A stretch of DNA of 64,000 bases from Margaritispora aquatica. Taxonomy: Eukaryota; Ascomycota; Leotiomycetes; Helotiales; Discinellaceae. The stretch's first letter is position 1. Every line of letters starts with the position of its first letter. This document shows positions 1-64,000 of this stretch, one piece after another. The translations under genes and the position numbers were made by a program. The notes below the pieces were generated by a model. That model saw only the letters and a list, made by a program, of their open reading frames with translations. It made no database searches and had not been told where the DNA came from. The stretch lies in the NCBI GenBank assembly GCA_007644065.1, contig VJWN01000025.1, positions 133,927 through 197,926 on the forward strand, written 5' to 3'.

Positions 1-477
1 GTACCTAGGTACCTAAGGACATAGCCAAGTCATCTGATCCAATCTGACTCCGCCAACGCAATGCTGTTTGCCGCCACCATATGCACCCCGCTATATAATG
101 TGATGTGATGCTCTACTAGCAGCTGAGAATAAGGCTCTCATCAACTCACTATCAACTTTACATCTTCGATGGATCAGACCTAGTAGTGTCGACACATATA
201 GTGAACCAAGGGATAGTCAGTAACAATTTGTAAGGCGACTCAAAGTCTCCTGATGATCTTTTACTCGCCATACGGCCAATATCATATTCGGAGTTGAGCC
301 TGCTGCGACTACCAACTCCCCGTCTTCTTCGGGACCTTTTCCAATACGAAAGCAATTATCCTGCTTAACCTTCAATCAAGCAAATTCCATATAAATTGTC
401 AAGAACCTAGCCTACGAAATCTCAGTGTAAACACTCGTCCCACTGCGCCTAACACCATAGCCAAACCAAACCAAGCC
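1..477. other. upstream intergenic region
   Basis: No supported gene here. A 10-bp palindrome TACCTAGGTA lies at 2-11. The region just before 478 ends in a CA-rich leader (CCAAACCAAACCAAGCC) of the kind often found before fungal start codons. Confidence 0.5.
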
Positions 478-1500
478 ATGGCCAACCACAAAATCTACAC
501 GCGAGTCTACTCCCCAAACAGCGCCGGCGAGCTCGTCTCCGGCCGAGGAGCAACAGGTCAACCACTATCCAACCGAGCCCTCGTCGAAGAGTTCGACAAG
601 CACGACAAAAAGTGGAACCGCACGCCCACGGCCTTGGTATCAGCTAGCGATCGCATCGTCGAGACCTTATGGCGGGCTTTTGACAAGTACTACGAGAACG
701 GCGAGGCGGCGGCTGATATTTGGATCGCATTTATTGAAGTCCCCTCAGATAGTCCCAGTGCTGTCAAGAGTGGAAATGGAAACAAACCCGCTACTCAAGC
801 TCAAATACACTCCGCAAGAAAACTGGCTGAAATGTGTGGTAGATTTGGGGACGCAAGAAAATTCACCCATGAGGTCGTGTTCGAGTGGGCTATACCCGAG
901 CCGTACGTGTTGCACACGGTGTCGCTGCAGACATTGCTGGAGCGTGGGCTGGAAGAGTGTTATTTTCTGCACTCGTCAACTGGAGAAGCGCAGTATTATA
1001 TCAAAGGCACATTCCAACTACTTAGCCCCTGGGAAATGGGCGCTACGCTGGGTGTGTTTGCGCAGAAATTCGGCGCCGCAGCCCCCGTGGACTGGATCGC
1101 TCGCCAGCTCTTTCTCGACTGTGTGCAAGGGACGGCGACGCTGGGGGGTTGCGTGCACTGGTTTCGCGACGAGTCTGGAAACCCTGACGTCACGGATCAG
1201 TTCTCGTGTGACCTGGAGGATGGACTCGAGACTGCGCTGTGCGAGTGGTGGCTTGCGGATCCTGAGTTTTCCGCAGAGTGCGACGAGTTTTGGGAATGGG
1301 AGAGTGTGATGGAAGATGCCATGGCTTGGGAGCTGGTGGATTTCTGGGAGGCTTGGCATGATGTCGATTGTGATTGGAGAACTATAGAGCTTTCTTGGAA
1401 GGAAAAGGCGTTGTATGATGTTGCGAGAAGACAATTGGCGGTTAAGCATGAGGCGATCAGGGCGGATATTGCAAAACAAGCTGTGAAGATAGGGTTGTAA
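478..1500 (+). CDS. conserved fungal hypothetical protein (DUF7587-like N-terminus)
   Basis: Single-exon gene of 340 residues. The ATG at 478 sits in a strong context (GCCATGGCC). The N-terminus (KIYTRVYSPNS at residues 5-15, then LVSASDRIVETLWRAF near 53-68 and WIAFIEVP near 81-88) resembles fungal proteins that carry the poorly characterised DUF7587 domain. That family match is from memory, not a search. The middle contains an acidic, Trp-rich stretch (ECDEFWEWESVMEDAMAWEL, roughly 265-284). There is no signal peptide or membrane segment, so a cytosolic or nuclear location is likely. No catalytic motif is recognisable and the function is unknown. Opposite-strand open frames here are shadows. 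Confidence 0.75.
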   Translation: MANHKIYTRVYSPNSAGELVSGRGATGQPLSNRALVEEFDKHDKKWNRTPTALVSASDRIVETLWRAFDKYYENGEAAADIWIAFIEVPSDSPSAVKSGNGNKPATQAQIHSARKLAEMCGRFGDARKFTHEVVFEWAIPEPYVLHTVSLQTLLERGLEECYFLHSSTGEAQYYIKGTFQLLSPWEMGATLGVFAQKFGAAAPVDWIARQLFLDCVQGTATLGGCVHWFRDESGNPDVTDQFSCDLEDGLETALCEWWLADPEFSAECDEFWEWESVMEDAMAWELVDFWEAWHDVDCDWRTIELSWKEKALYDVARRQLAVKHEAIRADIAKQAVKIGL

Positions 1501-2336
1501 CTTTTGGGTCGGGGGGCAACGGCCTTAAGTATAATATCAGTTCTTACCTTGACGTCGCGAAGGAGAGAAACAAGCCAGAGCGAGAGAGAAAAGGGATGAA
1601 ATAGCGAACCCAACGAAAACAAAAAAGATACGCTGGTAATTCAAATACTTTCATTCTTCGCCCTCGTTCGTGTACGTGTAGATGAGGTATCTAGGTAAAT
1701 TCCCCAGTCTCCTCCTTCTCCTCCTACTAATTCGTTGCTCTTTCTCTCTCCCTCAATGTGGATTAATCTATCCACGTCCCATGGTATATCGTCGCGAATT
1801 TTTCATTCATTCCTTTCCTTTCCTTTTCATCCGTCCAATTTGACTCCCTAGTTCCGTCGACAAAGTAACTCCGTATTAAATCCCAATAGTGACTCCGACT
1901 CCTAGTTCATGAATGACGCTCGCTCACTTGCTGTTCATGCTCATGTTCATGTACAAGTACGTACAAGTACAAGCTCTCCCTGACTCGTTTCGTTCACTCC
2001 TATCCAGCTGGGTATGGCCCCAGCCGTGACTGTGATTCCTAGGCTCTCTCCCTCGTTATCCTGATCGAGGCAGCCTGTTTGCTCCTCGATCATCTTCGCA
2101 ATGTGTAGGTAGCATGCCTCAGCTGCACCTTAATCCTCGTTCGCCTGGAATGATGGAATTATCGTTTCTTTCCTCCTCCTCCTCCTCCTCCATCACCACT
2201 ACCAATACCAGGATAACATCTCTCATTTGCTTCCAGAAAAACAAGACAGACTTCCCGAGTGCCATTGCCCTACTCTCTAGACGAGTAGAACACGCCTCGA
2301 CCTTCTATCACGACACGACATCGTGACATGACGCGC
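1501..2336. other. intergenic region between convergent genes
   Basis: Space between the ends of the 478-1500 gene and the MFS gene. It contains pyrimidine-rich tracts and a perfect (TCC)n run at 2171-2191. A variant of the TACCTAGGTA palindrome, TATCTAGGTA, is at 1688-1697. No convincing coding or RNA gene is visible. Confidence 0.5.
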
Positions 2337-4441
2337 TCAATAATCGTCCAAATCTTGGATGTTGACCACGTCACCATAAGCATCGAAACCGAGACGCTTC
2401 TTGGCGATTGATACCTTGACTGGGTCTTTGGAGTTGAAGATTTCGTCGAGTTCTTCAAGCTAAGGGGGTGTTAGTTGTTATCGCAAGAATGAGAAGGTAG
2501 ATCTTGATGAGATGGGGTTTCAAGAATAAATAGGTATGGAGGATCTGATGAAAGAAAGAAAGACGTACTGTTCGGCCCTTCGTTTCGGGAATGTAGAAGT
2601 AAATGACAGTCGTTTGTACCGCGCACCAAACGGTGAAAATGATGTACGTGTGCCAGCCTATCCTCTCCATTGATACAGGCCAGGCGAACTGATTGAGAAG
2701 CAGGGCTAGTTTGATTAGCAGATATTCAAGCACTCATCCATGAAAGACATACCAGCAGCAACAGCCACACCTGAGAATCCCATTCCCTTAGCACGCATCT
2801 CGAACGAGAGCACCTCAACTGGATACAGCGCCTGCAACGGTGTGAAGCCGATCGAGTAGACAGCCCCAAACACAAAGATAAACACGAGCGATATCGTGGC
2901 GGCAACGGTGTTGAGACCAGCGGGTGAGACTCCGTCAATGACTTGCTGTGGCGTGGGTGGTGGAATCGATTTCTGATAGATCGCTGCTGAGACCGTCATT
3001 GCGATCCATACGAGACAACAGCCTGCGTTGGAGAAGAGCAGCAATGGTCGTCGTCCGACTCTATCGACGAGATTGGCGCCAAAGAGAGCCCAGCAGAATT
3101 GCTGACAGTTGTTGATGAGAATCACGTTTGCTTGGGCGATTTCTGTCTTGATTCCGATGGTGTCGAGCACCTTGGACATGAAGTACGATAGGACAACTAT
3201 TACAATTAGCTGAATTCATGTCACACACTTATGGACTTACCATTTCCTGCCCATTGTCCAAAGATGGTAACCGAAACGTTACAGAACATCCGATAGCATG
3301 TGGATTTGTTCTTGAAAAGTGCACTGTAATCCCACCATCTCTTGTCGGCACCATCCATCTCAAGCAACTCTTCATACTCATTCAACTGCAATAACACCCA
3401 TTCGCTATCCTCGTTACCTTCACCGTGGTACTTAGTAAGCATTTCCTTAGCTGCCTGCTGTTTGTTGTTCACATAAAGCCATCTAGGAGATTCTGGTATG
3501 AAAGCTGCACCGACGAAAATGACGACTGCAAACATGAGCTGAAACCAGACGATGAGATGCCATCCACTATCTCCTGGCATGTCGGTTCCACCACGTGCTA
3601 CGCCACTAGCGATGATTGATCCAGTGAACCTGATGGCCGTTAACTCGTGTTTCCTTCTCAGACCGAGAAAACTTACCAAAAGCAGTTAAAGATGGCTGTC
3701 ACGATACCACGAAACGCTGGATGCGATACCTCAACAACATACATCGGACCTGCTGCTGCTGCAATGTTGACACCAAAACCAAGAACAAATCGTCCTCCCA
3801 TGAATTGCTTCGTGCCTTCAGCCTGAGTAGCCACACCTTGAATGACTGTCCCAATGATGATCAAGACACATCCAATCCACATGCCAAATCGTCGTCCATA
3901 AGTGTCGGCAGCTGGTCCAACAAAAGGTAATGAGACTACACCTCCAATCTGGTACATCGAAGTGACCATGCCGGCCCAAATCCCGTCGTTCTCGCCATTG
4001 TAATACGTTAAGAAAGCTTTGTTCGCTAATAGATTGTTGATGAGCGATCCATCGTATCCGTTCATCGTCGCACAAAAGAAGCCCACAAAGCATGCAGCAT
4101 ATAATTGTATCGTCGCGCTAGTGAATGGCCGTGGTGGTTCCTTCACCATGGCCTCGTTGAATGCTTCATTTCCTCTAATGATCCTAACTTGAACTTCTGC
4201 ATGTTTCTACACGTATCACCAGGTCAGAAAAGTACTTGCGGACCACAACTTCAAATGGTCTTACAAAATCGTCGCCTTGAGGTGGCGCGTTCTCCAGCAT
4301 ATAGTGATCGCCCTCATATTTGTCGTCCATGGCGGCCGAGAGAAAGCTTCGAAAAGCTTGCGATCCGTTATCGACCTTCTCTTGTGAAGGATGAGTCTCC
4401 AAGTCAACGGTTGTACCCGAAGGCACTTCGATGGCCTCCAT
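2337..4441 (-). CDS. MFS sugar porter (hexose/lactose-permease-like)
   Basis: Six exons on the minus strand: 4441-4236, 4183-3677, 3629-3241, 3196-2753, 2705-2569 and 2459-2337. They give a 601-residue protein in frame throughout. It carries the sugar-porter signatures: MNGYDGSL in TM1, DTYGRRFGMW after TM2, PESPRWLY near the end of the N-half, VDRVGRRPLL in the C-half and PETKGRT at the end of TM12. The roughly 85-residue hydrophilic N-terminus is cytosolic. By family it is a plasma-membrane proton-coupled or facilitative sugar carrier; the substrate cannot be read from sequence. The first intron (4184-4235, GTACTT donor) is the least certain boundary, because several frame-preserving junctions exist there. 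The other introns are canonical. The family is usually 500-560 residues, so the N-terminus is somewhat long. Confidence 0.9.
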
Positions 4442-7400
4442 GATATCTTTATTGAGGGATGTACCGGATTAAAGCCCCTGCCCGTAATCCACCAGCCTGC
4501 AACAGCCTGCAACCATTAAAACAGTTGCGCTCTGAACGAAGGGCTCCGCAAGTGTAAGCGTTAAGGTTTACTTGTGGAGACTGACTTGTGTGGACAGTGT
4601 GGGAGAGAAGGTTTGAAGGTGAGAGTCCCCGGATTTTCGGGCAGCATCTCCATCAAGTACCCTGCTCTGGGATGCCAAACGGTCAGAAGAACACATTTTG
4701 GCCAGGATTAAAGAGCAAATCTGGGCCTCAAAGGGTGAAGTTCGGGAGGCGTTGAGAAGCCATACAGTACCCAGTACGTACGACCTTCCCAGACATTTCC
4801 AGGCCTTCCCCTCCTTTTCAGAGGAAGTTGGAGGAAGTTGGCCCCAATCCTTTGGTCCTTTGGTGGTCAGCTTTCCACCAGTTGATTGGGGTCGGTTCAG
4901 AAAAGCATCGACCAATATCCCACGGACTGCATGGCCCGTCATCCCGAAGAGGAAATTCTCTCTCGGTTATGTGACTTTGCCTGCTTGTTCGTATAAAGGT
5001 TTGATAAGGGGCGAACTTTGTACCTGGATCGTTGAAATTGCAAACATGCAATGGATTGTGTTTCATTGTTTCTTCATCGCGAGAACTTCTTCCCTAGAAC
5101 CTCTTTTTGAGATTGGAATGCTCTCGAGATGTGGATAAATAGGTCAAGCTCTCTGTAGCCATTTTCCATATCATATCATGTCCATGTCTTCTGGTTGATG
5201 ATTCCCTCTCCACTGAGAGTTCTGTTGGAATCATGGTGAAATGGTGAAATGAGGCCGAGACGGCACGAAAATCTAACATTGTCACAGATGGACTGATTTG
5301 GTAACCGACACGCTTTCCACCAAGACACCGCTTATTGGCAAACAACCTAGGTCAGCTGTCACGTGGCGTATCTCGCACTGCACGTCGTGACATGGACGAA
5401 TTGAAAAGCCACCGAGTCGGCTTCAAGTGTCTTTGAGTGTTCTTCAAGCATTCTTCAAGTGTGTGACGATAATTCCAAACTACCATTGGACCGAGATGTT
5501 CCAGATATCCATCCATAATCCCAGAAATCCTGGGGAGGTTCGGATGAATCGAGTACCGGCAGTGAATGGTGAAGAAAGTCATCTCTTTCCCCTGCTGCTT
5601 GGAGTTCTTGTGGAATTATGACTGGTTCGGAGGGGAGGTCTCAAGATTCTCAAGATTCTCAACCCCCCTCATAAGACTCGTATGTATCCGAGATACGAGT
5701 CGGATGTCGGAAGAACTGTTTTCCCAATTCATCGATTTTGAATGGATGCATCTTTTTGATTTAAAAATGACCAGGAAGTGTGTGCTGTACTGTACATACA
5801 CTATCAAATTCAATTGATTAGTTTGATGCAGGTAAGATGAGATTTCGGAGAAATACAACCAATGTAGGAGGCTAGTCGTCGCTGACTAACCACCAACCAA
5901 CACCTCACGTCAAGCCTCGGCAAACTCTCTGAGGACCCATCTCCTTCACTTCCAGGTTCACTTCACTTCACTTCACTTCTTCACCTGACATGTGTACAAA
6001 CCCTCATCTTCATTCCATTCATCTGCTTTCAATTCTGCCAAACCGCATCTCGTTCATCACAGGAACACATCACGCAATAATTGAGGCTTGGGATTCAAAT
6101 GAATCAGCCTCAGCCTTTGCTGCCGGTAAAAGCGATCTGACGGATCTATAGCCCTCACATCCGCTCAAATGCATTACCCCACGCTCCCCCACATCATGTG
6201 CGTCTTCCACAAGTTATATTACAACAACCATGGCCGCTCGCTTGTTCGAAGGGTCTCGTGAACATAAAGACTGCGTCTCCCTTCGCTGCTGTCGGAAGAA
6301 CGATCCAGCGGTTCTTCTCTCACGCGAGTGATGCTTTGCTCTGCTGTGCTCGTCTCTCGTTTGCTCGTATCTCGTCTTCCTCCTTAGGATATGCCTCAAG
6401 TGAGGTTCGGAGCTCTATATCAAAGCATATCTGTCGTTAATGTACTTCATGGCCATTCTGGAACTCATACCGACGCTCTTATGGATACAACAACTTGTGG
6501 CCGGCCTGCCCATACATAGCATCGCTTGGATATTCAGCTTTAGCGAATGACAGATTGATCAGAGCATTCGGAGCTTTTGAGCAGATCATGCTACGCTGCG
6601 GGAGGAGGCTCGCCGCCCCGGATTCTTGGTATGCGATGTGGCTAAAGAGTCACGATGGGCCTCAGAATGTTTTTCAGGGGCACATGCTGTTTGTGGTTGC
6701 GAATGGGATCTTGAAGTTATGTCGTGGCCCGAGTTTTACTTTCTGTGATATGCAATACGAGATGATATATCAACTACTTGCATTCATGAGATCAAAAGAC
6801 GCGAAATCTTGACTATTTCCCCTTCTGGGTTGGTGTGGTTTCCTGCTAGAAACCTTACCTAGTGTCGATTCGATCGAATTGTGATTTGGGCTTGAGGGAG
6901 TGCCATGCAGTCATCAGCCCATTGCAACATAGACAAATCAAGCAGGAGATCTTTATTTCGGCCTCATGTGGAGTGCCATTATTCATTTCGCAATCAGTGC
7001 TCACTCGATGAAAGAGTACACCTATCCATGTCTAGGTAGTTGGTATGTGAGCTATCTAGTTAGTGTCTCCTCTTTGGTGTTCGAAACAATCTTCTGTCCT
7101 CTACTACACTAGAAATGAACTATCTATGCATGTGTTTGGCCGATTTAGCATATCTAGAAGTGATAGAGATTCATAAACATCCGGAAGTTTCATTTTGAGC
7201 ACCACCAGACTTTCATGGTCACATGGTAAAGCGCAATTTGTTGAATGCAACAAGGCCAAAACTTCATGCCAAAACTTCTTGAAGACAACATTTTTGTTTC
7301 TCGAAGCTTCTCACAACGCTTACTGTGAGATCTCTTTTTCTATCGCCATAAAAACCATTGGCAAGTTCGAATTCCAAAACAAGGGCTCAAGTTCAATCAC

Positions 7401-7970
7401 ATGATATATCAGTCTTCCCTCATGCAATGGAACGCTACCTAGGTACCTTACCTTACATTAGGTACAAGACACCAAATGAGTCAAATAGTTTCACTCATGT
7501 CAATCAACACCAAACGTCCCCATTAAAACCCACTCAACCATCACATCACGCTCATTCACTTTCAGTATGCCATCGCCAAACTTCAAAGCCCGTACCACTG
7601 TTCCAGTCCTTCAAGCAATGGGTATACCTCGGTCATTTACTTCCTTACCTCCCAGGCCCCAATCCAACCTGAACTATTCCCAAACCGTCACGCCGAATCA
7701 AACGACATCAATCACCACTTTTTAAGATGGAACATGTCAGCAACAATAAGCAGCTCGGAGAAGAGAAATCTTTGAAAATGCATGATCTGACTGACCGGCG
7801 TGACGACAACTCTGAGTTTGGTATTCCGAATGCTCTGCTGGCCTAGATTGCGTTGTGGGTGGCGGAGCTTTACGATGGTGATGGTGAGATTCGTATATAA
7901 GCCGAGCTTTCGCCTATTCGTTATACTCTTATATTATATGTAGACAGAGCACTTATATGAGGATTGGTTT
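4442..7970. other. gene-poor intergenic region
   Basis: About 3.5 kb without a supported gene. The short open frames here (for example around 4698-5138, 6198-6440 and 6495-6812) show no domain, signal peptide or plausible splicing partner. Short direct repeats occur (a CTTCACTTCA run near 5955-5985), and an exact copy of the palindrome TACCTAGGTA is at 7436-7445. Confidence 0.5.
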
Positions 7971-8040
7971 ATACTCATACTCATACTCATACTCATACTC
8001 ATACTCATACTCATACTCATACTCATACTCATACTCATAT
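7971..8040 (+). repeat. (ATACTC)n hexanucleotide microsatellite
   Basis: About 11.5 uninterrupted copies of a 6-bp unit read directly from the sequence. It lies 23 bases upstream of the ATG at 8063, so it is probably in the 5' leader or core promoter of the beta-propeller gene. An ATG at 7957 reads into the repeat as alternating Tyr-Ser codons in a frame different from the main gene. Confidence 0.95.
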
Positions 8041-8062
8041 CAACATCCATACTCCCATCAAA

Positions 8063-9121
8063 ATGTTTCTCCCCTCTCTCCTCACCTTTTCAACCTTTCT
8101 CACACTCACCACCTCTCTCTCCTCTCCAATCAATACGACAAGAACCAGCACCACCACTATTCCCAAACCCCTAAAGACAATACACGCCTTCCCCTCCTCT
8201 TGGAACGAAAACCTCCACCTGACAGACACGCCTTCCCAGCTCCTAATAACGCAAATCTCGACCCCAAGTCTCTACCTCGTCAATACCACTACCAACACTA
8301 ACACTAACAACACACCACTCCTAATCCACTCTTTCGCGCCCTATTCTGGCGTCTTGGGCATCACTTCTCTCCCTATCCCTACCTCCTCGAAATCGAAATC
8401 GATATACTACGTCGTTGTAGGGAATTTCTCACTCTCGCCTCCCTCGCTTGGGATAGGCAGCTACAGCATCTACTCCGTCGATCTCTCCACCACCACCACC
8501 ACTCTCAAAGTCGCAGTAGCGCACCTCGCCTCCCTCCCCCTCGCGGGTCTCACAAACGGCCTCGCGACCCTGGATCCTCATCAGGGGATCTTAATAGCGG
8601 CGGATAGCACGTACGGCGTCATCTGGCGCATCGACGCCCATAGTGGGAATGTGAGCAAGTTGTTTACTGAGCCGGAGATGGCGCCTCTGGCTGGGAATGC
8701 GTTTGGGATTGGGATTAATGGGTTGCATGTTGTGCACTCACGCCCTGGGAATGACACTGCGTGGATATACTTCTCCAACACAGCCACCTTGGGATTCTAC
8801 CGTGTCCAAATCCATCTCGACACGTGGAAGAAAGCGGGAGAGGTGGAACTCGTGGTGCAGGGTGTGGCAGTGGATGACTTTGCCATTGATGAGGAGAGTG
8901 GGTTTGCGTATTTGGCTGCGGGGAGTTTGGGGACTGTTGTGAGGGTTGGGTTGGGCTGGGGTGAAGGGGTGGGTGAGGAGCAGGGCAAGTTGGTTACTGT
9001 TCTTGGTGGGAATGGAACCTTGGTTGGACCGACTAGTGTTGTTATGGCTGCTGGTGGAGGTGGGAAGGTGTATGTTACGACTCAGATCGGGTTGGTTGTC
9101 GAGGGAGATGTGGGATGTTGA
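8063..9121 (+). CDS. secreted SMP-30/gluconolactonase-like beta-propeller protein
   Basis: Single exon, 352 residues. I chose the ATG at 8063 because it gives a clean signal peptide (MFLPSLLTFSTFLTLTTSLS); the longer frame upstream starts only at a non-ATG codon and runs through the microsatellite. Features shared with two paralogs at 30.1-31.2 and 32.2-33.6 kb are WNENLHL near residue 51, NGLATLDPHQGILIAADS mid-protein, EPEMAP and GINGLHV, and VDDFAIDEESG. The repeated strand pattern fits a six-bladed TolB/SMP-30-type propeller. Fungal relatives of this fold include lactonase-like proteins and, in some clusters, hetero-Diels-Alderases; I cannot tell which applies. Several NxT/NxS sites fit secretion. 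Confidence 0.8.
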   Translation: MFLPSLLTFSTFLTLTTSLSSPINTTRTSTTTIPKPLKTIHAFPSSWNENLHLTDTPSQLLITQISTPSLYLVNTTTNTNTNNTPLLIHSFAPYSGVLGITSLPIPTSSKSKSIYYVVVGNFSLSPPSLGIGSYSIYSVDLSTTTTTLKVAVAHLASLPLAGLTNGLATLDPHQGILIAADSTYGVIWRIDAHSGNVSKLFTEPEMAPLAGNAFGIGINGLHVVHSRPGNDTAWIYFSNTATLGFYRVQIHLDTWKKAGEVELVVQGVAVDDFAIDEESGFAYLAAGSLGTVVRVGLGWGEGVGEEQGKLVTVLGGNGTLVGPTSVVMAAGGGGKVYVTTQIGLVVEGDVGC

Positions 9122-9412
9122 GCTTGGTGTGGTTGTGGAGGAGGAGTATCATATTGTTGCTTTCTAAATTGCGCTATTATTATATGGCATTTGAGTGATG
9201 AGTACCTGTTTTATATTAGCTATAGAATAAACAACAATCTTATGTAGGTCTTGTAAGCTACTCGTTCAATTTTCGATCTTTTCGAAGATTTGACTGCAGA
9301 GGAACATCCGATCTCATAGTGCTTGAAAAAGAAAGTATTTAACGACCTGCTGGACTAAAGCTCAGTCGTCGTAGAACCTGGTACTTACTTCCAATAATCC
9401 CAATCTCCACCG

Positions 9413-11702
9413 TCAGGAGAGCACCACATCCACCTCATCCACGGCCAACCCAAGCCTCTGCCACCCATCCTTCCACACCCTCCCAACAGCACTCCTATAG
9501 GTCCTCCCATCTCTCCGCTCCACACGCAACACATTATAAAACTCATACACCTCCAATTCTCTAATCTCCTCCACGAACTCCCATTCCTCTAGTATTCGCT
9601 TACCATAAAACGTCCCCTTTAACTTCGTCCCTAGTCTTGCCGTCCCACTCGAAAGCACCACAATTTCGCACTTTTCACCTACAACAACATCCTCCTCGCG
9701 AGAGGTGTTGAGGTGCAGCATTCCTAGAAACCTGGAATTTGATTCGACGAGCGTGCATTGCAGGCAAAATGACACAAGCTTTTTTTCGATATTGCACCAG
9801 GATTTCCCGGTGTGATGCGACTTTAGCACGGTTCCTACGAAAACGTGTGCTCGCTGGGTATGGAAGCAGAGTTCTGTTGCCCATTCAATTCGCTGGGGCG
9901 TATTGGATTGACTAGCGTTGATTGGAAGAGGGTGCTCGAATTCGAGATTTGGGAATTGTTTGTGAGTGAAATATGGCCGGTCAATGCCTTTATTGCGGAC
10001 TATCTCGCGAGACCAGCCTGATGGCAATGCTCTTGATGGATCATCCCGATATGCCTCATGAATGGAGTAATTGTTGGTAATGAGTTGCTTCGAGCCCGTG
10101 TGCTTCTCTGTTTTATAATAGCGAGACATCGGCTTGGTAATGACCAGCGAAGTTGTTGGATATCTCACTGGGTCGCTCTGCGTTATATATAAGCAGCTAA
10201 AGACAATATTTCCCTGCCATCCCACCCACGACCAACTAGGCAGCGCAGCTTCCACATCACCTCTCCGTCTAATCGGAGTCGAAGGCATCCATAACAGCGT
10301 GAAATCGAAGAAAGACTCTGGAAGGCCATATATGAAGCCGCCATCAAAGCTCGGACTTAACGAGTCTAGAATTCCAGAGAACGCATTGAGACTGTCCGAC
10401 TCGTACGTTAGAAGCCTCTTATTGTACGCGGCAGCCAGTCTGGCGTAACTGTGGATATCAGGCCATGCCTGGGGCAAATAGTTATAGATGTTGTGTATGC
10501 CGTCCCAGGGCTTGCCGACGACCCCGTCTGCCTCCCCTGCTAGCTTTTCGTACCACACGGCGCAGCGACATTCCCAGGACAAGGTGCCACCGGAGAAAAT
10601 AATCTTGCGCCGAGGGAGGATGCGCTCCTGAAATGTCCAGCCTCGCTTATGCCATTCTTTCTGGCTGTTGGTGTCCCCGCCATGGTCTTCGACATCAGTG
10701 GCAGACATCATGACGCAGTTGGAGGAGAATCTGAACAGTTTTGGCACGTAGGATCTTGTGGACGAACCTACTCCAATTCCTTGTAAGCCGTGGTTAGCAT
10801 CTGTACCGTCAGTTGCGATGATAGTGAAACTCGAGTCTGCGTAAATGGATGCCATTTGGCTCAATTGCTTTTTCATGAACTCTGAATCATCCTGCACGAT
10901 ACAAAGACTGTCTACCCACAAATAGGAGTGATCTATCATCTTTGTAAATAGAATCGCTTCCTGGATTGTCTTTGGTATGCGATTGAAGTTTTGCGAATCC
11001 ATTAGTGAGCCTTTCTGTTGAAGTTCATCGTAATTGCTCCTTCTTGTAGTAAGGATGTCGGGAATTTTACCCCAAACATAGCTCAACGCCACATATTTCT
11101 CAGGCTGATCCTTTTGAACCAGACAGTAGTCATTCACATCAATAAATACCATAAAGTTAGCCAGACGCCGATTTGGCGATGAATGACACACACTGGCATG
11201 GTTTTCATCACAAAACTTTGGCCAACGCTTGATCCGTTCAATATCAATCCAATCATGGTCTAACAGGAGAAAATGCTCATTCAAAGGTGATTGCTCGTGG
11301 GACAGAATGAAATCAAACACGTCATGGAAGTGTGGACATTCTTTTGCCTTTTCATCGCCATCATTTTCCTCAATTGTCTCAATTGTGCATTTCTGACCTC
11401 ATTCAGTTAAAGCTTAGTAGAAGGAGAGGTAGACTCACAGGCTCGAGCCGAATGCGAAGTGGATTACTGGATATATAAATCAGGAGTTTGGAGTGCTGAA
11501 GTCGACATGGTGGATCGTCAGAGGGAAGGTGGCGTGTTATTGATTGACAGGTAGAACAAGTTGTGTTTGCTTTAAATTCTTGAAATTTCACCACTAGTTT
11601 ACTTTCCCAGCTCCAGCTCCAGGTATCCTCTGATTTAGCAAGAAGGAAGTTTATCTTTGCAGCAGTCTTTTCGCAGGTAAGACAGGCCGAGAGTTCGGCC
11701 AT
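9413..11702 (-). CDS. HET-domain (heterokaryon incompatibility) protein
   Basis: Two exons, 11702-11439 and 11392-9413, joined phase 0 across a 46-bp intron (GTGAGT donor, TTTAACTGA branch region, CAG acceptor), giving 747 residues. The HET domain covers roughly residues 185-335. It has YVALSYVWG near 190, IPKTIQEAI, the core YLWVDSLCIVQDD and MASIYADSSFTIIA, followed by WHKRGWTFQERILPRR and LSWECR further on. The N-terminal exon holds paired cysteines (CLTCEK and CSTCQS), a common preamble in this family. Proteins of this type trigger cell death on non-self recognition; a specific allelic role cannot be inferred. The start at 11702 (ATGG) is preferred over an in-frame codon 35 residues earlier. 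Confidence 0.9.
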
Positions 11703-12752
11703 GACAAGAAAGCTCGAAGTCTTGACAGATTGACAAATATTTGGGATTTTTGAGTCTCGAAAAACCTCAAAGTGACAGCTAGAAGCAAGGACTTTGAGAA
11801 CAATCACTTAGTGTGTACTTTTCTAGTTTTCGTTGGAAATCTTGTTGCTACGCAAATCCACTTATCGTCGTGTTAATCCGTAAGAGGTCTAAGTATGAAG
11901 GGGAAAGCATTTACGAATTTAGGAGCTGCAGATGCTACAAACACTGCAGAAGATTGCATAGCCTCGATGCTGACTAATATAGAGATGACATTCTAAGGTA
12001 GCTATTCAAAGGCGGGCAGCCAATGAGACTATGTGAATGCACCAATAGGCAGAATTGTAAGCCAAACATTTCAGTACTGTTATCATTGAAGATATGATAG
12101 CATCAGGAATATCTAATAGGCAACTTAAAAACCAAGCAAATACATTCATTGAATAATTCGTGAAACTTCACTCGCATTGAACAAAGCAAACCAAACTACT
12201 AAGCGAAGCATAGCAGTGTATATTCGAAACGTACAGACTTACAGATACCTGTTGGGCTGTTTGGATATACAGTGGCAAGAAGCGACAATAGACCCGTAAG
12301 AACTTTTACCAATATGCTTCTTGTACCGTCGAAGATCTAGTGAGTTTAAGCTTGGATGGTTCCTGAGGAAATATTAGCAGTGATAGTCATAATAGGTCAC
12401 CAGTTTTCAATGAAGTTGATAGAATACCAAGGATCCACATCTGAGACCTTAATTGAACCAAACTTTTTCTCTTAATATACACACTGCCGTTAAAATGGTC
12501 TAAATAAATAGGTTGTTAAAAGCTTGAAAATATCGATCATATAGGTAGTTTGTTGTTGAGTTTAGTTTGGATATTGATGATCGATGAGGAATTATTCGGT
12601 CCGACAGTTGTTCCGCAGGTAGGTGGTGTAAAGTGTGCTTGTGCTTCCATTCTGCATTGACAACGTTCATCGTTCACCCCAACATGATGATCTCCAACAT
12701 CCTACCAAACAAACATCCTTGAATCGCAGAAACAACCCCACTCCACCGAATC
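11703..12752. other. divergent intergenic region
   Basis: About 1 kb of AT-rich sequence between the divergently transcribed HET and 2EXR genes. It should hold both promoters. No coding, RNA or repeat feature is supported. Confidence 0.5.
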
Positions 12753-13718
12753 ATGGCTACCAATCCCAGGCCCCAGTTCTCCATAGGAACCAATCTTCCA
12801 AACCTTCCATACGAGCTCCGCAGACTCATCTGGCTTGCGACCTTTGAGCCTCGACTGCTGTGTCTCCATCCTCATCAATATGGTTCCTTGAAGCTGGTGG
12901 ATGGTCGAATCGACCGGAAGGGGACCCACGAATTTGCTGTGGAGTTTCCATTCACTGCAATAGGCTTGGAGGAGTCTTCATCTGCAGTCTATATTCAGCA
13001 CGAAGCCCATGTCACGAAAGAGCTCGATAGGCTTGGTAGTTTGGCCTGGGAGAGAGATGAATACTCGCGACAATTTGGTTATCGCCCCTTCATCCGTGGT
13101 GCACGAGGCCCAGTTGCTCTATATGTATGCCATGAGAGCAGAAAATTGGCAATGCAAAGATACCAGCTGGCATTTCCACCTACATACAGCCAAGTTAAAA
13201 ACTCGTTCCTTCAATCCGCAACCTGGAATATGGCAACTTTCGGCAGACTAGCTATAGGAAACGAACCTACAGATGAAGTGAAGTTTCACATTGGAGAGGA
13301 GAGGACATGGATTGATTTCAAGAGAGATTATATTGTTGTCGATACGCTCTCGCGCGACATTTACCACGAGGGTGCACGCATGATCGACAATCCGCTTACG
13401 TTGATCGCACACTTTGCTGGTGAAGATTTCCGAAAAGTCAAGAACTTGATTATTGGTGGCAGTAGACTACGACGCCGCCATGGAAGAACCATAAACTCAA
13501 CATTCAGCCACTTTTTAATGGGGCGACGACTAGAATCCTTCCTCCTCGATGACCTGGAAGAGCTGGCCATTGACGACACATACGGCGGTGTTGAACCTGC
13601 TGGTGAAAATGACGCGGCTAGCATTTCGCGTCTTATAAAGAACATAGAGATAACGATTGCGAACTCAAGTAGTAACACGGCGACCAATGTCTACCTTTGG
13701 AATGGACGGCATAATTAA
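12753..13718 (+). CDS. 2EXR domain-containing protein
   Basis: Single exon, 321 residues, starting at an ATG in an AATCATGGC context. The N-terminal motif NLPYELRRLIWLATFEPR (residues 16-33) is the first conserved block of the fungal 2EXR (F-box-like) domain. YVCHESRKLAMQRYQLAF near 129-146 is the second block, and WIDFKRDYIVVDT near 187-199 follows as usual. The family is strongly expanded in filamentous ascomycetes and its biochemical role is not established. There is no signal peptide or membrane segment. It neighbours the HET gene head to head, a common accessory-gene setting. Confidence 0.88.
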   Translation: MATNPRPQFSIGTNLPNLPYELRRLIWLATFEPRLLCLHPHQYGSLKLVDGRIDRKGTHEFAVEFPFTAIGLEESSSAVYIQHEAHVTKELDRLGSLAWERDEYSRQFGYRPFIRGARGPVALYVCHESRKLAMQRYQLAFPPTYSQVKNSFLQSATWNMATFGRLAIGNEPTDEVKFHIGEERTWIDFKRDYIVVDTLSRDIYHEGARMIDNPLTLIAHFAGEDFRKVKNLIIGGSRLRRRHGRTINSTFSHFLMGRRLESFLLDDLEELAIDDTYGGVEPAGENDAASISRLIKNIEITIANSSSNTATNVYLWNGRHN

Positions 13719-14334
13719 GGATAGTCAAGAATGAGAATCTGCACTGCGAATTTATGCTAGAATTCCATCCGTGGCTCGATAAAATGTCACGCTCATATTT
13801 CTTCCCCCCAAAAGTTGGCTACAATCAATCATCAGCAAGTTTCGGAGTCAACAGACCGAGCTGTGGAAATCATGCCAATGCCATATTCTGTCTTACTGTG
13901 GCTGACTGGTTGGTGTGTGACATTCGCCAACAGACTGAGTGTTCTGAGGACTTTTCTATACCGGAGACTTCAAAGTCATGGGTTTACGAAAACAAACTAA
14001 TCAATGCTTCACATCTACCTGAATTTTATCCGTTGAATTCTTTCGTGCACCAGCATCGCTACTCATTTCCATTTCCAGCCTCCATGACTGAGGTTTCGGT
14101 GACAAGCTTCGGCATTCAGTATCATCTTGCAAGAATTTCCAGCATGTTACCGTGTTACATGGGGTATAAATTCAACGTTATGTCAGAGTAGAACTCGGGA
14201 ACCTGGCAAATACTGCTCTTTCATATTCGAATGCTACTACCTATCCAAGGATAGCTCAATCACAAAAAGGGTATCATCATAATTTCATGTCCAATCCATC
14301 CCAACAAACATCGGAACCGACTCCCAACCACAAA
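13719..14334. other. intergenic region
   Basis: Space between the 2EXR gene and the 3' end of the oxidoreductase gene. An open frame at 13754-14191 (145 codons) has no recognisable domain or signal peptide, and I do not call it a gene. Confidence 0.45.
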
Positions 14335-15784
14335 TCATAGCAATGAGCATTCTATTTCAACGCTAACATCTCGAAGCCGATCAACATACCGCCTCCCCAA
14401 CACAGCAGGCGTCAAGAAACCGCTTCCAAACTTCTTTGGGGTATTTTTCGTACAAAGCAACGTCCGGGCAGCCTCAGTGATCAACACTGCCGTTAGAACC
14501 ATTTCCCCGCCTGTGTACATCAGTTCAGCCAGCGCACGATCAGGAAACGGTCCCTCCTGATCCGCAATAGCTACAACCTTCAGGTGTACTCTGTCCGTAC
14601 TATCCCTCCTGAATTGCTGTTAGTCCAGAATCACATATCAGCCCACAGCAGACATACCTCTCATCAACATCATTTCCACGTCGCCGCTTCCCCAAGCGCG
14701 CTTTGATGCCTTCCATAGTATTGGGCACTTCCTCATACTCGTTGTAGAAGAAATTCTTCCCATATTTCTCACCACCACCCAACAATCCCCAACTCCGATG
14801 AACCAAGACTCGATTCGAGGCAGCGGAGGGAGAAGAGTCTGCAAGCGTGCCCAAGCTGCGCTCTTTGCGAATTCCGAAAGTGTTGGTGCTGCTAGAGTCT
14901 TCACGACCTTTGGTGGATGATAGATACCAAGCTGGTGTTGAGTCGCGAGATCGGCGACGGGCTTCCTTGCGAGTGCAGGTGTCGGTCCTTTCTATGTAAG
15001 CAATTTGCAGGGAGTGAAAGAAAAGCCCTGTGTTGGCTGAAATACGTACTGTGTACCGTTTGTCATTGGGAATGAGCATATCGCCTCTTTCGTCTTCAGG
15101 GACAACTTTTCGCCAAGGTCCACCACGGCGCAGAAAGTTAGGAGATCTTGTATGGCGCCTGTGACATTAATATGAGAAAGTAACTGTTACTGGTAAGTTT
15201 TTGATAATGTGGGTACACGGAGAGCGAAACACACAATAGCACCACTCTCAGCAGCAAGGGTTTGATATTTTGAAATCATGGCTTTCAACCAACAAGTCTC
15301 GCTTGATTTCCTACACAATAGTCTATTAGCACGAGGAAATCTAACCAGACCTCGCTATATGAAGGCACATACGAATCGACATAGTGCGTCCCATTCCTGG
15401 CACACGCCTCGATTATCCACACCTGCGTCTCATCTCTCACGCTAGCTGCTGGGAGTGTGATGACAATTTTCGTGGACTTCACCAGCCTCGTGATGTTCTC
15501 CTTCGCTAAGGACGAGATTTCGACTTCTGGTCAATTGTTAGAAGGTGCACAGTTAACGTCGAATAATCAGTAGATATACCAGGCGATGTCGCACCAATTC
15601 CAGATCCGGAAGCGAATTTTCGTCTCAATGCCTCAAGCTCATTTTTCTCTTCCGCTGTCCCTGCGAAAGCCCATTTCAGATCTCGAGGCAGGAAAGTATG
15701 GATGTGCTTTAGCACTAAGCTGCCTAGAAGCGATGCTGCGCCTACAATTACTAGGTCGTATTTCTTTTCGATTGTGAAAACCAT
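14335..15784 (-). CDS. saccharopine dehydrogenase-like oxidoreductase (trans-acting enoyl reductase type)
   Basis: Six exons: 15784-15580, 15526-15373, 15310-15219, 15158-15057, 14991-14658 and 14608-14335, giving 386 residues. The N-terminus YDLVIVGAASLLGSLVLKHI is a Rossmann nucleotide-binding start. It is followed by LKWAFAGTA, KIVITLPA, ACARNGTHYVD, DLLTF, VHRSWGLL with YGKNFFYNEYE, and FGSGFLTPAVLG with VDRL at the C-terminus. These match, in order, the blocks of the saccharopine-dehydrogenase-like/trans-acting enoyl reductase family of NAD(P)-dependent oxidoreductases. The protein should be cytosolic or membrane-associated, with unknown substrate. The intron between 15057 and 14991 is the least certain junction. 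The G-rich loop (GAASLLG) departs from the usual GATGYTG, so activity may be altered. Confidence 0.72.
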
Positions 15785-17340
15785 TTTTTGAGACTAAATT
15801 GTCGATAAATAGACAGATCAAAAGTACAATTTCATGATCAGAAAGACTGAATTTCATACCAAGCAATAGAATGCACGTATCCTATCCTATATACACGTAA
15901 GATATCAGATCCACTCACTGCATGCAGTTTCCCAAATTCACAGCACAGAAAAGAATGGCCGCGTCGTATATCGTACCGCAGCTCTTTTTCCCCCTTCCCA
16001 TCTCCACTGCTCCACTCAGAACCCTTTCCTTCTACTCCACCGAATCCTCGAACGGACAGGATCACGTAGCGATCAGGTTGCTATTTCAGGCATTCTTGAT
16101 GTTTGAATTGTGGGACCCGACCGGCAGTCGCCGGCTCGGTTTTCGTAGGATTCTAGGTATCCGTCAAGAACTCGCTTGATGCTTGAGTTGGCTCGTGTGT
16201 GAACCGACACCGCGGGTACGATGTACGAGATCAGTACCTCCACTCCCTCCTTAGATGGATGCAGGCTACGCTAGGTTAAGCTAGGCGGGAGAGATAGGGT
16301 ATCTATACGAAATACGATAGATAGATACCTACCTAGCCTAGGAGGAAAATTTAGATCGGAGAACGGGGAGAGTAGTCGTCGTACTCGTTTTCTTAGATGC
16401 GAGTACGTGTTACGGTTACGGCTACGGTTGTGGTTGTGGATGCTGGATTTTTGACTTTCGGTGCGAGATGAAGATCGGAGCTCGTCGGGCAGGTGAGTGG
16501 ATAAACGAATCTTGTACGAGCAGCCTTGTGGGTTTGTATGGATATGGGAATAGGTAGATATATTTTTTCCTGAGTACTACAAGTCTAGTGAGGGTTCCAC
16601 TGTTTCTATTTTCGCTGTGATGATGAATTCGCATTTCGCATACGTTTCGCATTTGTACAACAGTTCTGCACATTGAGTTCATTTGATTTTGATCACTCTA
16701 TACATACATAGATGGACGGAAAATAGGCAAGACAAGGGATGTAAGATCTTACTTTCTCGTCTTCGTTTGTCATCTTGCATTGTTAATTCCTACTTCTTCC
16801 ACATATATATGCTTTGGTAGAGCTCATGTGAAGGCAGATTTCTTGAGTCTCGTCCTCTTAACTTTTCAAGTCGTGCAATAGATGAAATGCTCTACTCAAT
16901 TCTCGTCGATTGGAAGAATTATTTCGGGTGATAGTAACTTAGATTTGAAGAGAGTTGTTGTTACTTACTTATTTGTTGAACTAAGTTTGTAGCACTTGAA
17001 TATACGAGAGTTTGGTTCGTGTATTGTGAATCCCTCCCTTTTAGTAAGAGTTTCTGGCCGTATAGGAGCATAAAAATAAAAGTATATAATGATACAACAT
17101 AAGCGAGGATGAGTCGTCCACCTTCCTCTTTAGGGACAGATTCGCTCTAAAAACAAAGTCTATCATGACACCGAATACTGGACAGGAGCGTTTTGCTAAA
17201 AGAAAAGCAGATAAGAAGTGAATACACGCTGCATCGCTACATAAGAATACACGCTTGATCTCGTTAAGAGATCACTATTCGTTAAACGCCCACAATGCAT
17301 CGCTCATTTTCAATCCATCACCAAACAAAACTAACCTAAA
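15785..17340. other. intergenic region
   Basis: About 1.5 kb upstream of the oxidoreductase gene and downstream of the HECT gene. It has no supported gene. It contains short tandem GATA units near 16316-16325 and inverted CTAGG motifs around 16268-16342. Confidence 0.5.
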
Positions 17341-20300
17341 TCAAGCAAACCCAAAGCCCATCGAATTCTCCAACGCCTGCGCCAGCTTCTCCTCCAAAAC
17401 CTTTTTACTCGAATACTCTGGAAGTAGCAAGATGCCATAACACGTATAGCTCGTTGGCAAGTGCTCATCATCAATGCCATTCCTCTGCAACGTGAACGAG
17501 AGATTCTTCATTCCACCCACAGGCACGCGGTCGCTCGCTGTCGTGAACTCCAGTAATTTGCGCTTCTGATGGATGTCGTATCGCTTGACTATGCTCCAGA
17601 AATCGCGGACGGTACGATGGCTGGGACTCCAGCCGACGTAGTTGGTTGCGCGGCGCATCTCGGGGATGTCGATCTCTTGGACGCCTTCAATGAGGGATTG
17701 GAGTGTCTCAGCGTCGAATAGGCTGACTGAGCGGCGATCAATGCATGAGAAGAAGCCCTTACGGAATGCTTCAAATTGTGGTCGAATGGAGATGTCGGTC
17801 ATGTAGCGGATATAGTCGCTGACGTAGTTGTTGCGATTTTCGTTTGTGACCATTGGGGCATCCGGGTTCGAAGAAGGTTGCTGATCTGAAAATTGAGGCC
17901 ATTGATCCATGCTTCCCATTTCACAACTGACAGGCTTTCCAAACAAATCTGCACTGAATTCGTAACTTAGAACAAAGATGTCTTCGACTAAGCCATCTTT
18001 TTCGTCCCATTCCAAGAGTTGTGTCAAGCCTTTCGCTATGTCTTGCCAGCCATCCTCGATGTGGTGAAGCTCGGTCACTTCTTGGCCAAGAAGTTTCAGA
18101 TACAAGGCCTTTGGAAAGGTGACTGGCAGAATGATCCCATTGTATACAGCAAGTGACACAATCATGCCAATTAGCTCATACTTCCACAGAGGCTCGGGGG
18201 AGCCGGGCTGGAACCAAATCATCCGAGACCTAGCGTCTATGGTAAATGCACCGTAATCAGGATTGACAGCTTCTGCAATGGCCATACGGAAGAACTCTTG
18301 TTGGACACCTCCAGAATCCAATCCCATGTCACCATCCTCCTCCCCAAGGCGAACCTTTAAAGGTCTGAGTAGTTCCCGTTCTTCTCGCCTCCAAATGGCG
18401 TTGAAAGTGTCTTTTAGCACATCATTGCGCCCGATTTCAAGAACGTTAAATTTGGTTGTTGCGAGGTCCAGGCGCCGACCCAGCTGCTCTCGGCGGTATC
18501 TGTCAATCATCAAGTTGCCTTCTGACATGATAGAGTGCATGAGACCATGGCTAGCTTTTGCTGTCTCAAATGCTCGGTTCATGCGGGAATAGTTCAGAGC
18601 GCGGAAGTATGTAACTAGGGTTGAAGGATTGAAGAGGTACGGATAATCAAGTAGATGGACAGTTCGCCTGTTCGATTCAAAGACAAGCCATCCAGTTGGC
18701 ATGTCGATAGGATCTAATCGCTCAGCAAAATACTCTGTCCTGAAGTGAATATCGCCAAGGAGGAGAGATTTGCGATTCTTGTCTAATGATTGTTAGCTTA
18801 GGCTGACATTCACGAGTGCTCACAACCTACAAAGTGCATGAACAATGGCCAAAGCGCCACCAAAGGGACCATCATTAGGTACTACAGCGTCACCTTGCCA
18901 TTCTTGCAACATAATTGCCCTTGCCCAATCAAGGATTAAGGTAGGCATTCTCCCTTCGTGTACTTCACGCTCCCTATCCGAGAATTTGAGCGCGGAATCG
19001 GATCCAGGATCAAGACTTTTGATGATCGTGTCCAGCACGTCTGGCTCTTGTCTCTCACCATCTCCTTCACGCTTTTGTAACTCCACTAAGTCCGCAAATC
19101 TTCGCCTGATTGGGATGGCCGCAAAAAGCCTGCGTGCAAGTCTCACAGCCAAATCGTAAGAAAATGCATCTTCGTATTTAAGACATAACGCCACGTGCTC
19201 TGGACTAGTTGACTCTTTTCCACGAGTAGCTAATCCGTATGAACGAAGCCTGGACATGCTGGCCAATTCCTGTTTACTCTCTACTAATGGTACGGCCGCG
19301 ACCAAGGCGTGCAGACATATATTGATAGTGTCTGCTGCATCTTGATTGGAGATAAACTGGTGTTTACAGGTTCCTTCTGCGTCGTCTTGATTCCGATCAT
19401 TTGTCAACTCTAATTTTGGTGGTGGTTGGAAGAGATCACCAGCTAATACCCACAAGCTATCGAAAGCAACTGAAGGCGTAGTCCGAGTTAATCGAAACAT
19501 GAGATACCAAATTGTCTGCGTATCAAGGAGCTGGTTCTCCTCGTCACGAAAAGATTGCAAGATCGATTTGGGCCGGCTAAGAACGTCAAAAACAGATTGC
19601 TCGATGAATAACTTCCAACAATGTCTGTATGAAGATGATTTCACTGCGAATGCTTTTCGGTTGCGTGATAAAATAGTCGCCTTGCTGCGCTTCTTATTCA
19701 AGGGTTTAGATATTTCTGATGGACAGAGGGGATGCTGCTCGATATTTCCATCCACTTGCATTACATTGCATAGAAATTCAATGGATTCTATGGAGAGATG
19801 CGACAATGACTGCGGAAGTGGGAATACAATCATACTTTCGGGATCATGAAGTTCTGACTTTGGAGGGGTGTCCTTGGAGCTTCCATTCGTGCGTGACGGT
19901 TCTTTGAGCCCTGCCCCTTCTTTCATCTTATCGTCTTGAATTTCCAAAACTGGGATTTGAACAGTGCTTTTGGTTGTCCTCGGCTTCGAATCTGCTTGTA
20001 TTGATGGTATCGCTTTGCTTGAATTTGAGAAACTGTTGTTTGACGACCTCCCCGAGAGCCTTCGCTTATTAGACGAACTCTGTTTGGGTGGTTGTGTCAC
20101 ATCTGAGATGTATTCTGCCTGCTTTTGAACTTTGCTCAATTTTCCTTTGGAAATCTGGGTCTCGATGACGTCGTTATTGGTCGTGAGAAGCTTTGGAAGA
20201 GATGCAAAATGGGGTTCGGAAGTAGGCAAGGACTCCTGGTTGTGAGAAATAGGCATAGGTGACAGAAGTACCGGCGAAGGTGATGTTTTTGACAACTGGC

Positions 20301-21253
20301 CTCTGTTCGCCCCAGCGCTGTTTTCCTTATCCTCGGAGTCATCAGACGGTGTTGTTGGGACCTGCTCTTCACTATCATCGAATTGATCTGCTACGTTTGA
20401 ATCTGATCTCGACCAATCTGATGGTGAAACTGTATTTGAACACTTGATCACGTCACCTCTCTGAGCATTTGCTAGTAGCTCTATGTTCCGTGGCGTGAGC
20501 CATTCAAGCATTTTGAACGCAACTGTGCCGAACATGTTCTGAACAAAAGATCGAGGATCTGTACTCGTGGGCTCATCCACCACCGACAAGTCTAGCATAG
20601 CTCTCTTTTGTGATGAGGTCTCTGCGGACATACTTTGTCTGCTATTCGTCCCTGTGGCATTTCCTGTCGGTATTGCACTCGACCAGTTGCTCACATCTGC
20701 ATTGACTTTGGGCTGTTTTCCAGAAGTCCGTCCTTGAGCATCTCCAACAATTCGTCTCGGTCGCAATATCCTTTTAGTATCAGGCACAGGCCGAGGGGCA
20801 GCTGAATTGCGACAAAGACCCTGCTGTGGATTGTCCTGACTTGCCATGTATGTCGCAAGTGTCCGCGCACTGGTGGCATTGTATCGCCGTACTGGAGCAC
20901 CATTTGCTAGACGTCGGCGACAGGAGAAACAAGTCGTAGTCGTGCAAGTCTTTGACACACATCCATACCTTATTTGATGAATGTATCTAGTCTGGGTCAG
21001 CCAGGCTTGGGGAATGAGGATACACAGGGACAAACCTCTCAACCAGCAACTGGAAATCATGTCTCCGACTTGCTCGATGTACAGCGTATACGCGTTTGGG
21101 ATCATCGAGTTCAACTACCAGTTTCCTTAATTCAATCGGAGCATCTTCCGGGAGTCTGGAAATATGTGCAGAGCTTCGCAACAAGGCTGCGAGCACTTCT
21201 TCATCCACAGAAGTGCCATGACCATCGTGGACTTTGTAGGTGTCTCGAGTCAT
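17341..21253 (-). CDS. HECT E3 ubiquitin ligase with N-terminal AZUL zinc finger
   Basis: Three exons, 21253-21036, 20986-18831 and 18782-17341, giving 1271 residues in frame. Just after the first junction, YIHQIRYGC with the following CxxxxC/CFSCRRRL cysteines (about residues 74-100) resembles the AZUL zinc finger of UBE3A-type ligases. A long Ser/Pro-rich, probably disordered region follows. The last roughly 350 residues form the HECT domain, with GLDSGGVQQEFF, the N-lobe blocks and the C-lobe LPTSYTCYGILLLPEYSS, whose catalytic cysteine is about residue 1239. By family the enzyme takes ubiquitin from an E2 onto that cysteine and passes it to substrates. It resembles fungal Hul4-type proteins. 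The true ATG is at 21253. Upstream sequence could add another exon. Confidence 0.9.
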
Positions 21254-21347
21254 CACATCCGCGATGAAAGAGGATTGCTAACCCTGACAAGTCTTGAAAT
21301 GTATATTGAGGCGTAATGTAGGCGTAGAAATGGCATTCAAGGTCTAC

Positions 21348-21496
21348 CTAACAGTTATGGCATTTATCAAAGTTTCCCTGGGATTGTATAAAGTAGGGTA
21401 TGCATCAACAAGCCTCCGATTCCAAAGCCTCAGCCCAGCCAAGGCCAAGTTCGCCGCCTCTCGCCTTGCCTTCTCCGCTTCAGCCGCGTCGGACAT
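21348..21496 (-). other. possible extra 5' exon or small gene upstream of the HECT ligase
   Basis: On the minus strand an ATG at 21496 opens a 50-codon frame with coding-like composition (for example MSDAAEAEKARREANLALAG), ending at TAG in the sequence GTTAGGTAG. That stretch offers GT donors, and a phase-0 join to a TTAG acceptor just upstream of the HECT start would be in frame. It may be an alternative first exon of the HECT gene, a small separate protein, or chance. I do not recognise it. Confidence 0.3.
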
Positions 21497-21836
21497 CGGA
21501 GCAAGTACTTTGGCCAGATAGAGACTAGCGCCGTAGTGTGACGCAACATTAGTAAGCAGATTTCACAAGATTTGTGCAAGTTGATTTCAATCTTTTAACC
21601 CCTCCATCCACAAGATTAGAAACACCACGCTCTTTGGCTTGTGTTTGTTTGATACCAAGTTCACGTCCATTCACTCTGTGGCAATTTTTGCTTTGTCACC
21701 AGACTTCTATTTTCTTCTCGTCGAAAGCCCTTAAAAATCTGCGACACAGAAATCTTCTTCTCTTCTTCAGTTGATCCTGCAAAGAGAACCCCACCAAGAT
21801 TATTGCCACAAAAAGTCATATCAAACAATTTTGAAT

Positions 21837-23612
21837 ATGGCTTCCATCACAGCAAACCGTGCGGCTCCAGGAGTGTCTGCGCCAGATACCTCCACTACAC
21901 ATCCATATACCTGCAATACTTGCCAGGTCGCATTCAGAAACAGTGATCTGCAGAGAAACCATATGCGCAGCGACTGGCAGTAAGATTCAATGACCCAAGG
22001 ATCGTTCCTTTGCTGATTATTTACATAGTCGATACAACTTAAAGCGTCGCGTGACGTCTCTGCCACCTATCTCATCTGAGGTATTCACCGAGAAGGTACT
22101 CCAGGCTCAAGCTACTACAAACGCTGCAGCATCCAAGGCATCTTTCGAAAAACAATGTACTGTCTGCGAACGCAACTATTACAGTGAGAATGCCTACCGA
22201 AATCACCTCCTCAGTGCAAAGCACAAGGCAAAGTTGGCAGCGGTAGGAAGGGGGCGCAACGACGATGCCAGTTCAGTAATGAGCTCCACGTTCTCTTTGG
22301 GAGACCCTTTGGCCGTATCAGTTCATGAAGAGATCGACTCGGATGCAGAGGAAGAGTTCAACGAAGTGGTGGAGGGAATAAAGAAGACAAACTTGAAGGA
22401 AACACCTGCTGCTACACGCAGACCATCTCGTCCACACCATTCGGCAGGAGCGGAACAAGAGAGGGATGGCTCTGTGGGTACGGCTGCTTCTACCAGCGTT
22501 GTTGGTGATGAGATTTCCAAAGAGGATAGCCTGAAGCGCTGCCTGTTCTGTAACTTCGATTCTGAGTCAGTGGAGCTAAATGCTGGACATATGGAACGTA
22601 TACACGGCATGTTTATTCCTGAGCGGAACTATCTCATCGATCTCAATGGCTTGATTGGTTCATTATATGAAAAAATCCACGAGTACCATGAGTGCTTGTA
22701 TTGTGGCAAGCTCAAGCCCACGATTTTCGGTCTTCAAACTCATATGCGAGACAAGGGCCATTGCATGATTCCATTTCATACCGAAGACGAACAGCTAGAA
22801 ATTGGAGAGTTTTACGACTTTACAAGCACATATTCGGATGTTGAAGATGAGTCAGATTCCGAGGATGATGTCCCAGGCGAGAAGAGCGGTGGCGTTAAGT
22901 TAGGTGCGAAACGGTCGACAAAGACTAAAAAGGAAGATGGTGATGAGGAAATGGGTGAAGGAGATGGATGGGAGACTGATAGCTCAGAGTCGTCGCTGGA
23001 TTCAGAAGATCTTACAGCAGTACCTCTCGATCAACGTGAGCACTCATATGAAAAACTTAACCAGCATCCTCATCACACCCATACAGATCCTCGACCTCAT
23101 CGGAATAAGGATGGATTTCATTCACATGCTCATAAGCACGCTCATGCAGCTTTCCACTCTGAGTATGAACTTTTCCTGCCATCTGGACGAACTGCTGGTC
23201 ATCGGTCACTGAACAAATATTACCGACAAAACCTTCACAACTACCCCTCCGCCACTGAGAGAGAAGAGCAACTCGCAATTGAGGCAGCCGCCAGCTCTGA
23301 TTCGGACGAGGAAATGGACAGTGATAACCCAGATAGAAGAGTGGCTCGTCAAAGCGAGAGAGGTCGAGGACGGCCTGCAAGGGCTCGAGCTACCGACGAC
23401 TTGGCCATGGTTGGTGTAACCGCCGAAAAGAAGAAAGAGGTACAAATCGCAGAGAAGAGAGCCAAAAAGATTGAGTTACGGGAGCAGCGGAAATTCGAAA
23501 GGGGCGTCAACAAAGTTGGAAACTCCCAAAAGCATTTCCGGGTAAGTTCTCTTGTGTCGATGTGGCTATTGAGTGATCGACTAACAGTGAATAGGATCCT
23601 TTACTTCAATGA
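21837..23612 (+). CDS. REI1: REI1-type cytoplasmic 60S ribosomal subunit biogenesis factor
   Basis: Three exons, 21837-21979, 22029-23541 and 23595-23612, giving 557 residues. It has an N-terminal C2H2 finger (YTCNTCQVAF with HMRSDWH), the junction HRYNLKRRV that is diagnostic of the family, and a second finger (CTVCERNYYSENAYRNHLLS). Two further C2H2-type units follow: CLFCNFDS with HMERIHG, and CLYCGK with THMRDKGHCMI. A basic C-terminal segment ends in QKHFRDPLLQ, the conserved tail. Known REI1/REH1 proteins act in the cytoplasm on pre-60S particles, helping recycle shuttling factors such as Arx1-Alb1 and inserting into the exit tunnel. The acidic stretches are typical. The last exon encodes only DPLLQ and the stop. 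The gene is divergent from the HECT ligase. Confidence 0.93.
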
Positions 23613-24296
23613 TGGATCTTATTTGTTCTTATTGCATTACTGCGTGGGTGGGTTCACGTCTCTTCAGACATAAATATGGCCAGCAATAGATTCTAGCTGC
23701 ATATTGATAGAGCGAGCTGAAGAAAGCGATGCCATTTCAAAATATGCACCTTTGGTCTAAGTCGTGAAATGCCCGTGCTGAAATTAAGTTGTGTGGTGTT
23801 GATTCATATGATGCTTGTGCCCTGAGTGAGACGCTGTCGGCGGAGAAGACACTCGTAACTGCACATGGGATTCACTTGATTCTCAGTTGAGTTTGCATTC
23901 TTTGGGGTATATTTTCGTAGATTTAGATTTAACAAAATGTGTTATAATAATAATAGTATGTATTCAGCTTGATGTATTGACCTACCCAAGGTGCCTACTT
24001 TATTGCCTTGAAAGTCAAGATGCGGCCGGGTGATGTGCGTATTAAGGTTAGCTAGTTCGTATCCCTGCTAAATTATCTGGACTGGGGGTTATTCGGATTT
24101 GAAGCTGCAAACCCCCTTTGTGTACCTATTTTACTTCACTTCACTTGACATTTTACTTTCTCGACCTCGGACTCGATTACTTATATTCCTTTAATCTAAA
24201 CTTTTTCTCTTTCAAGTCTACCGGCCATCCCTTCATCTACCAATATGCCAATGCGACCATAACCTCAACACCATCCGCCCGTCTGGAACTGTCGAA
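23613..24296. other. intergenic region
   Basis: Region between REI1 and the next plus-strand gene. The 3' half is pyrimidine-rich and probably includes the promoter and leader of the 24297 gene. No other feature is supported. Confidence 0.5.
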
Positions 24297-26201
24297 ATGG
24301 CCGAGCAAATGGGCACTCCTGGCTCTACTGCAGACACATCAGTGAATGGAGGAAGGTCTGGAGCTCCTAAGGACAAATCTTGTCCTTTTTGCCAGCAGCA
24401 ATTCACATCCTCATCGTTAGGACGTCATCTGGATCTGTACATAAAGGAGAAAAACCCTAAGCCTGCGGATGGTATTCATGATGTAGAGGAAATTAAGAAG
24501 CTACGAGGAGGTATAACAAGGCGGCAGCCTCGGAACTCGACCTCAAGGAGAGAGGATTCAACGCCTGCTGGAACACCTGGAGCTATGGATCGCAGGAGTC
24601 CGAGGCCAGAAATTGACAGGCAGGGAAATAGGTCACCCAGTCTGCGGAGAGATGAGTACGGGTCTGAGATAGGAGGAAGCTACAAAGGGAAGACGAATTT
24701 CTTTATCAACAAAGGAACGTGGGAGTCTACTGGGGTCATGAACGTCATACCACCTCCACGAGGGAGTGATGCTCGGAGCTGGGATGGAGAGGATAGGGGA
24801 GATGGTCGCAGGCTAGAGAGTAGGGGCAGGTCTGTTAGCAAACAAATGCTGGCAAAGACAACCTTTGAGCAGAAACAGAAGATGATTGATGCTTTGGATA
24901 ATGCGAAAGCAGCTGAGCTAGCCCTGAGAGAGTTGTTGGGCTCATTGAGAGCTGCGAAGTGAGTTACCCGCCGACCTCTTTTACGCTCACTGGCTAATTC
25001 CCTCAGCAGACACAACACTGATGGTCCAGCAATTTTCGATTATGACCCTCTCTCGCTCTCTTTCCAAGCACTCACGCTGCATTGTCTGCCTCCTCCACCT
25101 ACTCTTCAACAGTCAACTATAGTCCCAACTGCAAAATCGTGGTCCGTGGAACCCCCCGGCGATACCCAATACCAAGCTCTGCGCGCACACTTCTCCTCCG
25201 CATTCCATCGTTGGCGAGTCTCATGTGCTATAGCGACGACAGCACCTCGAGACGATCTCTCCTATCCACCGACAAATATGTTTGGTAGTGAAGATCCAAC
25301 CGAGTTAGCCCAGAGAGCCGAAGCGGCGGCCTCGGAGCTTGAAGCTAAGATATCGGAACATTTACACGCAGTCTTCGGCCATTGGGCTTCACAAACAGAC
25401 GCAAAGCGTGCGGAGGTTTGGATCGAGGAGTTGGCCCGTGGTGTCGGTAGAAAGTCAAACGAGGTCGAGAAGTTAAAGAAAGAGAAAGAGTTTTTGCAGC
25501 AAGAAACCGAGCATTTAAGACTACAAGTTGAGGAGCTAAGCCGACTCCAACATCCCCGAGAGTTCAAAATTGCACCTCCAAGAACAGTTCCTGTAAGCGG
25601 AGATGTAATTCACCACTTGGGAGAACTGGGGGTAACCAATGAGAGACGTGGTGTTGGATTCAGTCTCTTGGATCGGAATTTGCATCTAGACACCGTTATC
25701 GAGCGAGCAATAGGCAGGTGGAAGGATGTCGTCAGGGAAGCTAGAGGAGGCTCAGGCATGACAGGCCAAAGGACCTTGAGCGGGGATCATAGCTCTTCTT
25801 CACATCCTCCACCAAGCGCTACTAATCACATCACGACACCAACTATCAACACCCATCCACCAGAAGACAGTCCACCAACTGGCATGGAAGGTGTATTAAG
25901 CGACCAAGACGCTGATGGTGATGCTGATGTGGACGCTGATGCGGATGCCGATGCTGATGCTGATGCAGATGCTGATGCAGATGCCGATGCAGATATGGAA
26001 GAAGACGATTCTTTTGTCGATATGACGGACGCACCGATGCAGCAGCATCCTCGCGCACCACAGGCTCATATGTCAATGGGTATGGCGCCTCAAGGTGCAA
26101 ATTACAGACTTAGTAATGGAAATGGAAATGGAGGACGTGGTAATGATGGTGGACAGCACGGTCAGGTTAACACTGGATATGTGAGCATACCTGCACGGTA
26201 G
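24297..26201 (+). CDS. conserved fungal protein with CxxC zinc-knuckle-like motif, coiled coil and Asp-Ala repeat
   Basis: Two exons, 24297-24958 and 25010-26201 (51-bp intron, junction codon AA|A), giving 617 residues. The N-terminus has CPFCQQQFTSSSLGRHLDLY (about residues 29-48), a C2H2/C2HC-like unit in which CxxC is followed by a His. It continues into EEIKKLRGGITRRQPR, a block I associate with conserved but unnamed ascomycete proteins. The middle has a predicted coiled coil (residues about 370-400; VEKLKKEKEFLQQETEHLRL). The C-terminus has an Asp-Ala repeat, an acidic stretch and Gly/Asn-rich low complexity. A nuclear or RNA-associated role is possible but unproven. Two separate open frames become one protein only with this intron. 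Confidence 0.8.
25908..25995 (+). repeat. coding GATGCN repeat encoding (Asp-Ala)n
   Basis: Near-perfect 6-bp tandem repeat inside the 24297-26201 gene, read as alternating Asp and Ala codons (about 14 Asp-Ala pairs with two interruptions). Codon third positions vary (GCT, GCG, GCC, GCA), suggesting some selection or age rather than very recent slippage. Confidence 0.9.
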
Positions 26202-29200
26202 GGAGATACATTTTGGTGGTGAAAGTTCAGAAGAAGTTACGAATCACAGCACACTGGCTGGTCGTAATCCAAGCTTAGTTGGAAGAGGCTTGTATGATAA
26301 AGAGGGAGGCGGAGGGAACTTGTGTGGCGCACCTCCCGTCTGGGGAGGTGAGCAAAGCGGAGTGGTACTTTGTGTCCTATAGATACTTTAATTAGTTGAA
26401 AAAGTGGTGTTTACTAGGGGCTGGTTGGGTGGAGGAACGTAATGTTTGTACATACCATACCAGAGAATAGCAGATTTTGACGTCGTTAAATCGTCATGGG
26501 GGAATTTGAAGAGCTTTATAGCTATTTTTTGGCTTGTGTATAGTTATCTTTGGTGCTTGGAGTCCCTCGTTCTTGATGCCAAGTGGCTGATACTTCACCA
26601 ATGAATTTGTCTTTGAGAGACACAACAATACCATACCGATGGTATCTGATTGTGCACTCGGCAATTCGGTAAATGTTTTGTTCTTCAGATGGACAGGGTT
26701 CGTAGCCAAACTGTGTAGGAGTTGAGTTCAGATTTGGAACTACATAGTATTATTCCAAGTGGATGTGATTCCAGATTACAAGGAGACCTTGATGATGTCG
26801 TGTCGCCTCAATTGACATGCATGTATCTGCTCGAAGACGTTGGGGCCAAGCACTCAACCATGACTTGTCCACTAGCACAGACGGATTCTTACAGACGAGG
26901 TTATACTTTCAAACACTGACATGGCTTTCACATACGACCATAGACTGAGGAGAATTGGGCGATCTCTTCTGTCTACTAAACAATAGCTTATGCATCCCTT
27001 CGGATTTTTCTTAGACTCTCAGAGCCGGGTAAGCGACGTAAATGATCGCTGCCGCTTTCGCTGATACTGGGACCGAGACACCGGGTCCTATTATATATAC
27101 ATTCACGCCGCTTAGACTACATACAAAATGGACCACGAACTGGGGACATCCAGCTACCTCAGAAGTGTCGACTTCTACGGATAGAATTGAGATTCGAAAA
27201 GTGCAAATGTTCTTTTTGTATCTTTAAATAAATAGCTACCCTAAATGCTCGTTCTCGCACGACCATGACGCCTATGGATGGGATGACAGACAGAACGGTT
27301 CGTGCAACGGTTCCCACGGGACGGTCAGTAGGAAGCAACAGAGTCCCATCTTCAAGCCTAAGAATTAAGATATGTTGCTGGTTTAAGTTACGTTGTGGTT
27401 ACATTACCGGATGGGTCCCTTATAGAGTTATCCACTGTAATTCTATACGAGTAGTCCTATACAGTATTACTCCTAGAATACGGGAGATAACTCTCCCATA
27501 GTCTTTAATACCAAAACTAAATCAATATAACTGTATCTTAATGCTACTGACTCCCCTTACGATTAGCCTAGCAATAAGATACCACGTCTTTTCTAATCCT
27601 AAGGCCATACGCATTCTATAACCTTTATTCCCGTAAGACAGGTAAGCGAGTTACTGTAGGTCGTCGCTGCCTGTTTTGCTTTCTCGAGCCCAGAGGGGTG
27701 AGCACGTAGTGTGATATCTAGGAGCTCTTACCTTTTATAACTATCAGACTAGCTACTTGATACCTACCTGCCCATCGTCTCCCCATCCTCTCCATCTTCT
27801 TCTCTTCTTCCAGTCGTCCATCTTTCATCAACGGCACGATACCAATACATTGATTCTCGATCGTTGCTTCAACGCACACTTTCAAATATACCTTGGTACT
27901 ACTCAGTACGTCAGCTGCTTCTCGACTCCGTCGTAATACCTTCATCGTCGTAGTGCAGTCTACCTCTATCACAGCAGGACGGAAGTCTTGCAATACGGCA
28001 GTAGGCCGCCGCCATCGGTCGGCTATTATCACACCACATTGGTATATCCTAGACCTTAATTGATCGTCATCCCGTTGCGTACACCTTGCTAACTATCAGT
28101 AATTTATTATAGACAAACCTTTCCTCCAGTCTAGCATTGCCTACCGATCCATCTATATCATGTCGCACTAGCTCGTTCTAGCATCCTACGTTTAATGTCC
28201 TTCCGCATCCAGCACAGCACATTTCTGACAGCGGCTGCGTACCCCTTTACAACAATCTTAGGTAAGCGTTCTAATTTGTATCGCCCCTTACCCGATGATG
28301 ATTAAATGATACTACATCTGAGGGAACAAACCGTTGATAGCTCTTCTGGTTAACCCGATGTTATAAGTTTTATAGCATTACTAAGGGCAAACACTCCAAT
28401 CCGTCACCTCCGTTCCCTTCCCCTCACCTCCTTTCCTTCCCCTGCCTGCTTCCAGCCCAGCCAACAACTGCGGACCCCATTTATGGGAGAGTGAGCACAA
28501 ATTTTTTATACCCAACTTCGTCACTAACGATTATCTTTTAGCCCTTCTACCTTCTTGCATTCCCGTATACTTGAATTCCACGCACTTGGCACTGGTCTTA
28601 CACTACTCCTACGTATCGACGCCCTAGACTCCGAAGAATACGACAGTCGCTCGGAAGCCATGAGGATAAAGTAAGCAGACCCCGTAAGCCATTCATCGAA
28701 ACGTTATCAAGCTGCCTCAATTGGGACTTTGGCTAACGCGACATGGGACACAAACTAACATCGGACGACCGCGAGGTAAGTGGGACGACGACTTTGAGAT
28801 AGGGTTTAGGAATAAGGACCAGTTCATCCATGGGCACAAATACATTGACTTAAGAATCCTTTTACTGCCCATTACTAGTATTTTATACGATAAATCTTAG
28901 CGCGGTGATACCTTCACACTTGTATAGATAGGTTTTATTAATAACGGAAAATATAATTGATTAAAGGAAAAAAACGCAATAATAGGCAGAGGCTCAGTTT
29001 CAGATGTTCACAAAATTTTAATGACGATCCAAAAAGATTTCTCTAGTGGTTCGTTTATTAAATAGTACGCTTTCGCGCGTGAACATTGTCTCATCACAGC
29101 CAGAAGCATGAATGATACTACATCTATGGTGTAAGTTAATAAAAGAAAGAAAGAAAGAAAAGAAGAACAAGGGAAGTTCAGGCAGGCTATATGATTGGTC

Positions 29201-29383
29201 TGTCACGTGTAGGCACTAACGTTTTAGTGTGCGGGGTGCACTGGCAGCGTTTGTTTTACATGCCGATACTGCTTTCGGCCAAAGCATGGACAAGAGAGCG
29301 ATCTGGGCGTAGAGAGCAGAGAGAGCGTGCATTTTTTTTTAAACGTTGTTGTGTATAGATACTTGGAAAAGGGTATTATTTCC
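26202..29383. other. gene-poor region, possibly degenerate
   Basis: About 3 kb with no supported protein gene. From about 27.0 to 29.3 kb the sequence is rich in TA steps and short broken frames, suggesting old or mutated repeat sequence; I could not identify a transposon family, terminal repeats or a polymerase domain. An AAAG microsatellite is at about 29142-29161. A 5S rRNA fragment is at 26930-26960. Confidence 0.4.
26930..26960 (+). pseudogene. truncated 5S rRNA fragment
   Basis: The first 31 bases match the start of the 5S gene at 29384 (ACATACGACCATAGACTGAG, then a one-base difference) and then diverge completely after GGGC. The internal control regions are absent, so it should be inactive. 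Confidence 0.8.
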
Positions 29384-29502
29384 ACATACGACCATAGACT
29401 GAGGAAAATTGGGCATCCCGTCCGCTCTGCCATACACAAGCCTCAGATCGGTAGATTAGTAGTTGGGTGGGTGACCACCAGCGAATACCTACTGTTGTAT
29501 GT
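29384..29502 (+). rRNA. 5S ribosomal RNA gene
   Basis: About 119 bases with the ascomycete 5S hallmarks: the 5' end ACATACGACCATAG, the central ATCCCGTCCGCTCTGCCATA and AAGCC, the strongly conserved TTAGTAGTTGGGTGGGTGAC and CCAGCGAAT, and the 3' end GTTGTATGT. Helix I (5' end with 3' end, one G-U pair) and helix II (CTGAGG with CCTCAG) pair, and the helix V changes keep pairing. The gene therefore looks functional. T-rich sequence follows within about 15 bases and could terminate Pol III. Filamentous fungi usually have dispersed rather than tandem 5S genes. Confidence 0.95.
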
Positions 29503-30096
29503 TCTTCTGTTTCTCTTTTGCTTGCTTAACTTTCACTATCATTACCTAGCCTCTCAAGTGAAGTTAGACTTGATACTAGATCGAGGGAATGGACGGAGAT
29601 GTGTGGTTATTATTGTGAAATATAATCGTTTTACTAAAGATGGAGGTTGCTTTTTGCTTCATCGATTTGATATATTTAAAGGTAGGTACCTATACATGTT
29701 TGTTTATCACTGCTTACCTCTACCTTCTATTTAACTACCTATGTGGATATACTAAGGCTCTCCTTTTGGGCAGAGAGGTTCTTGTGTCTATTCTCCTATT
29801 CACTGGTTTGATTATTGGATCTATTTGGTTACTATGATGTTTGTTCTCGGATATACTCCATAGCGTCAGCATGATTAGTAGGTAGCATGCTACTCTCTAA
29901 GACGCTTTATGAACAGATTTGAGCAGCTTTGGTTGCATTACATGATACAGCAAGGTATCTTACACGCCCTCATACTGAGTTCTGAAAAACTGCTATTCCA
30001 ATGTTACATTTTCATTCTCTATCTCAAATAACACCATTTATCAATCAATCCTCACTCACCAGCCTACCTCACCTCATTTAGATCCATCTTTTCGAC
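29503..30096. other. intergenic region
   Basis: AT-rich sequence between the 5S gene and the 3' end of the beta-propeller gene on the minus strand. The open frames here overlap the 5S gene or are short. No further feature is supported. Confidence 0.5.
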
Positions 30097-31161
30097 TCAA
30101 CACGCAACTTCAACCCCCACAACCTTTCCTCCCTCCACCAATGTCCCGTTGACAGGTCCAATCATCCCGCCATTCGTACTGACAAAGACCTTCCCGCTTC
30201 CCGCCTTACCAAGCACCACGCTCGTCGCGCCCGCTACATCCAAACTGCCTAGACCACCGACCACTGTCTCCATCTTCCCCGTCGCCAAATTAACCTTGAA
30301 TAGCGTATTCACCTCTCCGCCTGCCACCCACGCCACACCCCTCTCAGCATCGAGCGCAAAATCATCAACCACCACATCCGTCACTTTGACTACCGGTCCC
30401 GCTTTAGCGAGCTTGGAGACTGAGATAGGGACGCGGTAGAGCTTTCGAGTGGCTGTGTTGCTGAAATACAGATCTTGGATGTTTGCGTCTTTCTTGAAAG
30501 AGGACGAGGGAGAGAGAAGATGCAGTCCGTTTATCCCGATTGACGACGCAGCGACCGCGGTGGAATTTGGAGGTGGTGCCATCTCGGGCTCTTGGAGGAG
30601 GATTTTAGAGGTTCCAGTCTTGACATCGATGAGCCAGACGCAGCCGAGTGCGGAGTCAGCTACTAGTATGAGGCCCTTCTTCGCAGAGAGGGTTGTCAGG
30701 CCGTTCAGGAACCCGGCTTGTGGGAGAGAGGCGATGAGTTTGGTTTGTGCTGGCTTGCTGGGATAATTGCTTAGGTCAAGGGAATGGATCGTCGCCGTCC
30801 CAAGGCCAAAACTGGGAATTGAGAGGGAGAAGTTCGAGGTGACGATGTAGAACGTTTCTGGTGCTGTGGAGAGGGAGGTTATGCCCAGGATGCTGGTGTA
30901 TGATGGGAAAGTCGCGAGGAGCGTTGAGGAGGGTGGTGAAGTGTTAAGGAGGTGCACTTCTGGTTGCCCGATTATATTCGCTAGGAGTTGGGTTGGGTGT
31001 GTGGTACGGAGATGCAGGTTCTCGACGAAGGTTGGGAGGGGGAATTGGTGGATTAGGTCCATCTTTGGGACTGAGTTGGGGAGTGAGCGTGAAGGAAGCG
31101 TGAGAGCGGTGGTGAGTTGGATGAGAAGGGGAGAAGTTGTTAGGAAGTTGGAGAACTTCAT
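30097..31161 (-). CDS. secreted SMP-30-like beta-propeller protein (paralog 2)
   Basis: Single exon, 354 residues, with signal peptide MKFSNFLTTSPLLIQLTTAL. It aligns block for block with the 8063-9121 protein: VENLHLRTTHPTQLL near 46-60, TSILGITSLS, FLNGLTTLSAKKGLILVADS, QEPEMAP followed by SIGINGLHLL, LYFSNTATRKLYRVP, VDDFALDAERG and a C-terminal GKVFVST. The shared order of blocks indicates gene duplication. The strand repeats fit a six-bladed propeller of the SMP-30/gluconolactonase superfamily, and the substrate is unknown. It lies about 1 kb from the decayed third copy on the same strand. Confidence 0.82.
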   Translation of the reverse strand: MKFSNFLTTSPLLIQLTTALTLPSRSLPNSVPKMDLIHQFPLPTFVENLHLRTTHPTQLLANIIGQPEVHLLNTSPPSSTLLATFPSYTSILGITSLSTAPETFYIVTSNFSLSIPSFGLGTATIHSLDLSNYPSKPAQTKLIASLPQAGFLNGLTTLSAKKGLILVADSALGCVWLIDVKTGTSKILLQEPEMAPPPNSTAVAASSIGINGLHLLSPSSSFKKDANIQDLYFSNTATRKLYRVPISVSKLAKAGPVVKVTDVVVDDFALDAERGVAWVAGGEVNTLFKVNLATGKMETVVGGLGSLDVAGATSVVLGKAGSGKVFVSTNGGMIGPVNGTLVEGGKVVGVEVAC

Positions 31162-32208
31162 TGTGTCTGGTCTGGTCTGATGCTAGATATGATTGAAGAA
31201 TTGAATACTCGAGTTGTGATGATGGATATATCCCAAAAGGCGAGATAGAGCATCATTTAAATATTTTAATTTTCAACCTCAACCACATCATCACTCACGG
31301 CCGGCACATATTCCCCAAATAGGAACGGCATCATTATGTCACTCGGTAAATCACTGCTTATGTGAAGCAAACACGAGCTTTCGCTGATTACCAATGCCCA
31401 TTTGGATGGCTGACTAGGTATGTACTTGCTGACTTGACTTGACCTTAGCCTAGTGCGAAATAAGCGAGGGCATTTCAGGGGTCGAAAAATGGTGAAGCGA
31501 AAGCACACCCATCTCCAGATCGCCAGGTACGTACTTGGGGCACTTTCTGTACGTGGTTTGATTCATCTCTACTGACCAACGTCCCGTCAAAGTGAAAGTG
31601 CCTCACCGCTGGCGATAGCTTTCGGAGTTATGCCCATACTATCTGCTAAATGCGTTGTTGGGGGCCCCATCCATGGCTGCGCCGTGCTTACATATCATGT
31701 GCCAATGTACCTAGGTATCTCGACAGGGTTCATAACACCGAAAAGCAAAAACCTGCCATATCTCCTTGCTTGAAAGCTTGCCTAGGTATATTGACGAAAG
31801 CTTTTTCTTACTTACTCAAGCAACAAAAGACAGAGCACATTGAGGTCAGTGATCCTTTCAGATATGCTAAGTCCGACGTCGGGTTTTCAATCATGACGAA
31901 GCATGGTTATTGAACGGACTTAGGCTTTTATAATCATTTTGGACAAAATTCCTAATTGGGAATATGCTTCTCTTGTTGAGACTTAAGTTCGACTTGTGGG
32001 AGAGTTTTGAAGTTTATTGATAGACATGAGGTCTGTAGCCTGCCCTAATTGGAACCACCGAAGAAGCTTTGAGCAAACACAGAACTGAGTGGAAATTTTT
32101 TGATTGCGAATCGTATCTACTAAAACTCAGGCGAAGCTAATCATAGTTCAAGATCAAGCTAAAACATAAACATTCCAGATTTTACACAAACCTCACGACC
32201 ATCATCGA
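31162..32208. other. intergenic region
   Basis: Promoter of the 30.1-31.2 kb gene plus the space behind the pseudogene. It contains an exact palindrome TACCTAGGTA at 31708-31717 and a partial copy (GCCTAGGTAT) around 31780. No gene is supported. Confidence 0.5.
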
Positions 32209-33587
32209 TCACCGCCCAACATCAATCTCTACGGCCTTGCCACCTTCCACAACCTTCGGCCCACCGTTTCCTATATCTCCTTGCACAATCAACCTTCCAC
32301 TAGTGGTAACATAAATCTTGTCCTTATTCCTTCCCAGTCCCATAACCACGCTCGTTGGTCCTGGCACGATAGTGTTGTTTCCTCCTTCCACCACTGTCTC
32401 GACCTTCTGGGTAGCCAAGTCGATTTTCAATATTGAACTGTTCTCTACTGCTGCTAAGTATCCGACCTGATTGTCAATATCTAAAGCAAAATTATCAACT
32501 GCAACTTTTGCGACAACCAGCTCCATGGGACCCAGCTTAGCTAGGGTGTTGAATGAGAAAGGCATGCGGTGGATATTGGCAGATGCAGAGTTGGAGAAAT
32601 AGATGTATGCTTTGTCGTCGGAGGATGATCTGGAATCAAAATCGGAGTTTGAGTTTGAACCTGGGCGCGATCTCGGCTGTGGTTTGAAACGTTTGGATGT
32701 TGGAGTCAGGACACGCAGACCGTTAATGCCGATTGAGGAGGTGGCGATTGTTAGTGAGGGGATCGTGGGTGCCATTTCGGGCTCTTTGAAGAGGACCTGA
32801 GCTGCTTCATTGCTAGTGTTTATGAGCCAGATTGCGCCACCAAGTGAGTTTATTTGAAGAGTCAGCTTTGGGTTCTCCGTATCACACCCCGTGTCCTTGA
32901 AAAGTGCCGAAAATGACACGTACCTGCAGCAATAAGCAAACCTCGCTTCGCATCCAACGTCGCAAGCCCATTCAAGAATCCTGCTTTTAGAACTGCTGTA
33001 AGAAGTCGAATCCCGGCTCCTGTATTTGTGCGTGTGGAATAGCCATTCAAGTCAACCTCGAAGACGCCTTAAGAGCCGCTGTTCCAGTTTGGTGGTGAGA
33101 ATTTCAGGTTGCTGGCGAGAACGTAGAACTTGTCCGGTGAGCCTTTGGTGATGCCTGCTAAGGCTGAGAATGAGGGTAGGAAGGACTTTAGAAGGAGTGC
33201 GATTCGAGAATTGTCGCTGTCGAGAAGACTGATTGAGGGAGGGTATTAGTTTGATTTCATTTGGAATATCTTTGGGAAGTGATAAACATTGCAGTGGCAA
33301 AAATATGGAAAGGAGAAAGGTGTGGAGCAGTGACAGCGGTGTAGGATTCAATTATTGGAATTTAAGGAAGAGACTTACTAAAGCTCGGCAGTAACAAGAC
33401 CGGTGATGAGCATTTGGTCAGGGTTCGCAGACCGGAGAGCGATATTCTCAGCCCAGAAGCCAGAAGGAAACTGATGGACGATTGAGGTAGTGACCGGCTT
33501 TTCAGGCTTTGGTTTTGCGACATGGATAGAGGCAGAAAGCACGAGGTGAATGTGAGAAGTAGGCGTGAGGAAGCAATTAAGGTACAC
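32209..33587 (-). pseudogene. decayed SMP-30-like beta-propeller paralog 3
   Basis: The three coding blocks, 33587-33381, about 33232-32935 and about 32849-32209, match the two intact paralogs in order: WAENIALRSANPDQMLI, then LAGITKG, FLNGLATLDAKRGLLIAA, FKEPEMAP with SIGINGLRVL, and VDNFALD. Three defects are visible. No ATG begins the first block; the frame starts with GTG and is closed by a stop upstream. A TAA at 33069-33071 interrupts the second block. The intron 3' end before the third block reads AA at 32851-32850, where AG is needed to restore the conserved AADSLGG junction. The rest stays open, so decay looks recent. A rescued alternative transcript cannot be excluded. Confidence 0.7.
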
Positions 33588-34420
33588 TGTGGCTAAGGCT
33601 GGTTCTTAGTGGGAGATCTTGGGATTTATGCTTGATGTTGAGAGAATGTATTATATAGTACCAATTTCTTGATGACTCCTCGTTAATAGAAATCAGCATG
33701 CTTCTAGAAGGAACAATAGTTGGATTGTTATTCATTTCTAATCATGTACGCACTTTCCCATCGCAGCACTCAAGAAACACTTCTTCCACCTGTACCAGAA
33801 TCACGCCGTCCTACTAATCTGTGCTCTAAAGAGGCGGATGATCTACACTCACCAATAATAAATATCTTTTTCTTATAATCAGGGAATATGGAAGACATCT
33901 CTCCTCTGTTACACATATACTACAGTTTGGGAAATGATGATCACCGAAGTGACACGGATTTAAGCGAATATAATGATTCGCAACTCTACCTGTTCTTGGA
34001 ATATACTCTCAGCATATGCAAGAAATCAAATGCCCGAGACATATTGATCGGTATGATAGACTGTTCGTCTGTTAAATCAACTAGTATTCAGAGACTTGTT
34101 AATAGGTGTCAGCATAAATTCTCGGTAATTTCGAAAACTCTTTTAGCGTCATTGTTTACCATGTAAAGTCCGATTTCCCAACATTTTGGTCTTAAAAATG
34201 AGCTTTAGAGGCTTGGCGATATTAAATTGGAGATTTATGATGAAATGACAACTCAAATTTTGCTAATCTGGGTTGCACTGCTGAAGGTAGTAAGGAGAGT
34301 GCTGCCATCCCTTACACTATTCATCCCCCTTGCCTAAAACCACAGTGTGTCACTCCCCAAACTCAAATTACAGCAGAATACAATTATCCTAAGTATCTCT
34401 ATATGACCTTAGCATGAAGA
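33588..34420. other. intergenic region
   Basis: AT-rich sequence between the pseudogene and the SDR gene. An open frame at 33888-34166 has no recognisable features. Nothing else is supported. Confidence 0.45.
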
Positions 34421-35327
34421 TTAGACCAACCTCGTGCCAGAATCGCTACTAGCAACGAAGCCCGTCACATTACTATCCTTCATCAACCACAGATACGCTT
34501 CAGCTACCTCCTCAGCTATTGATCGTTAGCTCAAAGTCCCAGTGTCCAAAATTAAATCGACATACGCTTCCCCACATGCCCAGTGGGCATCTTCTCGGCA
34601 ACGTTTTTGAACATGGCCGCTTTCTGAGTCTTCGACATCTTCCAAAGCTCTGTATCAATAACACCAGGACTCACAAGGTTGACTCTGATAGGCTTCAGAT
34701 CTATAGCCAGGTTCCTTGTCATTCCATGCAAACCAGCAGCATAAGAAGCGACGATACTCCAGTTGGGTATTGGATGCTCGGCTATAACCCCAGTCGTCAA
34801 GACAATGGAAGATGTGGGACCCGGGTTCAGGTACTTGATGCTAACCTTAGCAACGAGTAGAGGCGCAAAGAATCGTATCTGACCAGCGCGTTGGATACTT
34901 TCGAGTGTGCTATCCTGGAGAGGGGAAATGGCCAGGGAATCGCCAGCTGTGAAGACGATGTGATCAAGCTTGCTGCCGTCCTTACAAGTTGCCTTGAAAA
35001 GTTCCTCGATGTCAGATTCAAGAGTAGGTTTAGACAAATCACATGCGTAGCCCAAGACTTGTGCCGACGGGTAGGATTTCTGAAGGGATTGGACAGAGGA
35101 TTGGACGCGGTCTGGTGAGGACGATGAGATTGTGACTCGAGCGCCGGATTCGATTGACGCTTCTGCTACTGCGTAACCAATTCCTGTTTTATTTCAGCAG
35201 CAGTTCTCGACCGAGAGAAATTTCCTTTCTCGTGGCAGAAAGGAGGGTATAATGACTTACCGGAGGTGCCTCCGATGATCAGCACGTGCTTACCAGCTAA
35301 CTTGCTGTATTTTTGTTGTTGGACCAT
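34421..35327 (-). CDS. short-chain dehydrogenase/reductase (atypical active site)
   Basis: Three exons, 35327-35261, 35183-34566 and 34515-34421, giving 259 residues. The Rossmann motif is GGTSGIGYAVAEA (residues 19-31, completed across the first intron), followed by the Asp of ACDLSKP and by HIVFTAGDS (the usual NNAG region). SSIVLTTG supplies the Ser region and VASYAAGLHGMTRNLA the Tyr region. The family motif YxxxK reads YAAGL here, so the catalytic Lys is replaced by Leu. VRVN-like IRVNLVSPGVIDTELW follows, as usual. The protein ends SDSGTRLV. It should bind NAD(P) in the cytosol, with an altered mechanism or a non-classical role. A subgroup of fungal SDRs with the same substitution exists, as far as I recall. 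Confidence 0.88.
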
Positions 35328-36905
35328 TTTGGAGTCTAATGGAATGATGGAAAGAGCTCAAGTACTGATTTCTTCTTGTAATTAGGATTATAGATTGAAT
35401 TCTCAGTTGAAAGCTTTATATCAACAAAGTACCTAAGTGATCGACGTAGCAGCGTAAACAACAGCCGTTTCCAATCAAATTAGTGCGCACTTCTTACAAA
35501 CCCCCTTGATCACTATTCAGGATTTTGCGGAGGGTTTATCAGAGTTATTATTAACCCTGCAATGTTGACGTCAAGCTAGACTGCAAAAGCATATACCCAT
35601 CTGAGGCTTAAACTCCGATATACTGACATTAGCCGAGACATTTCCGAGGGGCTTTGGGCCAATCATACCCCATTTTTGAGATCTTGCTCACAAATCGAAG
35701 ATTTAAGTTGCTTAGTAAGAATTAGAACATTGTTGTGTGACTGGCTCAGGTGGGATGGTTAAACAAACTGGCCGTGTCGATAGCGGAAGCAGGTCACGTA
35801 TTTCCTTTGCTCGTATACACGCACATATGTATTAAATATTTGCTGAAATTATTGGCCCCGTGTAAGAAGTTAGATGGCAAAGGGACTGGAGATAACCAAT
35901 CTTCACTCCGTGAAGTGTAAATGACATGCATCGCCAAACAGTCATTCCACCGACTCCGTCTTGAAGTGTTCGTTGGTGGGGTGAACTACTCAGCTGGTCG
36001 CTTAACACGAAAAGGGGGGGATCAATGATGTTCCACCGGATGTTTGATCCTCGGATCCTCGCAAAGGGTGCTGATTGACACCTCAAAGTATACCGGGGAT
36101 GGTCAAGTCCTTCCAATCGGATTTTGAGCAGATCGAAGGCTTGAAAAAGACTTTCTGTCCATTACCTATCTTCTGGGATATGAGAGGGAAGGTAAATGGA
36201 TTAGAACGAGCACAGTAATGAAACTGTCCCATTGCAAAGACCTGAAGAAGCCTCCGAGGGTAATTTGTCCTAATCATGAGTTTGAATTGCGCCTTTGTTG
36301 TGAAAGCCATAGTGTGATTTGATTCAAAACAAATGTGTTGTAATGAAAACTGTTTTCTTGTTCCTAGCAAACTTATAAATTTGTTTTCAGATGCACAGAT
36401 AAGAAGAACCTACTCCCAAGGCATATGATGGAATCTATTACTGAGTATAGTATGATGTTGTCAATGTCTCTTGTATTAATTTGTTTGACTTTCTACCGAC
36501 AAATTGACTAGGCGATATGGATCACGGGGCATGATTGTAATTATCGGTGTTGATTTCTTCCATGGTTAATTCAGCTAGCAATCATAAACAGATGTAAATG
36601 CAATGGAGAGTTTTGAACGAATTTGAACTTTTTATTGGGAAAAGAGATATTGATTTGAGATTTAATTATTGCTGTTATTGTGTGTTTTGCATATCACTGC
36701 CTAAGCGAGGCAGATGAGTCGGATTCAATCGAGACAGAAAACGAGATGTATGAGAATGAATATAAATCGATCTAGTGAAAATATCAAGAACTCCAAATTA
36801 AAGAGTCCAGATCATGCACTCTCTATCAATACAAACGTAGGCCGCAAGCCACCAAGCCTATCCATTACCACACAAACCCCATGTAATCCACATTATTCAT
36901 TCCAC
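35328..36905. other. intergenic region
   Basis: About 1.6 kb without a supported gene. The minus-strand open frames at 35832-36116 and 36083-36370 overlap each other and show no domain. Confidence 0.45.
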
Positions 36906-37358
36906 CTAAACATGCATCTGAAGACTCGAATAAGCCGGCACGACTTCTCTCGGTTCCCTTTCCCCTCTGATATCATCAGCAGCGCGATGCTCATACACAG
37001 GTGGTGGCATCTCCATCTCTCCTGATACATCTACACCGGCATCCATATCTATGTTTACCCTAGATCTCAACGCAGGGTGTTGATCTTGTTGTCCACCCAG
37101 TTCTGCCACCGATACCAAAAAATCGCATTTCTCATCTGTACCCAAATTGGCAGGATATTCTGGGACTTGTGAGCCGTTGGTTTGGGATTGGTGGTGGTTG
37201 GGTAAGGTTATTGAGGATATGGATGTATCGTATGCGAGCTGCGATTGGTGATGGTCTTGGATTTGAGGTTGAGCCTTTGTTGCTTTTCGATTATCGTATT
37301 TGTCTTTGACTGTTTCGTAGATGACTTTGCTGGTGAAAAGGATAACGAAGAGTGACAT
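36906..37358 (-). CDS. small hypothetical protein with PY motif
   Basis: Single-exon frame of 150 residues with an ATG at 37358. A short hydrophobic start (MSLFVILFTSKVIYE) could be a membrane anchor or signal-anchor. A hydrophilic, Gln/His/Ser-rich body follows, and PPPVYEH near residue 120 is a PPxY-type motif of the sort bound by WW domains of Rsp5/Nedd4 ligases. The family is not recognised. Composition and the intact ATG make it plausible, but without homology support it could be a chance frame. Confidence 0.45.
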   Translation of the reverse strand: MSLFVILFTSKVIYETVKDKYDNRKATKAQPQIQDHHQSQLAYDTSISSITLPNHHQSQTNGSQVPEYPANLGTDEKCDFLVSVAELGGQQDQHPALRSRVNIDMDAGVDVSGEMEMPPPVYEHRAADDIRGEREPREVVPAYSSLQMHV

Positions 37359-38051
37359 TTTGGAAGAATGGAAGGTTCGAGGCAGGTGAGGTTGGTGCTG
37401 TGGTGGTCTTAGAAGTAGAAGCTCGAAGGCCGGCGTTGAAGTATATCGATGTTACAGATTACGTGGTGATGCAGTTGTATTTTGTCGAAAGGTGTTAGAA
37501 ATCAGATGTGCGATATGAGATGAGATTGAAATGTGTTGGACAGAATGAAATTTTGATTGCGTTGGAACAATTCAGCGTTACTTATATCGATACCTCACAA
37601 TAAATGATGATATAATGAGAATTGCCTTTGTTGTTTACAGGGTCGGATTCTCGCATTGCTGCGGTAGCACAGTCCAAGTGTTGTGGAGGTTGTCAACCTG
37701 GAAGTCCAACCAACCACCTCACGAAGCCAAGTGATCATGCACGTGATATTATCAAACGTGCTCCGCCTGCCAGCCCGTGGGGAGGGCGCGACACGTGACT
37801 GTTGTCAACCGCTGGGCTCTAGAATCATGCCTCAGGTGGCAGTTCTCGGACTTAACCGGGTCCGGGCCAGCTTTTGCCAAGTCCCGATGGAATCCGAGTT
37901 ACGAATATTTCGAATGCTGATTTCATCTTCCTTCACTCCCAACCCATCTAGATATCAATACCATACCCATACCATACTTTTTTGGTTTGTATCTTCAAGT
38001 TCATTTAATGTTGAGTGTGGATTTATAATCAATTATTCTCATATCTATCTC
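37359..38051. other. divergent intergenic region
   Basis: Between the small PY-motif gene (-) and the Zn2Cys6 gene (+); it presumably holds both promoters. No other feature is supported. Confidence 0.5.
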
Positions 38052-40212
38052 ATGGAGTCATCAATTATAAGCTCAAAAGCTGAGCGTGGTGAGTTCCACC
38101 GTGCATGTGCGAACTGCTCTCGTGCCAAGGCAAGATGTGTTCTGGATGATCCTTCAAGTCCAATATGTCAAAGGTAAAGTACGAGCTAGACATGGCATTT
38201 GATAAACAGTCGCTCACATTGACCTATCAAGATGCAACCGTCTCAACAAATTCTGTGAACCAAATCCAGTACGAGAAAAAGCACAGCCACGAAAGAGGAA
38301 ACCACTTCAATCAACGTGAGAACCTTCTATCCGGTTCCTGCTATTGGCATGCTGATACCAGTAAGACGTATCGCCAAATTCCGAGTCGAGAAGCTGGAAG
38401 AAAAGCTCGACGATCTCGTGACATTGCTAAAGTCCGGCCAGGAGAATGCAAACGCAGCCCTCCTCACTCCACCTGAATCGGCGACTTCAAATCTCAGCAA
38501 TGGCCTTACAGCTCATCAGTTACGACCAACCCCAAACTTGCCCTCCAGGGTTTCCAAAGATATCGAAGCCGAGAAATGGGATGAGAGACTTCACAACGGT
38601 GGTACTATTTACGCTCGCTTTGGGCTTCCTAATGATTCTGCTCCGCTCAAGGCTCTTATGCATAGGATGGAGGAGCCTCCGCCTTATCAATATCACGATA
38701 TCGACCTTGGCATTGAGAATCCAGATGTCCTTCTGAATATTTATAGGAATGAGATGCACTGCAATTTCCCATTCGTTGTGATACCCGACTCCGAAACGGC
38801 TTTGGATTTACGTAGACGACGGCCAACATTGTACACAGCAGTCATGGCGATCACGACTCGAAACTCTGCGCAGCAGCAGAATATTGGAAAGCAGTTCGTT
38901 CAGCAAGTTGCCGAAAGAATCCACATCAGAGGCGAACGGAACCTTGATCTGTTGCTTGGTATTTTGACTTATGTTGGATGGTGAGACAATCAACGTTCTT
39001 TGATTGACATACTAACATCATGCAGGTGTTATTTTCATTTTTACAATGTGCCGCGCTTCACATCGCTGATATCGTCAGCTACCACAATTGTGGCTGACAT
39101 GAGATTGAATGCTCAAGGTGATCAGTGTATACCGGGCAATATCTATTGCGCAATTCGAGCTTCAAATGGGCAAGATGCCCCCAAGGATAAAGAACGAAAT
39201 GTGGAAGACCGTCGCACGTTTCTAGGTTATTGGTATCTCACTTCAGCGTGAGGAAGTCTTGCTGTTGATGTGTGCTCTTGCTGACATACATTCAGCATCG
39301 CTGGATTCTTTCGACGCTTAGATCGACCAACCTGGTCAACGTACTGCGAGGAATGTTGTCAAGTTTTAGAAGCCTCGAATGCCCATCGTGGAGATATTAC
39401 TGCAATTCGATTGATTCGCATCCAACTTTTGGCAGACAAAATTTATCAGAGTCCTTGGCATATGAAGCAAGATATTGTAGGATCTGTCGCTCCGCCAGTG
39501 CTTTATCTAAGGTCTTTCCAAAACGAGCTTAAAGAGCTCATGAAATCTCAATGTGCAGAAGTTGAAAAGAACAGTTAGTAGCCTCTTGTCTTTTCATGAT
39601 CTAATGGCTCATCACTTTGAATCTATAGATGCTGTGTTATTGAGTTACCAAAGTATAGAGATACTACTTCACAAAACAGGACTATCGAAGGCGCCTATTC
39701 TTGATACCTTCTCTGTCAGAGACTTCAATCGAATAGAGAGTCTCTTTGCATGCCAACAAGCCGTCCAGCGATTCTTCGATGATTTTCTCGGGGTTGATAT
39801 TACCAAGTACCACTGTTGGTCGGTACCTCTTTTCACATTATTAGCATGGAGTTTGGGTGTTCTACAACTACTCTCAACCTTCGAGCACCCAAGTTGGGAT
39901 TCTGAATGGGCCAAAGGGTCCTTAACCTTCATACAAGCAGCCGATCTCCTCATCGGAAAATACAGTCAAGCAAAAGCAGCACTTGGTCTTGATCCCCACA
40001 CCACTGACGGTGAAGACATGTTTTCACAAATTGTCAAAAAATTGCAATGGATTAAAGCATTTCACGAGGGTAAGTTTGGTGGACCTGGAGCAGTTCCATC
40101 AGATAACGTGGAGCCGCCCATCGAGGTGCTAGATTTCATACAAGGTGCAGATTTTGGTGAGATGTATGAAGACGAATGGATGCAGGACTTACTAGGGTCC
40201 TGGGAGTATTGA
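38052..40212 (+). CDS. Zn2Cys6 (Gal4-type) transcription factor
   Basis: Six exons, 38052-38173, 38232-38315, 38366-38980, 39026-39247, 39296-39573 and 39629-40212, giving 634 residues. The binuclear zinc cluster uses Cys19, 22, 29, 39, 42 and 49 (CANCSRAKARC and CQRCNRLNKFC), with the first intron splitting it between Q40 and C42. A basic linker (PRKRKP) leads to a short coiled-coil dimerisation segment VEKLEEKLDDLVTLL. The rest resembles the fungal transcription factor middle homology region. The protein should bind DNA in the nucleus. The MFS exporter gene starts 512 bases downstream on the same strand, so it is a natural candidate target. Confidence 0.92.
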
Positions 40213-40724
40213 ATTTCTTTTCTAATTTTTCGCATTTCGCATTACGAGGCTCAGCAAGTCCGAGACGTCTGACCGGATATAAGCTTCCTAGAACCAATGG
40301 CACAACAGGATATCTTCATTTCAGGCTGAAACTAAAGCTCACAGACCACGCATGCAGGCTTCAGCAATCATTTGAAAGCAATGGAATCTTATCAAACCGA
40401 CTGTTAAGTCCATTGAATCCGGGACGGACGTTATGGAACTATTGCTGGGTGGTATTGAACGTATCGTTTACTAGCGCCGGCGGTATTGATGGTCGTCCAA
40501 AAATCCCGTCTCCGGTCGTGAGTTCCCGGTCAGCGACCATATAATCGCGCCGAGCCTGCGAGCTTGTATGTGTGGGATGCGGCAAGCCACAATTTCTATT
40601 TCAGCTGGATCATTTGTTCAGTCGGCTCAATTAGCTCCGTCGAATCACGACAACTTTTGGATTCTCGAGTTGTGTTGACTGCTGAATACTTTCTTTATTT
40701 CTTGTTGCTTGTTCAATCGCCATC
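40213..40724. promoter_or_regulatory. spacer and promoter of the MFS exporter gene
   Basis: About 510 bases between the Zn2Cys6 gene and the MFS gene. Inverted CGG/CCG-type triplets, the half-sites of Gal4-class factors, occur (for example GGCGG and CCGG near 40480-40530), but no single element is decisive. Confidence 0.35.
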
Positions 40725-42696
40725 ATGAGCAAGCTCTCGCTCGATATGGATGAGAAGCCGCCAGAGACAGTGGCTTCCGCCACACGCCTTAGCCAAGACG
40801 ACAATACCGTCTCGGACGGCACCTTGGCATATGAGACCAATGAAAAGCTTGATGCACAGCCAATAGATGTGGCGCAAATCGACAAGCCCTCTGGAGATGC
40901 AGTTGAGGAGGAATGGGAATATGTCACTGGATGGAAGCTGGTGGCTGTATTGGGGACCGTTACTCTTGCTTGCTTCACCATGTTGCTGGATACATCCATT
41001 GTTGTCACGGTGAGTTTTGATGCTTGCCGTCGATAACTAGATCTAATGTTTCTAGGCAATTCCTAGGATCACAAGTGACTTCCACTCCTTGGGAGATGTG
41101 GGATGGTATGGAAGTGCTTACTTGCTATCAAGGTGTGCAACTCTTCAATATTTTTACTTCATTGGCTGACAATTCAAAGTTCTGCTCTGCAGCCATTGTC
41201 GGGAAAGATGTATGCAGACTGGAGTACCAAATGGACCTTCGTCTGTTTCTTGGCTGTCTTCGAACTAGGCTCGCTTCTCTGCGGCGTCTCTACAAGTTCA
41301 AATTTCCTCATCATTGGAAGAGCTGTGGCGGGCATAGGTGCCTCTGGCTTGATGAATGGCAGCTTGACGCTCTTGACAGACTGCATACCTGTGGCAAAGC
41401 AAGCTACCTACCTCGGATTGATGATTTCAAGTAGGTATTTGCCGTCTTGGTTACAACTTCGCTAACATGTATCATTAGTTGCTCAAATGGGTATCCTTCT
41501 TGGACCTTTAATCGGAGGAGCTCTGACTGAATATACTACTTGGCGCTGGTGTGAGTTTATATCTCCACATGGTTCTCAGTCATCACTAATATCCCAGGCT
41601 TCTACATCAATCTCCCTCTAGGAGCCTTAACCATCGCCTGTCTAGTGCTTGTCCACATCCCCGATCGATCTGCCAAAACCAGGAAAGCAGATGCAGTGAT
41701 TACAACACTCAAGAACCTCGACTTCATTGGCTTCCTTCTCTTTGCGCCAACGATGATAATGTTCCTCCTGGCTCTCGAATGGGGTGGAGTCAAATACGCA
41801 TGGGGTAGTGCAATGGTCATCGGCTTGTTCTGTGGCTCTGCGGGTTCCTTGGTGATATTCCTGGTGTGGGAGTATCGTCGTGGTGATACTGCTATGATTC
41901 CGCTTTCGATGGTTAGGCAGACGGTAATCTATTCGTCGATGCTCAATATGTTCTTCTTTATGGGTTCCATGTTGATTGCTTCGTACTATCTTGGTAAACT
42001 TTCCTCAACCTCCCAACACCCAACACCCAAGAACCAAACTAATCCTCCCCAGCAATTTTCTTTCAAGCCGTCAAAGGCGCCTCCCCCACCCTCAGCGGAG
42101 TCTACCTCCTCCCCTCCATTCTCTCGCAAATGCTCTTTGCCATCACCTCAGGCGTTGGCGTCGGCAAACTAGGCTACTACTTGCCCTGGTCAGTCGCCTC
42201 CGGAGCCATCAACACCATCGGACTCGGTCTCCTCAGCACACTAACCTCCACCTCCCCCATCGGCGCCTGGGTCGGATATCAGATCATCCTCGGTGTCGGC
42301 CGCGGCTGCGGTATGCAGATGCCCATGGTCGCCATATCGAACAATCTTGCTCCTGGCGATCGACCGGTTGGCATGGCGCTCCTGTCATTTGGGCAGAGTT
42401 TTGGTGGAAGTGTTTGGTTGGCAGCGGCACAAACGGCGTTTAGTGCTGGACTGAAGGAGGGGTTGAGAGTTCATGCGCCGGAAGTGAGTGCAATTGATGT
42501 ATTGACGGCGGGCGCGACGGGGTTTAGGACGTTGTTACCCGTGGCGAGTGTGGAGGGCGTGGTGAGGGCGTATGAGATTGGTGTGCAGAGGGTGTTTTTG
42601 TTGGCGGTCGGGTGTGCGACGGGGGTGTTTCTGAGCGCGTGGGGACTGGGTTGGAAGAGTGTTAAGAAGGCGAAGGTTGTGGAGCCTAGTGCTTGA
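40725..42696 (+). CDS. MFS drug:H+ antiporter-like exporter (DHA2/14-TM type)
   Basis: Six exons, 40725-41009, 41056-41132, 41180-41430, 41479-41550, 41598-41993 and 42053-42696, giving 574 residues in frame. A hydrophilic N-terminus of about 70 residues precedes TM1 ([18 protein letters not shown], across the first intron). Signatures include [37 protein letters not shown] in motif C/B regions, [13 protein letters not shown], and a C-half with [12 protein letters not shown]. These fit the 14-TM DHA2 family of drug and toxin exporters in the plasma membrane. The substrate is not readable. The preceding Zn2Cys6 gene on the same strand suggests paired regulation. Confidence 0.92.
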
Positions 42697-43442
42697 GAGT
42701 GGTTTCAAGGGGCCAATATGCGACCGATGAAGGCGCATTGGAATTTCGGGGAGGCAAGCAGTAAGTAGTGAGGCAAGGCTCCTATGAGATGAAGCGTAGG
42801 CGAAGTGTATAAAATGGACGACATGGACGGCCAACGGAACGGGCAGCATATACGCCTCTCTTTCTCTCTTTTGTACATTTCTGGAGCACAACTTTTGTAA
42901 AAGGAATAAATAATTCTTACCACAACATAGCATATCAAGGCATGATAATAGAGCATGCCTGTTGAATTCAATTTCAAAGCAACACCTGTTTTAACTCTTC
43001 TCGCGTCCTTGTTACCATGCCATTTTGCTTGCTGCTTCTTACCCAAGCGCCTACTTATAGCACTCTTCAGAAAGAATAAAAAAATTCGTGATAGTACCTG
43101 AACCATCTTTTCGCTAAACGAGGATGAAGCAGATTTCACGTTGTCTTAATTGCTGTTATAAAGCTTAGGTCTATCGTATTGCGTACTTGAAAATAATATG
43201 GTGTTATGTGCCTATGCTATGTATATTTCCTCCTCAATCCCAAAAGTCTCGTTAAATCGTCAACATCAGTATCAACATCAATATCGACTATTTTGAACTC
43301 AAGCCACATTTTCTATCCTTCACTCTAGTGAGTTCCAATATTAAGACGCTTTTCACTGTCCCATTCTATTCAATCCCAATTCCAATTCCAATTCCAGATC
43401 TCAGATTACGCCTTTGCAACCAGCAATCAGCGATTACCTCAA
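42697..43442. other. convergent intergenic region
   Basis: Between the 3' ends of the MFS exporter (+) and the zincophore gene (-). It contains a CAATTC direct repeat near 43376-43398. No gene is supported. Confidence 0.5.
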
Positions 43443-44536
43443 TTAGGCACAATGCACCACCCCATCAGCATGAGTATGGCACTCCGTAGCCGCACTCTGC
43501 ACCGTGGTAGCTGGTGCAGCAGCAGTCGTACTTGCGGCCACCGCACTCACACTCACACTAGTCGCTACAGCACTGGCACTGGCACTGGCACTGGCACTAG
43601 TACTCGTTGGTGCAGCCGCGACAGAAGCACTGGAAGATGCAACAGGCACACTGCCTGCACATCCCACACCTGGAACAGCAATGTCATATGCATACACCTC
43701 GACTGCGAAATGGCGGAGCGTGGCGCTGTTGCGGACTGCTTCCTCCGGGTGTTCTTTTGCCAGGGCGAGGATTTCCGCTTGTGCTGTTGGGTGCTGTGTT
43801 AGATAGCTTCTCGTTTGCGGGAGGGGGAAAAGATTAGAGAGAGGAAAAGAGAAAAGACGTACTGTCAGCATAATGGTCCACGACGCCCTCAGACATCTTC
43901 TTGGTGTGATAAAGGCGATGCAACAAGTCTGCACCAAACCACTGCGCGTCTTTGCCCGTAGCGACCGTGTACCCGTGTCCGCACATAGCCTCGAGAGGCC
44001 ATCTGGACTCGAAAGACAAAGGGCAGATGACCGTCTGATCAGGAGCTATCTCGCCTCTCCAGTGGCCAGCCCATCCTGGTCTTCATTAGCACCTACACAC
44101 AAGCCGCAAACAGGAAGCACCAAAGAGAAAACTCACCAGCCTGCCAGCACTTATTATCCACATCATCGCACCTAAACAGCACGCCGTCCTTGTCGCCCTC
44201 AATGAGCTTGTCAAACCACCCAACCGGCTCGGCCGTCGTGCTGCTGTTGCCGAAGTACTTGACGTACGTCTCGGAAGCGTTGCCGAAGCGCAGGATGTGC
44301 TCCTTGGCGTGGCGCGCGAGGGTGGTGCTTTCGTTGAGGGCGCGGAGGAGCTGCGAGCGCTCGGTGGCGTTGCAGGACGGGTGGATGGTGTACTCGGACA
44401 CGGCGCCGGCGGACCAGCTCCATGCGGTGTTTGTGTCGCGCTGGGTGAGGGATTGCTCGGGTGCTGTTGGGATGGGGGCTGGGAGAGCGGTGCTCAAGCC
44501 TGGAAGGAGGAGGAGGATGATGGAGAGGAGCTGCAT
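43443..44536 (-). CDS. secreted HRxxH zincophore-like protein (Pra1/Asp f 2/Zps1 family)
   Basis: Three exons, 44536-44137, 44075-43863 and 43783-43443, giving 317 residues. Signal peptide MQLLSIILLLLPGLSTALP. Family blocks follow in order: YVKYFGN with EPVGWFDKL, RCDD, GWAGHWRGE, TVICPLSF, LEAMCGHGYTVA, then the zincin-like HRLYH at 186-190, DHYAD, and HFAVEVYAYDIAVPGVGC. A Ser/Ala/Val low-complexity tail precedes the C-terminal CHTHADGVVHCA. The HRxxH replaces the protease HExxH, so zinc binding rather than proteolysis is expected. Relatives are zinc-repressed and act with a ZIP transporter to scavenge zinc; Asp f 2 and Pra1 also bind host proteins. The divergent neighbour is a ZIP transporter. 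Confidence 0.92.
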
Positions 44537-45486
44537 CTTGAGGGTTGGTTGATGGTTTGGTGGTTTGAGTTGATTATGAGGAAATCTTGAGGACTGAGAA
44601 GAAGCGATGGGTGAGAGTGAAGAGTGAGATGGGGATGGGATATAAGGTCTTTATATGTGCCTCAATATTGCTGAACTCTTTGAATTGTCATGAAAATACA
44701 CCTTCCTGGCCATGGGAGAACTATCCCAACCTCCCATTGTACAACTTAGTCACAATTACAAGTAGATTCATACCAACATGGCGCAAACCACGCGCTCATT
44801 AACAAATATTGATCCATCCCGCTCAAAATGACATACCGAATCGTCCCAAAACGTGCTTCGTCCATGACTGACCAGATTCCCAAAGTCTTGCAAAACTGCA
44901 AAATGGAAAAAAACTTCAGCATTTAGTCAAAAAAGCACATAGCCAAGATGAAGCTAAAGATATCAAGAGTGGGCTGTCCTCTGCCACAACGACAAACTCG
45001 ACCATGAAAACCACGATATAATCATTCGGTAATACTGTAAAGCAGAACAAAGTTGAGATAGAGCAGGCTTTGTGGGAATACCTTGATGGTTACCCGAGAC
45101 TTTGACGTGCTGGGCGCTTCGCTTGGCGTATAAATGCTCCACGCCCCACGAGAATCAATCCCCATTTCTGAACTTGGCGGGATGAAGACTTGTTCGGCGG
45201 GTGATAATCTGGAGCCTGATGTGCTATCAAGGTTGATGAGAGCGGTGTGGTGGCGGCGGATATGCTTGTTGATGTGGTGGTGGAGTTGCTTGCTGATGTA
45301 TTTGGCATGCCGAGAAATGTACGTACATAGCAGCATCAATTGGATACTTAGGTGAGAATACCCAGTGACTTGGTCATTGGTGAGCAGCATAAAAGATCCG
45401 GATCCTCGATTTTGAACATGTGCCGAACCCTTTGAAATAGCCAACAGTGTATACGATTTGCCCTTGTCCAAGACAACATCGCAATT
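44537..45486. promoter_or_regulatory. shared divergent promoter of the zincophore and ZIP genes
   Basis: A 950-bp interval between two head-to-head start codons. It contains ACCTTGATGGT at 45080-45090 (one mismatch to the yeast Zap1 element ACCTTNAAGGT), CAAGGT at 45228-45233, and PacC-type hexamers (GCCARG) at 44942-44947, 45122-45127, 45173-45178 and 44705-44710 on one or other strand. A TATAAA-like box lies near 45129. The orthologous aspf2-zrfC promoter of A. fumigatus is controlled by ZafA and PacC. Confidence 0.65.
45080..45090 (+). promoter_or_regulatory. near-consensus Zap1/ZafA zinc-responsive element
   Basis: ACCTTGATGGT differs from the yeast zinc-responsive element ACCTTNAAGGT at one position. 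Placed about 400 bases before the ZIP gene and 540 bases before the zincophore gene, it could serve both. Confidence 0.55.
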
Positions 45487-47332
45487 ATGAGTATGAGAAA
45501 CATCCTCGCCGCTGCTATTTTGTGGTCCTTGACTGCTGCGCAAACTTTGACATTGAGTGGTTGCCATGTTCATGGAACTGAGGAGTAAGCATGAGCTATC
45601 CCATTCAAAACACATAACCTGACCGTAATAGATACTGCTATCTCCCAAATGGCTCAGAGGTCCCGTTTACTCGCACTGGATCAAGGACAACGACTGTTGC
45701 AGCACAAACCACCAGTCCAGTAACCACAGAGGCGAGTGCAACTTCGGTGGCAATTCCAGCTTCTGTAACAGGTTGCCACCTTGATGGAACGACACAGTAA
45801 GATGAATCCGGAATTCCCTCGCGCTGCAAAGTAGAAATCTGACGCTTCATCATAGGGTCTGTTTGGCGAGTGCAACAGAATATGCTGTTCTGGAGACACC
45901 TACTATAACACCGCTGCCAACGGAGTATTCCGGCTGCCACAACCATGGCACGGACATGTGAGTTGGCTTTACTGTTCCTCGTTTTCATGGCGTCTTGCAG
46001 GCATTCTCGAGCTGACTGCCAAAATAGATTCTGCCTTGCTTCAGATGGAAGCGAAGTGCAGATTGTCCTGGAAGGTACAGAGGCTGCATCAGAGGAGACT
46101 TCGACGACAAGTGGTGGGACAAATTGCCATTTCCACGGAACCATTGAGTAAATTCTATCGTTCTAGTTCTTGTCGATGAGGCTGACAAAAAAAAAAGACA
46201 TTGTACAGGAGGCAGTGCTACAACGACTTGCGAGGCCGTTGATCGTGATTATAAGATGGGGTTAAGAATCGGCTTCATCTTCGTAATTTTGGTATCTAGT
46301 GCATTTGGTAAGCATATAAAGCATATACCACTCACCTCTAACACCCAATAGCCGTTTTTGCACCCATGCTTCTCCAAAGGTTCACGAAAATGAGCCTTAA
46401 TGGAATCGTCTTCACAATATTGAAACAATTCGGGACTGGTGTCATCATCTCAACAGCTTTTGTACATGTAAGAAACTCCCACCTAGCCATTTACATCAAT
46501 TGACAGATAAAGCTTCTCTCTCATGCTCAAATCATGTTCGCCAACGAGTGCCTAACAACACTTGTGTTTGAGGCACCTGCGACGGCGATTGCAATGGCTG
46601 GAGTATTCCTGTGTTTCCTCATAGAATATTTCGGACACCGACTTATTGTCAAGCGAAAAGGTACTGAGAATGAAGCGGTGGATAATGAGCAGCAGTACAG
46701 TTCTCGCAAAGAAAACGAGTCCATTGAGGAAAACAGCTCAAACACGCCAAATACAACGATAGCTGCTCTTGGCCATCACCATGGTGGACAAGTGGGTCCA
46801 GACAACCATTTCAACGTTGCCGTAATGGAATCTGGCATCATCTTTCACTCTATTCGTAATGCAATCCATCCATGTGAGAAAAGCACTTGCTGACCATTGC
46901 CCAGTAATCGGCATCACTCTGAATGTCACTCCAGACTCATACTACATCACGCTCTTCGTAGTGATTCTCTTCCATCAAATGTTCGAAGGAGTGGCACTCG
47001 GCACTCGCATCGCAGCTCTTCAAGATCGAACCCCAACACTGACCAAATTGCTCATGGCCTCGCTATTTGCGATCATCACCCCAGTTGGCATGTCCATCGG
47101 AGCAGGCGTGTTGAAGCAATTCAACAGCAGTGATCCGTCCACCATCGTCGCGTTAGGCACCTTGGATGCGCTCAGTGCGGGTATTCTCCTCTGGGTTGGG
47201 TTGGTGGAAATGTTGGCACACGATTGGATGCATGGCGATATGGCGGGGGCGGGTATGATGAAGATTTTGGTGGGCGTTGGGAGCTTGGTCGTAGGAATGG
47301 CTTTAATGAGTTTCTTGGGGAAGTGGGCGTAA
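45487..47332 (+). CDS. ZIP family zinc transporter with repeated Cys-His ectodomain
   Basis: Eight exons, 45487-45584, 45632-45796, 45856-45957, 46028-46147, 46198-46307, 46352-46467, 46513-46855 and 46905-47332, giving 493 residues. A signal-like start is followed by an ectodomain with four motifs, at residues 26-35, 81-90, 115-124 and 155-164, of form CHx[H/D]GTxxxC. Then come RDYKMGLRIG before TM1, the fungal ZIP helices, a cytosolic His loop (GHHHGGQ) and the TM4-TM5 metal site (ESGIIFHS and HQMFEGVALG). It should import Zn2+ across the plasma membrane. It is divergent from the zincophore gene, as in aspf2/zrfC and PRA1/ZRT1. Intron 4 ends with ten A residues before an AAG acceptor. Confidence 0.93.
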
Positions 47333-50033
47333 TTTTATTCGGCAAGCGGCGACTGCATAAGAGCAGGTTCAGATCCATAGATCTACCAGCGAGCGTTTGA
47401 TGCCCTCGATCGTGAAGATATCAAATTGGTTACAAGGCGGGTACCATCATCTAGGTAGAGCCGCGAGTGTCTTCTGCATACGAAGACGACCAAGCCCAAA
47501 GATTGCTTGTAGACTAATGAAGTAATGTTTGCCAAGTCAGCAACTGCTCAAGTATGTGATTCTCTTGCTCAGGGTATGTTGAAGAGACTTTGGTTCTCTG
47601 TCGTGGATGGTCCAAGACTGGGTCACACCTCAACAGTGATTTCTCTAGCGAGACTGCATATATTTGCTCCTGGCCAAAAGGTGACATCGGAACATCACAC
47701 CCACATCGAACATTCGGCGATTGACTTATGATTGTATTAATTATTGATTTAGTGTACATAGGTAAGTGAACTGTCACCTCGGTATAAAGCAAGATCTAAG
47801 CGCGCGGATCTACTTGAGTAGCCGACTACGGGTCCACGCTCCAGATCTCATCGGCTTTCATTCTGTTTCCGATGGGATCAGAAGAAACAACTTGACAACA
47901 AAAACATTCATGCACCACTTTGTTTCTATTGACTCACCTAATAGTGCATCTAGTGTGTAGCTTGACACGCATTCGCGACGATTTTTATGTCTACATATGG
48001 CGTTTTGAGTGTGCAAAGGATGAAGTTGCGTCTGCGAAGGCCGAAAGAATCGGTGTCGAATGAGTGGTCAGGATATAGCAAGCACTATGCTCGAGGCTAA
48101 TGGATCGAGAACTTTTACAGGCTATTTCCTCTTTGTCTCACGACTGAATGGTAATCTTACATTCTCGTCCCATTCACATCTATCGCTGAGACTTTGTCTA
48201 GAACAAGGACATGTACTCGCTCTTGATTCACCTGAATTCTTGCCCGGCTAGGCAGTCATGTGCCTCTATGAGGTAGAAAACAAAACATCTCCAAATGAAT
48301 CTTGTGTTCAATTCTTTATGATGTCTTTCTTGCTTGAGGGATTTCTCGCGTTTTCTGCATCACCTTAGTGTCCGGGGCAGGTATCCGATCATATCAGTCT
48401 CATCGCGAAGCATTACTCAAGCACCCTAACCGCTGGTGATGAATACTCAAATGGGTAGAAAAAGAAATACCAAGCCTGTTTACCACGACTGTCACACCAC
48501 ACACAATTCCCCATGAAAAATCTAGGACCAACTCAACAGGACAAGGTTGAACCAGAGGAGATACAAACAACAACCTGATCGACTTGCATGCAATCTTGAA
48601 GGCAACACCGAGATTTTGAGATAGGCTGGAACACCATTTTGACTTGCAGTTGTCACTGAATCTCACGAGATCTCAACCGTGCATTTGAGTTAGTGCATGG
48701 TTTTAGGGTTATGTCAAGCAAGACATCAGAGATGCGCGAAGGGCAGACATTCTTATCCAAAAACAAACGGAAATTAAAGGAACACCATAAATCAGGTCAT
48801 TCCGCTTCTCGAAGTTTTTTTTTTTTTTTGGATGACAGGAGGAGGCTTAGGTAGGGAAGGTAAGGTTACAAGGAATGAATGTACCTGGCTCCTCCTGCAG
48901 TGCTGACATCAGCATTGTATTATCTTACGAGAAGCGAAAACAAGGGACAATCACAACAGAGATGGGAACAGTCTTCTCTCTCTTGGATACACTGAATTCT
49001 TTCATATCGAGAGATATTTCCTACATCTTGTTGGATGGACTCAAATGAGTTTGTCTCACACCAGAGCCAATTTAGCCTGCCGTGGGCTCTATTAAGACAA
49101 TTGCACAGCATCTGACCAATTCCTCTTTCGGACTTGCAAACCTTGTGACAACGCACTGTTTACTTCAATACAATCGACACTCAATTACCGTTAGTGTTTG
49201 ATGCAATTTGGTCCCTGGCTTCAAGGGATACGAACTCGGACCGCCCCGTGAGTCGACCGCTCATTACCCAGTATATCACATTAACCGTTCTCTTCGGGGT
49301 GTATTTTTATTTTCTCTTCCCAAGGCTGATCGGAGCCTCCGCCACAGATGAGATCTTTATCCTTGTCCATCTCAGCCTCTTCTTCTCGTGTTGAGATTTC
49401 ATTGGGCTCATACAGTCTTCCGTGCAGGAGCTGAAAGAGCTGCATAGAGGCGCAGGCTAACCGAGCCGACAGGCGAGAACTCTATTTGATGTGTTCCTGA
49501 ATTGGACTTCAACCCAACCTCAACACTGAAGGCGGGGAAGATGACATGAAATGCTGAAGTGTCTTGGATGTTCATTGGCTATGCTTCTGATTTAATTGAG
49601 ATACTTGCACGATTTTTGCTATTGAAAGTGTTCAGAATAATGCAAGGAATGTCTCAGCCCCTTAAGACCTCGGCGATCTGATCCGTTCCTGTCTCCATTT
49701 CGTTGCTTTTTATTTATGAGCTCAATTGGCTAGGCACATGTTTCTTACTCAGCTGAGTTTGCCAAGAAAATTTACACTGCGGATTCGCTATCATTTCATC
49801 TAACACCACCAAATACTCCTCAAGTTAGTGCTGCATGCTCCCGCTTCTCGGTTCCACCGAATGGCATAGCGGCTCATATGCAAGCTAGACATGTCACAGG
49901 GTAGCTGTAGCTGTAGCTGTGCAAGTGCTTCATCACTGTGTATATAGTTCGGGACATCCTCACTTTCTCGACTTCCATCCTTACCTTCCATCCAGCCATC
50001 CATCCATCGCTTCACCCACATCCAAAAGCAACA
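47333..50033. other. gene-poor intergenic region
   Basis: About 2.7 kb without a supported gene. It includes a poly-T run of 14 bases near 48816-48829 and a (GTAGCT)n run at 49902-49920. The short open frames at 47525, 48060 and 49194 lack features. The last 100 bases form the promoter and leader of the NADase gene. Confidence 0.5.
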
Positions 50034-50770
50034 ATGCGCACCCCAACCATCCTCCTCTCTTTCCTCTCCCTCCTCGCTCTCACATCCTCAGCACCAACCT
50101 CCGATCTCCTCGACGCCCGCCACGGCTCAAGCACAGCCAACACGGCCTCTTGTCCAAACTACTGCTCCGGAACCGCCTACAACGCTACGCAGCAACACAC
50201 ATATATCTGCGGCGATCCACGACTCGGCCCGAAGCGTCTGCCGTCACGCATCGTGCTCTCGCGCCTCATCTATGACTACGACCGCTTCGGGGGTCTCTGT
50301 CCCGGCGCCTACCTCGCAAAATGGTTCAACGCTACCACAGGGTACTACAACTACCCGTCAGACTCGGGCTTCCAGCTCACAAAAACGAACGCCCCGATTC
50401 AGGGCACTATCACGCTACCGGTCGGGTTTGAGATGGATCGTTTTGGAAGCGAGTATGGCAAATTCGTTGCGCCGTACGGGGACCCATATGAACAGCGTGC
50501 TTTGCCGCCGAGCAATTTGAACACTGCAGCTAATGCGCCTGAGTGAGTTTTTCACCTCGAAACTTGAATTATGCAGGGCTAATGAAATGATACAGATATC
50601 CGTATAACTACCATGTGTACCGAGTCCTCCAGCCTTTGGATGTCCTAGCTGGACCGATCGCGGCGTGGTTTGGACAGCCAGGGCAGGGAGTACAGTATCT
50701 CTTGAACGATACTTTGATGGGCTTGGTGGCTGGTGGACTTTTGGAGAGGGTCGACCTGTCAACTTTATAA
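50034..50770 (+). CDS. secreted TNT-domain NADase (fungal surface NADase type)
   Basis: Two exons, 50034-50542 and 50596-50770, giving 227 residues. The ATG at 50034 gives a clean signal peptide (MRTPTILLSFLSLLALTSSA); an upstream in-frame ATG does not. An N-terminal Cys-containing segment (SCPNYCSGT, TYICGD) is followed by the TNT domain: DRFGGLCPGAYLAKW, GFQLTKTNAPIQG, LPVGFEMDRFGSEYGKFVAP, RALPPSNLN, then across the intron YHVYRVLQPLDV, GPIAAWFGQPG and GLLERVD. Characterised relatives are the Mycobacterium tuberculosis TNT toxin domain and the conidial-surface NADase of A. fumigatus, which hydrolyse NAD(P)+. This is probably an extracellular or wall-bound NAD glycohydrolase. No export or immunity partner is seen nearby. 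Confidence 0.88.
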
Positions 50771-53700
50771 TTAGACTTAATGTTTAAAACACGAGCGTGA
50801 GGACGGCTCGTGGGGTGCACGTTTGGAGTGGAATGAAGAAGTTGAACTGGATCTCTTTTTGAGCATGAGAATTCCTGGAGTGTTGTGCTACCGAAATTTG
50901 CTGTGTTCCTGCAATGGTTATGGTGGGCCAGTGCTCCTCCTGATTATTTCTTCTTCGAAAAGGATAAGCGATTTGGGATTTGATACTTCCTGATTTGTCT
51001 CTCTCAATTCTTTAGGGTAATTGGGTTCTCCATACTTAGTGGAACAGCTCTGCATAAAGTGTAGCTGGTACACACTATACTAAACTCCCTGTCATCACCC
51101 GCATATTTCCACATTTTCAAAAGAATCATCATTCTTCTCTCAGATTTAGACATGTGGGCTAAATTCCAAGATTAATCTATCTCACTTCCACCTCAACACA
51201 CAAGCAAGCAAAATTCAGTCGCATGGTCACCGTGGGGTGTAAGATTACCTTGACATAAAAATGGGAAGTTTGATATGAGCTGTGGGAGGTAGTAAAGTGG
51301 GTGGAAAAGACAGAATCAGCATGATTTCAGAGTGATTTCGAAACTCTTATGAAGATGGAAAGGTCTCGATACTGTGTTAGTCCTTCCCCATACATTTGGG
51401 ACCTTCCAAACCTGACAGCTATCGCTCTACATTGTAAGTCCACAGGATTTGAGCGAATTTGCATGCAAACCCTCTGTTTCTCAGCTATTCATCACTCAGT
51501 TATGATTTGGCACAGCCAAGTTTCAAAGTCTACCATTCATTTCTCTATTTTGGCTGGAACGAGAGCTATTGTGGCTTTTCTTTTTTTAAAGTTTTATAGC
51601 ATCAATGTGCTAGTTTTTCGAAATTATCGAAAATTCAGCTCATCCGTTCAAGATTATGGAATACCTCATTGAAATGTATTCTGATTCTCATTCTTGTTTG
51701 GTTTGTATCTTATTAGGACCTACAAGATACTCTTGCATAATCTAGGCGTCTATTCATGGAAAGTACATAATTATGTTGTACCTTCATAAGTCATCCGAGT
51801 CATTTCCTTAATATCTGACTGATGCTTATCAAGAGGAAGGGGAATGAATATACGAGACTTATATCTGTATATCTACCTGTGGTAGTAATCATGAAAATTT
51901 CATTTAAAAGTATTTCTAGATTGCTTCTACTTTCAAGTTCATATGCTATGTTCATTCCCAAGTGTCGCTTAACTCCCGATCAAACACTTCCAGACAAACA
52001 CAACATGCATCAAGTCTGATTAATCATCCCTCAATGATGCACACGAGCCGTCTTCCTTCAACTTGCATTTGAAATGAAACCCGTGTCATCTTTTATTCAT
52101 GAATGATGTCACCTAACCACCAATTTCACCTACGAACAAGGCCTTTGTGTATTTCCCAGCCTTAGCATAAAGTCTCGTATAGCAGGCATACCAATGTGCA
52201 TCTATTCGAAGCTGCACCATACCGTGTCTCAAGCCCTTCTCAAGTTCTCGCACACAGCAATTTACTTACCCAGTAAGCAAGAAACGGCAGCGTACCGCTC
52301 CTCTCAAACATCCCCACCATCTCATTACACACACCACACCACTGCACTACCCAAATACGGACTGCGAATACGTAGCTCTGTCCTGCTTCGAACAACAATC
52401 CGACCCCTGCGCCGAAGATCCCTAGGATGCCTCCTCCACGTCTCAAAAGCTTGATTTGCTGAACAGCAAGCATCAGAACTAGTATTCTACATCGGCATGA
52501 ACCGCCAGCCAGCCATCCTTGGTTGATCGTCTGGCCTCCTTATCCTTGAGCCAATTGCCTCCAGAAATCCCGTGCGAACTATAAGTTCCTCGCCTGCCCC
52601 TTGAACATGAAGCATTGCTGACTAAGAGTGTTTAGTCTCATACACGAAACACTCACTTCGGTACAACCCTGCGACCGCGAGGAAACCCGATCTGGGGATT
52701 ACTATTCCCGTGTGATTACTATCGCTCCCGTGGTTCGAGCCCGGCCGGTTGAGTCGAGAACTGGTGGATGCGCGGACTTCGGGGAAACATACATTTGTCT
52801 TCGTCCACCACCGTCCGTCCCTCCATCCGACCTTTCATCATCTATGTGTGGCGATTGGTAAGTAACACAGCTTTGTTCTCAATGCGCCTCCACCAGCATG
52901 CGGGTTCCGTACCTACACCATCAGTCTCCTACCCGTGCCAGCACCTGTACTGTGCTGCATAATCTTCACTTCAAGCTTTGATCTCTCCGGCTCATGTCTT
53001 TCGCACTTGAGTTTCGTCCCTACCCTTCTCTCATTCGCTCTGTACCGCCATGCTACACCATACAAACAGAATCCTGGTCATATGTATTGCCTATCCGACG
53101 GACCACAACTCTTGGAAATTTTGCAAATCCAGCCCAACCTAATCCAGACCCTCCTCATCTTATCAGCATAACGAAAGTCAAAAAGTCCTCACTGGACCAT
53201 CCCAGTCCAATTTTGACCTTTCAATCAAAGGTCAGGTCTCATAGCTACCCAACCCACACACGAATCAACTGAACTTCTCACCCAACCCCAAACCCACATC
53301 CGTACATCCGTCTGCACCCAACTATCCATGCCGAATGCACATCTGAAATCCGCAATATGCAGGAGTACGCACACTACACACCCACCAAAACAAGAACAAA
53401 GCAGGAACACGAACCCTAAATTCACGAATACGGGTGGCAAAGGACAGAGAACCAAAGATCAAACGATGAACAAAGAGAGGAGACCCCTACCTCCCTTAGA
53501 GAGATCACCGAAAAGATGGGATGATTCTGTTTCAACCCTCCCACACGAGCGAACATTGACATCAGGTTCAACGTAATCTCAACATTGACTCGTACCCGCA
53601 CTCGGTTGGGTTCAGTTCGGTTTCGTTTCGTTTCAATGCCATCTCGATTCGTCTGAACGCCTTCACGGTTGGTGGGTAAGTAGGTTGGACGAACTTGACT

Positions 53701-54332
53701 TAGACTACGACTTGAAAAGCTGGGGAGAGGACGCAAGAGCGTGCGGGAGTTCAGTTGAGTGTAGTTGGGTGGATAGGGATGAGCATGACTTAGATCAGCT
53801 TGACTGTGGCTCTTGGGGACTGAGAGATTGGATTGAAGTTCAGTTCTAATATATATGACAGTACTGGACAAATTACAAAATAGAGAGAGGGTTATTTAGA
53901 AGTATTCGTGAATCGGCACGAGCGAGACGTTCAGCAATTGATGGCTGGGAATAAGTAGTAGTGGGATGCTCGCCAAAAGCGTAGCTCCTGAGCTGTCTGG
54001 AAAAGACAAAAGAAAGACTATGCATAAGAAGTTTCTTAAATCTCGTTATTCGCTTCTATGTACGCGTAGGATATCTAGCTACTACTCTGTCAGATCTTTC
54101 AAATTATTTCGAACGCGGATTAGTGCCATAAGGAAAGAAAATTCTTCTCTGCGTCCACCGTAATGGTCATACCCGCCAGTGTCCGTTGTATATATACCGT
54201 GAACACAAGGCTCAATCACAAACACCTAAAAGTATACAAGAGAGCGTCATATGGGTATCACATAATATTTTATTTAATGCGAGGATTTTAGCCCTCCTAT
54301 TCACCAAAAAAAGAAACAGCATAACTAAAAGT
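50771..54332. other. gene-poor intergenic region
   Basis: About 3.6 kb without a supported gene. The open frames between 51.3 and 53.9 kb show no conserved domain, no signal peptide with supporting context and no consistent splicing. Composition is mixed, with pyrimidine-rich tracts around 52.8-53.3 kb. Confidence 0.5.
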
Positions 54333-55894
54333 TCAGACCTTCGACTCCCCCCTCTGAGCACTACCTGTCCTGGCCCAAGAGGGTCTCATATCCCTGATTG
54401 GGCTCAATTTTACACTCCCTTTCCTAACCTGTCTTCCTCTCTCAATCGTACTCAGTCTTCTTCCACTCTCCCCAAGGATCGACCCAAATGCCGACTGCGT
54501 TGTCGCGTTGGCATCCAACCATTTCTCAATCTTGACTTCGCCTTCGACTCGCTCGAGGCCGAGAGGACACTCGATCGACATATCATCATTCATAGCATTC
54601 AGCTCCGCAAGGCTAGGTCGACGGGACGGAGGATAGAATGTAGGTTCCGGTTCAGGAATACCATATAGCGCCAAGACAGGGGAATAAGAACGTGGCTCTT
54701 CTGGGCTTAGAGGAGCGGATGCTTGGTTGTCGATCTCAAGGGTGAGGGGTGCTCGCTTTACAACGCTCGGGGTCTTTGGAAGTGGTTTTCTGAGTTCGTT
54801 GGCCATTGCTAGGGCAGCGAAGGGACAATGTGTTTCATGCATTACTTGGTGTTGTGGTGTTTGTGATGGTGACGGACTAGGACGGAGAGATTGGGGTCTT
54901 CTTGTGGGGAATTCTGAGTAGATGCTTGGTGAAGTTGGTGCTAAACTCGCAGTTGGTGAAGACCAAACTGACTTGACGGCCTGGATGGGAGAGCCTATAA
55001 ATGGTTCGAAACTCTCCTCGGGAAACGGGACCTGTATTGAAGGTGGCTTTGGCACTCTTGTTTGCATTGTTGTATATTGGCTAAGTGCATTGAACTCAAA
55101 AGGCGAGCGGGGAGATAGAGGGTGATTTGGTAGGTCAATGCGTGGAGTCCGTGATGACATTCCGTGAGAAGTTCCAGGACTTCGATGTGCTCGGGGGTAT
55201 GATTGATCATAAGATAGTGTTCGGGAACGCTTAAGCTCGGGATGGAAGAGCGGGTGAGGAAGGTCGTCGTTTTGGTTGGAATGGACTTTTGTCAAAACTG
55301 TGAGTTCCTTGACGTTGTCCCCTCGGTCTTCCCCACCAAAGAGGATTGAGTCCGAGTAGATTCTCTTTAAAGACGCATCACTGGGCATGAATGCTCGTGC
55401 TTCAAGAACTTCCAGTCGTGCTTCTTCATCCATCTGTTGTTTCTGGGCGAGCATCTTGCTTGTCCGGGAACGTACCAGAAAACTGATTGCGAGTATCAAG
55501 AGAAGGGCGAATATGAAAATTAGAACAATAACAATGATTGGAACTCGTCCGTTTCCTGCAGACCTGGGAACAGCTCCAATGGATGTATCCTGCCGTTTCA
55601 TATTAGTGTCATTCTACAATTGTGTTGTTACAAGCTTACATTTTCTGGAAGCGAAGGTGCTTGAGGTGTTTGAGTGGCACGCAAGGAAGCCGTGGGGGAG
55701 ACAGTAATCATAGACTCCAAGGATGACATAGCAGCTGTAGCACGAGCGAGCGCAGTTTTGGCAGTCGAAATTATCGATGTCTCCATGGTTATGGAAACGC
55801 TCGTTGTCATTGTTGGCGAAATTGATAGAGGCGCTGGCTCAACAGTGTCCATGCGAACTAAAAGAGCGTTGGCGACATGGAGGAGTGGTGACAT
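54333..55894 (-). CDS. single-pass membrane protein with Ser/Pro-rich cytosolic tail
   Basis: Two exons, 55894-55640 and 55589-54333, joined phase 0 to give 503 residues. The ATG at 55894 is preferred, since the longer frame begins with TTG. A Ser/Thr-rich, probably extracellular N-terminus of about 95 residues leads to one transmembrane helix (VPIIVIVLIFIFALLLILAI, about 100-119) followed by basic residues SFLVRSRTSK. The tail is Ser/Pro-rich with many SP/TP sites and ends near residue 503. This layout fits the fungal group of Ser-Thr-rich surface sensors or Mid2/Wsc-like proteins, but no diagnostic Cys domain is present. The function is unknown. Confidence 0.72.
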
Positions 55895-58800
55895 GTTGAA
55901 GACTACCCAGAAGAATAGCAAAGTATCAAAATTTAATACAATGCTGTTGATCTAATTCCTCATTACCAAGTAGTTGGGGTTGCCGGTATCGTGATGGAAA
56001 CTAAGGAATGAGCATCGAGTGGACGTGGTATTCGATCTTAACAAGTAATGATCGTTTCTTAATCTGAGTGCAAACCAGATCTTCGAAGAAATCAATCTGA
56101 GTGCTGGGAAAGCTCGATATATTTCAAGTGAGATGAACACTACCTCCCATGGCAGTTCAAAGTCTAATCATAGAGAATCCGAAAGTTTTCTCACATCCAA
56201 ACAAACTTCCCCTGCAGCCTACATGTTATTGATGCCCCAACAAGTTCGGATTCCGAGCATCTGATCGTATCGTTTCGTGCATCTGGCCAAATGATGCACA
56301 TGCAAAATAGTGTTCATATGCTATGCGGTACGATTCAACGTGCGTCCAACCTTCTTGTGGACTTGGCAATGCCTGAATGACGTTAATGAGGTGAAATATC
56401 CAATGAGGCTCGTACATCACTCGACGCAAGTGCCTAAGAGTGTTCCGCGAGCCTCTCGAACCATCTGAAAGAAAGTATAAGAACTGGGCCAGCGAAAGCT
56501 TTCGGTGAAACTAGAAGCAGAGAAATTTAGGGCTAGCTCCATGATAATTCAGCTCTGCTCGCAAGGAGCTCGTGAGAGAACGGCGGACATGCCAGATCTA
56601 GGACTGTATGCTGGTATGTGCAGTAGTGGCGCAATGCCATGGCGCATGAGGAAAACAGGAAGCTCCCGACAGTCAGCCATGTGAACAAGGATTTCTCCCC
56701 AGGAAGATTTAGAGTGGATGAACAGATCAACTCAATGTCCCCACAAACCACTGAGGATCTCTCGCTTATTGTGTCTCAAACCATTCGCTTACCTCCCGAC
56801 AAAGTTTGGTCTACTAGCGGTTTCACACGAGCAGAAATTAAAACAATTATCTGACCCATGGAAGAACTTTCTTCATAAATGTTTCTAGGGCGAGGCGATC
56901 ACCGGGCCGGGCATCTCATTTGAAAACTATTGTCGGGTGCACGCGACATTTGATCGCTCAGTCACACTATGGTACTAGAAAGCCCCAATGAGTTAACCTG
57001 AGCGATAACATGCAATGGTTTTTGAGCATCTAATCGCATTCTAATATGACGATGGCAGCCAAGTGTTGGAAATAGTCGACGTCTCGGGTGGGTCATTGAA
57101 AATGTTGACTTCGTTAAGAAGATCTCAAGCATTGGTCCATGGGATACTTCAACTTTATCATGTCTGCCCAGCTCAAGTGCATGAGCTTCATTGGGATTGG
57201 GCCCGAATGGAGCTCGGTAGTATTTTGCTGGTTGAATTTGAGTAGGCCCACATCAGTTGCGGGGACTTCATGAAGCTTTGCTGAGACCCAGGCCAGGCTC
57301 AACAGTTCGCATCCTTGGGAGTCACATAGGTGGTCAAGTGGAATGAGTTTCGTCGAATGTATGCTATAAAGCTGATTTAGTAGAAGTCTTATTTATTAGC
57401 TGAGAATTGTTCATTGATCAGACTAGCCGATCTTAATTTGCTATTCACTCCTTTGTGGTGAAAATTGTCTACAGAAAGCCCAAGATGCGTGCCATTATTC
57501 ATTCTTTGCTATTTCGATCACCAAGGAGATATCATACGCCCAAAAGAACTCGCAAGGTAATATCAAATTTAGAACAACCAATTGAAAATAGTAGGCACTG
57601 AAAACATAAATCCCGCCACAACTGGCGAAGGACCATCGTTTACGGGAAATCGTTAAGATTTCATGTTTCATTCATGCGAGTTGCAAGCTGTGTAATCATA
57701 GACAAAATGGAGGGGAGAATGAAAACCATGGTAAGAACTTATCTTTCGCTGTGGGCAGCTCTTGGTGTACGAGATGATCACCTGCAAGTTCAGATTAGGT
57801 AAAGAAGTGTACATACCTATTCTACCCGCTGCCGCTGTCGAATCCGAGCACGTAGCAACAGATCTACTTTAGGGATGAAATAATGTTCCGTGTATAGATT
57901 GGGAAATGAAGGCGATGCGTTTGACAGATACTGTGGGGTAGGGGAGGGGGACCATGTTTCTTGGTGTCCTGCCTCCCGCAAAGGTCTGGAGTTCCGCTTT
58001 TGAACAACGTTTCGCGGACAAGTTCCTAATGTAGCTAGTAAAAGTTGTCTCGTACACATCCCGCTGTCGTTCGGACCTGTCATTTCAGAATCGAAACATT
58101 TGGTAGGTCGGTGCTTCGTCCATCATGTAATTGTTAGGCCGTTGAACGTCCTCGTAGTTTTGGTTGGGTTAAGACGTGCACATAAGGTTGACCTTCGAGC
58201 CTGCTCATCTTATCTTGCATTCGCAGACAAGGCTACATCGAGTTAGAGTTGAAGTCAAGTAAGTAGTTCGTCGTCTGACCATATGTTGATCTCCTCTAGA
58301 CAAGAATCCTTGCTGGGTTTATATCTGGAGTGCCCGGTGACACAGCTCAACACAGACTCGCTCCAAACAAGGTGAACGCACTGCTTAGCTACAACTTTAC
58401 TTGTAGTGTAGTTATTTTTGTGACATATGTCTGATTAATCACTTCGCAAGACTCAAAACGAACAGCGGCCCACAAGGAGGAAGTGCTCGGGCATTATGGC
58501 GTAGTTTGGACTATAACACAACATTGAGGAACAGTTGATGTCTCTGTGAGTCTGCAAGGCGTTTTCATTCTTGTATCTCACTCGGATGTATCGCCTCATC
58601 GGTCGTGAGTGAGCGCTGATCCTCTTCACCAAGAAATTACCCCACGGACTTTGTTAATCCTTTTCTCCCCTGCATATTTTGTTGCGCATCGCGATTCTGC
58701 AGAACGTGGACCTGCGTGTTTGCCAAGCTGTCTCGAGCTCTAATTCGACGTCCTCCGTGCGAGGCTTCGACCTCCCGAACGCCCCCAGACCCAGCGGCTG

Positions 58801-59645
58801 ATCTCCCAGTACGAGATGTGCATCAAAGCTTGCGATGAACTTGCTGAAAGGGTGTGGTTGGGTACTGAAAGGTTCATCACCGTATTGGTGTGATAGTGGA
58901 GGTACGAGATGTGCATGCAGGCTCAGAGAGGAAAAAGTCGGTGAGCGCTTTGACGTATCGTACTACGATGTGACCTTGCAAAGAGTTGCCCAATGTTGGG
59001 AGGCCTCCCGCCGGCAGATTTTTGCGACCTGCAACGAAATTCCGATAACCTCTCTGATAGTTTTGAGTGGTGGAGAGGCAGACATGTTCGTGCGTTGATG
59101 CTTTGCTTGGATGAAGATCTTGTTTCAGACTGCTTGCATGGCAACTTGCCGAGGGTGAAAGATGATCATGTGATTGATAGTGTATTCGTATTTCATTCTT
59201 AGCAAAGCTGAGAATCATCGACAACACTATTGGATGGTTTAAAATCTCAGTGCAAAGAGGGCAAAAACTGTTGTATTTTTGAACAAGATGTTGGAGTGAC
59301 GTTGGAAGAAACGACCTGTATTCAAGCGACTGGACTAAGCCGAAATAGGATTAATCATGTGATATTAAGCTGCCCTGCCATTAGAACTTGCACCTCTGCT
59401 TTGGTGAAGCTCAGCCTATGACTTTCCATAATTGCTTTGTTTGATAGGGTGTATAGTCATATTGTTATTACTTGGTATTAGTATTAAGCTGTCTTTTGCA
59501 ATTATCACTCGTAACTTTTCTAAGCACATCACTCTCTTAATCCGCCTCCAGTCCACACCCAAATTTGAATAGAATCATATAGCGCCCACTTCTGGCACCT
59601 CATCCTATTTTTGGATTGTCTACCACGATCCCTGTACATGGTGAC
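55895..59645. other. gene-poor intergenic region
   Basis: About 3.75 kb without a supported gene. A 15-bp direct repeat GTACGAGATGTGCAT occurs near 58811 and again near 58902. Open frames such as 58877-59227 and 57817-58083 lack domains or splicing partners. Confidence 0.5.
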
Positions 59646-60551
59646 CTATCTCCAGGCTGAGATAGTAGACACAACTATGACTGTGGTCGTCGTTGTCCTC
59701 GTCTCAAAAACAACACTAGCGGACGGACAAATCGAGGCAGTAGCTTTGCGAGCCGAAGCTGATATGAGTCGGCTGGGAATCCTAGTCACTGCTTCGGTCT
59801 GAGAAGTTCGAGCAGATTCAGTCGCCTGTGCAGGAGGTAGGATGCCAGTAACACAGGAGCAGGCTGATGAAATAGCGGATGGATTTAGCGAATCGCCGGA
59901 ATCAGCAGACTGGACTTTGCACATTGAGACATAGTCAGGTAAACCAGTTGTTGCAGTATTGAGCGTAGTTGTGTATGTAGTACAGAATGCGAGGACAATT
60001 GGGTGTTGAAGCAGCTGCCGTAGACAATTGTTATGATGGCAGTCAGAGGCTGATGAGACGACTGTGATATATGGATTTGAGATTGTGATCGTTTTAGACA
60101 GGATTGCTGGCATGCTAATAGATAATGTCGCTAAATTGTTGGAGATTTGCGACGCTGAAGTAGCTCCTTGAATGCTAAGGCTAAAACTAGAGAGTGAGGG
60201 AGAGGACTGGAGACTTTGTAATGAATCTGCTTTCGTGTTAATCAAGTGTTACGAACGATATGTTTTCATGAGAAGGGTCTTACACATGCTGCTGCTTTCG
60301 GATGTCTTCGCTGAAAATGGCGGAAGTGCTGGAGTAAAGTCGGTAGTGGTGATGCGATCTGATGATAAAAGATGGGAATTGCTAGGACTTATAGAGCACG
60401 AAGCAAATACAGACACAGTTTTGGTGATTGTCACACTACAAGAAGTTGGGCACGTCTCGATACTGCTGCTTAAAACGCCATGATTGTACGTGGCGCATAC
60501 CAAACTTGACAATGCCAGTAAATTACTGAAGCAAGATTGTTTAAAGAACAT
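59646..60551 (-). CDS. secreted Cys-containing fungal hypothetical protein
   Basis: Two exons, 60551-60284 and 60229-59646 (54-bp intron, phase 1), giving 283 residues. Signal peptide MFFKQSCFSNLLALSSLVCA. A Ser-rich stretch is followed by a conserved-looking block, DCHHNNCLRQLLQHP near 145-159 and FCTTYTTTLNTATTGLP near 164-180, with CSCVTG further on. I associate this order of Cys and TATTGLP with a widespread group of secreted or GPI-like fungal proteins of unknown function. The Thr/Val-rich C-terminus (TRTTTTTVIVVSTISAWR) could be surface exposed. No enzymatic motif is visible. The intron merges two open frames that would each be incomplete alone. Confidence 0.7.
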
Positions 60552-61825
60552 CTTAAGAATGTATGATGAGAAATTCTCGCTTGAATATGATAATTTGTTC
60601 TTTGCAAGGTAGCACACACGGTAAAGTGTGGTATGAATTGTGCAATGGAAAAAGTTTGGGATGAGTTGGCGATAAAGAGCATGGAAAAACACAGTACTTG
60701 CTTTCTACTTGTACGACGCACTCACTTGAAGCTTGGCTGGTAACAAACCATTCTCCCTATATGGATGATATTATTGCGTGCGCAATGTCTGCTTTCTCGA
60801 CATCACGAAGTATTGTTATTTCACTCTCCCTTTCGTAGTTCGCGTTGGACTCATAGTATCAAAGTCATGATTTGAGGTAAGGCAAATCCGATAGAAGGTG
60901 GTAGCTCCTAGCTTGAGACTTTGAGACATTCTAGTTCTAAGGGAGGAGGTATCTCCACCTCAAATCTCTAGCCATGAATGGAACCACGTCGAGGATACGA
61001 AGAGGGCGAAGTGAAACCCGAGCAGGACCCCAATAAGGATGTCACAGTCTTTCTTGGGATATATATTATTGGTATGAGGAGACGTGAGGGTGTAGTTAAC
61101 CTTGAAGGTCGCAGAAAAGGTCCAATTAGCAAGGGAGAAGGGAGCTTGTGGAAATTTGACTCTGATGCATGTGCATGTGCATGTGCCAGCGTACTCGAAT
61201 GTGTGTAATCTAAATGTATGATAGAGGATATTGGTATGTTGTCTGAGGATATACCTAGAGACAAGTGTCTATGTAATATTGGTACGGGAAGTGGGTAACC
61301 CATGCGTAGAGGTAGAACATGTTATCAAGTGAACTTGCGTCAAATACAAACACAACCTTTATGTAAGTAAGCCATGAGGTAAGCCATAAGGTAGGCCGAG
61401 AGCATACACCTTTCCTCTTTAGGATCATATTGTGGAGTAATAGCCGAGCCGAGCCAGAAGGAGTAGGCTAAACTACCTAAACTAAGCTAAAAACTGACTT
61501 TGGCCGAAGCTCGGCCGGGTTCAATTCACGATCCGGATTATATTGCGACGGCCAATATTTTCACCTTTACCATCTTCACTTCATCCCCATTATGGTCTCC
61601 CATCATCTTTTCCTTCGCGCCCGTTTATGCAGTTTTTAATTGTCCTGCCTTTCCTTTTCTATTTTCATCGTATTTCTCCATCTGCGAACCCCCCCATCCC
61701 ATGGTAGTGGGCTGAGAACAGAAGCGCGGGCTCTCCATCCTGCTCCAATCGCCCTCCCCTCCACTCCCCTCCCCTCTCCACCTGCTTCCTGCTTCCTCCT
61801 GCGTCCTCCTTTCTATTACTCAAAC
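60552..61825. other. intergenic region
   Basis: Between the secreted protein gene (-) and the LAMTOR1-like gene (+). The last 300 bases are strongly pyrimidine-rich, as expected of a fungal promoter and leader. Open frames here show no supporting features. Confidence 0.5.
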
Positions 61826-62501
61826 ATGGGCATCTGCTCCTCTTGTCTGGGCCATGACCGCGACCGAGATTTATCAGATGAGGTGAGCTGTCAATTCTAT
61901 TTGGGGTGGGGAATCCCTGGACTGACCCGCGTTGCGCAATTAGGACGAGCAATCTCGACTCCTCTTCGACGACCCTCATGCAAATCATTACGGAAGCTTT
62001 GGCGATCAAGCCGCAGGAACTGTTCAGGCAGATCCTCAAGAGGTTCAGCGGGAGACAGAGGCCTTGCTGAAGGTCGTAAACCAGACATCAAAGTAAGATT
62101 GCAGCGCTTCATTATGCTTCCATCGACAACACGTCGAAACTACACACCCTCTGTCCCCTGCTGCAAGCAAAGCTACAGATGTTAATTCGTTGGTGTATAG
62201 TCATCTCGTGGATATTTTTGCAATGGTGCCCCAGAATCTGCCACCTCCTGCATCCACCACAGTCTTTCCCGCTCATGATGCCAGACTTCTACGGTACCAG
62301 GACGTTCTGGCGAAGATGTCTGCATCACGTCCACCGAGCAAATCCAATCAACAGGCACTTGACACCACACTGTACGTTTCTGATGGTTGGACCTCAGACG
62401 ATGAAGAGGTCGAGGAAATAAAGAGTTTTACCCCGATCAAATCAGAAGGCGTTGGACCTCTTCTTGGAGGTTTTGCAGATGCAGAGACAGCCACGGAATG
62501 A
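61826..62501 (+). CDS. LAMTOR1/Ego1-like lipid-anchored adaptor of the TORC1 pathway
   Basis: Three exons, 61826-61882, 61944-62092 and 62201-62501, giving 168 residues. The N-terminus MGICSSCLG has Gly2 for myristoylation and Cys4 and Cys7 for palmitoylation. DEQSRLLFDDP and YGSFG follow, then PQEVQRETEALLKVVNQTSN and VDIFAMVP across the second intron, the conserved order in LAMTOR1-type proteins. Known relatives anchor the Ragulator/EGO complex to the vacuole or late endosome and recruit Rag GTPases to control TORC1. The C-terminus is acidic and low complexity. For the second intron the acceptor at 62199-62200 is chosen because nearer AG sites break the frame. Confidence 0.82.
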
Positions 62502-63561
62502 ACAAGGTTGTTTGTTCTGGCTAGAGTAAACATTGCGTTCCACGGCGTTGGGGCGTCTGGTCCTTACGATACCCTCCTGGATTATTTCCCTGGACCCAAT
62601 TTTCGCCGCGCTGGATGTTATGGAATATGGGATATTAGGTTTTGACTGGACAAGCTAAGCGGAAATGATTATGCGTTGTATCATTCAAGCAGCTGCTTTG
62701 TGAAGAGCGCCAGTTCACTGGCTACTCGTATTTCTGGGAGAGCCAACCAAATGCTCGTTGTCCTCTGCAGTTAGGCTGCGAGAGAGGTCCATTGAAAAAT
62801 AGCCACGTTCGCCTGATATCTACACTTCATCAATCCTTCAGATCTATCTTATAAATACCAAGGTCTCTCCCTTTGTTGATTTCGAATGCCTTTCCGACTC
62901 ACTCTCTTCTAATTCTTGATCGGTATGATATATACTGCTCGTGTACGTACAAATGATCCCTGGCTTCACTGATTTCATGCAGGGCGCTTAAGCGATTGTC
63001 AACATCCGCAGTACAACCCAACACACCCTGTGCACTTCACACAACCCCGCTCGAATTCCTTTTCTCTACGTTCTCTCTCTCGCGATGTCATCAACACAAC
63101 CACCGTGATGGAAACAGATGTCACTTCCATTACTATTCCAAATCGATTTGTCAACTAGTCAGCTGCTACTAATGTTCCTGCAACATCATTACTGCTAGTT
63201 AGGCAACCTAAGGTAATCTAATCTCTGGAAGCGCCGTTGTTTAGCGCTCGTGTCAGGTCGGGCTATCTCTCTGGTAGCGACAAGAGATGAGGGGATCGTC
63301 TCACTGGACAGAATCACGACAGATGAATGGATATTTCAAAATCGTTTCATCGTTACGCACTATCGCTACTCAGTACTATGGTTGTCATGTACCCGGATAC
63401 CTCTTTTCCATCACCACAATGAGAAACTCCTCCACAAATTATACCATCCGAAGGAAACCGCGACCAGCAAAACTTTCAAGGCGCCAAATGGAAGTCTTTT
63501 ACGAATCTGAAGCAACAACATTAGCATCTCGACAGCCGTTTTCCCACTCTATGGGTCCTTA
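62502..63561. other. intergenic region
   Basis: About 1 kb of 3' flank and spacer. Open frames at 63250-63510 and 63287-63565 overlap each other in different frames and have no recognisable content. Confidence 0.45.
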
Positions 63562-63894
63562 CTAAGAGAGGCTCCTTAATTTCTCTATCCTGTCGGCCTC
63601 AAGCTTGTTGATCTCCCCCTCCAGATGTTTGATCGCCTCTTGAGCCTTGTCGATGGACGCTGTGCGTCCACCCTCATGCTTCCAGCGTCTGATTCGGTCC
63701 TCCTCCCTGCTCATTTGCCGGTATTTGGTCTCCTTCTTGGAGCATATTTTACACTGGTCGGGCAAATAGTATGTGTTCATGACGAGCTTCATACCACAAG
63801 TCTCGCCAGTGCGATATTCCTTCGAGCAGTGTTGTCGGAAGTGGCCCCATTTCGAGCACCCACAAGATGTTACGTTCAGGTCGTAAAAACACAT
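63562..63894 (-). CDS. small Cys-rich conserved fungal protein
   Basis: Single exon of 110 residues, ATG at 63894. The N-terminal half has a Cys/His pattern (SCGCSKWGHFRQHC, then GETCG and QCKICSKK) that could bind zinc. The C-terminal half is helical and charged, with a likely coiled coil (KHLEGEINKLEADRIEKLR). I recognise the CGCSKWGHFRQHC-type start from short ascomycete hypothetical proteins, but no function is assigned. The frame is complete, although upstream exons beyond 63.9 kb cannot be excluded this close to the window end. Confidence 0.65.
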   Translation of the reverse strand: MCFYDLNVTSCGCSKWGHFRQHCSKEYRTGETCGMKLVMNTYYLPDQCKICSKKETKYRQMSREEDRIRRWKHEGGRTASIDKAQEAIKHLEGEINKLEADRIEKLRSLS

Positions 63895-64000
63895 GGCTAG
63901 GCCTGGACGGAGCCAACAATCAGCCGGGGTCTGTCCAGCAGGTTGCGCATGAAACGAGAATGGTTCAAGATTGGAAAACTTACTGGCTATGAATGCTGGT

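What the first reader, a model, noticed from the sequence alone, without database searches (positions are those of the whole stretch)
45487..46307. Four Cys-His modules in the ZIP ectodomain, each split by a phase-2 intron at the same place
The motif CHx[H/D]GTxxxC occurs at residues 26-35, 81-90, 115-124 and 155-164. Introns 1-4 all fall in phase 2 within the codon two positions before the last Cys. Symmetric exons of this kind are what tandem exon duplication produces, suggesting the zinc-binding ectodomain grew by exon duplication.
Basis: seen in the sequence. Interest (0 to 1): 0.78.

Follow-up and report, generated by a model that had tools for sequence, protein, structure and literature searches.

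The report
Zinc-uptake receptor built of intron-split modules
A fungal zinc transporter of a known family carries four repeated Cys-His modules on its outside, each cut by an intron at exactly the same place, and the same cut seems to occur in distant fungi, which suggests the repeated part grew by copying DNA that already held the intron.

Summary
An eight-exon, 495-residue ZIP gene (45487-47332, +) has CHxxGTxxxC at residues 26-35, 81-90, 115-124 and 155-164. Introns 1-4 each fall 23 nt after the start of the module's first Cys codon, phase 2. It is a ZrfC/Zrt101-type zincophore receptor: its divergent neighbour (43443-44536, -) is the Pra1/Aspf2 zincophore, the only PF13933 locus found in the genome. 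Four putative zinc-binding motifs in the ZrfC N-terminus are in print; my paper searches showed no report of the intron pattern. No homologue DNA was reachable, so introns were tested indirectly. Among 104 homologous proteins, all 10 module heads that lack a tail break at the same codon, and six tails entered from unrelated sequence carry Arg or Ser there, as a phase-2 AG|N acceptor predicts. One donor side does not fit, and several modules are unsplit. Best reading: intron-bearing modules were duplicated before the large Pezizomycotina classes split and were inherited here. Each exon encodes two half-modules, not a domain; copy number also changed in a budding yeast, so introns were not required. 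Zinc binding and cDNA are untested here.

The parts
45487..47332 (+). ZrfC/Zrt101-type ZIP gene, 8 exons, 495 aa; introns 45585-45631, 45797-45855, 45958-46027, 46148-46197 (phase 2), 46308-46351 (phase 1), 46468-46506 (phase 0), 46856-46904 (phase 1)
   Evidence: splicing script; PF02535 E 6.1e-44; homologue alignment
45487..45543 (+). probable signal peptide, residues 1-19 (inferred; predicted helix 3-17 in homologue P0002)
   Evidence: sequence
45562..45638 (+). module 1 (scores B-type, narrowly), CHVHGTEEYC, split by intron 1
45585..45631 (+). intron 1, phase 2, 23 nt into module 1; retention gives GAG TAA
45774..45862 (+). module 2 (A-type), CHLDGTTQVC, split by intron 2
45797..45855 (+). 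intron 2, phase 2, 23 nt into module 2; retention gives CAG TAA
45935..46034 (+). module 3 (B-type), CHNHGTDIFC, split by intron 3
45958..46027 (+). intron 3, phase 2, 23 nt into module 3; retention gives ATG TGA
46125..46204 (+). module 4 (Z-type, membrane-proximal), CHFHGTIEHC, split by intron 4
46148..46197 (+). intron 4, phase 2, 23 nt into module 4; acceptor is a run of A then G; retention gives GAG TAA
46259..47317 (+). ZIP transporter domain, residues 183-491
43443..44536 (-). divergent neighbour: Pra1/Aspf2-type zincophore (PF13933 HRXXH), C-terminal CHTHADGVVHC not split by an intron
44537..45486 (.). shared 950-bp region between the two start codons of the divergent pair

Best explanation
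The gene encodes a plasma-membrane ZIP zinc importer of the ZrfC/Zrt101 kind that works with the divergently encoded Pra1/Aspf2 zincophore. Its ectodomain is a row of small beta modules (types B-A-B-Z) whose Cys and His residues offer zinc sites that hand metal to the membrane channel (inferred from named relatives). The row arose when DNA encoding a module that already held a phase-2 intron at the codon two before the last Cys was duplicated, before the large classes of Pezizomycotina separated. Each copy kept the intron; some lineages later lost single introns or whole modules. Because the cut is equivalent in every module, any loss or gain of an exon joins two half-modules into one intact chimeric module in frame, so module number can change without breaking motif or frame. 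Shown: gene anatomy, intron equivalence in the window, zincophore neighbour, broken-ORF signature in homologues. Inferred: splice junctions, zinc hand-over, age and order of duplications.
For: Offset 23 nt and phase 2 in 4 of 4 modules. Zip domain; model of homologue P0002 matches BbZIP. Pra1 neighbour, the only PF13933 locus found in the genome. The last protein search returned 6 short ORFs of 6 candidates: four end exactly at CHFHAGVE and two diverge right after it. Over all 104 homologues, module heads without a tail break at module residue 7 or 8 in 10 of 10 cases, a looser scan adds no true case, and no ORF ends in a shorter partial head (break point judged by eye). Six tails entered from unrelated sequence all have Arg or Ser at C-2 against 18 of 264 intact non-Z modules. 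In P0103 and P0105 the residues after E, and a later frame-shifted stretch that would read HCVGS, fit a phase-2 intron (my reading). In P0090 both sides fit phase 2 (my reading). No AG|R proto-splice context at the four window sites (exon ends GGA, ACA, CAT, TGA). The like motif CHTHADGVVHC of the neighbour has no intron.
Against: No cDNA and no genomic DNA of any homologue was reachable. The P0100 B2 donor side reads Arg-Val and does not fit a phase-2 GT donor, and its Arg at C-2 is native in its relative P0029, so it says little. P0099 and P0069 have an unsplit Z module, P0101 and P0102 an unsplit B2 module, and P0090 unsplit later modules, so the pattern is not universal. P0093 and P0095 break elsewhere. 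P0010 and other unnamed-source proteins (for example P0018, P0021, P0023) run unbroken through the module sites; whether these are transcripts, spliced predictions or intronless genes I cannot tell. The short-ORF search could only return truncated proteins, so it cannot show how often the intron is missing. Modules and introns of the window show no recent sequence identity.
Confidence: 0.72

Rival explanations
1. Parallel intron gain: the modules were duplicated intronless and introns later entered the same site in each copy because the shared sequence is a preferred target.
For: Module rows that run as continuous ORFs exist (P0013, P0015, P0017, P0024), and presence seems to differ between modules and lineages (P0099, P0101, P0102).
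Against: Four hits on one nucleotide, and signs of the same site in A-, B- and Z-type modules of several classes. Flanks at the site are not conserved and match no AG|R proto-splice site. The similar Pra1 motif has no intron. Introns are not near-identical as fresh introner copies would be.
Confidence: 0.15
2. Spread by gene conversion or unequal crossing-over between modules: one module gained the intron and conversion copied it to its neighbours.
For: Near-identical tandem units in P0035 and a doubled Z module in P0036 show that neighbouring modules do recombine.
Against: Window modules keep distinct A, B and Z identities and low identity (6-12 of 22 residues), so any conversion left no trace.
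Confidence: 0.1
3. Chance or mis-annotation: the junctions were chosen by eye to fit the motif.
For: No transcript data; intron 4 has a poor 3' splice site.
Against: Reading through any of the four introns stops at the next codon; the spliced product aligns with 16 homologues at 38-66% identity (two of them cut short); broken ORFs of other fungi mark the same codon without my choosing it.
Confidence: 0.03
4. Function rival: the two Cys of each module form a disulphide that holds a beta-hairpin, and the modules serve mainly as a docking rod for the zincophore rather than as zinc sites.
For: Predicted small meanders with the two Cys on neighbouring strands; both Cys of modules invariant or nearly so.
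Against: The His after each first Cys is conserved as strictly; a C. albicans Zrt1 peptide with CHFHAGVEHC is reported to bind zinc through His and one Cys thiolate (PMC9780748, PMC8773511, passages).
Confidence: 0.3

Closest known systems
ZrfC of Aspergillus fumigatus / Zrt1 (Zrt101) of Candida albicans, the zincophore-locus ZIP transporters
   Same: ZIP domain, long extracellular N-terminus with four putative zinc-binding motifs (PMC4343018 passages), a CHFHAGVEHC-type module as in Zrt1 (PMC9780748 passage), divergent pairing with aspf2/PRA1 (PMC3386192, PMC9780748, passages).
   Different: Fourth module reads CHFHGTIEHC and second CHLDGTTQVC (His replaced by Asp). The intron pattern is not mentioned in the passages I saw; the words intron and exon do not occur in PMC9785309, PMC7711662 or PMC5751234.
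Pra1/Aspf2 zincophore (neighbour gene)
   Same: PF13933, HAxxH and HRxxH motifs, C-terminal CHTHxxGxxHC tail, divergent from the transporter.
   Different: Nothing tested sets it apart.
Animal extracellular domains built of symmetric exons (for example EGF or LDL-receptor class A repeats; recalled, no call)
   Same: Repeated Cys-rich modules, symmetric exons of one phase, copy number variable.
   Different: Phase 2 instead of the usual phase 1, and the intron lies inside the module rather than between modules.

Membership tests
ZrfC/Zrt101 zincophore-receptor ZIP transporters | ZIP domain | tested here: met
   PF02535, residues 183-491, E 6.1e-44; homologue model matches BbZIP 7z6n, E 1.7e-4
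ZrfC/Zrt101 zincophore-receptor ZIP transporters | long N-terminus with several Cys-His motifs, last one CHFHAGVEHC-like before the membrane | tested here: met
ZrfC/Zrt101 zincophore-receptor ZIP transporters | divergent pair with a Pra1/Aspf2 gene | tested here: met
   PF13933 on each of three ORF pieces of the neighbour, start codons 950 bp apart
ZrfC/Zrt101 zincophore-receptor ZIP transporters | zinc-regulated, alkaline-pH expression; binding of the zincophore; zinc uptake | not testable with these tools
   needs experiment; CAAGGT count in the window is not above chance
Domain grown by duplication of intron-bearing units (tandem exon duplication kind) | repeated modules with introns at one equivalent site and phase | tested here: met
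   offset 23 nt, phase 2, 4 of 4
Domain grown by duplication of intron-bearing units (tandem exon duplication kind) | symmetric internal exons | tested here: met
   exons 2-4 are 165, 102, 120 nt, 2-2
Domain grown by duplication of intron-bearing units (tandem exon duplication kind) | same intron site in homologues | tested here: inconclusive
   indirect only, from broken ORFs: 10 of 10 heads, 6 of 6 tails; one donor side misfits, some modules unsplit; no DNA of a homologue read
Domain grown by duplication of intron-bearing units (tandem exon duplication kind) | residual DNA similarity between copied exons or introns | tested here: inconclusive
   module codons 20-37 of 66 nt alike; of 6 intron pairs, pair 3-4 is reached by 0 of 300 shuffles and pair 1-2 by 7 of 300, the other four by 47-154; the shared stretch is CTGAC-like
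Domain grown by duplication of intron-bearing units (tandem exon duplication kind) | junctions confirmed by cDNA | not testable with these tools
   no transcript data in the tools

The most novel reading that the evidence does not exclude
The array is a live exon cassette: because every intron cuts every module at the same nucleotide, skipping or losing any of exons 2-4 leaves an in-frame transporter with one module fewer and a fresh chimeric module, while retaining any of introns 1-4 stops translation at once and would release a secreted stump. The fungus could thus tune the number of zinc modules, by splicing under zinc stress or by exon gain and loss over time, and this layout has been kept since before the classes of Pezizomycotina split: a rare fungal case of an extracellular domain shaped through its introns.
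Probability: 0.12. Interest if true: 0.7.

Novelty: new member of a known kind. Interest (0 to 1): 0.45.

Why it matters
The protein family is studied because it feeds zinc to fungi under zinc starvation, and its N-terminus is described, in the passages I saw, only as carrying four motifs. The intron pattern gives that N-terminus an evolutionary mechanism and a marker: module identity and intron presence can be traced across fungi to date each duplication and loss. It is also a clean test case in fungi for whether introns helped a domain to grow or were merely copied along with it.

Tried and rejected
Direct DNA test in homologues: a CHFHAGVE pattern and two protein-based scans of viral contigs found no relative. 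In prokaryote genome contigs the profile scan found none; the pattern gave 66 stretches, none of which matched five family proteins by tblastn, so I take them as chance matches. Genome paralogues: PF02535 marks eight ZIP loci in the genome, but outside the window no match reached the module part of the query, residues 1-164, so they cannot serve as intron comparisons. Own-genome patterns for the motif were uninformative: TGYCAYNNNNAYGGNACN gave 51 matches against 25 for the reversed control, the other 47 not examined, and the shorter pattern gave thousands. Zinc-response motif: CAAGGT (recalled core) occurs twice in the shared intergenic region, but the window count of 39 is not above shuffles (16 of 100 reach it); dropped. 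Intron homology: pair 3-4 stands out through a branch-like CTGAC stretch, so I do not use it. Solved structures by sequence: none. Paper searches for ZIP transporter with ectodomain, cysteine, intron (no paper), zrfC with intron (six papers, listing only), ZIP transporter with exon duplication (no paper), tandem exon duplication with fungi (12 of 25 listed) and exon shuffling with intron phase and fungi (10 of 12 listed) showed no report of this pattern. One primary ZrfC paper is not held and the other was not tried, so the gene structure may be in them.

Full report
What is there. The window gene splices into eight exons encoding 495 residues, 45487-47332 on the plus strand. Each intron begins 23 nt after the first base of the module's first Cys codon. 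Exons 2-4 are symmetric and multiples of three. If four introns fell at random in the ectodomain, this agreement would have a probability of about 2.7e-8, or about 9e-7 if one intron per module is granted.

What the gene is. Pfam finds only the ZIP domain, residues 183-491; the 185-residue ectodomain has no Pfam match. The eight nearest homologues over the ectodomain are named fungi such as Cadophora, Rhynchosporium and Oculimacula (53-60% identity; I recall them as Helotiales). On the other strand, start codons 950 bp apart, lies a gene with PF13933 on each of three ORF pieces and a C-terminal CHTHADGVVHC. PF13933 marks only that gene in the genome. This is the arrangement of the zincophore locus, aspf2-zrfC in Aspergillus fumigatus and PRA1-ZRT1 in Candida albicans (PMC3386192 and PMC9780748, passages). 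ZrfC is described as having a long extracellular N-terminus with four putative zinc-binding motifs, absent from the acidic transporters and important for its role (PMC4343018 and PMC9785309, passages). A C. albicans Zrt1 peptide with CHFHAGVEHC is reported to bind zinc (PMC8773511, PMC9780748, passages). The protein kind and its motifs are therefore known.

Module types. Profiles built from second, third and last modules of 39 four-module homologues sort modules into A, B and Z types. The window reads B-A-B-Z, its first module only narrowly B (35.5 against 30.7 bits). First modules of the 39 score best as B in 33 and as A in 6. In P0024 and P0035, modules in B position mostly score slightly better as A, so the split is not clean there. 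With a fixed motif, the 98 homologues scanned hold from none to nine recognisable modules: mostly three in Fusarium, four in the eight close relatives and 7 of 8 named Aspergillus, five in Orbilia, six in Cercospora and Septoria, nine in P0024. P0035 of Sungouiella intermedia has three near-identical A units and two near-identical B units in tandem, and P0036 of Penicillium egyptiacum has a doubled Z module where P0046, P0051 and P0053 have one. Module number thus changes, sometimes recently, and in P0035 in a budding yeast (lineage recalled), where introns need not be involved.

Introns in homologues. No fungal DNA other than the window's own genome could be read. I therefore looked at where homologous ORFs and gene models break. 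A 64-residue query around the B2 and Z modules, limited by the tool to proteins of about 35-112 residues, returned six ORFs of six candidates. Four end exactly at CHFHAGVE and two run on into unrelated residues right after it. The limit selects truncated ORFs but does not dictate where they end. Over all 104 proteins of the three searches (P0002-P0105), every module head without a tail, 10 of 10, breaks at module residue 7 or 8: P0082, P0090, P0097, P0100 (two modules), P0101, P0102, P0103, P0104 and P0105. I judged the break points by eye, and P0101/P0102 and P0103/P0105 are related pairs. That scan could not see ORFs stopping before residue 8, so I repeated it more loosely: no ORF ends in a shorter partial head, and the extra rows are not broken modules (a longer-spaced CNN motif in P0038 and P0039, Cys next to the membrane in P0047, P0048 and P0066, and a tail Cys in P0104). 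The first scan also listed tails that I set aside as regex false matches (P0038, P0039, P0042, P0054, P0075) and P0020, which merely starts inside a head.

Reading. One site in four modules, signs of the same site in A, B and Z modules of distant classes, no proto-splice context, and no intron in the look-alike Pra1 motif favour duplication of DNA that already held the intron over repeated insertion. Later single losses explain the unsplit cases. The copying is old: window modules agree at 6-12 of 22 residues and introns share little.

Structure and mechanism. A model of homologue P0002 (36 aligned sequences, mean pLDDT 73.5, first three modules about 68-88, last module about 45-47) shows three short strands in each of the first three modules and two in the last, with the intron codon at or next to the start of the second strand. 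The cut is thus inside the predicted folding unit. Skipping or losing an exon would fuse two half-modules into a whole one in frame. Retaining any of introns 1-4 gives a stop as the next codon: GAG TAA, CAG TAA, ATG TGA, GAG TAA. Whether the fungus uses either is unknown. The transport step, from zincophore to ectodomain to channel, is inferred from the named relatives.

Verdict. The interest lies in a testable intron signature, not reported in the papers I could search, in a known and medically studied family, not in a new kind of system.

Noticed in passing
43443-44536 (-): Pra1/Aspf2-type zincophore gene, divergent from the transporter, only PF13933 locus found in the genome.
   Followed up: yes
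45080-45085 and 45228-45233: Two CAAGGT sites, on opposite strands, in the shared intergenic region; the window-wide count is not above chance.
   Followed up: partly
45585, 45797, 45958, 46148: Retention of any of introns 1-4 puts a stop as the very next codon, so unspliced message would give short secreted stumps.
   Followed up: partly
protein P0024: Unnamed homologue with nine modules in an A-B pair pattern plus Z, the longest row seen.
   Followed up: partly
protein P0036: Penicillium egyptiacum homologue with a doubled Z module (29-residue spacing), single in P0046, P0051 and P0053.
   Followed up: partly
46856-46904: Intron 7 seems conserved: homologues P0010 and P0099 run on after FHSI with Arg, as a C|GT donor predicts.
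   Followed up: partly
G000 (window's own genome): The CHxxGT-coding DNA pattern has 51 matches against 25 for the reversed control; apart from the four in this gene they were not examined.
   Followed up: no
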